Below are positions 1 to 64,000 of a stretch of DNA of 64,000 nt, in pieces. A program made the position numbers and the translations under genes. The notes beneath the pieces were generated by a model that ran no database searches, had not been told where the DNA came from, and worked only from the letters and a program-made list of their open reading frames with translations. The first letter of the stretch is position 1. Each line of letters begins with the position of its first letter. Origin of the DNA: Bacteroidota bacterium (GTDB lineage Bacteria; Bacteroidota; Bacteroidia; Flavobacteriales_C; GCA-002722245). The stretch lies in the NCBI GenBank assembly GCA_026390935.1, contig JAPLEZ010000137.1, positions 1 through 64,000 on the forward strand. The letters run 5' to 3'.

Positions 1-81
1 GAATCTTTTCTTGAAGCTTTCAGCTTCATTCAAAAAACTGCAATTGAATTAGAAGAAGCTGAAAGCTTCAAGAAAAGATTC
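1..81. repeat. Perfect 27-bp inverted repeat (long hairpin), possibly extending left of the window
   Basis: 1-27 GAATCTTTTCTTGAAGCTTTCAGCTTC is the exact reverse complement of 55-81; a second small hairpin follows at 81-90/102-111. Confidence 0.85.
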
Positions 82-138
82 CGTCAAGTTACGCTTCGCT
101 AAACTTAACGGAGCGCACTCATTCATTCTCGTAAAAAA

Positions 139-2553
139 CTAGCGAATTTCAGCGCCCAGCTTCTCCTTATACCCGTTAATCAACTTCTCCATCACCTTAT
201 CAATTTGCTGATCCACCAAGGTTTTTTCAGCATCTTGTAGGATGAAAGAAAGCGCGTAGGACTTCTTCCCTTCAGCTAAGTTTTTCCCTTCGTACACGTC
301 AAACAAATTCACTTCTTTGAGGAGTTGTTTTTCGAGATCAAAAGCTAAAGTTTCTAGTTCGGAGAATTTGGTTTCTTTATTGAGTAACAAAGATAAATCG
401 CGGCGAACCTCAGGAAATTTAGGCAATTCAGAATATTGTATTTTATTGTTTTGCGCCAGTTCGCAGAAATTTTCCCACAAAATATTAGCAACGAAAACAT
501 CGTCTTTAGCATCAAATTTTTTGGCGAGCTTTTTATTTAAAATTCCAATTTCACCCAATGCTTTTTTACCAGCGCGGATTTCAAAAACTTCGGAATACAA
601 AGAGTTTTCAGATGCTTTAAATTTCAAATTTTTCACTCCAGTGCGTTCTGTAATTTGCGCTAAATATCCCTTCAAAGAAAAGAAATTTACCTTGTCTTTA
701 ACGCTGTTCCAGCTTTCTGCTTCTTTATTTCCAGTAAGTAATAAAGTCAAATTGTATTGTTCTAAATATCCTGTTTCGGTTTTGCGGTAAGTTTTTCCAA
801 ACTCGTAAAATTTCAAGTCGGACCGTTGTCGACTTTGATTGCGCTGCAAAGCTTCCAATGCACCGAAGATCATGGAGCGGCGCATAACCATTAACTCCTT
901 GCTTAAAGGATTCAACAACTCAACAAATCCAGCTTCATCGAATTCGGGATAACCTTGATAATATTCTTTGTTCGTTAATGAATTGCACAATATTTCATTG
1001 AAGCCCAAAGCACTTAATTCCTGTGAAATGGAAGAACGAATCTTTTCGACAGGAACACCAACTGTAAATTCCATTGCCGCAGAAATTTTGCGTGGAATCG
1101 CAATCGTATTGTATCCGTAAATTCTTAAAACATCTTCAATCACATCCACTTCTCTTTGAACATCCACGCGGTAAGCAGGAACGTTCAATTTTAATGTTGT
1201 AGCGTCTTCTGAAGCGATTTCAATTTCCAAAGCAGATAAAATCTCCTTGATTTTTTCTTTCGGAATTTCTTCGCCCAGCAATTCAGTACAACGCTGATAG
1301 CGGAAATCAACGGAGAAAGGCGCAATCGCTTTTGGATAAACATCCACCACTTCCGAATCCACTTTTCCACCAGCTACTTCTTGAATCAACAACGCAGCTC
1401 TTTTCAAAGCAATCAAAACCATTTCCGGATTTGTTCCTCTTTCAAAACGGTAAGAAGAATCGCTTTTAGTAGAAATTCGTTTGGATGTTTTTCTCACAGA
1501 AACAGGATTGAAATAAGCAGCTTCGAGGAAAATGTTTTTTGTTGCACTTGTTGTTCCCGATGCTAAACCGCCCATTACTCCTGCTACACACATCGGTTCA
1601 GTGGCATTACAAATCATTAAATCATCGTTAGACAATTCATGTTCTGCTTTATCGAGAGTGACGAATTTTAGTCCGCCACAATTTTTCTTCACCACTACTT
1701 TTCCTTTCACTACATCGTAATCAAACGCGTGCAAAGGCTGTCCCAATTCATGCAAAACAAAATTGGTCACATCAACTACGTTATTGATTGGCTTTAAACC
1801 AATGAGCAACAATTGGTTTTTCAACCAATCGGGAGATTCTTTTACTTCAACGCCGCTAATACAAACACCGGCATATCTGGCGCAAGCCGCATCTTCAACA
1901 GAAATAGAAATTGGCAATGCACTTCCTTCTACTTTGAATTTATCGATAGCAGGTAATTTCAATTCCACCGCCTGGCCGCGTGTTTTAAGGTAAGCATACA
2001 AATCGCGGGCAATACCATAATGCGATAAAGCATCGGCACGATTTGGTGTAGCATCTACTTCCAATACTGTATCACTACTTACTTTAAAATGATCTTTCGC
2101 CAAAGTTCCAGCAGGAACTGAAGCATCTAAAACCATTATACCCTCACTTTTTCCCAAACCTACCTCATCAGCCCCACACAACATTCCTTCGGAAAGAGCA
2201 CCACGTATTTTTGATTTTTTGATGGTGAAAGATTCATCACCATTGTATAAAACTGTACCGATGGTAGCAACGACTACTTTTTGTCCGGCAGCAACGTTTG
2301 GTGCACCACAAACAATACTGAGCAATTCACCGCTTCCAATGTCAACTTTCGTTAAGCTTAATTTATCTGCATCCGGATGTTTTTCCTTTTCTTTTACTTC
2401 GCCAATCACCAAACCTTCCAATCCGCCTTTTACCGATTGAATGGTTTCAAATCCGCCTACCTCCAAGCCAATATCAGTTAATATTTGCGCCACTTCCTCT
2501 ACCGGAAGATTGATGTTGAGGTATTGTTTTAGCCAATTGTACGAAATGTTCAT
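139..2553 (-). CDS. pheT: Phenylalanine--tRNA ligase beta subunit
   Basis: 804 aa; N-terminal MNISYNWLKQYLNINLPVEEVAQILTDIGLEVGG, tRNA-binding domain, B3/B4 and C-terminal FDX-ACB-like domain. Confidence 0.97.
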   Translation of the reverse strand: MNISYNWLKQYLNINLPVEEVAQILTDIGLEVGGFETIQSVKGGLEGLVIGEVKEKEKHPDADKLSLTKVDIGSGELLSIVCGAPNVAAGQKVVVATIGTVLYNGDESFTIKKSKIRGALSEGMLCGADEVGLGKSEGIMVLDASVPAGTLAKDHFKVSSDTVLEVDATPNRADALSHYGIARDLYAYLKTRGQAVELKLPAIDKFKVEGSALPISISVEDAACARYAGVCISGVEVKESPDWLKNQLLLIGLKPINNVVDVTNFVLHELGQPLHAFDYDVVKGKVVVKKNCGGLKFVTLDKAEHELSNDDLMICNATEPMCVAGVMGGLASGTTSATKNIFLEAAYFNPVSVRKTSKRISTKSDSSYRFERGTNPEMVLIALKRAALLIQEVAGGKVDSEVVDVYPKAIAPFSVDFRYQRCTELLGEEIPKEKIKEILSALEIEIASEDATTLKLNVPAYRVDVQREVDVIEDVLRIYGYNTIAIPRKISAAMEFTVGVPVEKIRSSISQELSALGFNEILCNSLTNKEYYQGYPEFDEAGFVELLNPLSKELMVMRRSMIFGALEALQRNQSRQRSDLKFYEFGKTYRKTETGYLEQYNLTLLLTGNKEAESWNSVKDKVNFFSLKGYLAQITERTGVKNLKFKASENSLYSEVFEIRAGKKALGEIGILNKKLAKKFDAKDDVFVANILWENFCELAQNNKIQYSELPKFPEVRRDLSLLLNKETKFSELETLAFDLEKQLLKEVNLFDVYEGKNLAEGKKSYALSFILQDAEKTLVDQQIDKVMEKLINGYKEKLGAEIR

Positions 2554-2643
2554 TGTAAAAGGATTTGCGGCAAAAATACAATCTTAAATTAATAGAAAGA
2601 TATTTTTTTCAATCTTTGCAAACAATTACTCAATTGATCCGCT

Positions 2644-3492
2644 ATGCAAAAAGCCCTCTTACCATTCATGCTTATTGTCTCTTTATTTTCACATGCTATT
2701 GGAAATGACTCCATCCCAAATCAGTTTTTACCCGACGGACTGCTTTTTAAACCAGTTTTTTTAGATCCCAACCAAGCCAATATTTCTGGCTCTATTAATG
2801 GATATTGGAAAGATAAACAACCCATTAACGGACAATATGCTACTTATGCCCTTGGCGCAAGCAAATCATTGATCAGATGGGTAGGGAAAGAAAATCGCAG
2901 ATATGAATGGGGAATGGATTTGGGTGCTACCGGCCAGTTTGAGTGGAAAACAGTGGATACCGTTTTACAATTAAACTTTATAAATGTTGATTTTAAAGTC
3001 TCTTCTTTTTTAAATATCAAATGGAATGAAAAACACAGCATGCGCATTCGTATGTATCATACGTCATCACATACGGGCGATGATTACATGATCAGGAACG
3101 GAATACGCAGTTTCATTCCCAACTATGTAAATTATGAGCAGTTGGATATTTTACATTCTGTAAACTACAAATACTTTCGTTTTTATTATGGTTTAGGTGC
3201 CAATGTGCGGGGCATTACCATTAGAAAAAGAGCATTTATGGAATTGGGTTTTGAAACACATATACCTATGACAAAAAGATTAGACTTTTTTGTTGGCAGC
3301 AATTGTAAAATATGGGAGCAAAATTCATTTGTCCCAGGAATTAACAGCGCTATGGGAATTGCCTTCAAAGGAGAACACGACAGGAGATTGTATATGGTGA
3401 TTCATTACTATCAGGGAAAAAGCCCTTTCAGTCAGTATCAGTTTACCGACCTCCGCTGGCTCGGGGTAGCCGCGTATTTCAGTCCGTACTAA
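2644..3492 (+). CDS. DUF1207-like outer membrane/secreted protein
   Basis: Signal peptide; LPDGLLFKPVFLDPNQANISGS and beta-rich body resemble DUF1207 proteins. Confidence 0.6.
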   Translation: MQKALLPFMLIVSLFSHAIGNDSIPNQFLPDGLLFKPVFLDPNQANISGSINGYWKDKQPINGQYATYALGASKSLIRWVGKENRRYEWGMDLGATGQFEWKTVDTVLQLNFINVDFKVSSFLNIKWNEKHSMRIRMYHTSSHTGDDYMIRNGIRSFIPNYVNYEQLDILHSVNYKYFRFYYGLGANVRGITIRKRAFMELGFETHIPMTKRLDFFVGSNCKIWEQNSFVPGINSAMGIAFKGEHDRRLYMVIHYYQGKSPFSQYQFTDLRWLGVAAYFSPY

Positions 3493-3497
3493 AAAAA

Positions 3498-3525
3498 AGC
3501 CCTGCTCACATTTTGCGGCAGGGCT
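3498..3525. terminator. Bidirectional rho-independent terminator between convergent genes
   Basis: AGCCCTGC...GCAGGGCT stem with an A-run on the left. Confidence 0.8.
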
Positions 3526-3544
3526 CTATATTATTGTGTCTATT

Positions 3545-5167
3545 TTACAATAGGTAATCGGTTGAGAAGAATTTTGATTTTCTCTGATCCAGCATTTCAG
3601 AAGCGATTTTCTTGTTCACTTCATTGTCTTTCAATGCCACCATGGTACGGATGGAGAATACACGCAAAGCAGCAGTAACACTTAATGTTCCTTCGGCAGA
3701 GTCCTTACGGCCATTGAATGGGAAAGCATCCGGTCCGCGCTGACACTGACAGTTAACGTTTACACGACAAACCTGGTTTACCAATGGATCCACAAGGTCG
3801 GCAATTTCATCAGAATCCGTTCCAAAAATACTTACCTGCTGTCCGAAATTAGAATCCACCATATATTGAATAGGCTCAGAAATATTGCGGAAAGAGCGGA
3901 TAGGCACAACTGGTCCGAACTGTTCTTCATGGTACAAACGCATGGTAGAGTTTACCGGATAAATTACTGCCGGATACATGAAAGAAGCATTGATAGTTCC
4001 TCCGTTTTTATTGATCACTTTGGCACCTTTTTCCACTGCATCGTCAATCAAAGCCTTCATTTGTTCTGGCTTGTCTTTCTCAGGAAGTGGCGTAATCATT
4101 ACTCCTTTTTCCCAAGGCATACCCATCTTCAACGATTCGAGCTTGGCAACAAATTTTTTATTGAATTCCTCAACAATAGACTCATGAACAAAAAGTACCT
4201 TCAAAGCTGTACAACGTTGTCCGTTAAACGATAAGCTTCCAGAAATACACTCATTTACAGCCAGTTCAATATCAGCATCAGCTAAAACGATGGCCGGATT
4301 TTTCGCTTCCAATCCGAGGATAGAACGCAAACGGTTTGGTTTAGGGTGCGATTTTTTAATAACGTTTGCACTTTCACTATTACCGATAAAAGCGAAAACA
4401 TCAATTTTTCCGGTTTTCATTAAAGCACCAATTGTTGCTCTTCCTGATCCGTAAATCACGTTGATTACCCCTTTAGGAAAGCTGTCTTTGAAGGCCTTCA
4501 ATAAAGGATGCATTAATAACACACCATGACGGGCAGGTTTAAAAATTACCACATTACCCATTATTAAAGCAGGAATCAACAAAGCGAAAGTTTCATTCAA
4601 AGGATAGTTGTATGGTCCCATACAAGCCACGATACCGAACGGTCCGCGACGAATTTGCGCATAGATATCACCTTTCTTTTCAATACGAGATGAATTTCTA
4701 TCCAAGTTTTTTAAAGCTTCAGTAGTATCAATGATATATTCAACGGTACGATCAAATTCTTTTTCAGAATCAGGATAGTTTTTACCAATTTCCCACATCA
4801 GGTAATTCACCACTTCCTGTTTTTGCTCCTTCATTAGTTTCACGAAGTTGAGCATGTGCTGGATACGTTTTTTAACGGGCATTGTTGGCCATTCACCTCT
4901 GCCTAAGTCATAGGCATCTTGTGCGGCTTGCAATGCTTCAAAAGATTCTTTTTCGGTCAATACAGGAAAAGAACCCAATCTTTTTCTTACATATTCATTG
5001 CCTTCTTTAACACATACAGGAGAATAAACATCTTGCACTGGTCCATGCCACTTTTTCAATTCTCCACCAACCAAATAAACCTTTTGTTCCAACTCGTGTT
5101 TGATATTCATGTTATCGGGTGCCGGAGCAGCCGATTCAAATACATTCTTAATTTCTGATTCTTGCAT
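3545..5167 (-). CDS. gapN: NADP-dependent glyceraldehyde-3-phosphate dehydrogenase (aldehyde dehydrogenase family)
   Basis: 540 aa ALDH; LGLEAKNPAIVLADADIE, SLSFNGQRCTALK catalytic Cys region typical of GapN. Confidence 0.85.
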   Translation of the reverse strand: MQESEIKNVFESAAPAPDNMNIKHELEQKVYLVGGELKKWHGPVQDVYSPVCVKEGNEYVRKRLGSFPVLTEKESFEALQAAQDAYDLGRGEWPTMPVKKRIQHMLNFVKLMKEQKQEVVNYLMWEIGKNYPDSEKEFDRTVEYIIDTTEALKNLDRNSSRIEKKGDIYAQIRRGPFGIVACMGPYNYPLNETFALLIPALIMGNVVIFKPARHGVLLMHPLLKAFKDSFPKGVINVIYGSGRATIGALMKTGKIDVFAFIGNSESANVIKKSHPKPNRLRSILGLEAKNPAIVLADADIELAVNECISGSLSFNGQRCTALKVLFVHESIVEEFNKKFVAKLESLKMGMPWEKGVMITPLPEKDKPEQMKALIDDAVEKGAKVINKNGGTINASFMYPAVIYPVNSTMRLYHEEQFGPVVPIRSFRNISEPIQYMVDSNFGQQVSIFGTDSDEIADLVDPLVNQVCRVNVNCQCQRGPDAFPFNGRKDSAEGTLSVTAALRVFSIRTMVALKDNEVNKKIASEMLDQRKSKFFSTDYLL

Positions 5168-5451
5168 ATAAGGGTTTTTATAATAGGAGGGCCAAATGTA
5201 AGTTTTTTAATTTCTAAAGTTTTGAATTATCCCTTCAAATTTGCTCTTTTTTATAACAACAAAGTTGGATAAAAGATATTCCTAAAAAGCTTGCATTATA
5301 AATAGCATGAGCACAACGAACTAAAAATCAATTACTTAAAATAAACGGGAGTGTTTTGTCCATTAACGAATCTAGTTTTTGTCGAGTGGCAAAACAGGGC
5401 TTCCCCTTACCCTCTCATATACCTTTGACTTAAACTATTAAACTAAATCAA

Positions 5452-6381
5452 TTGCATATGAAGAGAATTTCTACCCTACTACTTTTAGTAACCAGCGCTT
5501 CCTTAGTGAGTGCGCAAACACCAGGATACAAAGCAACATCGATGTACGACGATTTTGGAAAATCATCGCCATACGCTGACCCAAATCCAGTTGATCCAAA
5601 TTATCCCGACGGAATTTACTGGTGGGGTAAAGACCAAACAGGTTCAAATCCTGACGCTAACAATACCGACGCTTGTTACATGGCCAATAAATATGCATTA
5701 ACACGCACTGGAAACCACAAGTTAGATGTAGTGGTGAGTCAAGGCAATAATTGCTGGCAGCCAATGGGTATTTCTACAAAATTAGATTTGTCGGGAAATG
5801 CCAAATTTGAAGTTTCAATCACGAACACTTCCGCGTATCCAATTTATTTCGATATCGCGCTGGTTGATGTAAACAAAAAAGTAATCAACTGTGACGGAGA
5901 CGGCAACAACTATAATCTTCTAAGCATTGCTGCTGGAGAAACCAAATTACTTAAAGGCGACTTTAAAGGCGGTCAGCATAAAGTGTGGCCAGGACCATCT
6001 TTTACAACAGGTTTAGATTTGAGTAAAGTAATTGAAATTGACTTCACCATTGTAAATGCCGATCAACCCGAAAGCAACGAGTGGGGACCACTTCCAATTA
6101 CTGCTGCAACAGCAACCATCAATTATGTGAAAATAGGAGCGGTTGGCGGAGTAGACATCAATGATGTATCAGGACGAAACTTGGTTTCCGTTTACCCTAA
6201 TCCTGCGAACGCTGATGTGGTTAATTTTTCTCAGCAACTGACGAATGTTAACTTATACAACACTGTTGGTCAATTAGTATTGACCAACAACGCAACATCA
6301 AAACTCGACATCAGCACACTTTCGTCTGGAATCTACCTACTTACTTCAAACGAAGGAGTGAACAAGCTGATTGTTGAATAA
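5452..6381 (+). CDS. Secreted protein with T9SS type A C-terminal sorting domain
   Basis: Signal peptide; C-terminus VSVYPNPANADVVNF...LYNTVGQLVL...LSSGIYLLTSNEGVNKLIVE. Confidence 0.8.
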   Translation: MHMKRISTLLLLVTSASLVSAQTPGYKATSMYDDFGKSSPYADPNPVDPNYPDGIYWWGKDQTGSNPDANNTDACYMANKYALTRTGNHKLDVVVSQGNNCWQPMGISTKLDLSGNAKFEVSITNTSAYPIYFDIALVDVNKKVINCDGDGNNYNLLSIAAGETKLLKGDFKGGQHKVWPGPSFTTGLDLSKVIEIDFTIVNADQPESNEWGPLPITAATATINYVKIGAVGGVDINDVSGRNLVSVYPNPANADVVNFSQQLTNVNLYNTVGQLVLTNNATSKLDISTLSSGIYLLTSNEGVNKLIVE

Positions 6382-6422
6382 TTTTTTAGTTCAATTCGTA
6401 GTTTAGTGTAGTGTCGCAAAAA

Positions 6423-6447
6423 AACCTCCGCATCCCCCGCGGAGGTT
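6423..6447. terminator. Rho-independent terminator
   Basis: AACCTCCGC/GCGGAGGTT stem flanked by A- and T-runs. Confidence 0.85.
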
Positions 6448-6527
6448 TTTTCTTTTAAATCACCTACTTTTTTTGCTTTCTGTTTGAATTCAATTTATCT
6501 TGTAGTATTAATTAAAACCATTATAAC

Positions 6528-7742
6528 ATGAAACATTCACGTATAATGGGGATTACAACTTCTTTCTTATTTTTCTTTTCAATTGCAGTAAAAGCCGAGT
6601 TCAAGGTGGTGGGATACCTTTACAACTGGGGAAATTTTGTTTCAAATGCAAATAGTGTTGATTACGCCAAAGTAACACATATCAATATTGCATTTCTCAA
6701 TCCAGACAACAGTGGAAATATTGGCGACACCGCTAACTTAAGAACGGTGATCAATATTATACACAATCACAACGTAAAAGCCTTGGTATCATTTGGAGGC
6801 GAAGGCTCTCCAGATAGTTGGGCTACAGTAATGGCCGCCGATCAACGACCTAATTTTATTCCTAAAATTATTTCATTGATCAATAAATTTAATCTCGACG
6901 GAGTTGATATCGATTTGGAAGGATCGGCCGTTGATGGAAATTACAATGATTTTATTGTCGACTTAAAAGCACAAATGCCGCAGGGCAAACTGCTCACCGC
7001 CGCCATAGCATCATACAACTATGATATATACGACGCCACCCTATCGAAATTTGATTTTGTTAACGTGATGTCCTACGATTATTGCGGCACATGGAGCGAG
7101 CCTTGCCAACACTCCTCTATTGAAAGCGCAAAAAGCGACATTTATCATTGGCACAACGAAAGAAAATTGCCTTTAGAAAAAGTTATCCTTGGTTTACCAA
7201 GTTACGGCTACAGCTGGGAAGCTGGCAAGATCAACAAGCAATTTACCTACAAAACTATTGTTAATGCTTACCCCAGAGCCAGTACACAAGATTCTATTCA
7301 TACCAACAGTGGCGGAATAATATACCACAATAGCATTCCAACTATCAAACAAAAAACCGCTTATGCCATGTTGAATGCGGGAGGAATAATGTGGTGGGCA
7401 TTGCCTTACGACTACCCCACTAGCGACAGTCGTTCATTGCTGCGCGCCATGGGAGAAATCACCAACTCAGTGAATGAGGCGGAGAGTGTTCACAATGTAG
7501 AATTTTATCCAAATCCAGTTTCATCCGCTTTCACATTGAATTTCTCAAATAGTAGAAGCGGAAAAACCAGTATCAATTTGTATGATCTCACAGGAAAAAA
7601 TGTGGGTCAATTGTACAACAACAATATTGCCGCAGGAAATTTTTCAGAAAACTTCAATCTTGATTTCCTTCCGGCGGGCATGTACACGTGCATGATCATC
7701 AGCAATGAATCAGCACAGGTCATCAAATTAATAAAGGAATAA
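6528..7742 (+). CDS. Glycoside hydrolase family 18 chitinase-like protein with T9SS sorting domain
   Basis: FDGVDIDLEG catalytic motif (DGxDxDxE); VMSYDYCGTW; C-terminal FYPNPVSSAFTLNF...LPAGMYTCMI. Confidence 0.9.
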   Translation: MKHSRIMGITTSFLFFFSIAVKAEFKVVGYLYNWGNFVSNANSVDYAKVTHINIAFLNPDNSGNIGDTANLRTVINIIHNHNVKALVSFGGEGSPDSWATVMAADQRPNFIPKIISLINKFNLDGVDIDLEGSAVDGNYNDFIVDLKAQMPQGKLLTAAIASYNYDIYDATLSKFDFVNVMSYDYCGTWSEPCQHSSIESAKSDIYHWHNERKLPLEKVILGLPSYGYSWEAGKINKQFTYKTIVNAYPRASTQDSIHTNSGGIIYHNSIPTIKQKTAYAMLNAGGIMWWALPYDYPTSDSRSLLRAMGEITNSVNEAESVHNVEFYPNPVSSAFTLNFSNSRSGKTSINLYDLTGKNVGQLYNNNIAAGNFSENFNLDFLPAGMYTCMIISNESAQVIKLIKE

Positions 7743-7764
7743 ATCTTCAACATAAACAAATCAC

Positions 7765-7789
7765 GGCAACGGGAATCTTCCTGTTGCCT
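7765..7789. terminator. Rho-independent terminator
   Basis: GGCAAC...GTTGCC hairpin followed by T6. Confidence 0.75.
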
Positions 7790-7792
7790 TTT

Positions 7793-8260
7793 TTAATTGT
7801 TGATGCTAAGAATATTTCCGTCGTAAGAAGTTTGGTACTGCTGCAACGAACGTGTAGCAGGTGACTTCAAAACCGAACCATCAAAAAGCTGAAATTTTGA
7901 ACTGCAGCAGGTATCTAGCGCAGTTAATGTTCCATTATCCACATCCACTTTAGAACAGGATTCTTCAGGCTTATACGTACAATGCCTATCGTAGGCATTG
8001 AAATTATCCACATCGGCACGGTAAACAATAATTCCCTTTGAACCACCAGTAATATACACCCAACCACCCACAGTTTTCAGAGGGAAATAATCGGGGTTTT
8101 GTAAATTTATCTGAATATTTACCGGTACATAAGGAATGTATGAATTATCTTTATTGCACGATAAAGTAAGTAACAACACCAAAAAGGCACCTGAAAATAT
8201 TTTATACACTGCTTTCATTATTGAATATGAAGTAAAAATAAAAAGATCTGCCCGATACAA
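7793..8260 (-). CDS. Lipoprotein with divergent Rieske-like fold
   Basis: Lipobox LLTLSCNKD; YDRHCTYKPEESCSKV...LDTCCSSKFQLFDGSVLKSPATRSLQQY follows the Rieske pattern. The likely start is the internal Met before KAVYKIF. Confidence 0.6.
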   Translation of the reverse strand: MYRADLFIFTSYSIMKAVYKIFSGAFLVLLLTLSCNKDNSYIPYVPVNIQINLQNPDYFPLKTVGGWVYITGGSKGIIVYRADVDNFNAYDRHCTYKPEESCSKVDVDNGTLTALDTCCSSKFQLFDGSVLKSPATRSLQQYQTSYDGNILSINN

Positions 8261-8333
8261 CTCACTTTATTTCGATTTATTATAATAGACGGAGGATTTA
8301 CCAGATAGTTGTGAGCAATTAAAAAAAACAAAA

Positions 8334-8663
8334 ATGATTTTCAAATCTTATAAAAAATTAATCACCATACTGTCATTGGTGTTTTTCATTTCAATTTCCA
8401 CATCTGTGCATGCCCAATCTTCCAGTGAAAAAAAGCAAGAAGAGAGAAAGAAAAAAAGGAAGTCGAGTGCTGAAGACGCGGAAAAGGAAATCAAAGAAAG
8501 GCATCTTAAAATGCAAGACAAAGAAGTGCAAAAAAGAATGAAAAGATCTTTGAAAGAAGCAGAACGCCGCAAAAAAAATAAAAAACCACCTTTTTGGGAA
8601 GACTGGGGTAAACACAAAAGAAAAAAAGGAAGAGGCGGGAAATCTAAAGGAGGAGCGAAGTAA
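8334..8663 (+). CDS. Small secreted Lys/Arg-rich protein of unknown function
   Basis: Signal peptide ending SVHAQ followed by a highly basic, low-complexity mature region. Confidence 0.55.
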   Translation: MIFKSYKKLITILSLVFFISISTSVHAQSSSEKKQEERKKKRKSSAEDAEKEIKERHLKMQDKEVQKRMKRSLKEAERRKKNKKPPFWEDWGKHKRKKGRGGKSKGGAK

Positions 8664-8745
8664 TCTGAACCTTGATTGACTTGATGGAAGGATTAAAGGA
8701 TGTACAATCAAGATAATCTTTTAATCAAGTGAATCATGGTTCAGA
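8664..8745. repeat. Intergenic palindromic element (~22-bp arms)
   Basis: TCTGAACCTTGATTGACTTGAT (8664-8685) pairs with ATCAAGTGAATCATGGTTCAGA (8724-8745), 20/22 complementary. Confidence 0.8.
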
Positions 8746-9685
8746 CAGGCTCCACCACTTTCATTTCTTTTCCACCTACCATGTGCTTTGGAACTGATTT
8801 TTTGATGGCATCCGCAATTTTTTCAATGATATGAATTTTCAATTGCGCCCTTCTGTAAATGATACTAATTTCTCTTGACGGTTGTGGTTTTTCAAAAGGT
8901 CGAATGTATTTTTTGTCGTCGGTTTCTTTTAAATCCAACGACAGCAAATAAGGTATTAAAGTCATGCCAAAACCTTGCTTGGCTAGCTTAATCAATGTTT
9001 CAAAGTTTCCACTCTCCAAATGAATACTTGCCGACTTATCGTTTTTCTTAAAAGCGTTATTACACAAATTAATCACGCTGTTTCTGAAACAATGTCCTTC
9101 CTTAAGCAACAAAAGATCATTGATATCGAGTTCCTTCGTGGTTAAAAATTTCTCTTTGTACAAACGATGACTTTCGGGAACAAAACCCATAAAAGGCTCA
9201 ATGTACAATGGCTTCTCAATAACACCTTCAGCTCCCAAAGGCGTTGCTACCACTGCAGCATCAATCAATCCTTTTTTCAATTGATCTAAAATAATTTCGG
9301 TTTGCAATTCGGTAATGTGTAATTCCAAATTGGGATAGAGTTCTGTAAAATCCTTTAAAAATCGAGGAATGATGGATGGAGCAATAGTGGGAATAAATGC
9401 CAAGCGAAACTGGCCTTTTACCTCACCTTTATTCAACTGAATAATTTCGTTAATGCGCCCAGCTTCATTAAGCAACACTTTTGCCTGATCCACAATTTGC
9501 CGACCGATATCTGTAGTAGCCACCGGCTTTTTGCTGCGATCAAATAAAGTAACGCCCAACTCTTCCTCCAGCTTTTGAATTTGCATACTTAACGTAGGCT
9601 GCGTTACAAAACAATGATCGGCAGCCTTTGCGAATGATTTGTAAATATCCACCGCAACTATGTATTGATATTGAGTTAAGGTCAT
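8741..9685 (-). CDS. oxyR: LysR-family hydrogen peroxide-inducible regulator
   Basis: LysR HTH at N-terminus; GHCFRNSVINLC retains the C-X8-C redox pair spacing of OxyR. Confidence 0.85.
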   Translation of the reverse strand: MTLTQYQYIVAVDIYKSFAKAADHCFVTQPTLSMQIQKLEEELGVTLFDRSKKPVATTDIGRQIVDQAKVLLNEAGRINEIIQLNKGEVKGQFRLAFIPTIAPSIIPRFLKDFTELYPNLELHITELQTEIILDQLKKGLIDAAVVATPLGAEGVIEKPLYIEPFMGFVPESHRLYKEKFLTTKELDINDLLLLKEGHCFRNSVINLCNNAFKKNDKSASIHLESGNFETLIKLAKQGFGMTLIPYLLSLDLKETDDKKYIRPFEKPQPSREISIIYRRAQLKIHIIEKIADAIKKSVPKHMVGGKEMKVVEPV

Positions 9686-9732
9686 ATAGTTATAATTGAT
9701 TGAAAATTAAATTTAATAAATATAATTGATAC

Positions 9733-11448
9733 TTGTTCCTTTGGGTTTATCATTATATTCGAAATAACAAAGAAGACATTTGTGTGAAAGGCCTATCGTT
9801 TTATATTTTTTTGATACTGCTCTGCAGCTCTGCTGTGGCTCAATATCAAGCGAAAACAATGAAAATAATTGTGCAGCTGCATACTGGAATTTCTCCTCGC
9901 ACAGTGCAGGAAAAATTTAACAAAAACCATCCATCCTGCCCCATCTCACTTTGCGAAAATTTATCCGATGCCATGAACATCTGGTCGTATTTTGTGTTAA
10001 GTAATGATTCTTCTGTCAGCAATGAATTATACAAAATACCCGAAGTATTGGCCACACAGTACATCTATCCCATCACGTACAGAAATACTATTCCAAACGA
10101 TCCTAATTTTTCTTTGCAATGGAACTTGGTCAACAACGGTAAAACGGGAGGCAATGCCGACGCAGATATTGACGCCGACTTGGCCTGGAAATACGGCATT
10201 GGCGATAGCACCAAAAATGGAGATACCATCGTGATTGCCATCATAGATGGTGGTTTCGATTTGCAACATGAAGACCTACTCTTTTGGAAAAATAAAAATG
10301 AAATTCCCAATGACCTTGTAGACAACGACAACAACGGATACGTTGATGATTACGATGGATGGAACATTGAATTCAACAGCGGCAATCCGCACACCCCCAC
10401 CCTCAACAGCGGACACGCCACTGCGGCTTGTGGTGCAGCGGCAGCCATTGGAAACAACAATAAAGGAATTGCAGGTGTAGCTTATGGCGGAAAAATTCTG
10501 CCCGTGCATTTAGGCGTAGTCAACAGTGATTCGGTTATAAAAGCATACAACTACGTGATTAATATGCGACAATTGTACAATTCATCAAAAGGAGATTCGG
10601 GTGCATTTATAGTGGTGGTGAATTCTTCTTTCGGACTCAATAACGGCATTCCGGCCAATAATGCAGTGTGGTGCAATATGTATGATTTTATGGGGAACAT
10701 CGGAATTGTAAGTACGGTTGCTGCACCCAATAAAACTGCCGATTATGATGTAAGCAATGATGTACCGGGAAACTGCGCAAGTGCATTTATAATCAACACC
10801 ACCAATTCCACCAACAAAGATGAACTGGCGATACCTGCCGGATACGGCAAAATAAACGTGGACATTGCAGCACCAGCTTCGGGGGTTTTTATTACGAAAG
10901 TCGACAATGCCTACTCATCGTGGTCGGGCACTTCATTTGCTGCTCCTCAAGTAGCGGGTGCCATTGCCGTACTTTATTCAGCTGCCTGCGATTCGATATT
11001 AAAATTGTGTCAATCCAATCCCGATCAAGGCGCCTTACTTATTCGAGATTTTATTTTGAAAAACGCTGAAACGAAAACTACATTTCAAAACAAATTATCG
11101 TCTAATGGTCGACTCAACCTATTCAATGCTGTGGTTGCTGCAAAAAATTACTGTGGGGAAAGTACACCAAATCCTTCCTTAGGAAACAACTTAAAATTGT
11201 ACTGGGTTTCGTACAACAACGATTCAAAAGAACTGTTAGTGAATTACGATTTTCCCGAAATCGCAAAAGCTACTTTTTGCGTGTATGATATTAGTGGAAA
11301 GAAAATTGAAGAATTTGTTGCTGAAAAGTTAGATGACGGAAATTACCTTGCAACATTTGCTACTGAAATCTTGAGCACCGGATTATATTTTATTACGCTT
11401 TATGCAGAAAACCAACCAAGCAACACAATAAAATTTATAGTGAAATAG
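9733..11448 (+). CDS. S8 subtilisin-like serine protease with T9SS-type C-terminus
   Basis: Asp motif VIAIIDGGFD, His motif NSGHATAACG, Ser motif WSGTSFAAPQVAGA. The start may be the GTG near 9783 just before the hydrophobic signal. Confidence 0.85.
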   Translation: MFLWVYHYIRNNKEDICVKGLSFYIFLILLCSSAVAQYQAKTMKIIVQLHTGISPRTVQEKFNKNHPSCPISLCENLSDAMNIWSYFVLSNDSSVSNELYKIPEVLATQYIYPITYRNTIPNDPNFSLQWNLVNNGKTGGNADADIDADLAWKYGIGDSTKNGDTIVIAIIDGGFDLQHEDLLFWKNKNEIPNDLVDNDNNGYVDDYDGWNIEFNSGNPHTPTLNSGHATAACGAAAAIGNNNKGIAGVAYGGKILPVHLGVVNSDSVIKAYNYVINMRQLYNSSKGDSGAFIVVVNSSFGLNNGIPANNAVWCNMYDFMGNIGIVSTVAAPNKTADYDVSNDVPGNCASAFIINTTNSTNKDELAIPAGYGKINVDIAAPASGVFITKVDNAYSSWSGTSFAAPQVAGAIAVLYSAACDSILKLCQSNPDQGALLIRDFILKNAETKTTFQNKLSSNGRLNLFNAVVAAKNYCGESTPNPSLGNNLKLYWVSYNNDSKELLVNYDFPEIAKATFCVYDISGKKIEEFVAEKLDDGNYLATFATEILSTGLYFITLYAENQPSNTIKFIVK

Positions 11449-11452
11449 CTCT

Positions 11453-12016
11453 TTAAGCAACTCGGATTTCAGGATTAATAGTCTTCTGACTTTTAGCCTC
11501 TAATTCCTTCCTCATTTTCTGATTGGCTTTAATCATTTTAAAAACTTTGTAGAGCAATAAAAATCCGAAAATTCCAAAAAAGCAATTAATGATTATCCAT
11601 ATCATAGGAATTTCACGAACCCAACCTGCAACCAAAACAGTAGGCACTAACAGCAAGCAAACAATTAAGCCAAAACGCACTACGTATTCATTTTTATCGG
11701 GATCCAAAATAGGACCTACAAACAAGAGCGCAAACATTAAATGAGCGAAGCCCAATAAATCAGTGCTATAACCCATAAAAGGATAATGAGAACTGTTATA
11801 AGTCGCTGCCTGCGACAACTTACTTGCGAAAGAATAAAACTCACCTCTTACACCTATTGAATTACTCAGACCTAGAATTTTTTTACTTAAAAATGGAAGT
11901 GAAAAGTAACACAACCCACTGATAACGAGCACTGCAATAAACACCCTTAAAAAGAGAACGATGTTATTATCATTCTTACTGATAAGTGGTTGCATTTGAT
12001 AACGTTCCATTGCCAT
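11453..12016 (-). CDS. Conserved membrane protein
   Basis: 187 aa with multiple hydrophobic segments. Confidence 0.6.
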   Translation of the reverse strand: MAMERYQMQPLISKNDNNIVLFLRVFIAVLVISGLCYFSLPFLSKKILGLSNSIGVRGEFYSFASKLSQAATYNSSHYPFMGYSTDLLGFAHLMFALLFVGPILDPDKNEYVVRFGLIVCLLLVPTVLVAGWVREIPMIWIIINCFFGIFGFLLLYKVFKMIKANQKMRKELEAKSQKTINPEIRVA

Positions 12017-12039
12017 ATGTTCAAATTTACAATTATCTT

Positions 12040-12654
12040 CTAACTAATGTCAATTATTTTACTTTTCAAATTTCTATGTGCTATGGCACAAGACTTTACA
12101 TAATATCCAAATAGAAATGGAGGAACAAATAAATGCAAAGTCACAAAAGCATTTCCAAAAAAACCATATAATCGATCAGGAGAATCCAATGTGATAGCAA
12201 TTGCTAAAGCAGAAAAACTCAGAGTCACAAAAGAAAACAATAACGACATCACCATTCCTATCACAATTAAAGTTTGCAGTACTATTCTAAAAAAATTCGA
12301 TGCCTGATAACCAACTCCATCAACCACTATAGGCACAAGCACCAAAAACAAACCGATTTTTAACGGTACTTCATATTTCAAATCATGTAAATGCAACTGA
12401 TCTATCATTGCTTCAGTGGTATATGTTTCAATGCATAGTAGAGTAATGAAAAGTGCAACATTTTTTCTACTGAAATCATAAAAAAGGAAAGGAGAAAAAA
12501 GCAAAAGTGGTATCGCAAATAATGGCACTTCGAACCGCCGATGCCATGCGGGAAAATGCAAAACATCCGTATCTACGCCAATGTTCATTCCTATAGCAAT
12601 CAGTATAAGAATTACTCCGATAAGTGAAACTTGCTGCTGAGTCACTGATTTCAT
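12040..12654 (-). CDS. Multi-TM membrane protein
   Basis: 204 aa, several TM segments, tightly packed with the upstream gene. Confidence 0.6.
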   Translation of the reverse strand: MKSVTQQQVSLIGVILILIAIGMNIGVDTDVLHFPAWHRRFEVPLFAIPLLLFSPFLFYDFSRKNVALFITLLCIETYTTEAMIDQLHLHDLKYEVPLKIGLFLVLVPIVVDGVGYQASNFFRIVLQTLIVIGMVMSLLFSFVTLSFSALAIAITLDSPDRLYGFFGNAFVTLHLFVPPFLFGYYVKSCAIAHRNLKSKIIDIS

Positions 12655-12658
12655 TTCT

Positions 12659-14236
12659 TTAGTTTTTAGGTTTATGCATAAACTCTCTGTTTTTTAAAAG
12701 AATTCTCTTTTCTTCGTCAGCAGATAAAAAGCCTTTAGCGCGCAAATATTTTTCCAAAGAATCATCGGCGGCAGTCCACGATAAAAAAGAGACTTGATCT
12801 TGCATATTGACATAACGTCGGATTCTTTTTGAAAAAGGAGTATTTCCATTTGCCGGATCGGCAAGCGAATTATCATGCTCCATAAGGACAGGTATAACTT
12901 TGTCTGATAAAGAATATAAATATGTATAATCAGTATTTTTTCGGCCAGCCGATAAATTATACTTTGCAATCGCCACATCCCAGTTGATCAAAGTCATGGC
13001 CATAAAAAAGAAATAAATAAACCAGGTATTGTTACGCAACAAAAAGAACACACTTTTTCTTTTTTCAATTTTTAAAAACATCATGATCAATCCAAAAACA
13101 GTCAGACACAAAAACATCAACACTCCAATTCTTTTGTAAGTAAGGTCATAATAATTGATATAATACAAACATTTTAAAAAAGCAGTCAAAGCAAGAACAA
13201 TATTTTGAGCCATCCATGAAAAGGCCAAATACTTAAGGAACCGATTGTCTTTCATAAAATTGATATTACCTCTGAAAAAATAAATCAAAAGAGCTATCGA
13301 CAAAACAATGGACAAAATCAGCAGATAAATCCCTTTATGTAGCTCTGCCGACAAACTTGAACCGGCAGCATAATCAAAGGAAATCCATACTTTCCATACA
13401 TCTACAACATTCACCATCAGCAAAATAAAATTGAGAGAGATCAAAGTAAGGAAAGCGATTTTGTACTCGATTTTTAAGGCGTTCAAAGTAAAATTAAACG
13501 ATGATCTTCTTCTAGTTCTTTCAATTGCATTCGACTGTTGAATTTCTAATTTGGAAAACACATTTGCTTTTTTGTGAAACACAAAATAGCAAGCCAATGT
13601 GGCGCCAAAAAAAATGAAAAGGAAACGGTGAAAAGGATAGTATTTAAAAAAATTACTAAAGTACTCCCATAAAATATCGAGTGCTCTCACCGTGAATTTC
13701 TCAACATAAATATTAGAGCCAAAATACAAGAAGAAAAAAACCAATGTTATTATTACAGGAACCATCGCTAGTTTCAGCATGCGATTTATTTTTTTTCCAG
13801 AAGTTGTTTTTTGGGACGCTTTACCTGCTTTTTCAAAAAATTTCACAAGAGAATAAAAAAAACTAAAAACCGATTCCGGTATAATATAATAGAGCGAATA
13901 TAATTCCTCAGTGTAAAAAAAAGAGGTAAAGACAATCACTGATGCAAAATACATAATGATACTTAACAGACTACCTATCCATACTAATGAAAACAAAGAA
14001 ACTGCAATACATAAAACAGAAAGCAAAACCCTTCTTTGCTTCCACTTATCTTTATGCAGAAAAAGCATTAAGCCAACAAAAAGCAAGCTATACAGCACAT
14101 AGTTAACCCCAGGATTTTCCATCCAGAAAAGAAAATTAAAAGCAATTGTAAGCACTGCCAATGCAGCAAACTGAATTCTACTTTGTACAAACTCCATAAT
14201 TGTGGCTTTAAAAATGTATTTTATTATTTTGAGCAA
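12659..14236 (-). CDS. DUF4173-like multi-TM membrane protein
   Basis: 525 aa polytopic; C-terminal NWDVAIAKYNL...YLYSLSDKVIPVL resembles DUF4173/DUF4153 proteins. Confidence 0.6.
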   Translation of the reverse strand: MLKIIKYIFKATIMEFVQSRIQFAALAVLTIAFNFLFWMENPGVNYVLYSLLFVGLMLFLHKDKWKQRRVLLSVLCIAVSLFSLVWIGSLLSIIMYFASVIVFTSFFYTEELYSLYYIIPESVFSFFYSLVKFFEKAGKASQKTTSGKKINRMLKLAMVPVIITLVFFFLYFGSNIYVEKFTVRALDILWEYFSNFFKYYPFHRFLFIFFGATLACYFVFHKKANVFSKLEIQQSNAIERTRRRSSFNFTLNALKIEYKIAFLTLISLNFILLMVNVVDVWKVWISFDYAAGSSLSAELHKGIYLLILSIVLSIALLIYFFRGNINFMKDNRFLKYLAFSWMAQNIVLALTAFLKCLYYINYYDLTYKRIGVLMFLCLTVFGLIMMFLKIEKRKSVFFLLRNNTWFIYFFFMAMTLINWDVAIAKYNLSAGRKNTDYTYLYSLSDKVIPVLMEHDNSLADPANGNTPFSKRIRRYVNMQDQVSFLSWTAADDSLEKYLRAKGFLSADEEKRILLKNREFMHKPKN

Positions 14237-15194
14237 TATTAGCTTTAAACCTAAATTCTCCTTTCACGCCATGATGATCCGATGTACTCGATTCCAACTG
14301 AGAAAAAGAAGTGCAGGTTATGTCATCCGAGTGAAAAATATAATCAATAGGAATTCCAAATCTCCCCAACCACGAAGGATAGGTAGCAACATAAGAATGC
14401 CTGCTATCGGCGAGTTTGGTATCATTTTTAAATTGATCCAGATAAACATCCCAGGGTACTGAATTAAAATCACCCAAAACAATTTTCGGACTTTTTACAA
14501 CAGATAAATACTGCGCCAATTCTTTCAAATGCTGATTTCTAAGCGCAAAGTTTTGCTTAAAGATTGGAGAATTTGTGTGCACCGAAACAACATGAATCAT
14601 GCGCCCTTTTACATTCACATCGGCAACAATATTAGGTAAGCCACCTAAAAATTCAACATGTTCATTTTTCAAAGGCAATTTGCTGAACAATGCAATACCA
14701 AAACAACAAGACTCTTTTGGAAAAGAAATTACGTAAGGATATTTTTCTTTTAATTTTTTACGCAGATTGTTGTCCCAACCTTTATCCACTTCCTGAAAAG
14801 AAAGGATATCGACATTACTCTGCAAAGCCTTAAGAATTGTGCTATCATAAGAAATGTTGAATTTTAAAACGTTGAACTGCGCAAAGGAAATATTTGCCGG
14901 AGAAGTATTCTCTTGTGAAATTTTATCAGGCAATAAGGGCCCCAAAAACAAAGGAAGCAAAACCAATAATCCTCCATAAGAAGAAAGAAACGCTGCGGTT
15001 TTATTTTTAAATAAAAAATAAACCACTACTAGTAAAGTCGCCAATGCAATTTGTGGTGACACAGAGCGCACTACAACGAAAAAATAAGTGCGAGGCAGCA
15101 GCCATGTTCCAATCGCCAACAGCGGAATACACCAGGCATACACCGTGAATATTGAGTGGATTAAGGATTGAATTTTTTTTAAGATCTTTTTCAT
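14208..15194 (-). CDS. Membrane-anchored endonuclease/exonuclease/phosphatase family protein
   Basis: N-terminal TMs; FQEVDKGWD, VVSVHTNSP, VLGDFNSVPWD, STSDHHGV motifs. Confidence 0.85.
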   Translation of the reverse strand: MKKILKKIQSLIHSIFTVYAWCIPLLAIGTWLLPRTYFFVVVRSVSPQIALATLLVVVYFLFKNKTAAFLSSYGGLLVLLPLFLGPLLPDKISQENTSPANISFAQFNVLKFNISYDSTILKALQSNVDILSFQEVDKGWDNNLRKKLKEKYPYVISFPKESCCFGIALFSKLPLKNEHVEFLGGLPNIVADVNVKGRMIHVVSVHTNSPIFKQNFALRNQHLKELAQYLSVVKSPKIVLGDFNSVPWDVYLDQFKNDTKLADSRHSYVATYPSWLGRFGIPIDYIFHSDDITCTSFSQLESSTSDHHGVKGEFRFKANIAQNNKIHF

Positions 15195-15250
15195 TGTATA
15201 TATTTTAATAAAGTACTTTGCATTTCAAAGTGAACGGATAAAAAAAATAT

Positions 15251-15547
15251 TTATTTCTTCTTCAGCAAATTTTCAAGAGCGGTTAAATGATCAGCAAAAG
15301 CCTTCTTCCCCAATTTTGTGACCTTATAAGTAGTGTTTGGTTTTTTACCTACAAATTGTTTCTTCACCAACACATATTCTTCTTTCTCTAAGGCTGAAAT
15401 ATGACTCGCCAAATTACCATCAGATACGTCAAGCAACTCCTTCATTCTATTGAACTCCACTTCATCATTCACTAATAGCACCGACATGATTCCTAGACGA
15501 ATCCTGTTTTCAAAAGCCTTATTTAAATGTGCTATAATTCCTTTCAT
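15251..15547 (-). CDS. Winged-helix transcriptional regulator
   Basis: 98 aa; ENRIRLGIMSVLLVNDEVEFNRMKELLDVSDGNLASHISALEKEEYV. Confidence 0.8.
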   Translation of the reverse strand: MKGIIAHLNKAFENRIRLGIMSVLLVNDEVEFNRMKELLDVSDGNLASHISALEKEEYVLVKKQFVGKKPNTTYKVTKLGKKAFADHLTALENLLKKK

Positions 15548-15582
15548 GACACTCCAATCAAATTATCTATTCCATCTCCAAA

Positions 15583-16251
15583 TTAACTCTTTCTCTCATA
15601 TTTTAAGTACATAACAGTACCATAAATGATATGAAAAACACCAAATCCGATACCCCAATAAAAAAGGCCATAACCTATTGACGCTGCATTCATCAATCCC
15701 AAAACTAATTGGGCTATCCCAAGATAGCGAATGTCGTGCAAGGTATATTTACTTGCATTGATCAAGGCCAATCCGTAAAAAATTAAAGTAACGGGAGCTA
15801 CCAAACCAAACAAATCCTGCTTAATCAATATCAAAGCAAACACACCACCAGAAACCAAAGGAATCATCATATTGATAAGCAACATTTGCGACGACTTATC
15901 CCAAATACTTTGTCCGTTTTTCTTTGCTTGTTTCACCGTTAAATAAACACTCACCCCAACAGAAATAGCCAACACGCCACAAGCTATCAAAACTAATTCG
16001 AACACCAAATTGGACCACCCCATGCGCTCAGGTATGGCAGTGTGAATAAAAGAAGAGTACTCATTAAAACGTCCACTGTCGCTTCGCATCCAATAAGCCT
16101 GTAAACGCGAGTAGGCTAACACCGCACCAGCCAACGCAACTACCCCTGTGATTATTCCACTTAACCCACTTAAAGAGATAAATTTTGAAGATTTCTCCAT
16201 CAAAGATCTGATCTCTTTTAAATCCTGTAAATGCTTTTCTTGTTCTGTCAT
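15583..16251 (-). CDS. Conserved membrane protein
   Basis: 222 aa with several TM segments, adjacent to the HTH regulator. Confidence 0.6.
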   Translation of the reverse strand: MTEQEKHLQDLKEIRSLMEKSSKFISLSGLSGIITGVVALAGAVLAYSRLQAYWMRSDSGRFNEYSSFIHTAIPERMGWSNLVFELVLIACGVLAISVGVSVYLTVKQAKKNGQSIWDKSSQMLLINMMIPLVSGGVFALILIKQDLFGLVAPVTLIFYGLALINASKYTLHDIRYLGIAQLVLGLMNAASIGYGLFYWGIGFGVFHIIYGTVMYLKYERKS

Positions 16252-16379
16252 TTTAAAGTACTTTGAATTACAAAGTTAAAATGATTTTTGGAATGTGCAA
16301 GGGAAAAGAAAAAATATTTTTTTGCGATTTTAAACTTAGACTAGAAATCGGTTTCAGGGATTAGGTCAGTGACTTCGTG

Positions 16380-16590
16380 TGCAGTCCCGAGGCAAGAGGC
16401 CATACGCATCAACTTAATGCGTGCTTTCGCATAAAGTTGATGAGTATGGAGCTACGAGGCGAGCCGGCGCTGGCGAGAGAAAAATCGTAGGCCGAAAGGC
16501 CGCAGGGATTTGTCACCGTGCGGTGGAAGCGTCTCTTAGCACTTGAATTTTTTGGATACTTTTTGTTTCAAGACAAAAAGTATCAAAGAA
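16380..16590. repeat. GC-richer structured intergenic element with several hairpins
   Basis: 16400-16415/16434-16449 (15/16 complementary), inner ATGCG/CGCAT, GGCCGAAAGGCC, and the perfect 12-bp hairpin GATACTTTTTGT/ACAAAAAGTATC at 16555-16584. Confidence 0.6.
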
Positions 16591-16608
16591 GAACACTATT
16601 TTAGCTCC

Positions 16609-17625
16609 ATGAAGTCCACCCAAATAGATTGGCTCAACATCGGATTAATGCTTTTATCCTTAATCCTAGCATTAAAAATCCCTTTCGAGCTCTTTCTCTT
16701 TTCATACGCTGTACTCGGCCCTCTTCACTATTTAACAGAAATCAACTGGCTAAAAGAGAAAAACTATTTTTCAAAGAGCAACAAAGTTTTTTGGGTGATG
16801 CTTACGCTGGCCATTTTGGAGGCGGCAAATCCTGTAATCAATGCATTAGCAGAATGGTCGCTAACTGCGCCCTATTTAACAAGCTGGCCAAATTCCACAG
16901 TTAATTTATTGCTGTACGAATGGTCACCCAATTTTATATTCATTGGTTTGTTTGCCGGAATCAGCTTCGCAGTTTTCAAAAAAAACTGGATTTCTTATGT
17001 TGTAATAGTTGTGGTTACTGTGCTGGGCTACTTCATCATGAAACAAGATTTATTTAAAGTATGGATGGGTGCCTTTTTACCAACACTTATACATGTTTAT
17101 ATTTTTACCGGACTCTTTATGCTTTATGGCGCATTAAAAACCAAAAGTACACCAGGCATCATCAGTGTTGTGGCTTTGATTGCATGTGCTTTTTTAATTG
17201 CCAATTACAACTTTACCAAGCTACCTGAAGTTTCCAAAGAGACATTTATGATTTGGGACAAAAGTACCTTTCAGGGCCTTACTGATGCTTTTACTGAGTT
17301 CTTCCATATTGAAAAAGAAAGAACTCTGGAAAGCACCCGAACAATTTTGCGCATACAAGCTTTTATTGCCTTCGCATACACCTACCATTATTTGAACTGG
17401 TTTTCAAAAACCTCCATCATCAAATGGCACCAAGTGAGCAAAAAAGAATTAGCACTGATCGGCGGTTTTTGGGCTTTTTCAGTAGGCTTGTACTACTATG
17501 ATTATCATGTAGGATTAACCGTATTGTTTCTTTTGAGTTTCTTCCACGTGTTTTTGGAATTCCCTTTAAATGTTCAAAGCATTAAAGGAATTGTACAAAG
17601 CATTTCTATTAAGGGTAAAAGTTAA
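16609..17625 (+). CDS. Polytopic membrane protein with conserved-looking intramembrane histidines
   Basis: Start trimmed to the ATG at 16609 (MKSTQIDWLNIG); multiple TM helices. Confidence 0.65.
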   Translation: MKSTQIDWLNIGLMLLSLILALKIPFELFLFSYAVLGPLHYLTEINWLKEKNYFSKSNKVFWVMLTLAILEAANPVINALAEWSLTAPYLTSWPNSTVNLLLYEWSPNFIFIGLFAGISFAVFKKNWISYVVIVVVTVLGYFIMKQDLFKVWMGAFLPTLIHVYIFTGLFMLYGALKTKSTPGIISVVALIACAFLIANYNFTKLPEVSKETFMIWDKSTFQGLTDAFTEFFHIEKERTLESTRTILRIQAFIAFAYTYHYLNWFSKTSIIKWHQVSKKELALIGGFWAFSVGLYYYDYHVGLTVLFLLSFFHVFLEFPLNVQSIKGIVQSISIKGKS

Positions 17626-17674
17626 AAGTAAAAAGCCAAAAGGGAAGACACCTTTTGGCTTTTTACTTTTAACT
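17620..17674. terminator. Long bidirectional terminator-like hairpin between convergent genes
   Basis: 24-bp perfect arms AGTTAAAAGTAAAAAGCCAAAAGG / CCTTTTGGCTTTTTACTTTTAACT. Confidence 0.8.
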
Positions 17675-17691
17675 TTTAACTTCTTCTTTAT

Positions 17692-18288
17692 CTACATCGC
17701 CTCCGAAACCACTTCCTGAACTTCAGGAACCAATTTCTTCAACAAGCCTTCAATCCCTTGCTTTAATGTAACTGTAGAAGAGGGACAACCACTGCATGCG
17801 CCACGAAGCACTACATTCACCTTGCCATCCACAAAAGATCTGAAATCAATTGATCCACCATCAGATTCTACAGCCGGGCGAATATATTCGTTGAGCGCAT
17901 CGATAATTTTTTGATCTATTTCGGTAGTAGCAACATTCAAAGGTTCGCTGATCGCAGCTGGTTTTTCAGTAGTTTCCTTTACTGTTACTTCCGTTAAAAC
18001 TGCTCCTCCATCATTAATAAAATCACGGATGAATTCACGTAACTCCGTCATCACCATGTCCCACTCTATTTGATGATTTTTAGTCACCGACACATAGTTG
18101 TTGGCAATAAACACAGCTTCAACAAAAGGAAAATTCAACAATTTAGCAGCAATTGGAGAAGTAGAAACATCACTTGAAGTGGTAAAATCTACAGGACTTC
18201 CTGCGTTCAAAACTTTATTGGCTACAAATTTCATTACTCCCGGATTGGGCGTCATTTCAGCATATATGGTTACTGGTACAGTTGTCAT
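17692..18288 (-). CDS. NifU/Nfu-family Fe-S scaffold protein
   Basis: N-terminal Nfu domain (TPNPGVMKFVANK) and C-terminal NifU domain with GACSGCPSS. Confidence 0.9.
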   Translation of the reverse strand: MTTVPVTIYAEMTPNPGVMKFVANKVLNAGSPVDFTTSSDVSTSPIAAKLLNFPFVEAVFIANNYVSVTKNHQIEWDMVMTELREFIRDFINDGGAVLTEVTVKETTEKPAAISEPLNVATTEIDQKIIDALNEYIRPAVESDGGSIDFRSFVDGKVNVVLRGACSGCPSSTVTLKQGIEGLLKKLVPEVQEVVSEAM

Positions 18289-18390
18289 AATTGAAAAAAT
18301 TTAATAATTGGTTATCGGCCTCAAACCAAAGTTAAGGCATTATTAATATATAAGGCATTAAAATTTGTATTTTCGCTCGATAAAGCAAAA

Positions 18391-19965
18391 ATGAAGTACA
18401 ATAGCGACTTTCTGATATTGGGTTCGGGCATAGCAGGTTTAACCTATGCCTTAAAGGTTGCGCCTTATGGGAAGGTGGTGGTGGTGACGAAAGAGAGTCC
18501 GGAAGAATCAAGCACAAAATACGCTCAAGGCGGTATTGCAGCGGTGTGGAATGAAGGTGACAATTTTGAAAAACACATCAAAGACACTTTAGAATGCGGC
18601 GGCGGATTGTGTGATGAAAAAGTAGTGGAAATGGTGGTTCGCGAATCCACAGAAAGGATTAAAGAGCTGATTGAATGGGGAACCAAATTTGACAAAAACG
18701 AAGAAGGAGAATACGATTTAGCGAAGGAAGGCGGACATTCGGAACACCGCGTTTTACATCATAAAGACATCACTGGCTGGGAAATAGAAAGAACACTTTT
18801 GAAAAAAGTGCATAAGCATCCAAACATTACTGTTCTCGATCATCACTGTGCTCTTGAAGTAATTACACAACATCACATGGGCCGCGAAATAACTCGCAAA
18901 ACCACCGATATTGAATGTTACGGAGCCTATGTTCTGAACACAAAAACAGGAAAGATAGACACCTATCTTTCTAAAACCACTTTGATGGCTACAGGCGGCG
19001 CAGGCCATGCTTATGCCACAACCACCAATCCATTGATTGCTACAGGCGATGGAATTGCAATGGCTTATCGCGCTAAGATTACCGTTCACGACATGGAGTT
19101 CATCCAGTTTCATCCAACGTCATTATACAATCCGGGGGAATATCCATCCTTTTTAATTACCGAAGCCATACGCGGATTTGGTGCCAAGCTCCGCAATAAA
19201 AAAGGAAAATATTTCATGAAGAAATATGATAGTCGGGAAGATCTTGCTCCTCGCGATATCGTCGCCCGATCCATTGATAATGAATTAAAAATTCATGGTG
19301 ACGATTATGTTTATTTGGATTGCACGCATTTAGACATGCCCAAGTTCATTGAGCATTTCCCAAATATCCATTCCAAATGTTTATCGCTGGGAATTGATCC
19401 TGCAAAGGATTTTATTCCTGTTGTTCCTGCAGCACATTACCTCTGCGGTGGAATTTTAGTAGATGAATTCGGACGAACATCAGCAAAAAATTTATACGCC
19501 ATTGGAGAATGCTCATGCACAGGCTTGCACGGCGCAAACCGCTTAGCGTCTAACTCTTTGTTGGAAGCTGTAGTTTTTGCGCACAGGGCAGCATTGCACT
19601 CCGCAGAAGAAATAAAAAACACCACGCTGCAAAACAACATTCCGGAATGGAACGACGAAGGAACGGAAGCTCCGGAAGAAATGATTTTGATCACACAAAG
19701 TTTGAAAGAAGTTAAAATGATCATGAGTAGTTACGTTGGCATTGTTCGTTCAAACATTCGTTTAAACAGAGCTTTGGAACGCCTTGAGATTATTTATCAG
19801 GAAACAGAAGCCTTGTATAAAAAAACTACTGCATCAAAAGAATTGTGTGAAATGAGAAACCTCATCAACGTTGCCTATCTCATCATAAAATTCGCATCAC
19901 TTCGACATGAAAATGTGGGACTACATTATAGTCTCGACTACATCAAAGAAACAAAGCGTAAATGA
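18391..19965 (+). CDS. nadB: L-aspartate oxidase
   Basis: GSGIAGLTYAL FAD motif; SSTKYAQGGIAAVW; HDMEFIQFHPTSLY; GLHGANRLASNSLLEAVV. Confidence 0.95.
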   Translation: MKYNSDFLILGSGIAGLTYALKVAPYGKVVVVTKESPEESSTKYAQGGIAAVWNEGDNFEKHIKDTLECGGGLCDEKVVEMVVRESTERIKELIEWGTKFDKNEEGEYDLAKEGGHSEHRVLHHKDITGWEIERTLLKKVHKHPNITVLDHHCALEVITQHHMGREITRKTTDIECYGAYVLNTKTGKIDTYLSKTTLMATGGAGHAYATTTNPLIATGDGIAMAYRAKITVHDMEFIQFHPTSLYNPGEYPSFLITEAIRGFGAKLRNKKGKYFMKKYDSREDLAPRDIVARSIDNELKIHGDDYVYLDCTHLDMPKFIEHFPNIHSKCLSLGIDPAKDFIPVVPAAHYLCGGILVDEFGRTSAKNLYAIGECSCTGLHGANRLASNSLLEAVVFAHRAALHSAEEIKNTTLQNNIPEWNDEGTEAPEEMILITQSLKEVKMIMSSYVGIVRSNIRLNRALERLEIIYQETEALYKKTTASKELCEMRNLINVAYLIIKFASLRHENVGLHYSLDYIKETKRK

Positions 19966-21137
19966 GTTCAGAAGGGGACATCAAAAAAATATTCAATTAC
20001 AAAAAATTATTGATTCCGGTTATCATTGGTTTGCTTGCGTCTGTGGCCCTAATCATATATCAAATCAATAAAACCACCTTTGTTGAAGTTGCTCCCGGAA
20101 AAGGACAATACGTTTGGGAAGACAAAAACAACGACCAAATAAAACAAACAGAAGAATATGTTCCCAGCACCTCCACCGCAGCAAATTTCAATACCGAAAC
20201 GTTCACCGAAAGCATAGCTGCCATTGAATGGTCTTCGCACTCGGCCATGTGGCTTGGTATTGCTCTATTAGCAGTAGTTATAAGAGATTTTGGTTACATA
20301 TGGCGACTAAGAATTTTATCAGAAAAAAAAATCTCTTGGAGAGCAAGCTTCGATGTGATTATGATTTGGGAATTGGCGTCGTGTGTTGCGCCATCAGCCG
20401 CCGGCGGTTCAAAAGTAGCGATGTTTATCATCAATCGTGAAGGAATAAATCTTGGGAAAAGCACAGCACTTGTAATGGTAACAGCTTTTTTAGATGAGCT
20501 CTTTTACATTTTGATTGTACCTATTATGTTTATCATTTTAGGCACCACACAAATACTTCCTGCAAGTTTTAATGACATATTAAAAACCAATCAATTCATC
20601 ATTTTTCTAATTGCTTATATAGGATTGGTAATATTAACGATTGTACTTTTTTTCGGGATTTTCAAAAAACCACATTTACTGAAAAAAGGCTTGAGCAAAA
20701 TTGTATTTCAATTCAAGTTCCTGAAACGCTTCCGCAGAGCGGCCATTCGCACAGGTAACGAAATGGTAATTGCTTCTCAAGAATTAAAAGAACAACCTTT
20801 CAGCTACTATTTCAAGGCTTTTGGAGCTTCCACCCTGTCTTGGACCGCTCGATTTATGGTGGTGAATTTTATTATGATGGCATTTTTACCCAACATTGAT
20901 AATGTGTTGATTTTTTGCAGACAACTCATTCTTTGGGTGTTAATGCTCATTCCTGTAACACCCGGCGCAAGTGGAATTTCCGAATTTTTATTTACTGGAA
21001 TCATGGGTGACATCACCCATTCGGGCGGATTAATTTTAGTGATCACACTATTATGGCGATTTTTAAGTTATTATCCATATCTATTTGTAGGATTGTTGGT
21101 TCTCCCTGGATGGATCAAAAGGACTTCAAAAAATTAA
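19962..21137 (+). CDS. Lysylphosphatidylglycerol synthase TM region / flippase-like membrane protein
   Basis: Polytopic; VIMIWELASCVAPSAAGGSKVAMFIINREG and PVTPGASGISEF motifs; overlaps the nadB stop (ATGA). Confidence 0.8.
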   Translation: MSSEGDIKKIFNYKKLLIPVIIGLLASVALIIYQINKTTFVEVAPGKGQYVWEDKNNDQIKQTEEYVPSTSTAANFNTETFTESIAAIEWSSHSAMWLGIALLAVVIRDFGYIWRLRILSEKKISWRASFDVIMIWELASCVAPSAAGGSKVAMFIINREGINLGKSTALVMVTAFLDELFYILIVPIMFIILGTTQILPASFNDILKTNQFIIFLIAYIGLVILTIVLFFGIFKKPHLLKKGLSKIVFQFKFLKRFRRAAIRTGNEMVIASQELKEQPFSYYFKAFGASTLSWTARFMVVNFIMMAFLPNIDNVLIFCRQLILWVLMLIPVTPGASGISEFLFTGIMGDITHSGGLILVITLLWRFLSYYPYLFVGLLVLPGWIKRTSKN

Positions 21138-21144
21138 TTCCAAT

Positions 21145-21882
21145 ATGGATAATAAAGATAATTTCTCCCAACAGGCGGAGCTGTATGCCAAATATCGGCC
21201 GCAATATCCTGATGAATTGTATGAATTCATTTTTTCAAAAGTCAAGCACTTTGATTCTGCATGGGATTGCGCTACAGGTAACGGACAAGTAGCAAAAGTT
21301 TTATCGAATCATTTCACATTGGTGGAAGCCACCGACATCAGCGCCAAACAAATTGAGAATGCCTTTTTAGAAGGCAATATTCACTATGCTGTTCAAATTG
21401 CAGAGAAAACATTTTTTAAAAATCAATCCTTCGATTTAATTACCGTTGGCCAAGCCTTGCACTGGTTTAACTTTGATGAGTTTTTCAACGAAGTAAAAAG
21501 AATTCTTAAAGCAGAAGGAGTTTTTGCGGCATGGTGCTACGGACTCAATACAGTGCATCCTGAAATTGATGCAATCACTCAGCATTTTTACCAAGAAATA
21601 GTAGGTCCTTTTTGGGATAAGGAAAGAACACACATTGAAAAAAAATACGAAAGCATTACTTTTCCCTTTCAAGAAATTACCAGCAAAGATTTCAATTATA
21701 AAGTTGAATGGACAGCTGACGAATATCTTGGATACCTCAGCACCTGGTCAAGTGTTCAGCATTTCATCAAAATAAAAAACAGCAATCCAATTGAACTTAT
21801 TTCACAAGAACTTATTGATAAGTGGGGAATGAATAAACGCACCGTCACCTTTCCAATCCATTTGAAATTAGTATGTTTGTAA
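21145..21882 (+). CDS. Class I SAM-dependent methyltransferase
   Basis: YAKYRPQYPDELYEF; WDCATGNGQVAKVLSNHF; GQALHWFNFDEFFNEVKRILK. Confidence 0.9.
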   Translation: MDNKDNFSQQAELYAKYRPQYPDELYEFIFSKVKHFDSAWDCATGNGQVAKVLSNHFTLVEATDISAKQIENAFLEGNIHYAVQIAEKTFFKNQSFDLITVGQALHWFNFDEFFNEVKRILKAEGVFAAWCYGLNTVHPEIDAITQHFYQEIVGPFWDKERTHIEKKYESITFPFQEITSKDFNYKVEWTADEYLGYLSTWSSVQHFIKIKNSNPIELISQELIDKWGMNKRTVTFPIHLKLVCL

Positions 21883-21910
21883 TGAGTCAATTACTAAAAC
21901 CTTTTTTACA

Positions 21911-22768
21911 GTGAAACAAGCAATATTTGTCATACTCTCCGTGTTCGCTATAGGCTGTAACTCCGATGGCGATAAAACAAAAGAAAGCAGCGAAAATCCT
22001 GTTGAACAAAAAACTGATGTACAATTCTCTAAGCAACAGGTTAAAGATTTTAAATCTGCAGCAAAGGTTTTTAATGCTTTACCAACTCCAATTGAGATGG
22101 CAGAAATCATCAAAAAAAGCGCTGTTATTTACGATCCTGAATTACTGAACGACGATAAAAAAACTTCCGACTACGTAACCACTGTAGAAAGAGCTTTGAA
22201 CCTTGGCGTATACTTTGCCGACTTAAGCTTTACCAGTGTTTTTGATCATCCGCAAGAATCTGTGAACTACCTGAAAGCTGCACAAAAAATGGCTACAGAG
22301 TTGAATATTTTAAACGTGTTCAATGAAAACATTACTTCCCGCATGGAAAGCAATATGAACAACAAAGATTCACTATTGACCATCATCAGCGAAGCCTATT
22401 TATCTACAGATAATTTCCTTTATGAAAATCAAATGCATTCAGTTTCGGCGGCCGTGTTGGCAGGATCATGGATTGAAGGACTATCCATCGCAACTCGTTT
22501 GCGTTCATCTACTGGAGACACTAAATTGATTAAAGACAAAGTGAGCGAGCAGCAAGCCTCTTTGAAAAATTTAATGGGCTTATTGAAAGATTGCAAAGAA
22601 GCTGAACTGGCGCAAATCAAAGTCAAATTGGTTAAAATGGAAGAATTGTACACTGAAATTAAAATAAGTACCGCAGCGGATTCAACAAAAACCTATGAGA
22701 TGTCGGATGAAACGTACAAGAAAATTTCGGCAACTATTAGCAATATCCGAACTTCAATTGTTGAGTAA
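21911..22768 (+). CDS. Lipoprotein of unknown function
   Basis: GTG start, lipobox FAIGCNSDG; helical body. Confidence 0.6.
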   Translation: MKQAIFVILSVFAIGCNSDGDKTKESSENPVEQKTDVQFSKQQVKDFKSAAKVFNALPTPIEMAEIIKKSAVIYDPELLNDDKKTSDYVTTVERALNLGVYFADLSFTSVFDHPQESVNYLKAAQKMATELNILNVFNENITSRMESNMNNKDSLLTIISEAYLSTDNFLYENQMHSVSAAVLAGSWIEGLSIATRLRSSTGDTKLIKDKVSEQQASLKNLMGLLKDCKEAELAQIKVKLVKMEELYTEIKISTAADSTKTYEMSDETYKKISATISNIRTSIVE

Positions 22769-22777
22769 TTGACAAAG

Positions 22778-23086
22778 AACCCACCCCTAACGCCTCCAAG
22801 GGGTGATGACCCAGCATTTGGCAAAACCAAGAATTTCTAGCTCCGCGCTCACGGCTTCGCCGGCGCGGAATTTACTTGTCTAGAGGCTTCGCCTCGTATT
22901 TATTGACGAAGCAGAGCTTGTATGAAAAAAGATTCCGCGCCGGCGAAGCCGTGAGCGCGGAGCATTCTCAATAACAAAGCCGATTTGCCAAATGCTGGGA
23001 CATCACCCACCAAGGAGGGGAATTAATTAGCTGGCATTCTTGAAAATCTACGTATTCCCCTCCTTGGAGGGCTCAGGAGTGGGTTC
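22778..23086. repeat. Nested multi-arm inverted-repeat element
   Basis: Inner arms 22840-22871/22932-22963 (32 bp perfect); outer arms 22801-22825/22984-23008 (24/25); second stem 23010-23023/23054-23067 (14 bp perfect); distal GAACCCACCCC/GGAGTGGGTTC ends. Confidence 0.9.
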
Positions 23087-23087
23087 T

Positions 23088-23687
23088 TTAATTACAATTA
23101 CAACTCACATCCATCAACACTTTTGTATTGGGTAGCAATTTCATGATTTGAAATTGTTGATCCTCATTCATTGAAACCGAGCGCAAATCCAACACTTTTA
23201 AAGACTGAAGATTACTAATTTCTTCAGGAAACTCGGCAACGTTATTGTCCCAAAGGTCAAGAATGGACAAATTAGTTAATTGTCCGATTTTAGCCGACAT
23301 GTAAAAGATGTTGTTTTTCCCCAGTCGCAATACTTGTAAATTCTTTAGTTGATACAATTCCTCTGGCAAGGCTTCCAATTTATTTCCATCAAGAATCAAC
23401 ACTTTCAAATTTTTCAATTGTCCGATTTCCTTCGGAATACTATCAAGCTTATTACCAGAAAGATCTAAGTATTCCAACGCGGTAAGTTTAAATATCTCTA
23501 TGGGAACCTTGGACAACTTCTTTCCTTTCAACACCAGTTTTATTACGTTGGCAGAATCTTCAGGGCTAATTTTATAGCTACTATAAGTACTCACCCTTTT
23601 ATATGAATTGGAAAGGGAATCCTCTTGCGAATAGGCAAAGTGCGTAAGCACAAGAAAAAGGATGATTATGTAATTTTTTACTTTCAT
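23088..23687 (-). CDS. Secreted leucine-rich repeat protein
   Basis: Signal peptide; repeats such as LEYLDLSGNKLDSIPKEIGQLKNLKVLILDGNKLEALPEELYQLKNLQVLRLGKNN. Confidence 0.85.
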   Translation of the reverse strand: MKVKNYIIILFLVLTHFAYSQEDSLSNSYKRVSTYSSYKISPEDSANVIKLVLKGKKLSKVPIEIFKLTALEYLDLSGNKLDSIPKEIGQLKNLKVLILDGNKLEALPEELYQLKNLQVLRLGKNNIFYMSAKIGQLTNLSILDLWDNNVAEFPEEISNLQSLKVLDLRSVSMNEDQQFQIMKLLPNTKVLMDVSCNCN

Positions 23688-24610
23688 TTTAGGATCTCCA
23701 TACTTCTTACTCTGTCCTGTTGCAATTGTTCCTTTAACTTATCTAAACTTGCAAATTTCTGCTCGTCGCGTATTTTTTGCAGAGGTAAGATAACAATCTC
23801 CCTGCCATATATATCGCCACTAAAATCAAAAACGTTCACTTCTATGTTTATATTTTCTTCTTCCTTAATTGTTGGTCGAAATCCAATATTCATCATCCCT
23901 CCCCACTCTTTTCCTTCCATCAACACTTTCACAACATATACTCCAACGCCGGGAATCATCTTATGCTGATCGTCGATATGAATATTTGCAGTGGGAAAAC
24001 CAATTGTTCGTCCCTTTTGATTGCCTTCCACAACTTTTCCTCGCAAGGAAAAAGAATGTCCGAGATAATTATTGGCCAATACAATATTGCCAACTTCTAA
24101 GGCTTCACGAATTTTTGTAGAACTAATGTCCACATTGTTAATTTCCTGCGCTGGAATTTCTTCAACATCAAAGCCGTAAACCGGACCGTATTCTTTCAAA
24201 TGCTCAAAGGAACCCTCCCTGTTGCGTCCAAAAAGATGATTGTAGCCAATCACTAATTTAGAAGTGCCAATAATGCCAACCAGTATATTCCTGATGAAAT
24301 CAATAGATGATATTCGGGAAAACTCTTTAGTGAACGGAATTACTATTAAATGGTCAATTCCTTGCTTTTCAAGCCACTCAATTTTTTCGGGCAGCGTAGT
24401 TATTAAGCGGATATTGGTATCGTTATAAATGACAATTCGGGGATGTGGATCAAAGGTAAGCACCACTGTTTCCGCCCCTTCTCTGAGGGCTATTTCCTTG
24501 AGTCGATTTAAAATAGTTTGATGCCCTAAATGAACCCCATCAAAGGTTCCAGTGGTTACCACTGCCTTATCCAACTTTTTAAAATCTTGCAATCGATAAT
24601 AAACTTTCAC
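23684..24610 (-). CDS. ribF: Bifunctional riboflavin kinase/FAD synthetase
   Basis: VVTTGTFDGVHLGHQTIL; GNQKGRTIGFPTANI. Confidence 0.95.
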   Translation of the reverse strand: MKVYYRLQDFKKLDKAVVTTGTFDGVHLGHQTILNRLKEIALREGAETVVLTFDPHPRIVIYNDTNIRLITTLPEKIEWLEKQGIDHLIVIPFTKEFSRISSIDFIRNILVGIIGTSKLVIGYNHLFGRNREGSFEHLKEYGPVYGFDVEEIPAQEINNVDISSTKIREALEVGNIVLANNYLGHSFSLRGKVVEGNQKGRTIGFPTANIHIDDQHKMIPGVGVYVVKVLMEGKEWGGMMNIGFRPTIKEEENINIEVNVFDFSGDIYGREIVILPLQKIRDEQKFASLDKLKEQLQQDRVRSMEILK

Positions 24611-24750
24611 CCTCTTTTACTTTTAAAATTCAAACTTCTCAAACCTACACGATTCTTTTATCAACGCCAAAAAAAGAGAAAAGCTTTTACTGTGAATAAC
24701 CAGTGAAAAAAATGTATTTTAAATTGTTTGGTTTTAGTAAAAAGCCTTAG

Positions 24751-26301
<1,551 letters not shown>

Positions 26302-26312
26302 TACAAAGAAAA

Positions 26313-26546
26313 ATGCATTTAGATATATTAACTCCCGACGAAAAATTGTACGATGGCGCAGCTGATTCAGTCACTGTTCCAGGTAGCGATGGCGTCATGC
26401 AAATTTTAAATAACCACGCAGCTTTAATTTCTAGCCTTGCAAAAGGTGATGTTAAAGTACTAACACCCGAAGGAGAGAAAATCTTCAAAATTGCAGGTGG
26501 TGTTGTGGAAGTGGTAAACAACAAAGTGATTGTTTTAGCTGAATAA
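26313..26546 (+). CDS. atpC: ATP synthase epsilon subunit (short form)
   Basis: MHLDILTPDEKLYDGAADSVTVPGSDGVMQILNNHAALISSL directly after atpD. Confidence 0.93.
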   Translation: MHLDILTPDEKLYDGAADSVTVPGSDGVMQILNNHAALISSLAKGDVKVLTPEGEKIFKIAGGVVEVVNNKVIVLAE

Positions 26547-26564
26547 AACGCACACAATAATGGA

Positions 26565-26590
26565 AACCCCACAATGAAAGTTGTGGGGTT
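26565..26590 (+). terminator. Rho-independent terminator of atpDC
   Basis: AACCCCACAA/TTGTGGGGTT followed by a T-run. Confidence 0.9.
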
Positions 26591-26602
26591 TTTTGTTTTT
26601 AT

Positions 26603-27766
26603 ATGGGGAAAGTATGGATACAGCTTATTTATATTTTTAGCTTTGCTACATTAATTAAACAAAAGTTGAAAAACGTAATACTACTATTTATACTCCTATT
26701 CAGCTTTCCAGCACTTGCGCAGGTGAGCGGACTCGATACCAATCTTCGAGTTGCAGGATATAAAGTTTACGACGATGCCATTCAGGGAGATTTCATTAAA
26801 GTAGACAGCTTGGTTCTTTTAACGCCTAAAAGCGCAATGAAAAATTCCGATGCGCTACTCAAATATTTCAACAAATTTTGCGTGAACGACTATGAACGAG
26901 TTCGCGCGTTTTATACTTTCATTGGTGAATTTATCACTTATGATTACGCCAAATTCAAAGACAGAAAAAACATCAAACGACAACTTTCTGCAAAGGAATT
27001 GTTGAGCTCAAAACTTGGTGTGTGTGGTGATGTAGCGATACTTTTTCGCGACTTGTGCCGAAAATCCGATATACCATGTGTTTTTGTGATTGGCTACACT
27101 AAACAACCTTTTAAATTCTGGACCCCTAAAAGAAAAGATGTGGATCATGCCTGGAACTCTGTTCGCATTGATACTACCTGGTACCTTGTAGATGCCACCT
27201 GGGGCATGAAATTGAACACCAATAAAAAATATTGCGCTGAAAAAGTAAACTATCTATTTTTTCTGGCCCACCCTATCGTGTTTATTCAAAATCACCTGCC
27301 CGCCGATCCTGCATTTCAATTGCTGGAAAATCCAATTTCATGGAAGTATTTTAAGTGGCATGGGTGGGTAAATGAAAAACAAAGAGCCTATAAGTACGAC
27401 TATGCTTTTACACGAATTTTAAATAGCAGAGATTCTCTTAATGAGGATCAATCTATTTTACTCAGCGCTATTTCCGCTTACGAATTCAATCCCAAAAACA
27501 AATACATCATTGGCGCCATTATGTTCTGGCATGCCGAAGAATTGCTCGACGAAAAAAAACAAGGCAAAAGAAAATTCAATTTAGCCGAATACAAACACGC
27601 CAGAAGTGTTTACGAAGAAGCACAGCGACAATTTGAGCTTGTTAATACAGGAAAAGGGAAAGGTGCCAAAAGGTACATTCAAAAGAAAATTGATGAGTTG
27701 GATAAAAAAATCATTCAGTTGCAAAAAAAGCAAATGAAAGAAGCTGCAAAAAAGAAAACTCTCTGA
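26603..27766 (+). CDS. Transglutaminase-like domain protein
   Basis: LLSSKLGVCGDVAILFRDLCR (Cys), KDVDHAWNSVRID (His), WYLVDATWG (Asp). Start possibly internal. Confidence 0.85.
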   Translation: MGKVWIQLIYIFSFATLIKQKLKNVILLFILLFSFPALAQVSGLDTNLRVAGYKVYDDAIQGDFIKVDSLVLLTPKSAMKNSDALLKYFNKFCVNDYERVRAFYTFIGEFITYDYAKFKDRKNIKRQLSAKELLSSKLGVCGDVAILFRDLCRKSDIPCVFVIGYTKQPFKFWTPKRKDVDHAWNSVRIDTTWYLVDATWGMKLNTNKKYCAEKVNYLFFLAHPIVFIQNHLPADPAFQLLENPISWKYFKWHGWVNEKQRAYKYDYAFTRILNSRDSLNEDQSILLSAISAYEFNPKNKYIIGAIMFWHAEELLDEKKQGKRKFNLAEYKHARSVYEEAQRQFELVNTGKGKGAKRYIQKKIDELDKKIIQLQKKQMKEAAKKKTL

Positions 27767-27935
27767 AAATTTACTCCTCTGTTGTTTCGGCAAACAACTT
27801 CAAATGATTAGCAAATCAATCCCCATCCAGTAAATATTTGCATTAAAATCAAGCTCTCTTAGGCGACTTATAGTTGAATTCACTTTCATGCTCAACCAAA
27901 TATAAAAAAGCCCTCGCTTAAACCGGGTGCTTTAT

Positions 27936-28985
27936 CTATTTAAATGTGTGGGCAAAACCAATTCCTAACACTTCTTTAAATTGGGTACGCGGACCGTAAC
28001 TATCAAACTGTCCGCTGGAATTGGTATGCACACCTACCTTGATATCATCGTCATAAATTAAGGTAGCGGTGATGCTGGCCGAAATATATTTATTCACTTT
28101 AAAAGTGAGGATACTCTCCCAGTTCACATCTATGTTTTGCGGATTGTGTAAATAATTAGAAAAGAAATCGGCCCTGGTTTTAAAATTCACGTTTTCCATG
28201 AGATCTCTTTGAAAGGAAAACTTCACGTATGCTCCGGCCTCCGCTCTCAGCTTTTCGCCAGGATCAACTCCAAAAGATCCTTTATCCGACAAAGTCTTGT
28301 CCATCACAAAAGTAGTTTTTACGGTAATTGGCGCAATGAACAATGAATATGCTGTTCCAAATTTTTTATCAATACCAATTGCTCCAATGAGATAAGCTGG
28401 AGCCAATAAACGAGAAATAATTTCAGTGTTTCCCGCTTTGGCATAACCATCGGTAAACTGCGTTTTAAAATTGAGCAATCCGGCGTAATACCAACCCTTC
28501 CCAGCCAAACTACCAACCTTTGAATCAAAATCTAGTTTGTCATCCGTTTTTACAAATCCCACATCACCCCGAACCATGAAACCATATCCACTATTCAAAT
28601 TGTTTTCCCAGGTAAAAGTTTGTTTTTTGTAAGCTAAGCGCAAACTCACCAAGCCACTTAAGGCATATGAATTACTTCCTCCTGCAGCCCAATTTACAAA
28701 TGCCGATTGAGCAAAATTAACACTGGTATTTCCACTGAATTTCCAACCATCAACCGTATCCGTGTTCACTTCTTTCAACTGCTTTTCCCAATTTTCATCC
28801 AACTGTGCAGAAAGCAAAGAATAAACAAAAACAAAAAATATAGTGCAATAAGTTTTCCAGTTCATGAGAGCCAATTTTTCTTCGCCGCAAAGAAAATAAA
28901 ATTTTAGATTAATCTCACATTCCAGATTTATTGCTAGCAGAAAAATAATATTTAACCCAATGTAAACTCGAACTTCTGATGCCAA
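27936..28985 (-). CDS. DUF3078 domain-containing protein
   Basis: GWKFSGNTSVNFAQSAFVNWAAGGSNSYALSGLVSLRLAYKK typical of DUF3078. The start is likely the Met at ~28865 (MNWKTYCTIFF). Confidence 0.8.
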   Translation of the reverse strand: MASEVRVYIGLNIIFLLAINLECEINLKFYFLCGEEKLALMNWKTYCTIFFVFVYSLLSAQLDENWEKQLKEVNTDTVDGWKFSGNTSVNFAQSAFVNWAAGGSNSYALSGLVSLRLAYKKQTFTWENNLNSGYGFMVRGDVGFVKTDDKLDFDSKVGSLAGKGWYYAGLLNFKTQFTDGYAKAGNTEIISRLLAPAYLIGAIGIDKKFGTAYSLFIAPITVKTTFVMDKTLSDKGSFGVDPGEKLRAEAGAYVKFSFQRDLMENVNFKTRADFFSNYLHNPQNIDVNWESILTFKVNKYISASITATLIYDDDIKVGVHTNSSGQFDSYGPRTQFKEVLGIGFAHTFK

Positions 28986-29046
28986 CCGAGTTAATTAAAT
29001 TTTATAAATTTGAGCGTCGAATATTAATTCATTTAATCCTCAAAAA

Positions 29047-30762
29047 ATGATTCGCAACAACATCCTTTCGTCGCTTCCAATACATTTAATCATTGCTGCT
29101 TTACTTTTAGTTAGCAATCCAATTATCGCTCAATGGTCGGTTGTCCCAACGCAAAATAACGCTATATCTTTGGCCAATAAAGGACAAGAATTCTCAACTG
29201 TAACAAGTGACGGAGCAGGAGGTGCAATCATTTGCTGGCGTGATTTCAGAAGTGAGACTTCTCTAGATATATACGCACAACGCATCAACTCTGCAGGTGC
29301 AAACATGTGGACCAACAATGGGATTTCCATTTGCTCTTTCCAAGGTGACCAGTATGACCCCAACATTATTAGCGATGGTGCTGGCGGAGCATTTATCGCA
29401 TGGACAGATTCACGAGGAGGAAACAATCATTCGGGTTTATATGTGCAAAGAATTGATGCCGGAGGTAATCTTTTATGGACAAGTGGTGGTGTGGAAATAA
29501 CTGCTGATTCAGTGGTGTCGGAAGCTCCCAAAATGGTGGCAGATGCTAATGGAGGAGTAATTATTGCTTGGGAAGATATTAGAAAACAATCGGGTGTTAC
29601 TGGCGACATTTATGCGCAACGAATTAATGCCTTTGGAGTCATACAATGGGCTTCCAGAGGAGTTGCTATTTGCAGGTTAGATGGTGATCAACAAGGTCCT
29701 TCAATAGTTAGTGATAACGCTGGTGGTGCTATTATTGTGTGGGAAGATGCCCGTCAATCTTTTGATTTAAATATTTATGCGCAAAGAATTAATGCGGCAG
29801 GAGTAAGTCAATGGACCAGCAATGGAATTCCTGTTTCATCAAATGCCGATAACGACAAAGAACCTAAAGCAATAAGTGATGGCAACGGAGGTATTGTGGT
29901 TTCTTGGCTGCATAGTTCAAGTAGTTTTGTGATTGCTCAAAAACTAAATTCTAATGGAGTATTGCAATGGGACAACGCTGGAGTGAGCATCACCAACAGT
30001 TACTACAATTATAAAGTGCAAATGTGCACCGATGGTGCTGGAGGTGCCATCATTGCATGGGAATCTTTGGTGACACAAGTATCGGCACAACGTGTGACTA
30101 CCAGCGGCTCGCTACATTGGGGGAATTCTGTTTTCGTGAGCGATTCACTTTTTACTCAGGAAAAACCTCAATTGATTAGCGACAATAATGGCGGAGCAAT
30201 TGTTGTATGGCAAGATCAGCGCAAAGGCTTTTTCAACACTCAAATCATGGCGCAACATTTTAATGCTGTCGGCCAAAAAATGTGGGCCGTCGATGGCATT
30301 GAGGTTTCTAGCGCAACCTACGATGTAAACGACTACGATTACAAACAAGAACCGCAAATCACAAGCAATGGCAGCGGAGAAGCAATTGTAGTGTGGGGTG
30401 ATTACCGCAATGAGAGCTATAAAGATGTGTATGCGCAATTGTTGGGGACCAATGGAATTTCTCCGGCGATCGTGACTTCCGTGAACGAAGTGAATGCACT
30501 TCCATTTAGTCAATTGAGCACTTATCCTAATCCTGTTAATGATCAAAGCTCTATAGAATTTGTTCTTAGCTCATCCTCACCTGTACAAATTCAAGTGTTG
30601 AATATGCTAGGCGAAACGGAAATCGTTATTCTAAACAATCATTACGAGGCCGGAAATTATAGCATTAATTGGGACGCTTCAAAACTTTCGAACGGACCAT
30701 ATTTATTGCAAGTAAAAAATAAGGAGACAGTGTGCACAAAACAGATTTTAGTGCAGCATTAG
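29047..30762 (+). CDS. Secreted repeat protein with T9SS C-terminal sorting domain
   Basis: Repeated units like ISDGAGGAIIAWED...DIYAQRINAxGxxQW; C-terminal LSTYPNPVNDQSSIEF...LSNGPYLLQV. Confidence 0.85.
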   Translation: MIRNNILSSLPIHLIIAALLLVSNPIIAQWSVVPTQNNAISLANKGQEFSTVTSDGAGGAIICWRDFRSETSLDIYAQRINSAGANMWTNNGISICSFQGDQYDPNIISDGAGGAFIAWTDSRGGNNHSGLYVQRIDAGGNLLWTSGGVEITADSVVSEAPKMVADANGGVIIAWEDIRKQSGVTGDIYAQRINAFGVIQWASRGVAICRLDGDQQGPSIVSDNAGGAIIVWEDARQSFDLNIYAQRINAAGVSQWTSNGIPVSSNADNDKEPKAISDGNGGIVVSWLHSSSSFVIAQKLNSNGVLQWDNAGVSITNSYYNYKVQMCTDGAGGAIIAWESLVTQVSAQRVTTSGSLHWGNSVFVSDSLFTQEKPQLISDNNGGAIVVWQDQRKGFFNTQIMAQHFNAVGQKMWAVDGIEVSSATYDVNDYDYKQEPQITSNGSGEAIVVWGDYRNESYKDVYAQLLGTNGISPAIVTSVNEVNALPFSQLSTYPNPVNDQSSIEFVLSSSSPVQIQVLNMLGETEIVILNNHYEAGNYSINWDASKLSNGPYLLQVKNKETVCTKQILVQH

Positions 30763-30830
30763 CAAAGTACTTTATCTATTTTAAGATTTTTAAAAAAGTT
30801 AAGTCACTTCGATATTCAGAATAACACTAA

Positions 30831-31976
30831 TTATATTTTCGCCACCTTAACTAGCCAATTAAAAACCTTTTTGTTTTGAGCTAGTTTTGCAAATAAATTA
30901 ATGACGAAAGGCGATTTATTAATCAGTTGAACAAGTTGCTTGCTCCGTTTTAATTCTGATCCAACAGCGTTGTAAACCGACTGATCATAAAGAGCCGCAT
31001 ATTCCAAAGAAAAATCATTGTTTTTAAAACAAAGCTCAATTTGTTTTGCCGCCAAATACCCACTGGTAAATGCCTTATCAATTCCATGTCCCATCAACGG
31101 ATCAATCAACGATGCAGCATCACCACACAACAAAACTCTTTGCCCTGAAATTTTTCGTTTTTTGCTAAACATTGGCAATCCGAAACCTTTGACTTCTCCC
31201 ACAATTTTTGCGTTTTTAAAACGCGAAGAGATGATTGGTTCTTCCTGAATGATTTTTAAAAACATTTCTCGTAGGTTCACCGACTTTGTTTTCTTCATTT
31301 CCATTCCAAAACCAATATTTGCTGCTCCGTCTTTAAGTGGGAAAATCCATAAGTAGCCAGGTAAATAATTTTTTAAATAATAAAATTCATTGGTTCCCTC
31401 CTGCAATCCCGAAACACCTTCAACATAGGCTCTCACAGCAGCGCATGAATTTTCATTTGTTTTATTGTCATGCTCCACATAACGTTTCACAACAGAGTTA
31501 GCGCCATCAGCACCAATCACCATTCCAACTTTACATATGCTCCCATCCGAAAATTTACACAAAACAAAATCTGAATTCATCTCCAGCTCCTTCAATCGCT
31601 TGCCTTCCAGCAAATCTGTGTTGGTTTCTTTTCGCACCAATTGCATTAAAAAATTATCGAAGTGAATGCGTTTTGAATTATAACTATACTCCTTCCAATG
31701 GATAGAAAACGACTGTCCATTTGGAACAAAAGCGCGTGAGGTTTTAACATCCTCTTTATCCGCAAAATTCCGCAATGCCACGCCCCAATTTTTATTGATC
31801 TTGTCCATGACCTTAAATGTCGGACCAGGAATAGCATCACCACAAACTTTATCTCGAGGAAAAGATTCTTTATCTACAATCGCTACTTGCAAATTGCTTT
31901 CATGCAGAGATAGCGCACAGCCGCAACCCGCAGGACCACCACCAACAATCAAAACATCATAAAACTCTTTCATCAC
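30831..31976 (-). CDS. FAD-dependent oxidoreductase, geranylgeranyl reductase-like
   Basis: DVLIVGGGPAGCGCALSL; DKESFPRDKVCGDAI; LCGDAASLIDPLMGHGIDKAFTSG. Confidence 0.88.
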   Translation of the reverse strand: MMKEFYDVLIVGGGPAGCGCALSLHESNLQVAIVDKESFPRDKVCGDAIPGPTFKVMDKINKNWGVALRNFADKEDVKTSRAFVPNGQSFSIHWKEYSYNSKRIHFDNFLMQLVRKETNTDLLEGKRLKELEMNSDFVLCKFSDGSICKVGMVIGADGANSVVKRYVEHDNKTNENSCAAVRAYVEGVSGLQEGTNEFYYLKNYLPGYLWIFPLKDGAANIGFGMEMKKTKSVNLREMFLKIIQEEPIISSRFKNAKIVGEVKGFGLPMFSKKRKISGQRVLLCGDAASLIDPLMGHGIDKAFTSGYLAAKQIELCFKNNDFSLEYAALYDQSVYNAVGSELKRSKQLVQLINKSPFVINLFAKLAQNKKVFNWLVKVAKI

Positions 31977-32018
31977 TTTTTACTTTCCATGTTCAATTAC
32001 TTATATCGTAAACCCTTT

Positions 32019-33581
32019 TCACAGCGCGTAGCATTTCGCTATTGCATTAAAAAGCGCTATCTGCTTATTTATCCATTCTTCAGATTCACCCAACTCATCA
32101 GCCATTACTTTGGCCACTTTAGGAGCAACCTCAATTGCCGTTTTCACATCAAGAAAAAGCAAACGTATTCTTCGTGCTAAAACATCTTCCAACTGAACAG
32201 CCATTTCTTGGCGCACACACCAAATTACTTCAGCAAAGATGTACGGATAATCTGGATGAATTTTCTCTTTCCAGCTTATATTTTCTTTAGTTAAATTTTC
32301 AATTTGTGCTGCATCTGTGCCATACACTTTTAAATGATTGCTGTACGCTGGTTCTTTTATGTAGCCATGAATTTTATGTTGCGCTGTGCTACATTTTACA
32401 ACAGGTAAATTGGCTGCCCTCATCGCTAAATCCACAGTATCTTCCGCCATTTTACGATAGGTTGTCCACTTACCACCAGTGATGGTGATTAAACCACTTT
32501 CTTCTGCAAACAGTTTATGACTTCTGGAAATATCTTTGGTGTTTTTACCTTCTTTGCTTGGTTTGGCCAGTGGACGCAAACCACAAAAAACTGCCTTTAT
32601 ATCTTCCAACTTCGCTTGTTGGGTTGCATACTGGTTAAACGTATCTAAAATGAAATTAATTTCCGCTTCAGTGGGCTGAGGATCTAATGACTCTTTCTCT
32701 ACCAGAACATCTGTAGTTCCCACCACCAATTTATCGTGCCACGGTATGGCAAACAATACTCGTCCATCACTTGTTTTAGGAATCATGAGTGCCTTAGTGG
32801 AAGGCAAAAATTTACTATCGAGAACTATATGTGCACCCTGACTCACTTGAATGCTTGAACTCCTGCCAGGTTGATCCATCTTTAAAACTTGATCAACAAA
32901 AACACCTGTGGCATTAATCACCGCCTTTGCCGACAACTCATATTCTACATCATTCAACACATCCTTCGCCACTACCCCCGTGATTTTACCAACTTTATTT
33001 TTTTTGAACGAATTCACTTTTACATAATTGAGCATCACCGCTCCATTTTCTGCGGCCGATTGCGCCAAATTGATGGCCAATCTGGCGTCATCGAATTGTC
33101 CGTCATGGTACACAACTCCCTTCACCAATTTTTCATTTTTAATTACGGGCAAAGTTTTTTCTACTTCTTCTACCGAAATCATTTCCGACTTCCCCATGCT
33201 TAAAGTTCCCGATAACCAGTCGTAGAGCTTGAGTCCAACCATATATTTCAAAGCTTCTAACCTTGAAAATGTTGGAATTACAAATGTTTGATTGTCGCAT
33301 ACATGTGGTGCATTTTTCAGCAATAATCCTCGTTCATGCAAAGCCTCAAATACCAATTTGATATTTCCCTGCGCCAAATACCGCACACCACCATGCACCA
33401 GCTTAGTGCTTCTGCTTGAAGTTCCTTTAGCAAAATCACTTTGTTCCAACAACAAAGTTTTATATCCTCGCAACGATGCATCAAGCGCAATACCCAGGCC
33501 AGTTGCGCCGCCGCCAATAACAATGATATCCCATTGGGTAGCATTATTTCCTATATAATTCAAACTATCGCGCCGGTTCAT
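32019..33581 (-). CDS. glpD: Glycerol-3-phosphate dehydrogenase (FAD-dependent)
   Basis: WDIIVIGGGATGLGIALDASLRGYKTLLLEQSDFAKGTSSRSTKLVHGGVRYL. Confidence 0.93.
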   Translation of the reverse strand: MNRRDSLNYIGNNATQWDIIVIGGGATGLGIALDASLRGYKTLLLEQSDFAKGTSSRSTKLVHGGVRYLAQGNIKLVFEALHERGLLLKNAPHVCDNQTFVIPTFSRLEALKYMVGLKLYDWLSGTLSMGKSEMISVEEVEKTLPVIKNEKLVKGVVYHDGQFDDARLAINLAQSAAENGAVMLNYVKVNSFKKNKVGKITGVVAKDVLNDVEYELSAKAVINATGVFVDQVLKMDQPGRSSSIQVSQGAHIVLDSKFLPSTKALMIPKTSDGRVLFAIPWHDKLVVGTTDVLVEKESLDPQPTEAEINFILDTFNQYATQQAKLEDIKAVFCGLRPLAKPSKEGKNTKDISRSHKLFAEESGLITITGGKWTTYRKMAEDTVDLAMRAANLPVVKCSTAQHKIHGYIKEPAYSNHLKVYGTDAAQIENLTKENISWKEKIHPDYPYIFAEVIWCVRQEMAVQLEDVLARRIRLLFLDVKTAIEVAPKVAKVMADELGESEEWINKQIALFNAIAKCYAL

Positions 33582-33640
33582 AATTTTCTAAATTAACTAT
33601 AAATCTCTTATCCCGTACAAACAGAAAAAAAGCCGAATAA

Positions 33641-34978
33641 ATGTTCAAATTTTTAAAGCCACCCATACAAGATATTCCGATCGCAGATGATCAGCGCGAT
33701 GCAGCCTACAAAAAATACAGAATGCAAGTCTTCGCTGGTATTTTCATTGGTTATGCCGGCTACTATTTGGTGCGAAAAAACTTCACTTTAGCTATGCCCG
33801 ATTTGATTGATCAAGGCTATACTAAAGCGCAACTTGGCTTTGCGCTCTCTGGTGTTTCAATTGCATACGGAATTAGCAAGCTGGTAATGGGAATGCTTTC
33901 CGATAAAAGTAATGCAAGAATATTTCTGCCACTGGGATTAATTCTTTCTGGATTGACAATGATTTTCATGGGACTCACACATTGGGCTACTTTGTCGGTT
34001 TATGCTATGTTTTTCATTTTGGCCATCAATGGCTGGTTTCAGGGAATGGGCTGGCCACCGAGCGGAAGAGTGATGGTTTACTGGTTTTCGCAAAAAGAAC
34101 GGGCAAGTAAAATGTCGCTTTGGAATATCGCGCACAATGTAGGTGGTGCCTTAGCCGGAAAAGTAGCTATACTCGGAACACTCATTTTTGGCGTATGGCA
34201 AAGCAAGCTCTATTTTCCAGGATTTGTAGTAATCATCATCGCTATTATTGCATACTTTTTAATTCGTGATACACCGCAGTCATGCGGACTGCCGGATATA
34301 GAATCCTACAAAGGAGGCGAGACAAAAAACCTCAACAACCAAGAAAGCACACACAAATATTCCAGCAAAGAAATTTTTACAAAGTATATCCTTAAAAATA
34401 AAATGCTGTGGTACATCTCCTTTGTAAATGTGTTTGTTTATTTGGTTAGGAACGGCGTGGTTGATTGGGCGCCAACTTATTTAAAAGAAGCAAAAGATTA
34501 TGATTTGAGCGATCAAGGATGGGCAACCTTCGCCTACGAATTTGCTGGCATACCTGGCACTTTGCTGTGTGGTTATCTCTCCGATAAATATTTTAAAGGC
34601 AATCGCTCCTTGGCTACAATAATTTACATGCTCTTGGTAACCATCGCTGTGCTGGTATATTGGCTGAATCCAAAAGGAAATTTCATGATTGATCAGATTG
34701 CATTAATTGCCATCGGATTTTTTATATATGGTCCGGTCATGTTGATTGGTGTTTTTGCACTTGATTTAGTGCCCCGTGAAGCAGCTGGAACCGCTGCTGG
34801 TTTTACTGGATTTTTTGGCTACTTGGGTGGAGCAGCCTTTGCCAATATTGGTTTTGGTTATGTAGTAGATAAATGGCAATGGGATGGCGGATTCATAGTA
34901 ATCATAGCTGCATGTATTATTGCCATTTTAATTTCACTCATCACATTTAGAGATGAAAAAAAACTTGCCCGCTTATGA
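33641..34978 (+). CDS. glpT: MFS organophosphate:Pi antiporter family, probable glycerol-3-phosphate transporter
   Basis: FAGIFIGYAGYYLVRKNFTLAMPDL; GWFQGMGWPPSGRVMVYWFS; context beside glpD and a GDPD. Confidence 0.82.
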   Translation: MFKFLKPPIQDIPIADDQRDAAYKKYRMQVFAGIFIGYAGYYLVRKNFTLAMPDLIDQGYTKAQLGFALSGVSIAYGISKLVMGMLSDKSNARIFLPLGLILSGLTMIFMGLTHWATLSVYAMFFILAINGWFQGMGWPPSGRVMVYWFSQKERASKMSLWNIAHNVGGALAGKVAILGTLIFGVWQSKLYFPGFVVIIIAIIAYFLIRDTPQSCGLPDIESYKGGETKNLNNQESTHKYSSKEIFTKYILKNKMLWYISFVNVFVYLVRNGVVDWAPTYLKEAKDYDLSDQGWATFAYEFAGIPGTLLCGYLSDKYFKGNRSLATIIYMLLVTIAVLVYWLNPKGNFMIDQIALIAIGFFIYGPVMLIGVFALDLVPREAAGTAAGFTGFFGYLGGAAFANIGFGYVVDKWQWDGGFIVIIAACIIAILISLITFRDEKKLARL

Positions 34979-36081
34979 AACAAATACCTCTTGTTTTAAT
35001 TTTTCTTTGGAGTTGTTCAAGCAACAGCTACGATGTGCATCCTCTTTCCCAATCGCAAGAACAGCTGCTAAAACAAATTCCTCAACACATTGTAATCGCT
35101 CATCGCGGAACAACTTTTTTTGCACCCGAAGAAACAGAAGCAGCAATGATTTGGGCGCGAAATGCAGGCGCTCACTATTTGGAATTTGATATTCAACGGA
35201 CAAAAGATTTCTATTTGATAGCGCTTCATGACGACAACCTACAGCGCACTAGCAACGTTGAGGAAATTTTTCCGCACAAAAAAAATCTTCCTGTTTCACA
35301 ATTTACTTACGCTGAATTATTGCAACTCAATTTTGGAAAATGGTTCAACGAACTTTATCCTGAACTAAAAAATGAAAATTATGAATGGCAAGATATACTT
35401 GCGCTGGAAGACATTGTACAAATTGCCGAAGGCAAATGTTTAGCAAGAGATGTAAACAAAAGAAAAATTGTGCGCTTCAATAAAAATGGGAGAATTGAAA
35501 CTCTTTACAAAGTGGATTCTAGCGATCAAAAACATCGACCGGGATTGTACATTGAAACCAAAAAACCAGAACTATTTCCTGGAATTGAGAAAGATTTAAA
35601 AAATGAATTGACGCGTTTGGGATGGTTCAATCAACGCAAGAATATTGAAATATTTGATGGCAAAGTTCAAATTGCAAATTCCGCACAAAGAATAATTCTT
35701 CAAACATTTTCAAAGAAAAGTTTAACGTTGCTGCATCAAGAATTTGGCAACAATATTCCTCTTTGTTTTTTGCTTTGGCAGGGAAATGAATGCGACGATG
35801 ATTTACCCGATAACCAACCAGAAACTTTTTTAAAATGGGTGAATTTCGCCATCGACAATGGCGCAACAATTATTGGTCCGAGCATCGACGGAGCACCCAA
35901 CAATTACCCCAATTTGCTCACTGAGGAAAATTTAAAAATCATTGAAAAAAGCAAGTTGTATGTGCATCCCTATTCATTTGATACTAAAGAACAATTAAAC
36001 AACTATTACAAATATTCACAGGGAGTATTTAGTAATAAGGCCAATGAAGCGCTGAGCTTTTGGAATTTAATTAAACAATAG
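34975..36081 (+). CDS. glpQ: Glycerophosphodiester phosphodiesterase
   Basis: IVIAHRGTTFFAPEETEAAMIWARNAGAHYLEFDIQRTKD...ALHDDNLQRTSN; start overlaps the glpT stop. Confidence 0.88.
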   Translation: MKQIPLVLIFLWSCSSNSYDVHPLSQSQEQLLKQIPQHIVIAHRGTTFFAPEETEAAMIWARNAGAHYLEFDIQRTKDFYLIALHDDNLQRTSNVEEIFPHKKNLPVSQFTYAELLQLNFGKWFNELYPELKNENYEWQDILALEDIVQIAEGKCLARDVNKRKIVRFNKNGRIETLYKVDSSDQKHRPGLYIETKKPELFPGIEKDLKNELTRLGWFNQRKNIEIFDGKVQIANSAQRIILQTFSKKSLTLLHQEFGNNIPLCFLLWQGNECDDDLPDNQPETFLKWVNFAIDNGATIIGPSIDGAPNNYPNLLTEENLKIIEKSKLYVHPYSFDTKEQLNNYYKYSQGVFSNKANEALSFWNLIKQ

Positions 36082-36099
36082 TTGATAAGCACTGTTGAA

Positions 36100-37107
36100 T
36101 TATTGCACCACCAATGACGCTGAACTATGCATTGAATTCGTATTTAACTGCACCGAATAAATTCCTTGCGATAATTTAGTTGCACTAAGAGGAATTTGAT
36201 TTTGTCCAATTATCAAGCTTACATTTTCAGAAAGGACTTTTTGACCGAGCAAATCATAAATACTCATTGTGGCGACTGTATTTTCTTTCGATGATATTTG
36301 CAGAATAGAATTTTCGGAAGCTGGATTGGGATAAATGTATGATTGAGCAGCGTTAATCTCAAACACGTCTGAGGGACAATTATAATATTCACGAATTTCA
36401 ATATCATCAATCATCCATCCATCTTTGTTATCAAAAATATTATCACTCTGAAACGTGAACCTAAATAAAAATTCAAAAGAAGTTTTCACTGCCAAATAAC
36501 ATACTGTTATAGAATCTTTTCTCCACGCCGTTTGCGATCCACTAAACCCATATGTACCATTAAAAAGAGTATCATTCTTTGCAATTGAAGGAGGAATCAC
36601 AAAAAATGGATAAGATGCATTTTTTACAAAACAATAGGAAGAGCAATTAGGATCAAGGATCGGAGACCAGTTTAATCCATTATCATCAGAAATTTCAATA
36701 GACAAACCGTCCTTGCCTTTTTCCGTGTCAAACTTATGTTTAAAAAAAATCGATTCACCCGGATGCATCGCCACTGTGAATGAAGATTTAGAATTTACTG
36801 GATACGAATTTTTTGCATCAGTAACCAAAGCATATGCGGGAGAATATGCGCCTTGAAGAATTGCCTTATTTGGAACACTCTTCGCCCACAAACCACCCGC
36901 ATTATAGCTAATAGTGTCAAGCCTTTCTGAATTATCAGCAACATCAAAATTAATGATCTCAGTTGTGTTTTGCGCTTGAATAGTAATAGACAATAAGCAA
37001 AAAAAAGATTGAAAAAAGAATTTAAGGTTTTTCATATTGTTTAAATTAGGTTCAACCAATATACTTAATTTACCTAATTCCTTAAAATTTACTTCGCTGC
37101 AATTCAT
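36100..37107 (-). CDS. Secreted protein with T9SS C-terminal sorting domain
   Basis: GWMIDDIEIREYY; YIYPNPASENSILQIS...LSQGIYSVQLNTN. The start is likely internal MKNLKFF (~37034). Confidence 0.8.
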   Translation of the reverse strand: MNCSEVNFKELGKLSILVEPNLNNMKNLKFFFQSFFCLLSITIQAQNTTEIINFDVADNSERLDTISYNAGGLWAKSVPNKAILQGAYSPAYALVTDAKNSYPVNSKSSFTVAMHPGESIFFKHKFDTEKGKDGLSIEISDDNGLNWSPILDPNCSSYCFVKNASYPFFVIPPSIAKNDTLFNGTYGFSGSQTAWRKDSITVCYLAVKTSFEFLFRFTFQSDNIFDNKDGWMIDDIEIREYYNCPSDVFEINAAQSYIYPNPASENSILQISSKENTVATMSIYDLLGQKVLSENVSLIIGQNQIPLSATKLSQGIYSVQLNTNSMHSSASLVVQ

Positions 37108-37348
37108 TCAACAGATGCATTTATTTGTAACATTTTATGTTATGAATAGGATTTTATTTGTAATATGTACTTGATTCCATTTTATTTTACTTCTTCAAAT
37201 GCATCCTGGATATTACTAAGCGTGCTTGATGTGACAGCTTATCGAAAGTCACAAATTTTGAAATCGGAATGTTATATTTGAGAAAAGTAAACAAAGAAAT
37301 CTTACAGCGCTCGCAACTATTTTTATTGAAGAATAAACCTACAAATTA

Positions 37349-38155
37349 ATGAAGCCATTTATTTCACGCATACGAATTTATCCTATTAAATCACTTGACC
37401 CAGTTGAACTGCAAGTGTCTGAAGTAGGACTGCATTCACTTCGTTACGACAGAGAATTTGCCATGCTCACTCAAGATGGTGAGTTTATGAATGGAAAAAA
37501 ATCGGGTAGGGTAAATGAACTTAAAGCAGTGTACGATATTGCAAACTATACAGTAATTTTTTCAGATAGATTAGGTGGACCTTCTCAGTCGTTTCATCTG
37601 CTGAACGACAAATTGGAAGCTGAAAAATATTTAAGTAATTTTTTTAAAGAGCCTATTTTTTTGGTTCAAAATAAAGAAGGAAAACTAATGGACATCCCCA
37701 CTGTAAGCAGTGTAACCATAGTGAGCGAAGCCTCTTTGCAATCGCTTCATAAAGAATTTCCCCATTTAACATTAGAAGATATTCGACTTCGTTTTCGAGC
37801 TACAATTGAAATTGGTGGCGTTGAACCCTATTGGGAAGAAAACTTAATTGGACTACCAGGCAACGGCGTAAAATTTACAATAGGTGAAGTTGAAATGATT
37901 GGTATAAGTCCGCGCGCACGATGCAATGTCCCACCTCGCGATCCACTCAGCGGCATACCCGACAAAACATTTGCAAAACGAATGATTTTTAGTCGCGAAA
38001 ATTCTCTTCCCGCCAATAGTCCTCTTCCCGCATATGGCAGCTTGTACCATCTTACTATAAACACTTATGTTGCCGAATCACAAAGGGGTAAAACCCTCGG
38101 CGTAGGTGATGAAATAAGTATTGTGGAATCTGTGACACATGAATGCTTACAATGA
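37349..38155 (+). CDS. MOSC domain-containing protein
   Basis: ISRIRIYPIKSLDPVELQVSEV; RARCNVPPRDPLSG (MOSC Cys). Confidence 0.88.
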   Translation: MKPFISRIRIYPIKSLDPVELQVSEVGLHSLRYDREFAMLTQDGEFMNGKKSGRVNELKAVYDIANYTVIFSDRLGGPSQSFHLLNDKLEAEKYLSNFFKEPIFLVQNKEGKLMDIPTVSSVTIVSEASLQSLHKEFPHLTLEDIRLRFRATIEIGGVEPYWEENLIGLPGNGVKFTIGEVEMIGISPRARCNVPPRDPLSGIPDKTFAKRMIFSRENSLPANSPLPAYGSLYHLTINTYVAESQRGKTLGVGDEISIVESVTHECLQ

Positions 38156-38388
38156 CTTTGCAGCGCAGGATTTTAAATGCATCCTTATCTTTTGATACAA
38201 CTCATTCCCATTGACTTTTAATGGGATCAAGTACAAAACATTCCTTCCATTGTTTGACAGTCCGAATGTCATCAAGACCTTTAAACAGGGGATCAGCGAC
38301 CATATTATTTTTCTAATATCAAAAACAGCGTTTTAAATAACAAATTGATAGAGGGTTTGAAAAGAAATTAGAATCTGAAATCCTTTTT

Positions 38389-39264
38389 TCAGGCATTTGC
38401 TTTTCGCTTGCTTACAAAATAAACAAATACACCACCTGTAACAAACATAATTAAACTGTATACCGCAGCTGGTATGGCTATAGTAGTATTATTCAACATT
38501 AAAGGACTACTCGCAATGGCAATGGCCAAAGTTCCATTTTGAATACTTGTTTCAATGCTAATGGTAATTTGTTGTGAGGTAGGCAAATTGAAAATTTTTG
38601 GCAAATAAAATCCTAAGGTCATTCCTGCAAGGTTAAGCAAAAGCGCAGCAGGACCGGCTATCATAAAGTACTCTGCAATATGGGCTCTTTCTTTTAATAC
38701 CGCCACCAAAATAACCAGAACGAGAAATATAGCCGATAATATTTTTACTGGTTTTTGGGCTTTTTGTGCAAAAGTTTCCGACTTCGCCTTTACAAACATC
38801 CCCAGCACAGCCGGTACAATCATGATTACAAATATTTTTATAATCGAACCGGCCACCTGCAATTGCGCCTGTCCGGTATTGGGCATATACTGCTGAATAG
38901 CAATATTAATCATGATTGGAATCGTAAATACTTTTACTGTACTTGAAATCGCCGTGAGCGTAATACACAATGCCGTATCTCCATTTCCTAAATGGGTGAG
39001 CAAATTGGAAGTAGGTCCGCCGGGACACATGGACAATATAATTAATCCGATGGCCAGTTCCGGACTGTCTTTCAACAACAAGGCAGCAATAGAAAAACCT
39101 AAAATAGGCAAAAGCACCAGTTGCGTTAAAGATCCTATAATAATCGCTTTAGGAAACAAAACAACCCGTTTAAAGTCATTTAGCGTTAAGGTCAAGCCCA
39201 AACCAAACATGACAATAAACAATGCAAGAGGTAAGCCTACCGAAGCAAATATATTTGAATCCAT
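38389..39264 (-). CDS. Bile acid:sodium symporter (BASS) family transporter
   Basis: FIVMFGLGLTLTLNDFKRV; LSMCPGGPTSNLLTHLGNGDTALCITLTAIS; SIETSIQNGTLAIAI. Confidence 0.88.
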   Translation of the reverse strand: MDSNIFASVGLPLALFIVMFGLGLTLTLNDFKRVVLFPKAIIIGSLTQLVLLPILGFSIAALLLKDSPELAIGLIILSMCPGGPTSNLLTHLGNGDTALCITLTAISSTVKVFTIPIMINIAIQQYMPNTGQAQLQVAGSIIKIFVIMIVPAVLGMFVKAKSETFAQKAQKPVKILSAIFLVLVILVAVLKERAHIAEYFMIAGPAALLLNLAGMTLGFYLPKIFNLPTSQQITISIETSIQNGTLAIAIASSPLMLNNTTIAIPAAVYSLIMFVTGGVFVYFVSKRKANA

Positions 39265-39401
39265 AATGAGTGTTTTTTGTAATAATACAAATTTTAATCA
39301 AGTTGTATTTTTTGAATGTAATTCCTTTGTTATTCGTTGCATAAAACGAAAATGGCCAGCCCCTTCGGACAGTCTCTCTTTTCATTTACCTTCACAAAAT
39401 A

Positions 39402-39490
39402 CTAAGCCTCTTCCAACTCCACCAATCCCTCAACACCAACAGAAATAGATTTCATAGCGCCCATAGCACCTCTTAAAGTTTTACCGATCT
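39402..39490 (-). pseudogene. Duplicated 3'-terminal fragment of ilvC
   Basis: Minus strand encodes [29 protein letters not shown], near-identical to the C-terminus of the intact IlvC at 45257-46768. The DNA differs mainly at synonymous sites. Confidence 0.9.
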
Positions 39491-39511
39491 TCTCTTTAGA
39501 ATAAGAACACG

Positions 39512-39559
39512 AGTTTTTGGCTAAATGTGGTACAAAAATTATGGATTTAGCCAAAAACT
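39512..39559. repeat. Palindromic repeat, copy 1 (3' side of the ATPase gene)
   Basis: AGTTTTTGGCTAAAT-N18-ATTTAGCCAAAAACT, 15-bp perfect arms. Confidence 0.9.
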
Positions 39560-39592
39560 AAAACACCCCTTTTAAATTCAAGCCTTTCCAAA

Positions 39593-41017
39593 CTACACTT
39601 TTTCAAACAAAACATCCATCGTTAAATTATTTTGCACGTTACCCGAATAGGCATTTTCTTTTAAACCATAAGTACTCACCACACATAAAAAGAGCGTTTT
39701 TTTGGTGCGGGTTTCCTCCCTAAATGCACCTATTTTGTTGCGCAATACAGCATCGTATTTTTTATCAATCACAAAAGACTCTGCAGAAAATTTCATTTCG
39801 CATAAATTAATCACCCCGTCTTTTCTGTCAATTACAAGATCTATTTGTGCGCCATCTTCGGCTTTAACGCTTCTCCATGCCGACTCCTCTGTTCCCATGC
39901 CACTAATGCCCAAAGCTTTTTTTATTTGCTCTGCATGAAAAAGACATACTTGCTCAAACGCATAACCACTCCATGCTCTATATTTTGAACTTTCAATTGA
40001 TTTAAGCCAATAATTTTTACCAAATGTCTTTTGATTCTCCAGCCATTTAATATGAAAAAGGGAAAAGAAATCAATGAGTTGATACAAACTGTTTTTAGCG
40101 ATTTTACCAAATGGAGTGTACCTTCTTATAAAACCACTTTCCTCTAATTCATTCAACAAACGGGTTAAACCACCGCCATTGGCCAGCTTGCTATCTTTGC
40201 TTATTTCGTCGCGTGTGAGTCCCTTACTTTTCTTAGCCAACGCCGCTACCACTGCTTCATGGCGCTCCGCTTTGGCGAACAGCGATTTAAACAAATTATC
40301 GAATTCACCCGAAAGCAATCCGTTATTTGAAAAGCAAAGATGGTCGATATTTTGAGAAGCGCTATTGCCTTTTGTTACCGAATCCCAATAGAAAGGAATT
40401 CCGCCCAACACCATATACAACTGCAGCAATTGATAGGTATCTAAATTTATTTTTTTGCTCTGCAAAAGATCGCGGCATTCTCTTAATGAAAAAGGTTCAA
40501 TGCGCATTTTTTGAGTCACCCTATTGTGCAAGCCTCCCCTATTGTTAATGAGTTTATTAATCATCCACGATGCCGCAGAACCACATACAATCAATAAAAT
40601 ATCCTTTCGCGCCGAAGCCCAGCTGTTCCAAAAATGTTCAAGGGCCGGAATAAAATCGGAATGAGTAGTATCGAACCAAGGAAGTTCATCAATAAAAATT
40701 ACTTTTTTCTTCTGTTTAGATTTCTGAGCAATTTGTGCAATTTGTGCGAAAGCCTCCTTCCAACTCTCTGCCTTTCTAAGATGAGGCTGAGGATATTGCT
40801 CCTGTATAGCATCGTTAAAATTGACAAGTTGCTTCTTTAAACTCACTTGCGCCATTCCTGTTAAGCGAAAGGTAAATTTTTTATCGAACACATTTCTTAC
40901 TAAAAAGGTTTTTCCCACCCTTCGTCGGCCGTACAGCGCAACAAACTCAGATTTTTCCGACCCCCACTTCTCTTTCAAAATGGCAATTTCTTCTTCTCTA
41001 CCTACTAGCATAAACAA
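39593..41017 (-). CDS. AAA-family ATPase with C-terminal DUF234-like PD-(D/E)XK domain
   Basis: LVGREEEIAIL; Walker A ALYGRRRVGKTFLV; Walker B KKVIFIDELPWFD; C-terminal GAQIDLVIDRKDGVINLCEMKFS (D...ExK). Confidence 0.85.
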   Translation of the reverse strand: MFMLVGREEEIAILKEKWGSEKSEFVALYGRRRVGKTFLVRNVFDKKFTFRLTGMAQVSLKKQLVNFNDAIQEQYPQPHLRKAESWKEAFAQIAQIAQKSKQKKKVIFIDELPWFDTTHSDFIPALEHFWNSWASARKDILLIVCGSAASWMINKLINNRGGLHNRVTQKMRIEPFSLRECRDLLQSKKINLDTYQLLQLYMVLGGIPFYWDSVTKGNSASQNIDHLCFSNNGLLSGEFDNLFKSLFAKAERHEAVVAALAKKSKGLTRDEISKDSKLANGGGLTRLLNELEESGFIRRYTPFGKIAKNSLYQLIDFFSLFHIKWLENQKTFGKNYWLKSIESSKYRAWSGYAFEQVCLFHAEQIKKALGISGMGTEESAWRSVKAEDGAQIDLVIDRKDGVINLCEMKFSAESFVIDKKYDAVLRNKIGAFREETRTKKTLFLCVVSTYGLKENAYSGNVQNNLTMDVLFEKV

Positions 41018-41047
41018 TACTTTATCTACTAAAGATATACAAAAAAC

Positions 41048-41123
41048 ATAGATTTAGCCAAAAACAACACATTAGTTTTTGGCTAAATGTGGTATGCAAA
41101 GTATAGATTTAGCCAAAAACTAA
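41048..41123. repeat. Palindromic repeat, copy 2, plus an extra half-site (5' side of the ATPase gene)
   Basis: Arms 41072-41088/41107-41123 (17 bp perfect) with an 18-bp spacer; additional ATAGATTTAGCCAAAAAC half-site ending at 41065. Confidence 0.9.
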
Positions 41124-41230
41124 AGAGAGTACTGTTATCAAATTGTTTCTCTAAAGGTATCAAGAGAAAATCTATGGGAGAGAAAACTTTTAAATTTTGC
41201 TATCGCTATATTTGAAAGTACGAGGCATAA

Positions 41231-41548
41231 TTACCGTCTGTCCCATAGCCCCATCGGAGCTTTCTTCTTTCTAAAAAACGCAAACAATCTTTCAATAATG
41301 AATCCATAAAACATACAATTCAAGCCCAATCCGATAAGGAATAAAATTGCTGAATAAGAAAAAATAAACCATAACAAAGTGTGGAAGGGAAATCTTAATA
41401 CATAGAAAATATTTGCAAAATAAATCCAAAATGAATCATCTCCTAAAGTTCCTTCATCTTCTGCCCATGCAGCTAAAAAACTTGGGATTAATAGAAGAGC
41501 TATCAATCCGGTGGATACAATGAAAATATTTTTATTGAAGTTTTTCAC
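41231..41548 (-). CDS. Small membrane protein
   Basis: 105 aa, about 3 TM segments, GTG start overlapping the putAbiC stop by 1 nt. Confidence 0.6.
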   Translation of the reverse strand: MKNFNKNIFIVSTGLIALLLIPSFLAAWAEDEGTLGDDSFWIYFANIFYVLRFPFHTLLWFIFSYSAILFLIGLGLNCMFYGFIIERLFAFFRKKKAPMGLWDRR

Positions 41549-42549
41549 TACTTAATTAATTCACTTCTTTTTTTCAAAGTAATTCCCTGATATCCATTAT
41601 GTACAGGAATCAATATGTCTTCCTCCGCAAGATTATCAAGTATCCCATACTTTACCATAAGTCTATGAGATTGTTCAAAATTCATGCAATTGTAATACAA
41701 AAGCATTAATTCGAAAGATGACATTTGCGCTTGAACAAATTGACCATATGCATGGTATTCTTTTATAATTTCAGCCTCTCGATTCCAATCATTATTCTTC
41801 TTCAACATTTCCTCTTCAGATGATTCGAGAAATTTAAGAATGTGGTAGATATGCCTAAAATAATGACCTAAAACAAAATGGTATTTATTAAAGAAAGTCT
41901 TGTATATGATTTTAGCTTTATTAAAATGATTTGATTCATTTCTATATTCCACCCATTTTGCTCGGGTGATAGAGTAATTTCTTGCTACATTACCAATCAA
42001 AGCTGCTTCGAACCTCTCATTGAATTCAGCTTCATCCAAAGGTTCATCATAAGGATCTAATTCTTCATTTGGATCGTGATAATAATAAAAAGGACTTTCA
42101 AATACCTTACAAACGGCCGATATTTCTACTGAAAAAAAATTAATCAATTGTCTTCCAATGTATCTATGCGGATTTTCTACTTTCATTGCTGTCAATTTGA
42201 ATACACTAGCCTCTAATGAAGAAGTAATTTCATTTTGGTTTTTCATCAAATTGAAGAAAGTCGTCTGGAAATTCTGCTGAATAAATTCCTCTCTAGTTTC
42301 TTTGAGCTCTTTTTGTTGTAAAAAAATAGAATAAATTATCCCTGCCAAAGCCAAACCGGAGAATAACGAATTAACAAAACCAAACTTATCGCCAAATGTT
42401 CCCCTATTTGTTAGATTAGGAATATTTTCATCAATCATACACCAACTGCCATACCAAATGAGAACAACTATCACAAGGGTGATAATAAATATAATGTTGG
42501 CTTTTAATATGCTGATTCCTTTTCTTTTTAATCTTTTCACCGGTTTCAT
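41548..42549 (-). CDS. Putative phage abortive infection protein (putAbiC-like)
   Basis: Two N-terminal TMs, then QQNFQTTFFNLMKNQNEITSSLE and HFVLGHYFRHIYHILKFLE, typical of the putAbiC family. Confidence 0.78.
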   Translation of the reverse strand: MKPVKRLKRKGISILKANIIFIITLVIVVLIWYGSWCMIDENIPNLTNRGTFGDKFGFVNSLFSGLALAGIIYSIFLQQKELKETREEFIQQNFQTTFFNLMKNQNEITSSLEASVFKLTAMKVENPHRYIGRQLINFFSVEISAVCKVFESPFYYYHDPNEELDPYDEPLDEAEFNERFEAALIGNVARNYSITRAKWVEYRNESNHFNKAKIIYKTFFNKYHFVLGHYFRHIYHILKFLESSEEEMLKKNNDWNREAEIIKEYHAYGQFVQAQMSSFELMLLYYNCMNFEQSHRLMVKYGILDNLAEEDILIPVHNGYQGITLKKRSELIK

Positions 42550-42557
42550 AAACTAAT

Positions 42558-43166
42558 CTATACGTTTTCAAAAAACTGAACTGCAAAATTGCAGAAATCA
42601 ATAATCACCTCTTTGTCCAAATCAAACTCTTTTCTTTTCCCTAAGTAATTCTGTGATGTTGGTGTAATTTCTTTCCCCTCCTGCAACTCCTTTACTGTAA
42701 TGCACTTAATGTGCTTCTTTGAAACAAGGATTAGATATGCATTTTCGTATGGATAATTCTTTGGTAAGTTCTTAAAGCTGAACTCACCATTTGCTCTGAA
42801 CTTAACTTCAACAAAATAAACCTCTTTAGTTTTTGGATTCTGCATCACAAAGTCCGGCATCCTTCTTATTTCCTGAGCTACATCTGAACGAACACCCTTC
42901 AAAAGCTCCATTATACCTGGAATCGTATTCTCCATTCCATAACGAAACACGTTATATCCAAGACTAAGGAATAGTTCCTGAATAAGTGTTTCAGCAATAC
43001 GACCTTTGATCATCCCATAACGGTAATCATGCTCTTTGTCAGAAAGACCGCTTTCATCATCTTCGTATTTATCTACGTTGCTTTTACCGTTCTTATCGTA
43101 AAAGCATTTGGTACAAAGACCTTTCTCAAATTTAGTGTAGGAGCCACATTTCGTACATTCAGCCAT
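42558..43166 (-). CDS. Zn-ribbon + PD-(D/E)XK nuclease-like protein
   Basis: CTKCG...CTKCF zinc ribbon; KGRIAETLIQELFLSLGYNVFRYG, RMPDFVM, VYFVEVKFRANG give an E...D...ExK arrangement. Confidence 0.75.
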   Translation of the reverse strand: MAECTKCGSYTKFEKGLCTKCFYDKNGKSNVDKYEDDESGLSDKEHDYRYGMIKGRIAETLIQELFLSLGYNVFRYGMENTIPGIMELLKGVRSDVAQEIRRMPDFVMQNPKTKEVYFVEVKFRANGEFSFKNLPKNYPYENAYLILVSKKHIKCITVKELQEGKEITPTSQNYLGKRKEFDLDKEVIIDFCNFAVQFFENV

Positions 43167-43312
43167 AAAATTGTTATCTATATATTGGTACTATTCTTAT
43201 TCCAGCTTGAAAATCTAACCTCGATACTTCTGTTCCATTTGCAATCTTTTCTATAACTTTTATACCTATCAATAATTCTAAATGGGTGGGAAAGGTGGTT
43301 GTAAATGGGAAT

Positions 43313-45163
43313 CTAATCCGAAATCAAAGGATAGGGCCCTTGCCCCTCAAAAAAATCCACGCTAGTAAATTTATCAAAGTAATAGCATGTTTGTTTCTCG
43401 CAAATATCACTCCATCTAAACTTGTTCCTTTTCTTCAGTTTACGCACTTCGTAATTGATTGCTTTTGCAAGATCACTTTCAGGGAATGTGCCATTTATCT
43501 GAACATATAATAAATCGGCCGTTTTATAATCTTTATTGTTCCAAGATTCAACAAAGAATTGATGCCAAACTCTAAAATCTGAAGGGTTTTTTTTCAAATA
43601 TTCAAAACAAATTGCTGTATCTACCTTTATGTAAAAAGCTACTTTTTGCCAAAAAAGTGGATCTTCTAGATATTTTTTATTTGCAGCATCAAACAAAAAA
43701 GCTGCTTTACGGTAAAAAAAAGTACTATCGTAAAGTGCCGCACCGCTCCTTTCTTTGTCAAATATCATTGCACCTGCCCATGCACTAAATAGCTCACTAA
43801 TTGCAAATAATGTTTTTGCTTTATCAATGTCAGGATCATTTAGCAGTGACTTAAAATGATTTACTGCTTTCAACCCAAACTTTTTGCGATCCTTAATGGT
43901 AACATCGGAATTGAGAAACATGTCAAGATATTCTTCCCAATAAAAATAATTATTAGAATCCAAAGCAATTGCTTCACCAATATATTTCAAACACTCATTT
44001 TGTCTTTTTTCTCTTGAATTGAAATAAGTTAAAACTTCAGCCTTACCATAATGATATTTAGCATTTGTAGGTTCCACATCAACAGCTTTACTAACACATT
44101 CAAATGCTTTCACATACATACTGTCATTGAAAACACCTGTTTTTTTATCTCCCCACCTTGCTTCATTTTCTCTGTAATAATAGCTGTAGCCCATCGAATA
44201 ATATGCCCCTGCATTTTTCGGATCCTTTTCTATTACTGATGAATAATACTCAATGGCCTTATCATAATTATCAAGGGTATAATAACAATAACCCAATTCT
44301 TCATCAATTCTTCCATTTTCAGAAATTTCTTTTCTCAGTTTCAGAAAAACATTAATGGCTAAATTGTAATTATTCAATTCTTTGTAACACAATCCTATAT
44401 TGAACATTGCGACTTTATTTTTTATTAGCTCATAAGATCCCTTATAATATTCAATCGCCTTAATGAATTGTCCCTGCTTAAAATATACTCCTGCAATTCC
44501 AAATAAACCATAGGCTCTATTCAAGAGCAATAATTCATTATAAACCTTTATTGCTATTTCATAATCAAATCTACTTTCATAAAATTGCCCTGTTTGAATG
44601 TATGTAGCCGTACGATAGGGATTTATTTCTGTATTCATTTTATAATAATGCCATACAGAATCTGAATTTGAGCCAAGTGTTTCGATCAGTAATTTGAATT
44701 CCAATGCAGGTTTATATTTTCCATCTTTATTTAGTGCATCCCGAATATAATTTTTAGCAGAAGTAGTATCATTTTTACTATATGCATCCATCGCCATTGA
44801 ATACAGAAGTTTCATTACATTATAATCTTGTTCATGCCTTGAAATAAATTTCATTGCTTTCTTTCTATATCCTTTTTTCAAAGAATTATCTTTTAACGAA
44901 AATCCATAGATGTCATACGCATTATTAAACTGATTGTACTTCTCGAATAACTCACCAACTAAGAAAATTACCTCCCCATCAAAATTTTTATTTGAAGCAT
45001 TTTCATTGGAGACATTTCTCTCTGCATACCATATCCCTTCAAGGTATTTTCCTTGTTTTAAATAGCGTTGTAAGCTATCACTATGGTTTTGTCCAAATAA
45101 TCCAATAGAACATAAACATGAAATAAAGAGGAAAACAGGCCAATATTTGAATTGAATAATCAT
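43313..45163 (-). CDS. Secreted tetratricopeptide repeat protein
   Basis: Signal peptide; repeated TPR units (e.g. YDKAIEYYSSVIEKDPKNAGAYYSMGYSYY). Confidence 0.85.
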   Translation of the reverse strand: MIIQFKYWPVFLFISCLCSIGLFGQNHSDSLQRYLKQGKYLEGIWYAERNVSNENASNKNFDGEVIFLVGELFEKYNQFNNAYDIYGFSLKDNSLKKGYRKKAMKFISRHEQDYNVMKLLYSMAMDAYSKNDTTSAKNYIRDALNKDGKYKPALEFKLLIETLGSNSDSVWHYYKMNTEINPYRTATYIQTGQFYESRFDYEIAIKVYNELLLLNRAYGLFGIAGVYFKQGQFIKAIEYYKGSYELIKNKVAMFNIGLCYKELNNYNLAINVFLKLRKEISENGRIDEELGYCYYTLDNYDKAIEYYSSVIEKDPKNAGAYYSMGYSYYYRENEARWGDKKTGVFNDSMYVKAFECVSKAVDVEPTNAKYHYGKAEVLTYFNSREKRQNECLKYIGEAIALDSNNYFYWEEYLDMFLNSDVTIKDRKKFGLKAVNHFKSLLNDPDIDKAKTLFAISELFSAWAGAMIFDKERSGAALYDSTFFYRKAAFLFDAANKKYLEDPLFWQKVAFYIKVDTAICFEYLKKNPSDFRVWHQFFVESWNNKDYKTADLLYVQINGTFPESDLAKAINYEVRKLKKRNKFRWSDICEKQTCYYFDKFTSVDFFEGQGPYPLISD

Positions 45164-45208
45164 AATTTAAACGAGAATAAGGGATTCCAACCCCACTAAA
45201 ATAAAAAA

Positions 45209-45230
45209 AGCCCTCGGTTTCCCAAGGGCT
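45209..45230 (-). terminator. Rho-independent terminator downstream of ilvC
   Basis: AGCCCT...AGGGCT hairpin with a T-run on the minus strand. Confidence 0.75.
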
Positions 45231-45256
45231 CTCTTATTTATTCTAAAGGGGAAAGC

Positions 45257-46768
45257 CTAAGCCTCCTCCAACTCCACCACTCTCTCAACACCTACAGAGA
45301 TAGATTTCATAGCACCCATCGCTCCTCTTAATGTTTTACCAATTTGTTCAATCGGATGAGATCTCAAAGCTTCGTTCACACGAACTAGTTCCAAGTTATC
45401 AACTCCATTTCCTTTTCCGGCACCGTATGTTTTACCACAGATATCCGTATCTACTTTTTTCATGAAGTCGGCTAGTAATGGCTTACAAGCATGATCAAAC
45501 AAGTAGCAACCGTATTCCGCTGTATCAGAAATAACACGGTTCATTTCGTGTAATTTTTTACGTGCGATCAAGTTTGCGATCAAAGGAGTTTCGTGCAATG
45601 ACTCATAGTATGCAGATTCTTGTTTGATACCCACCTCTACCATCGATTCGAAAGCCAATTCAACTCCGGCTTTCACCATCGCCACCATCACAACACCGTT
45701 GTCGTAGTATTCTTGCTCAGAAATATTTACATCGCCAGCAGGAGTTTTTTCAAAAGCAGTTTCTCCTGTAGCAGCTCTCCAAGTCAATAAGTTTTTATCG
45801 TCAGCAGCCCAGTCAGCCATCATTGTTGATGAGAAAACACCAGTGATGATGTCATCCATGTGTTTTTGGAACAATGGTCTCATGATTACTTTTAATTCTT
45901 CAGCAACTTTGAATGCTTTCAATTTAGCAGGATTGCTCAAGCGGTCCATCATGTTAGTGATACCACCTTGTTTCAAACCTTCTGTGATAGTTTCCCATCC
46001 GTATTGAATCAATTTAGAAGCATAACCTTTATCGATTCCTTTTTCTACCATTTTGTTGAAGCAAAGGATTGAACCAGTTTGCAACAATCCGCAAAGGATA
46101 GTTTGCTCACCCATCAAATCCGATTTCACCTCAGCAACGAAAGATGATTTCAAAACACCAGCTCTGTCGCCACCTGTACCAGCGCAATATGCTTTTGCGT
46201 AAGCCCAGCCTTTTCCTTCTGGATCATTTTCAGGGTGAACAGCAATTAAGGTTGGTACACCAAATCCTCTTTTGTATTCTTCACGAACTTCAGTGCCTGG
46301 AGACTTAGGAGCCACCATGATTACTGTAATGTCTTTACGGATTTGTGTTCCTTCTTCAACGATATTGAAACCGTGAGAATAAGCCAAAGCCGATCCTTTT
46401 TTCATTAATGGCATTACCGCCGCAACTACTGATGTATGTTGTTTATCAGGAGTAAGGTTGATTACCAAATCAGCAGTAGGAATCATCTCTTTGTATGTTC
46501 CAACAGGAAATTTATTGACAGCTGCATTTTTGTATGATTGACGTTGGTTAGAGATGGCATCATCACGCAAAGCGTATGAAATATCCAAACCTGAATCTCT
46601 TAAGTTCAAACCTTGGTTTAAACCTTGAGCACCGCATCCTACGATGACGATTTTTTTGCCTTTAAGCGCTTTTACACCTTCAGAAAACTCTGAATTGTCC
46701 ATAAACTCACAAGTCCCTAGCTGAGCCAGTTTCTCTCTTTGCGATAAAGTGTTGTAATAATTTGCCAT
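45257..46768 (-). CDS. ilvC: Ketol-acid reductoisomerase
   Basis: [43 protein letters not shown]; 503 aa class II form. Confidence 0.96.
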
Positions 46769-46861
46769 AATTTTTTATCAATTATAAATTGGATTGCAAA
46801 AATGCGAAGATTTGCCGAGATAAGTAAATATTATTAGGGTTTTTTATTGGATAATGTGTTT

Positions 46862-46955
46862 ACCCACCCCTAGCCCCTCCAAGGAGAGGGGAATACGTCC
46901 ATTCTTGAAAATGCTTGGTAACTAATTCCCCTCCTTGGAGGGGCTAGGGGTGGGT
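46862..46955. repeat. Palindromic intergenic element
   Basis: ACCCACCCCTAGCCCCTCCAAGGAGAGGGGAAT (46862-46894) pairs with ATTCCCCTCCTTGGAGGGGCTAGGGGTGGGT (46925-46955); 2-nt indel, 30-nt loop. Confidence 0.9.
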
Positions 46956-47360
46956 TTATCCCCAAAACACAAGAAAAAACACAACGGTGATATAGATCCA
47001 AAACAGTGAAAACACAATATGGACAATGATTTCAAATACTTTCCCTCGCCACAGCTCAGAAGAGTAACCCACGAACTGAATCACCATTCGGGCGCCCCAG
47101 AAAATAAAAAGTCCGAAAGCTATTTTCCTACCCAATTCAGTTTCCACCAGCTCTGTTGCTGAGGTAAGGCACAAAAGCCCCATCAGCAATACAATCAATG
47201 AAATGAAAAAGGTATGGACATACATCATCTGGCGATTGGCCGTAGACACAGCGCCAAACTCCTTTTTCCAGTTGAAATACTTTGGAAAAATACCGTGAAC
47301 CAAAGCCAGCAGAACAAAAAGGCAACCAATAATCTTAAGATGCAGTTCCATATTTTTCAA
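46956..47360 (-). CDS. Membrane protein of unknown function
   Basis: 134 aa, 4 predicted TM segments. Confidence 0.6.
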   Translation of the reverse strand: MKNMELHLKIIGCLFVLLALVHGIFPKYFNWKKEFGAVSTANRQMMYVHTFFISLIVLLMGLLCLTSATELVETELGRKIAFGLFIFWGARMVIQFVGYSSELWRGKVFEIIVHIVFSLFWIYITVVFFLVFWG

Positions 47361-48069
47361 GTATAAAAGTGGTGATAAAAGGTGTGATCCTAATTTCTTT
47401 GGAAATATTCAGTTCGGCATCTTTGAAATTCTTTTTCCAAGACGCTTTAGGAATGAAATGAAAAAAGCCGATGTTATATGCAAGAAAATTGGGAAGATCT
47501 CTCAAATGCTCGGTGACTAAAATTTGTCCTTGAGGAGTTAAAACGCGTCGTAATTCATTAAAAAAAACAGAACGCTCTTCATCACTCCTGATTTCATGAG
47601 CAGCGAGAGTTAAAAATATTTTATCAACGGAATGATCGGACAAGGGCAAACTAGATGTTTTTATGCTTTGAGTATTCGGAAAAGGCGGATATGCTTTTCT
47701 TGCACGTTGAATGGAAACTTCCGTATGTTTTTCAGGATCGTAAAAATCAAAAACAATTAATTCTGCAGAGGGAAATTTTTGCTTTAGTAAAACACTGGTC
47801 TCGTCGAAACCGGCATTAATATTGAGAATTTTGTTATTCTCTTCTTTCTTCAATTCATCCAACCATTTCAATTGATACAAGTTTGACACATCATACACAT
47901 ACCATGAAACTACCAGAGAAATTGTAATGGGCAATGTGATGAGGACACTCGAAAAATAATAATGAAAGGAAAGCTGAACCACTAAAAGCACAAAAGACAA
48001 AACATAAAAATGCCAGTTAAAGCGAATGATATTGGTGATTCCCTGAAATGGTTTTCTTAGCCCTTCCAT
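47335..48069 (-). CDS. SAM-dependent methyltransferase-like protein
   Basis: N-terminal TMs then ILNINAGFDETSVLLKQKFPSAELIVFDFYDP; LTLAAHEIRSDEERSVFFNELRRVLTPQGQILVTEHLRD. Confidence 0.75.
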   Translation of the reverse strand: MEGLRKPFQGITNIIRFNWHFYVLSFVLLVVQLSFHYYFSSVLITLPITISLVVSWYVYDVSNLYQLKWLDELKKEENNKILNINAGFDETSVLLKQKFPSAELIVFDFYDPEKHTEVSIQRARKAYPPFPNTQSIKTSSLPLSDHSVDKIFLTLAAHEIRSDEERSVFFNELRRVLTPQGQILVTEHLRDLPNFLAYNIGFFHFIPKASWKKNFKDAELNISKEIRITPFITTFILEKYGTAS

Positions 48070-48797
48070 TTTTCTTTTTTACCTTTTTTCCAATAGTATG
48101 GAATATCGTTGATGATAAATGCATTGGCCAACTTTACTTCTTTTAGATGTAAGGAATCTATAAATGAAATGCTGTAATCATTGACTTTCACTGGCTTTGG
48201 CGTCCAGTTTTCTCGAACGCCTTCAATAATTAACACTTCCTTTTTTTCAGCGTTGTAGGTGAAAGTAAAAGGCAGCGGACCAGCGAAGCGCCGTGCTTCT
48301 TTCCAATCGGCAAAAGGAGAATTTGAAGGAAGAGGAACATTTTCATTGTTTGTTTCAACCTCTATTTTAAAATTGGAAAGCGAAGATTTTATTTCTCTTT
48401 TATTATCGTGTTGCGTTTGCTGAATATCAGTGGTGGTGTAATTGTAATGCGTAAAAAAATTACCCATCATTTCCATTTTCTTTTTATCGGTTTCCGATTT
48501 AATGATATATAAACCTCTGAGTCTTTTTCCCTCGTTGGTGGTGTAACGCACAAAAATGCGATAGCCAATTAAAAAGAAATCGTTGCCCATAAATTTCGGA
48601 AAACCTTTTGGTCGCAAATCACTTGTTTGCACCATTGCCACTGCAATAAAGGCCCATTTGTCGTTAAAGATATCTAAAGTGAGACAGTCGGGAAGCAAAT
48701 TTTCAAGCTCTTCTTTTGGTACCGCAAAAGTTAAAACCAGAGAGCTTTCAAAAAAAGCCTCTACAGCAAAGGGATGATCTTTTAGGAAGTTGAACAT
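48057..48797 (-). CDS. DUF2071-family protein
   Basis: ALTFAVPKEELENLLPDCLTLDIFNDKWAFIAVAMVQTSDLRPKGFP, YqjF/DUF2071-like. Confidence 0.75.
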   Translation of the reverse strand: MFNFLKDHPFAVEAFFESSLVLTFAVPKEELENLLPDCLTLDIFNDKWAFIAVAMVQTSDLRPKGFPKFMGNDFFLIGYRIFVRYTTNEGKRLRGLYIIKSETDKKKMEMMGNFFTHYNYTTTDIQQTQHDNKREIKSSLSNFKIEVETNNENVPLPSNSPFADWKEARRFAGPLPFTFTYNAEKKEVLIIEGVRENWTPKPVKVNDYSISFIDSLHLKEVKLANAFIINDIPYYWKKGKKEKWKG

Positions 48798-49189
48798 TAA
48801 GTCTGCTGATTTAATTTTTTATTCAATACAAACTCGTTATAGAAAATTACAACAATAAAAAGCAAAGCGAAAATGATGTTGGTTTTTCCCCACAACAATA
48901 AATCGGATGCGATTGCAAATTCAATAATGTTCATCGTTAAAATGATGATGATTTGTGCTGATGCATTTAAACGACTTTTGACTTTGCTTAAAATCCACAC
49001 AGCCATGAGTATTTCCGAAACTCCGATAACTTTAACTAAAATCCCAGAATATTCTTCCCCTAAAATACGGGCTACAATTTCTTGGTGACGTGGTACTAGA
49101 TTTAATACTTTACAGAAGAGTCCGTTGGCTATCCATACCGCAGCGATGAAATAAATTAGAATAGCATGTAGAGTTTTGTTGGTCATCAT
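48797..49189 (-). CDS. DoxX-like membrane protein
   Basis: 130 aa, 4 TM; WIANGLFCKVLNLVPRHQEIVARILG...KVIGVSEILMAVWILS. Confidence 0.75.
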   Translation of the reverse strand: MMTNKTLHAILIYFIAAVWIANGLFCKVLNLVPRHQEIVARILGEEYSGILVKVIGVSEILMAVWILSKVKSRLNASAQIIIILTMNIIEFAIASDLLLWGKTNIIFALLFIVVIFYNEFVLNKKLNQQT

Positions 49190-50064
49190 TTAAGCTTATT
49201 CCCTTGCTTTGAAACTCCTAACTTTTTAGCATTCTCTTTTGTAACAATCTTTTTTCCTGTTTTTTGTTCAATCTGCTTTCTAGCATTTCCGGCAATTGTT
49301 CCTCCTTCCTTTGCAATAACTTTACTTTCTTTAAAACCGTTTGGCTTTTTCTCTTTGGATATTTCCTTTGTAGTTGCTTCTGCAAGCATATTCAAAACCA
49401 ATTCAAGATTCGACATGTGGTCTCGAAGATTCTCTTTTTTCAAATCCTTCAATTTTTTGTAGTTCTTGGTAGTTAAACCTGCCCAGGCTTTTGTGATTTC
49501 ATCAGTCAAAATAGCATATTCCTGACCTTTTTTAACTCCTCTTTCTTCCCATTCATCTGTTAATTCTTTTCTAACTTCAATACTTTTAAGTCGCTGATTG
49601 ACCCATTCTTTACTATAACCCTTTTTAAGATAGGTTTCCATCAAACGGTCGATGCCTATTTCAGGATCTTCGATTTCATCCATTCTTTCTCTACCTACTT
49701 TAGCCAACCACATTTTAAATGGTTCGGCTTTTGGAGAAGGCACGGATTGAATTAAGCGAAAAAGTTGTTCGGTATCGGCCACGTCAGTAAGTCTCATTTT
49801 TCCGTCCGTAGCCAGCATTTTCAAAGCGTTACAATTTGTAACGGTTTCATTCCCCTCTTCTTTCAAGCGCATTTTTAAAACTCGCCAATAAACCTGAGGA
49901 TTAGGACTTTCCGTTAAAACAGCAATCACATCTACTATAGAAAAAAAATATTTTTCCTGCTCCTCATCCCAAAGAACTCTTACTTGCTTTTGATCAAATA
50001 ATTTAATGGCATTCTGTTTAGTCATGGCATGGCATTTTATGAATTCAAATTTATTTGAATTCAA
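49186..50064 (-). CDS. BRO-family N-terminal domain protein (phage antirepressor-like)
   Basis: IKLFDQKQVRVLWDEEQEKYFFSIVDVIAVLTESPNPQVYWRVLKMRL...; the start is probably MTKQNA (~50025). Confidence 0.82.
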   Translation of the reverse strand: MNSNKFEFIKCHAMTKQNAIKLFDQKQVRVLWDEEQEKYFFSIVDVIAVLTESPNPQVYWRVLKMRLKEEGNETVTNCNALKMLATDGKMRLTDVADTEQLFRLIQSVPSPKAEPFKMWLAKVGRERMDEIEDPEIGIDRLMETYLKKGYSKEWVNQRLKSIEVRKELTDEWEERGVKKGQEYAILTDEITKAWAGLTTKNYKKLKDLKKENLRDHMSNLELVLNMLAEATTKEISKEKKPNGFKESKVIAKEGGTIAGNARKQIEQKTGKKIVTKENAKKLGVSKQGNKLK

Positions 50065-50122
50065 CGAAGGTGATTGATCTACTTATCAATAAATATAAAC
50101 AGATTTTGAAGCGTTAGTTCAA

Positions 50123-51379
50123 TTACACAAAATACTGGAACAAACTAGGATCATCATTGATATCAGTATAATTGATGCCATACTGCTTCATGCGCTCCAA
50201 CAAGCCCTGATAGTCTTCCTTGTTTTTCAACTCTACGCCTATCATTGCCGGACCCGATTCACGCGCGTTTTTCTTCACGTATTCAAATCGGGTGATGTCA
50301 TCATTCGGACCCAAAACTTTAGAAACAAACTCTTTCAATGCTCCCGGACGTTGCGGAAAACGAATGATGAAGAAGTGTTTTAATCCTTCATAAATCAATG
50401 ATCTTTCCTTGATTTCCTGCATGCGATCAATGTCGTTGTTGCTTCCGCTCACCACGCACACAATCGTTTTTCCTTTTATTTGCTCTTTGTAAAAATCTAA
50501 AGCTGCCACCGATAAAGCGCCTGCAGGTTCAACTACAATAGCTTCTTCATTGTACAAACTCAAAATTGTGCTGCACACTTTTCCTTCGGGAACCAAAACC
50601 ACATCGTCAATCAAATCTTTGATGATTGAAAAAGTAATGTCTCCTACTTTTTGAACAGCAGCACCATCTACAAACTTGTCGATTTCTTTCAATTCAATGG
50701 CTTTCCCTTCTTCCAGCGCCTGTTTCAATGCAGGTGCTCCTTTGGGTTCAACGCCAATTAATTTGGTGGTCGGACTCACTTGTTTGTAGTACGAACCCAA
50801 GCCCGAAGCTAGTCCACCACCACCAACTGGAATAAATATATAATCGATGTTCTTTAATTCCTCATTTATTTCTTTGCCCACCGTACCCTGACCTTCAATG
50901 ACTTTAACATCATCAAAAGGATGAATGAATTCCAAGCCCTCTTTTTTACTTACTTCCAATGCCGCTTTGTAGCTATCATCATAAGTATCACCGGTTAAAA
51001 TCACTTCTACCCACTGTTTACCAAACATTTTCACCTTCTCCAGCTTTTGTTTTGGAGTAGTAGACGGCATGTAAACTTTACCATGAATACTTAGTAAATT
51101 ACAGGAATAAGCAAAGCCCTGAGCGTGATTTCCAGCACTGGCACAAATAACTCCTTTGGCCAAAATTTCTTTCGACAAAGACTTGATTTTATTATAAGCA
51201 CCACGAATTTTATAAGAACGAACGATTTGCAAATCTTCTCTTTTGAGATAGACTTCACAAGCGTATTTTTCCGACAAAGCGAGATTTTTTTGCAAAGGTG
51301 TATGCATTGCAACACCCACCAAATTCTCTGCGGCTTTATTTATATTTTCAACACTGATCAATGCCTCTTTTGTTTCCAT
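50123..51379 (-). CDS. ilvA: Threonine ammonia-lyase
   Basis: LKREDLQIVRSYKIRGAYNKI; ASAGNHAQGFAYSC; C-terminal ACT-like domain. Confidence 0.95.
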   Translation of the reverse strand: METKEALISVENINKAAENLVGVAMHTPLQKNLALSEKYACEVYLKREDLQIVRSYKIRGAYNKIKSLSKEILAKGVICASAGNHAQGFAYSCNLLSIHGKVYMPSTTPKQKLEKVKMFGKQWVEVILTGDTYDDSYKAALEVSKKEGLEFIHPFDDVKVIEGQGTVGKEINEELKNIDYIFIPVGGGGLASGLGSYYKQVSPTTKLIGVEPKGAPALKQALEEGKAIELKEIDKFVDGAAVQKVGDITFSIIKDLIDDVVLVPEGKVCSTILSLYNEEAIVVEPAGALSVAALDFYKEQIKGKTIVCVVSGSNNDIDRMQEIKERSLIYEGLKHFFIIRFPQRPGALKEFVSKVLGPNDDITRFEYVKKNARESGPAMIGVELKNKEDYQGLLERMKQYGINYTDINDDPSLFQYFV

Positions 51380-51415
51380 TTAACTTTGAACTTTGAACAT
51401 TAAACCTTCAACTTA

Positions 51416-51934
51416 TTAGGCTTCTCCTATTTCCTGAAGGTAGTTGTGTAAACTGTACATTGGTTTTGAAACGGCAACTCTTCCAGAGCGAACGAATTCA
51501 AGTATTCCGTGAGGTTCCAAATCTTTAAACAAAGATTTAGTTTCATCTTTTCGTCCGGTTTTTTCAATCGCTATAAAATCTGCGTCAGCATATAAAATCT
51601 TGGCATTGTGTGCTTCCACTATCTCGTTCACTTTCGGACCGGGTTTCATCTTATACAATGCAATTTCACGAGCCACTACTTCATCATCCAAAAAGTACGA
51701 CGCCATCAATACATCCACTAACTTTTCAATTTGCAAAGCTACATTTCTAACGGTATTTTCGGTTCCGTACACCACAATAGTGAAACGGTGAATGCCTTCT
51801 TTTTCCGATTCAGAAGTAGTTAAACTTTCTATGTTAATCTTTCTTCTTGTAAAGATTTGCGTGATCCTGTATAAGATTCCCGAATAGTTCTCTGAAAAAA
51901 CAGAGATCGTATATTTTTTTATTTCTGTGCTCAT
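51416..51934 (-). CDS. ilvN: Acetolactate synthase small subunit
   Basis: ISVFSENYSGILYRITQIFTRRKINIESLTTSESEKEGIHRFTIVV. Confidence 0.94.
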   Translation of the reverse strand: MSTEIKKYTISVFSENYSGILYRITQIFTRRKINIESLTTSESEKEGIHRFTIVVYGTENTVRNVALQIEKLVDVLMASYFLDDEVVAREIALYKMKPGPKVNEIVEAHNAKILYADADFIAIEKTGRKDETKSLFKDLEPHGILEFVRSGRVAVSKPMYSLHNYLQEIGEA

Positions 51935-52007
51935 AACTTTATAAAGTTGAATTTTAAATTTTGACTATTGAGTATTCAAAACTCAACATTCAAAATTCAA
52001 AATTAGT

Positions 52008-53750
52008 TTACGCTTCTAACTGAATTTCATGAACTGCTTTTCCTTGTGGTATCATAGGGAATACATTTCCTTCCTGCTCAACCATTACCTCTAATAAATA
52101 CGGACCATTGTGGGCCAGCATTTCTTTGATAGCGCTTTCGATCTCTTCTCTCTTTTCAATTTTTTTCGCAGGAATTCCGTAGCCCTGAGAGATCATTACA
52201 AAGTTTGGATTGATCAATTCGGTTTGAGCGTATCTTCTGTCGAAGAACAGCGCCTGCCACTGACGAACCAGTCCTAAGAAATTGTTGTTCAGAATAATGA
52301 TTTTAACCGCAGCATTGGTTTGGAAAATAGTTCCCAATTCCTGAATGGTCATTTGAAAACCACCGTCTCCAATAATAGCTAAAACCTCCTTGTTCGGATT
52401 GGCCATTTTCGCGCCAAAAGCTGCCGGCAAACAAAAGCCCATAGTTCCCAATCCACCTGAAGTCACGTTAGCATTGGTCGTTTCAAATTGGTAGTAACGC
52501 AAACCCATCATTTGGTGCTGACCTACGTCGGTTACCAATATTGCTTGTCCTTTAGTGATATCGCTTAATTTGCGAACAACTTCAGCCATTTTAATTTGCG
52601 GCGTAGAAGGATTCAGCTCTTCTTTTATAACTTTTTCAAACTCAATTTTATCACAAGCCTTAAACTCCTCTAACCACTCTGGATGTTTGTTTCTTTCCAA
52701 TAACGGCAACAAGGCATTTAAAGCCTCCTTTGCATCGGCATGAATAGGAATATGCGCGTGAACGTTTTTACTGATTTCAGATTTATCTAATTCAATGTGG
52801 ATGATCTTAGCTTGCTTCGCATAGGCGTCCAATCTTCCAGTTACACGGTCGTCAAAACGCATCCCAACGGCAATTAATACATCGCATTCGTTGGTTTTCA
52901 TATTCGGACCATAATTACCATGCATACCCAGCATACCTACATACAGTTGGTGACTGCTTGGAATAGCTGATAAACCTAATAAAGTGCTGGCCGCAGGAAT
53001 TCCTGCTTTTTCCATTACGCCCATCAATGCTTCTTGCGCATGCGACAACAATACTCCGTGTCCGCACAAAATAAATGGTTTTTTTGCCCCATTGATAGCT
53101 GCAGCAGCTTGTTTAACCTGCTCCATATTTAATACAGGCTTAGGCTGATAAGAACGAATATGCGTACATTTTTTATACTCAAATTCGAAAACCTCAAACA
53201 AAGCGTTTTTAGTAATATCAATCAATACCGGACCCGGTCGGCCTGAATTAGCAATATAAAATGCTTTAGCTATAGCACCTGGAATTTCAGAAGCTTTAGT
53301 CACCTGAAATGACCATTTGGTAACTGGTGCAGCGATGCCAATAATATCGGTTTCCTGAAAAGCATCGGTACCCAATAAATGTGCTCCAACCTGACCGGTA
53401 ATACAAACCATAGGAGTTGAATCAATCATAGCATCAGCGATGCCAGTAATTAGGTTCGTTGCTCCTGGACCCGATGTTGCAATAGCAACTGCTGTTGTAT
53501 TGGTTGTTCTTGAATACCCTTCAGCGGCATGAGTGGCACCTTGTTCGTGGCGCACCAATACGTGGTGGATCTTATCTTGATACTTATACAATTCATCATA
53601 CAAAGGCATAATAGCGCCTCCGGGATAACCAAACACAATGTTGATTCCCTCTTCCAGTAACGAAAGTACTACTGCTTCCGATCCGCTAATAGTTTTGGTT
53701 TTCATCGATTTTTCAGTTTTCAGTTTTTCCTTTTCCATTGTTAATTCCAT
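52008..53750 (-). CDS. ilvB: Acetolactate synthase large subunit
   Basis: VFGYPGGAIMPLYDELY; HEQGATHAAEGYSR; GDGGFQMTIQELGT; RBS AAAGGGG before the start. Confidence 0.96.
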   Translation of the reverse strand: MELTMEKEKLKTEKSMKTKTISGSEAVVLSLLEEGINIVFGYPGGAIMPLYDELYKYQDKIHHVLVRHEQGATHAAEGYSRTTNTTAVAIATSGPGATNLITGIADAMIDSTPMVCITGQVGAHLLGTDAFQETDIIGIAAPVTKWSFQVTKASEIPGAIAKAFYIANSGRPGPVLIDITKNALFEVFEFEYKKCTHIRSYQPKPVLNMEQVKQAAAAINGAKKPFILCGHGVLLSHAQEALMGVMEKAGIPAASTLLGLSAIPSSHQLYVGMLGMHGNYGPNMKTNECDVLIAVGMRFDDRVTGRLDAYAKQAKIIHIELDKSEISKNVHAHIPIHADAKEALNALLPLLERNKHPEWLEEFKACDKIEFEKVIKEELNPSTPQIKMAEVVRKLSDITKGQAILVTDVGQHQMMGLRYYQFETTNANVTSGGLGTMGFCLPAAFGAKMANPNKEVLAIIGDGGFQMTIQELGTIFQTNAAVKIIILNNNFLGLVRQWQALFFDRRYAQTELINPNFVMISQGYGIPAKKIEKREEIESAIKEMLAHNGPYLLEVMVEQEGNVFPMIPQGKAVHEIQLEA

Positions 53751-53767
53751 ACCCCTTTAGATTAAAA

Positions 53768-53794
53768 AAGCCTTTCTCAAATTGAGAAAGGCTT
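53768..53794 (-). terminator. Attenuator terminator in the ilvB leader
   Basis: Minus strand AAGCCTTTCTCAATTTGAGAAAGGCTTTTTT: perfect stem plus U-tract, ~18 nt upstream of the ilvB start. Confidence 0.92.
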
Positions 53795-53795
53795 A

Positions 53796-53877
53796 TCTTT
53801 TAAAAATAGCGTCTTTCTCATCTCCTTTAGGAGACTACCACCACGACGCTAATAATATTTTTAGTACTTGTTTTCAT
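53796..53877 (-). promoter_or_regulatory. Ribosome-mediated transcription attenuator (antiterminator region)
   Basis: TAGCGTC (in leader codons) pairs with GACGCTA; GAGAAAG (53813-53819) can pair with CTTTCTC (53784-53790), the 5' half of the terminator. Confidence 0.85.
53827..53877 (-). CDS. ilvL: ilvBN operon leader peptide (MKTSTKNIISVVVVVS)
   Basis: 16-aa ORF with Ile-Ile and five consecutive Val codons, immediately upstream of alternative hairpins and ilvB. Confidence 0.88.
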   Translation of the reverse strand: MKTSTKNIISVVVVVS

Positions 53878-54035
53878 TTCAGTTCACAATATTAAGAAAA
53901 GTATCCATCGCTTTCAGCAAAACAATCTTTTATTTTTTCAATTATTCCGAAACACAAAGTTGCATTTACTCTCCATTACTCAATAAAAACAATGGATTCC
54001 GAAGAAAGGCCATGTGTGATTCAAAGCGAAAAACC

Positions 54036-54842
54036 TCACTTTACCTTGTAATACTTCAGCGCTTCAGGCAAGTACATGGTTATTTCTTGAATTCTTTTTT
54101 CATCACTTGGATGCGTGCTGAGCAGCTCTGGTGGCTTGGCTCCCGACTTTTCTGACATTCGCTTCCAAAAATCAACTGCAACTCTCGGATCGTATCCGGC
54201 CATTGCAGCGAAAACCAATCCCAGCTTATCTGCTTCCAATTCATGCTGACGAGAGTAGGCCAACATCCCCAATTGCGATGCAGCTCCATAAGATTGCATA
54301 AACAAATATTGAGTTGCAGGAGCCTTTGCATCCAGTGCAATTTGCAATACCTTTGCTCCTGCTTGAATTGCCAATGCTTCACTCATCCGCTCATTTCCAT
54401 GACGCGCAACAGCGTGACCAATTTCGTGACCCATAACAATAGCTAAACTAGCATCATCACCGGTAATAGGCAGTAATCCTGTATACACCACAACTTTACC
54501 ACCTGGCATGCACCACGCATTTATTGTTTTGTCATCAACTACATTGAATTCCCAAGCATATCCATTCAATCTAGCACTCATGGCCTTGGAAGCAAAATAA
54601 CTTTCTACCGCTGCTTGAATTTTAGCACCAACCCTTTGCACCTGCTGAGTGCGCTCGTCGGAAGTCGGCAAAACAGAATTGGCCTTTAGAAAGCTACTGT
54701 ATTGAGTTAAACTCATAGCGATGAGCTCCGATTCGGGAACTAAACTGACTTGTCTTCTATTGGTAATAGGAACCCTTTCGATGCAAGCAAAAAAAATCGT
54801 TGCTCCACAAAGGAGCAACGACCATTTAAATATTGATTTCAT
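54036..54842 (-). CDS. M48-family metallopeptidase lipoprotein
   Basis: Lipobox-like ATIFFACIE; zinc motif GHEIGHAVARHGNERM. Confidence 0.9.
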   Translation of the reverse strand: MKSIFKWSLLLCGATIFFACIERVPITNRRQVSLVPESELIAMSLTQYSSFLKANSVLPTSDERTQQVQRVGAKIQAAVESYFASKAMSARLNGYAWEFNVVDDKTINAWCMPGGKVVVYTGLLPITGDDASLAIVMGHEIGHAVARHGNERMSEALAIQAGAKVLQIALDAKAPATQYLFMQSYGAASQLGMLAYSRQHELEADKLGLVFAAMAGYDPRVAVDFWKRMSEKSGAKPPELLSTHPSDEKRIQEITMYLPEALKYYKVK

Positions 54843-54849
54843 TTTTCGA

Positions 54850-56550
54850 TTATAAATCAGTTACACATCCTTCTGATGCTGGACCTACACATTTTGCGTA
54901 TTTGTATAGCACGCCACTTGTTGGACCAGCCTTTGGTTTCCACACCGCACGTCGCTTAGCGATTTCTTCATCAGAAATTTTAGCGTCAATTTTATTGGCT
55001 ACCGCATCAATACGAATGATATCACCGTCTTTTAGTAAGCCAATTAAACCACCTTCTTGTGCTTCAGGACAAATATGCCCTACCATGAATCCATGTGACC
55101 CACCACTAAAGCGTCCGTCAGTAATCAAAGCAACGTCTTTTCCCAGACCTTTACCCATAACAGCAGAAGTCGGTTTAAGCATTTCGGGCATTTCCGGTCC
55201 GCCTTTAGGCCCTTCATAACGGATTACAATAACATTTCCTTTTTTCACTTTACCGTTTAATATACCAGCACTTGCAGCAAACTCATCATCAAACACTACT
55301 GCCGGACCTTCAAACAACTCACCTTCTTTACCTGTAATTTTTGCTACAGATCCTTTCTCTGCTAGATTTCCGTAAAGAATTCTGATGTGACCTGTTTCTT
55401 TTAAAGGCTTGTCAAAAGGCATTATTAAATCTTGTCCTTCAGTTAAAGAAGGAACTTCAGCTAAGTTTTCTGCCAATGTTTTACCTGTTACGGTCATGCA
55501 ATCTCCATGTAACATTCCTTTTTCCAACAACAACTTCATTACTGCAGGCACACCGCCAATGGCGTGCAAATCCTGCATCAAGTATTTACCGCTTGGTTTT
55601 AAATCAGCCAAGAAAGGAGTAGTATCACTCATTTTTTGGAAATCATCCAAATTCAATGGAACATCTACTGCTTTGGCCATAGCTATCAAATGCAAGACAG
55701 CATTAGTAGATCCACCAAGGATAACAATTACACGCATTGCGTTTTCAAAAGCTTTACGAGTCATGATGTCACGAGGCTTGATGTCTTTCTCCATCAGGTT
55801 TCTGATAGCAGCACCAACTCTTGCTAATTCAGCTTCTTTTTCTTTGCTCAAAGCAGGAGCTGAAGAGCTAAAAGGCAAACTCATGCCCATAGCTTCAATT
55901 GCAGAAGACATGGTGTTGGCAGTGTACATACCACCGCAAGCACCTGCACCCGGACAAGAATTTTTTATAATTCCTTTAAAATCTGCGTCACTCAAATTTC
56001 CGTTTACTTTTTCACCCAAAGCCTCAAAAGCCGAAATGATGTTTAAAGTTTTACCGCAGTAGTTTCCTCCTGCGATAGAACCCCCATACACCAATATTGA
56101 CGGACGATTCAAACGACCCAAAGCAATCATTGCTCCCGGCATATTTTTGTCGCATCCTACGATTGGAATTACCGCATCGTAAAATTGCGCCTGCACAACT
56201 GTTTCAATAGAATCAGCAATAATATCACGGGACACCAATGAATATTTCATTCCTGTTGTACCGTTAGAAATACCATCACTTACACCAATGGTGTGAAAGA
56301 CTAAACCAACCAAATTTGACTTTACTACGCTTTTTTTCACTTCAGTGGCAAAACCATTCAAGTGCATGTTACAAGTATTTCCTTCGTAACCTGTACTCAC
56401 AATGCCCACCTGAGCTTTGCTCATGTCTTCATCGGTTAAACCTACTCCATACAGCATGGCCTGAGAGGCTGGCTGAGTTGGATCTTGTGTAATTGTTTTG
56501 CTGTGATGATTGAGTTCTTTCAACATGTGTATCTTTTTAATGAAGTACAA
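54850..56550 (-). CDS. ilvD: Dihydroxy-acid dehydratase
   Basis: [57 protein letters not shown]. The likely start is the internal [10 protein letters not shown]. Confidence 0.96.
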
Positions 56551-56564
56551 AGATTATAAAAAAC

Positions 56565-56595
56565 AAAAACATTCTCCTATTACGAAGAATGTTTC
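56565..56595 (-). terminator. Terminator-like hairpin between the receiver gene and ilvD
   Basis: AACATTCT...AGAATGTT with a T-rich tail on the minus strand. Confidence 0.6.
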
Positions 56596-56619
56596 TGAAG
56601 TATTAGAGATGTTAAATAT

Positions 56620-57171
56620 TTAATGCACTGGGATTTCCTCTACCGGCGGTTTTTGTCCGGGCTGTGGTATCAATCCAAAAATACTATTGTCGATTAAGTA
56701 GATGATCAAGAAAATCACCAAAAGAATAAGGAAGATGATCATGGTTCGCGCAAACTTTCTGAAATTTTGCTGATCTGCTTCTTTGTCTTTGTTCTTAGTA
56801 ACTCGTTTAATATCGTTTTGAACTCTGATGAAAGCACTTTTGTTTTTTACAACATAGTCGACCGCCCCATATTTAACAGAATTCACCGCTACATCAATAT
56901 CTTCCTGACCCGACAACATAATCACTTCCACATCAGGAGAGATTTGTTTGATTTCCTGCAACACCTTAATTCCTGTCATGGCGTTAGGTTTTTCGCTATC
57001 AAGGAAATAGTCTAAAATAATAATATCAGGTTTTTTGCTGAGCGCTTTAAGCACATCTTCACCGGTAGTAAAAGTTTTTATAGTAAAACTTTTGTTCTGA
57101 CTGAGATTGTGGACAGCGGTCTTTAAAAACAAGTCATCATCATCGACTAAGTAAATTAAAGTATTTGCCAT
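56620..57171 (-). CDS. Response regulator receiver with C-terminal transmembrane segment
   Basis: LIYLVDDDDLFLK, IIILDYFLD, VIMLSGQED receiver motifs; C-terminal TMIIFLILLVIFLIIYLID. Confidence 0.85.
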   Translation of the reverse strand: MANTLIYLVDDDDLFLKTAVHNLSQNKSFTIKTFTTGEDVLKALSKKPDIIILDYFLDSEKPNAMTGIKVLQEIKQISPDVEVIMLSGQEDIDVAVNSVKYGAVDYVVKNKSAFIRVQNDIKRVTKNKDKEADQQNFRKFARTMIIFLILLVIFLIIYLIDNSIFGLIPQPGQKPPVEEIPVH

Positions 57172-57193
57172 ATTTGTTAGTGTTAGTGGTTAT

Positions 57194-57553
57194 TCAGCTT
57201 TGTAATTGTGATAATTCTTCTTTTAATTCAACTTCAGCAAGACCGTATGCTGTTGTCATTTGATCGAGTAATGCGGGGATTTTCTCCAGCTCTTTCACCT
57301 TCAAACCACATTCCTGTAATTCTTTGCTCACCTCTACCATATCACTCATGCCCATAAAAGAATAACTTGTTTTTAGTTTGTGTGCTATTCCACCTATTTG
57401 TTGCCAGTCTTGCTTGACCAAACATTCTTTCATTTTTTCGATGGAACCGGGAGTTGTCTTCAGAAATGAATTGATGATATCCTCCATAAAATCCTTACTC
57501 CCCAATGAAAGATCATTAAGGTAATTCAGATCAATGTGTTTGTAATTTGCCAT
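57194..57553 (-). CDS. Histidine phosphotransfer (Hpt) domain protein
   Basis: IGGIAHKLKTSYSFMGM Hpt motif, 119 aa. Confidence 0.88.
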   Translation of the reverse strand: MANYKHIDLNYLNDLSLGSKDFMEDIINSFLKTTPGSIEKMKECLVKQDWQQIGGIAHKLKTSYSFMGMSDMVEVSKELQECGLKVKELEKIPALLDQMTTAYGLAEVELKEELSQLQS

Positions 57554-57564
57554 TTTAAATTTCT

Positions 57565-59562
57565 TTACTCTCGGTTTTGTACAAGTTTAGCAATTTTTTG
57601 TTTCAATTTATCCGGATTAAAGGGCTTGAGGATATAATCATCCATTCCTGCCTCCAAATATTTGTTGTCGCTAGATTCGGTAAATATGAATGCTGTCATG
57701 GCCAAAATGGGGACATTCTTCTTTGGCAAAGGAAACTCTTGTCGAATTTTTTTTGTTGCTTCTATTCCATCCATCTCTGGCATCATAATGTCCATTAAAA
57801 TGATATCGTAATTTTTTTTAGCAAACTTTTCTAACGCGATTTTTCCGTTTTCAGCGATGTCCACCTCGCAACCAAAATTATTTAACACCCTTTTGGCGAG
57901 GATCTGATTCAATTCATTGTCTTCAGCTAAAAGAATACTCAATTTACCTAATTGTATGTCCTTAGCCTCATCAATTTCTTTCACTTGTTTGGATTCAGAA
58001 GTTCCTTTTGGCAAGCACAAAGTGACAATAAACTTCGATCCTTTTTCAGGCTCGCTCAGCACCTTGATATCTCCTTTCATAAGAGTTACCAGCTTTTTCA
58101 CGATGGTCAATCCCAAACCAGTTCCTCCATATTTTCTGGTGGTGTCTCCTTTGGCTTGCGTGAAACTTTCAAAAATATCACTGAGCTTATCAGAAGGAAT
58201 TCCAATTCCCGAATCTTCCACAGTCAATTGCAAGTTCACTTCTTTTTCCGTTTCATTGAGCACTCTTACATCCAACTCCACTTTTCCTTCACCAGTGAAT
58301 TTTATGGCGTTGCTTAATAAATTCAACAAAATCTGATTCAATCGCACGGAATCACCAATTACCCGCGCAGGAACTTTTTCTTCTACTTTGAGCACCAAAG
58401 AAATCTTTTTATCCTCTGCACTTTGCTTTTGCAGTTTCATCAACTCGTACAATAATATTTTTAAGTCGAACTCCGAAGATTCAATCGACATTTTTCCTGC
58501 TTCAATTTTGGAGAAATCTAAAATATCGTTGATGATCACAATAAGATTTTCACCTGAAATTTTCACCGATTGCAAACTACTGCGCTGCTCTTCATTCAGT
58601 TCTGTTTTCAGCACCAGATTGGTAAATCCTATAATGGCATTCATAGGAGTTCTAATTTCGTGACTCATATTGGCCATGAAATCTTGCTTGATTTTCACCG
58701 ATGCTTCAGCCACTCTTTTAGCTTCACTCAACTCTTTGTTTATGCGAACTAATGAAGCTAAATTTTCACTTAACTTTTTTTCTGCTTGTTTACGAATGGT
58801 AATGTCTGCGCCATTTGCAAAGCATTTATTGTTTTTCACCACCAACTTCCATCGCATCCATTTTTCAGACCCATCTTTACATTTCATTCTGTTTTCGAAA
58901 ACAAAAATATCGCTGTTATTGCCCAATTCTTCTTGAATTATTTTTTTGGTTTCGCTAACATCTTCACTGTGGAAATAATCGAGCAGCGACGTATCTATTA
59001 CATCGGCAGGCTCATAACCCAATAGCGTTTTAACCGTGAAATTTATTTCTTCAATTTTGAAAGTATCCAATGCAAAAATACAAGTGATGTCCATTGAATT
59101 ATCCACCAAACTGGCGAGGTTTTCCAAAACAATATTTTGCGTTCCCAACTCTTTTTGCTGATGATAAAGTCTGAGATAAGTATTCACCTTCGCCTTCGTT
59201 ATTTCAATATCCAAAGGCTTAAAAAGATAATCCACAGCACCAGTTTCATAGCCCTTTAAAACATACTTCTGTTCTTTACTAATTGCAGTTACAAAAATGA
59301 TGGAAATACCTTCGGTTTTTTTGTTTGACTTTAAAATCTCTGCAACTTCAAAGCCGTTCATTTCGGGCATTTGAACATCAAGTAAAATCAATGCAATTTC
59401 ATTGCTATACGCTAACTTTAACGCAGCTTTCCCTGAAGTAGCTTTTAAAAAATTTCTACCCTCACCAGCCAATAATTTTTCGAGCGCAAAAATATTTTCA
59501 CTCACATCATCAACCAACAAAATATTCGCAACTTTTTCTTTGTTTTCCGACTTCTTAAACAT
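57565..59562 (-). CDS. Hybrid histidine kinase (REC-PAS-HisKA-HATPase-REC)
   Basis: [52 protein letters not shown]-terminal [11 protein letters not shown]...[12 protein letters not shown]. Confidence 0.93.
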
Positions 59563-62002
59563 TAGCTATTGCATTTTTTAATTTTTCCATTAATAATTTT
59601 TCAGGCAATGGTATAGGGAGAGCATCCTGCTCGGCGCCGCCAATCCATATCACCTTTTGAAATTGAAGCAACTTTTGTTTTTCATCTGCAGTCAAATCAA
59701 AATCTTCTGCCAAATACAAAGCGATTTTTTCGCTCTTTGATTTGTCAGCCACTTCTTCTATTTCAGTAGCGTCAATTAAAACCAGTCCATGCTTATCAAA
59801 AAGGGCGCTCAACTGAAAAACATGTGTGATGTCCTTTGTGAAAAAGAGAATGTTTTTCCCTTTCAACTCCTTCACATATTGCGCCACTGCAGCACCGCCA
59901 TCCTCAACAATCCATGAGCCCTGAATACTATCTACTGCTTTTTTCCGAGGTTCATATTGATCGTATTCTTCCTCATTATTTTCATCTGTTGTTGTAACAC
60001 CATCTACTGGAAAAAATACTGTGAAAACAGATCCCTTCCCTTCTTTACTTTTCAACTTTATTTCCCCTTCCAAAAGAGCTAACAACTTTTTTGTAATTGA
60101 AAGCCCCAAACCAGTACCTCCATATTTTCTACTTACAGAGCCATCCGCTTGTCGAAATGCCTCAAAAACCTGAGCCTGCTTGTCTTTAGGAATTCCAATT
60201 CCTGTATCTATAACATCAAAAGCAACAGCCGACTTAAATAAACCAATTTCCATTTTTTCCTGATCATCAACAACATCGCGCACCACAACGGTAACGGCAC
60301 CCTTTTCAGGAGTAAATTTGATGGCATTAGAAATTAAATTCTTGAGAATTTGTTCTAATCGAAGTTTATCTGTTTGTATAGTTTTCAATGGGGTTTTCAC
60401 CACAAATTCAAGCTTCACCAATTTTTGATCCGCCAATGGTTTAAACAACGCTTGAACATCACCAACAATTTCTTCTAGCGAATACTCATTGATTTCCACA
60501 TCCAAGCGTCCGGCCTCTATTTTCGATAAATCCAGTATATCATTGATAAGCACCAATAAACCGCTGCCTGATTTATGTATTACATTGGCACAATCCACTT
60601 GATCTGCAGTCATGTTTTTTGTGGAATTATCTGCCAATATCTTTGACAAGATCAATAAGCTGTTCAACGGGGTGCGCAACTCATGAGACATATTGGCCAA
60701 AAACTCAGATTTATATCGATTGCTTTGTTGCAATTCCTCAACAGTTTCTCTCAATTCCACTGTAGTCATTTTAAGAGACTCCTGCATCTTCAAAAGCGCA
60801 TTTCCTAAAGTATCCTTATCGCCACGTATATTCACTGGCACGTCATAATTTCCTTTACCAATTTTATTGGCAACAACAGCTAATTCCTTTGTGTTTTCAA
60901 CGAGTGATAAAAATGCTTTAGTCAAATCACCAATGGAATCATCTGAATACACCTCAATTTCCACATCTGTATCACCATTTTTAATTTTGTCGGCAGCATT
61001 GCCCAATAAACGCATTTGGTAATTTACTGAACGTATCGACAGCAACACCCACAAAACAACCAACAAAATAGTAGAAGAAATCATAATGAGGGAAGCGTTG
61101 ATTTTATTTTGCGCCATTTTGTAATCCTCTTTAATGATCAACTGAATTTCAGCCAAAGACATTTCTTCAATATCATTTAAAATATTCATTGCTCCAGTAG
61201 CACTGATCCACCAATCCTCAGCCGTGTATGTGTATAATCTATCCTGTGGATGCTCAAAAGCGTAATCCGTCATTTCAAGCATTCGCGCTACATTTCCATG
61301 ATAAAAATCTCTTTGAAACACATCATTAAGTGGAGCCGAAGCCAACTTCACAAACGATTTAATATTGCTCTCAAAAGCTCCCTTCTGACCAGAAAACTTT
61401 CCATAATCCAGTCCATCAAAACGCCCCATATCTAAAGCCTTGTTCAAAGTGGTGCGCATTCTTCCCAGCGATTCTTTGGTGCGGATAAGGGAAATATATC
61501 CGCGAATCGCATCGTTTGTTTTTTCAGTGCCAGAGGAAGTACCAATAGCAGTAATTCTGTCGATCAGTTGTTCAATTACATCTGAATAGTAAAAATCAAC
61601 CTCTTCATATGACATTCCGAACCAACTGATTTTTTTGCGCACCTCTCCAATTTCATCGAGTTCGGCAAGAAAGGCTGTATCTAACTGCGAATGCAAAGCA
61701 TCGAGTTTTATTGAGCGAATGACAGAATCCGTTTGCGCATTCTGTCCGGTCATCTTTATCTGAATTTCAAAAAGTGGATTATTGATATAAAGCACTGAAT
61801 AATCCCTTTCTTTCTGAAGTTCATGAACCACCGCTGATATCAATCTTATTTCGTTGGTTCTCTCATTAATGATCTCCGCTCTCTTTTCATTATCATAGCC
61901 TATAATTATTTTATCCACTGAAAACCACGTAAGGATTAACAGAGGAAAAAAAGCAGAAAGAAAGAGTTTTTGCTTAAGACTAAGCCGATTAAAAAGCTGC
62001 AT
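59555..62002 (-). CDS. Membrane histidine kinase (NIT-like sensor-HAMP-HisKA-HATPase-degenerate receiver)
   Basis: [21 protein letters not shown] (NIT-like); [33 protein letters not shown]-terminal receiver-like region without phospho-acceptor motifs. Confidence 0.87.
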
Positions 62003-62105
62003 TATTCCGGTAAAATTTATCGGTTATACCCAAACATGAGATAAAAGTTTTATTAAGAAGCCCTTAAATTAGAAAATAGAAAATATAATTGCTTTTTTTA
62101 CAATC

Positions 62106-63185
62106 ATGAGTAAAAACCTTAAAACAACAATTCTGTACGGAATCCTTATTCTGACTGTCGTATTTGTGATCTGGCAAGCAACGAGTATTCTGTTTTATTT
62201 ATTGATTTCATGCGGCATTGGAGTGCTCGGGAATAAAATTGCCGGACATATTGAAAAAATAAAAATCAAAAAGAAATCTGCACCAAGATGGACTATTGCC
62301 ATCGGCATCATCTGCATGCTGTATTTTATCATCCTTGCCGTTGCAAGTCTATTGATTCCAATTATTAGTCATGAAATCGACCTATTGTCCCAAATTGATT
62401 ATCAAATGGTATTGGACAATTTACAGGAACCGCTTACTCAAATGGAACCTTCAATCAGAAAATTCACTGGCCAAAACGATTTTTCCATGAAGAATTACGC
62501 AAGTGAAAAGCTAAGTTCTGTCATTGACGCGTCCACGGTTTCGTACTGGATTAACGGACTGGCATCACTTACCGGAAATTTACTAATTGCTATTTTCTCT
62601 ATAAGCTTCATGTCCTTCTTTTTCATTAAAGACGGAGTAATCATCTACAACACCTTGCTTTCCTACCTATCGGAAAAATCGAGAGCAAGCGTAAAAAAAG
62701 TCATCGATAATTCATTGAATCAACTATCACGCTATTTTATTGGAGTACTAATCGAAGTTTTCTTTGTGTTTCTGCTCACTGCTGCTGGCCTGTGGATCAT
62801 AGGCGTTGAAGAATTTATAATAATCGCTTTGTTTGCCGCATTTTTAAATATCATCCCATACGTAGGCCCATTAAGCGCAATGGCGATCGCGAGCGTAGTC
62901 ATTATTTCTAGCTCCTATGATCTTCCCTTCTACGCAGAACTGCTTCCGCTACTTTACAAGTCTTTAGGTGTGATGATCATTGTACAAATGATCGATGCTT
63001 TCTTTCTTCAGCCCTATATATATTCATCAAGCGTAAATGCGCATCCATTGGAGATATTTTTAATTATACTACTAACGGGAAATATTGCAGGTGTTAGCGC
63101 AATGATGTTTGCAATACCCGCGTATACTATACTTAGAATAATTGCCAAAGAGTTTATTAAGAGACCTGAAATTATTTCTGAATAA
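62106..63185 (+). CDS. AI-2E family transporter
   Basis: FFIKDGVIIYNTLLSYLSEKSRASVKKVIDNS...AAFLNIIPYVGPLSAMAIASV. Confidence 0.9.
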   Translation: MSKNLKTTILYGILILTVVFVIWQATSILFYLLISCGIGVLGNKIAGHIEKIKIKKKSAPRWTIAIGIICMLYFIILAVASLLIPIISHEIDLLSQIDYQMVLDNLQEPLTQMEPSIRKFTGQNDFSMKNYASEKLSSVIDASTVSYWINGLASLTGNLLIAIFSISFMSFFFIKDGVIIYNTLLSYLSEKSRASVKKVIDNSLNQLSRYFIGVLIEVFFVFLLTAAGLWIIGVEEFIIIALFAAFLNIIPYVGPLSAMAIASVVIISSSYDLPFYAELLPLLYKSLGVMIIVQMIDAFFLQPYIYSSSVNAHPLEIFLIILLTGNIAGVSAMMFAIPAYTILRIIAKEFIKRPEIISE

Positions 63186-63188
63186 TTT

Positions 63189-63689
63189 CTAATCAGCAAT
63201 AATAAAACGAAGTAGAAACGAAGCGTCTAAATACCCTGGCGGCACATTATCATATGCGTAAGTGCGGTATTCCCAATAAGGTCTCACTTGCGCTCCAACA
63301 GTAATTGGAATAAAGCCAAAATTATACTCAAAGCCGACCACACCATCAATTCCAATAGATTTATTATCTCCGTTTTTGTATCCTAATTCATGCATCTTCC
63401 AATACCCCGCATGAATACCTCCACCAAAAGACCAGCTCAGATTTCTCGTGTGCAAAGTTGAATTATTAATCTCTTTATGAAGTTGAAAAAGCGCCACTAG
63501 TTGTCCTCCACCAGGCCTTCTGTACAAAAAATTGATTTCAATATTTTGCTCAGGCTGAATAAATTGCTTGAAACTCAACCCTACTCCTTGTTTACCCGCT
63601 ATCCCTCCAATAGAGGTTCTATATTGAGCGGAAACCAATGATGTCAAAGACAAGAACAATATTGTTATGTAAAGATTTCTGATCTGCAT
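63189..63689 (-). CDS. Secreted/outer membrane beta-rich protein of unknown function
   Basis: Signal peptide SLVSAQ; alternating beta-rich sequence. Confidence 0.6.
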   Translation of the reverse strand: MQIRNLYITILFLSLTSLVSAQYRTSIGGIAGKQGVGLSFKQFIQPEQNIEINFLYRRPGGGQLVALFQLHKEINNSTLHTRNLSWSFGGGIHAGYWKMHELGYKNGDNKSIGIDGVVGFEYNFGFIPITVGAQVRPYWEYRTYAYDNVPPGYLDASFLLRFIIAD

Positions 63690-63715
63690 ACAAATGAATT
63701 TAAAGATTAAAAAAA

Positions 63716-63743
63716 AACTCCCCCGTAACTATACGGAGGAGTT
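63716..63743. terminator. Terminator hairpin between gldN and the upstream-listed ORF
   Basis: AACTCCCCCGTA/TACGGAGGAGTT (1 mismatch) with flanking A/T runs. Confidence 0.75.
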
Positions 63744-63763
63744 CGTTTTTAAGTTTCCATTTT

Positions 63764-64000
63764 TTAATATTCCCAGAGGTCTTGTTCAAAATTAAAGATT
63801 TGATCTTTAATTCTTTTTGCCTCAATTAGTCTGTCCAAATTTGATTTGTACTCTAATATTTTTCTATCGTAAACGTTGCTTTCTTTGATAATGTAACTAC
63901 TGAATTGGCGTTTCCAAAAGATGTCTTCGAGAGTTCTTCTTTCGGCATCATTGTTACGATTAAACACCTCCTGATTCACAAAAATCTCACGAGCTTCAGG
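63764..64000 (-). CDS. gldN: Gliding motility/T9SS protein GldN, C-terminal part (truncated by window edge)
   Basis: PEAREIFVNQEVFNRNNDAERRTLEDIFWKRQFSSYIIKESNVYDRKI...FEQDLWEY; the frame stays open to the window end. Confidence 0.82.
   Translation of the reverse strand, partial: PEAREIFVNQEVFNRNNDAERRTLEDIFWKRQFSSYIIKESNVYDRKILEYKSNLDRLIEAKRIKDQIFNFEQDLWEY

Follow-up and report, generated by a model that had tools for sequence, protein, structure and literature searches.

A putative ribosome-mediated transcription attenuator with a valine-rich leader peptide upstream of ilvB in the Bacteroidota

Introduction

Ribosome-mediated attenuation of branched-chain amino acid (BCAA) synthesis is typified by the E. 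coli ilvB (ivbL) and ilvGMEDA attenuators, in which a Val-rich leader peptide is combined with the helices 1:2, 2:3 and 3:4 and a terminator before the acetolactate synthase gene. For enterobacterial attenuators, the choice between the competing helices is accepted to be kinetic. The locus described here shares this layout of leader, helices and terminator, but has a shorter peptide in which Val forms only one run, lacks Shine-Dalgarno initiation and belongs to another phylum, and no sequence relation between the two is expected. The ilvBNC genes of C. glutamicum likewise carry a BCAA leader peptide, a terminator, an antiterminator and an anti-antiterminator before ilvB, with translation beginning one nucleotide from the start of the transcript, but differ from the present locus in belonging to the Actinobacteria and in having Leu and Val control codons and overlapping hairpins (PMC11857589).

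Within the Bacteroidota, Bacteroid-trp (RF01692) is also a leader-peptide attenuator, but one that senses Trp and precedes trp genes. In Flavobacterium psychrophilum (Flavobacteriaceae), transcript maps strongly suggest that leader peptides attenuate amino-acid operons, with pheA and hisG elements being named; the main text names no ilv element, and the passages considered here contain no test of mutual exclusion or covariation, unlike the present analysis (PMC9723704). The literature searched held no paper on ilv attenuation in Bacteroidota; some of the leaders may be listed in two older comparative studies cited in PMC4833913, those of Lopatovskaya et al. 2010 and Lyubetsky et al. 2007. The mechanism is a textbook one, and none of the Rfam families matched the ilv leaders examined here.

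Structure of the leader region

The DNA analysed here is a single 64-kb stretch (the window) from a member of the Bacteroidota, in which the leader ORF, the protector hairpin 1:2, the antiterminator 2:3 and the terminator 3:4 all lie within positions 53877-53764 of the minus strand. The putative leader ORF (53827-53877, start ATG at 53877) encodes a peptide of 16 aa, MKTSTKNIISVVVVVS, and is rich in codons for a product of the pathway, as it contains five consecutive Val codons (GTC GTG GTG GTA GTC, 53847-53833) before the stop codon TAA (53829-53827). Segment 1 (TAGCGTC, 53845-53851), formed by Ile-Ser-Val codons, is the 5' arm of the protector hairpin, which overlaps the control codons; this arm pairs with GACGCTA (53813-53807) of segment 2 (TGAGAAAGACGCTA, 53807-53820). 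The core of segment 2, TGAGAAAG (53820-53813), overlaps GACGCTA and provides the alternative pairing with segment 3 (AAGCCTTTCTCA, 53783-53794), where the antiterminator comprises 11 pairs between TGAGAAAG..GCT and AGCCTTTCTCA, longer than first noted. Segment 3, with the core GCCTTTCTCA (53792-53783), may instead pair with segment 4 (TGAGAAAGGCTT plus T-run, 53764-53779), the core of which is TGAGAAAGGC (53779-53770), followed by six T residues. Segments 3 and 4 together make up an intrinsic terminator of a 12-pair stem and a T-run (53794-53764), located between the leader ORF and ilvB, the first structural gene. The T-run ends at 53764, 13 nt 5' of the earliest possible ATG of ilvB (53750), and the leader stop codon is separated from this ATG by 76 nt. 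On re-reading, the sequence and coordinates given for the leader ORF in an earlier sequence-only reading matched letter for letter, and its four segments and their pairings were found where it had placed them. That reading also mentioned an RBS for ilvB, but one of the Shine-Dalgarno type is not expected, as classical Shine-Dalgarno sequences are absent from Bacteroidota mRNAs (PMC7366714).

The genes around the element were named by NCBIfam model matches above cut-off, and all of the ilv genes lie on the minus strand. The first gene predicted to be controlled is ilvB, encoding the acetolactate synthase large subunit (52008-53750, TIGR00118), which is followed by ilvN (small subunit, 51416-51934, TIGR00119) and ilvA (threonine ammonia-lyase, 50123-51379, TIGR02079), while ilvC (ketol-acid reductoisomerase, 45257-46768, NF003557) lies further downstream and is a putative member of the same transcript. 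The gene ilvD (dihydroxy-acid dehydratase, 54850-56520, TIGR00110) lies upstream of the attenuator, with a gene for an M48-family peptidase (54036-54842) between them, and would thus be outside attenuator control.

Modelled switching

Partition functions were computed with the bases covered by the ribosome forbidden from pairing, the footprint being assumed to reach 15 nt downstream, counting from the A-site codon's first base. For ribosomes with Val codon 1, 3 or 5 in the A site, the modelled probability of 2:3 is 0.93-0.97 as long as no more than 8 nt of segment 4 have been transcribed, which agrees with the proposal of the sequence-only reading that stalling on the Val run masks segment 1 and frees segment 2 for segment 3. 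For a ribosome placed at the stop codon, where it covers segment 2, the probability of 2:3 falls to about 0 and the terminator forms in the model, and in the ribosome-free full transcript the probabilities of 1:2 and 3:4 are 0.95 and 0.97, respectively. The three ribosome states thus give the mutually exclusive helices that had been predicted. In the complete transcript, the modelled terminator outcompetes 2:3 even with a stalled ribosome, so that the choice between 2:3 and 3:4 would have to be kinetic.

The folding energy of the leader, which folds as a whole into 1:2 plus the terminator, is 4.1 standard deviations below that of dinucleotide shuffles, with none of 200 shuffles reaching it. 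When the 220 nt preceding the terminator are shuffled, a comparable ORF with a BCAA run appears in 0.5% of cases. The 3.76-Mb genome contains 30 strings of five consecutive GTN codons, of which only that of the leader is part of a short ORF with an ATG start and a terminator behind it; the other 29 were ruled out as leaders on this ground, including one near leuA which is inside another reading frame and lacks a short ORF or terminator. No leader of the ilvB type was found upstream of leuA.

Conservation in the genus and across the phylum

Each of the five species sampled in the genus, the source species among them, keeps the Val-run leader, the other four carrying MKISTKNIISVVVVVS, MKRSIQNISVVVVVSLRR, MNTKNNNIIVVVVSSLG and MNFLNNNISVVVVSSLG in the same place. 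Length changes in and before the Val run stay in-frame, and the stop codon shifts yet remains just before or inside segment 2, with the alternative helices retained alongside the leader. The gene directly upstream of the attenuator is that of the M48 peptidase in two species (including the source) and ilvD in three. In two more distant members of the genus, the 2:3 duplex taken singly is not better than shuffles (p 0.21-0.22). Leaders of a sister genus have a weaker BCAA content. In four of its loci (L007, L008, L010 and L011), the DNA between ilvD and ilvB holds a short ORF and a hairpin resembling a terminator, and the short ORFs of L007 and L008 have few BCAA codons, e.g. MNRLSAGFFDVFSIF. 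In the DNA directly upstream of ilvD in L031, no BCAA leader was found, only the end of a response-regulator gene with its terminator, and a match in this region was discarded as being that gene end.

At the level of the phylum, leader and terminator are kept at 45 of 97 ilvB loci, comprising 44 BCAA-rich leaders and one member of the sister genus added by hand. The remaining 52 loci were not scored as absences, because in many of them the retrieved DNA does not reach the start of ilvD or ilvD is preceded by another gene. Ile/Val-rich leaders with a terminator occur in Flavobacteriaceae, Cytophagales and Saprospiraceae; most of them precede ilvD, the first gene of the relatives' cluster (ilvD-ilvB-ilvN-ilvC-ilvA). 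Examples are MKKQILNIVSIIIVVIISQR (Lacinutrix MAG), MIKQFVNIISIIVVIVIITT (Polaribacter), MLQNIIVNIVSIIVVIREHR (Cytophagales MAG), MPILVVITIIVIIVIVQWRG (Flammeovirgaceae MAG) and MKFNLHIVNIISIVIIHKE (Saprospiraceae MAG). The leader ORF and its pairing are thus kept within the genus, with analogous leaders in three order-level groups of Bacteroidota, and the lack of conservation that the sequence-only reading had named as refuting it was not observed. The Val/Ile control suggested there needs one qualification: the control codons of the genus are mainly Val, and mixed Ile/Val runs occur in the phylum at large. In the family of the source organism, the predicted position of the attenuator between ilvD and ilvB, which would leave ilvD uncontrolled, is a less expected arrangement.

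Runs of at least four V/I/L residues are present in 38 of the 45 leaders against 0.99 expected from shuffles; these leaders were selected partly by BCAA content, and chance across all 97 loci would still give only about two such runs. An N-I/V-I/V-S-like motif is common to 34 of the 45 leaders, and NIIS of the source-genome leader matches this pattern. In L110, the codons of the motif form segment 1, where AATATCATTTC pairs with GGAATGGTATT of segment 2. In L046 (718-777, minus strand) and L110 (684-743, minus strand), a SAM-II riboswitch (RF01726) was observed at a distance of a few hundred bases upstream from the ilv leader, on the strand opposite to it. Among ten further class-level relatives, a simple filter on the DNA upstream of ilvD picked out one with a convincing leader (L157: MIALHTSINLAILHIIRVVVVSSGM, followed by a terminator), so outside the sampled families the leader may be either patchy or missed.

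In every one of the 45 leaders, the best 2:3 duplex starts between -12 and +5 nt relative to the end of the stop codon, and in 25 of them it is better than dinucleotide shuffles at p<0.05; the phylogenetic relatedness of the loci inflates the pooled Fisher value (8e-25). In a stricter test, the leaders were grouped by segment-3 sequence into eight classes (CTTTCTC, CATTCT, TGTATC, CTTCC, CCCTTC and others), and the true pairing of these classes with their segment-2 regions was the best of 40,320 permutations. Segment 2 thus changes with segment 3, though it lies outside the terminator, and the two segments covary across lineages.

Promoter and transcript start

A predicted -7 promoter box (TAATATTG, consensus TAnnTTTG, 53887-53894, minus strand) lies 9 nt before the leader ATG. 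A 5' UTR of about 5 nt is predicted for the source-genome leader and one of about 12 nt for two members of the genus. Across the set of 45 leaders, the TTTG/TTG part of the Bacteroidota -7 box is most often found 8-9 nt ahead of the start codon (21 leaders), and a second TTG cluster is located 33-37 nt ahead of it. As the F. psychrophilum box is placed at -12 to -5 (PMC9723704), a 5' UTR of 4-6 nt is predicted for most Flavobacteriaceae leaders. Many of the leader ORFs are therefore predicted to begin about 0-6 nt from the transcript start, which is less expected: leaderless mRNAs amount to 5.5% in F. psychrophilum (PMC9723704), and 5' UTRs shorter than 10 nt to about 3.7% in B. thetaiotaomicron (PMC7366714). 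In S. meliloti, the trpL leader peptide begins at or adjoining the transcript start (PMC7298713). A sigma-70 promoter scan saw none near the leader, the sigma-70 model being ill-suited to Bacteroidota.

Other leaders in the genome and Rfam families

Upstream of hisG (G000:C17; L144, minus strand), the same genome encodes a His leader, MNFSVHHHHENNSGQ, followed by a strong terminator, and upstream of trpE (G000:C134; L146, about 1303-1430) a Trp leader, MINQQVNIWRWQNSESVWL, with a terminator. The trpE leader is preceded by TATATTTG-CAAC-ATG, a -7 box predicting a leaderless start, and Trp-rich counterparts such as MNKQITIWRWQVSESVWL and MNLTKHNSWWWHSL occur in relatives (L162, L164, L166 and L167). 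The His and Trp leaders support a general use of leader-peptide attenuation by this organism.

At gathering score, no Rfam family matched in the 64-kb window, T-box and riboswitch families included, or in the ilv leaders of eight relatives. The highest-scoring model on the leader is Bacteroid-trp, with a full-length match of 27 bits (E 0.67) against a gathering cut-off of 49, which does not support membership of this family. In the source genome, this model gave no match at E up to 1, leaving the genome's own trpE leader undetected.

Proposed mechanism and alternative explanations

The element is very probably a ribosome-mediated transcription attenuator of the trp/ilv type, through which the supply of charged valyl-tRNA would govern ilvB-ilvN-ilvA. 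Under valine shortage, the leading ribosome would stall on the five Val codons and mask segment 1, so that segment 2 could pair with segment 3 before segment 4 exists and RNA polymerase would continue into ilvB. With ample valine, it would reach the stop codon and cover segment 2, and 3:4 would form and stop transcription. If the leader is not translated, 1:2 would form and 3:4 would terminate.

Terminators before genes often close the preceding unit, and with the M48 gene and ilvD upstream, the hairpin could be a mere terminator of their transcript, ilvB having its own promoter and the short ORF being incidental. This is very unlikely, as a -7 box stands at a conserved spacing before the leader ORF, the Val run, segment 2 and 1:2 are retained while the upstream gene varies between species, and segments 2 and 3 covary. 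The leader ORF might otherwise act chiefly on the translation of ilvB by coupling or reinitiation, since leader genes near structural genes may raise expression through reinitiation (PMC4833913); the stop-to-ATG gap noted above, with an intrinsic terminator inside it, greatly exceeds the peak at 11-14 bp in Bacteroidetes (PMC4833913) and makes this explanation highly improbable.

An additional factor would be compatible with the present data, and the 5' RNA might thus be sensed by a protein or metabolite, as in protein-dependent antitermination or a riboswitch, the peptide being secondary. The lack of Rfam matches at gathering score in the window and in the relatives' leaders argues against this, as do the conserved features themselves, namely BCAA codons and alternative helices that differ in sequence, and such sensing is hardly credible as the main mode of control. 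Attenuation by the translating ribosome is thus the preferred reading.

Implications

A broader reading is quite possible, though it is offered only tentatively: the leaders may represent undescribed BCAA attenuators found throughout the Bacteroidota, with near-leaderless ORFs (0-6 nt), of which the element of one family lies within the operon and leaves ilvD uncontrolled. With such a start, the first ribosome would load as the RNA emerges, without a classical Shine-Dalgarno sequence. The present analysis brings evidence at the level of covariation for classic attenuation of BCAA synthesis in Bacteroidota, where initiation is Shine-Dalgarno-free. The absence of an Rfam family, together with the simple codon signature, would permit the annotation of many such leaders. 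As attenuation needs a ribosome close behind the polymerase, these leaders would allow transcription-translation coupling to be tested directly in the Bacteroidota.
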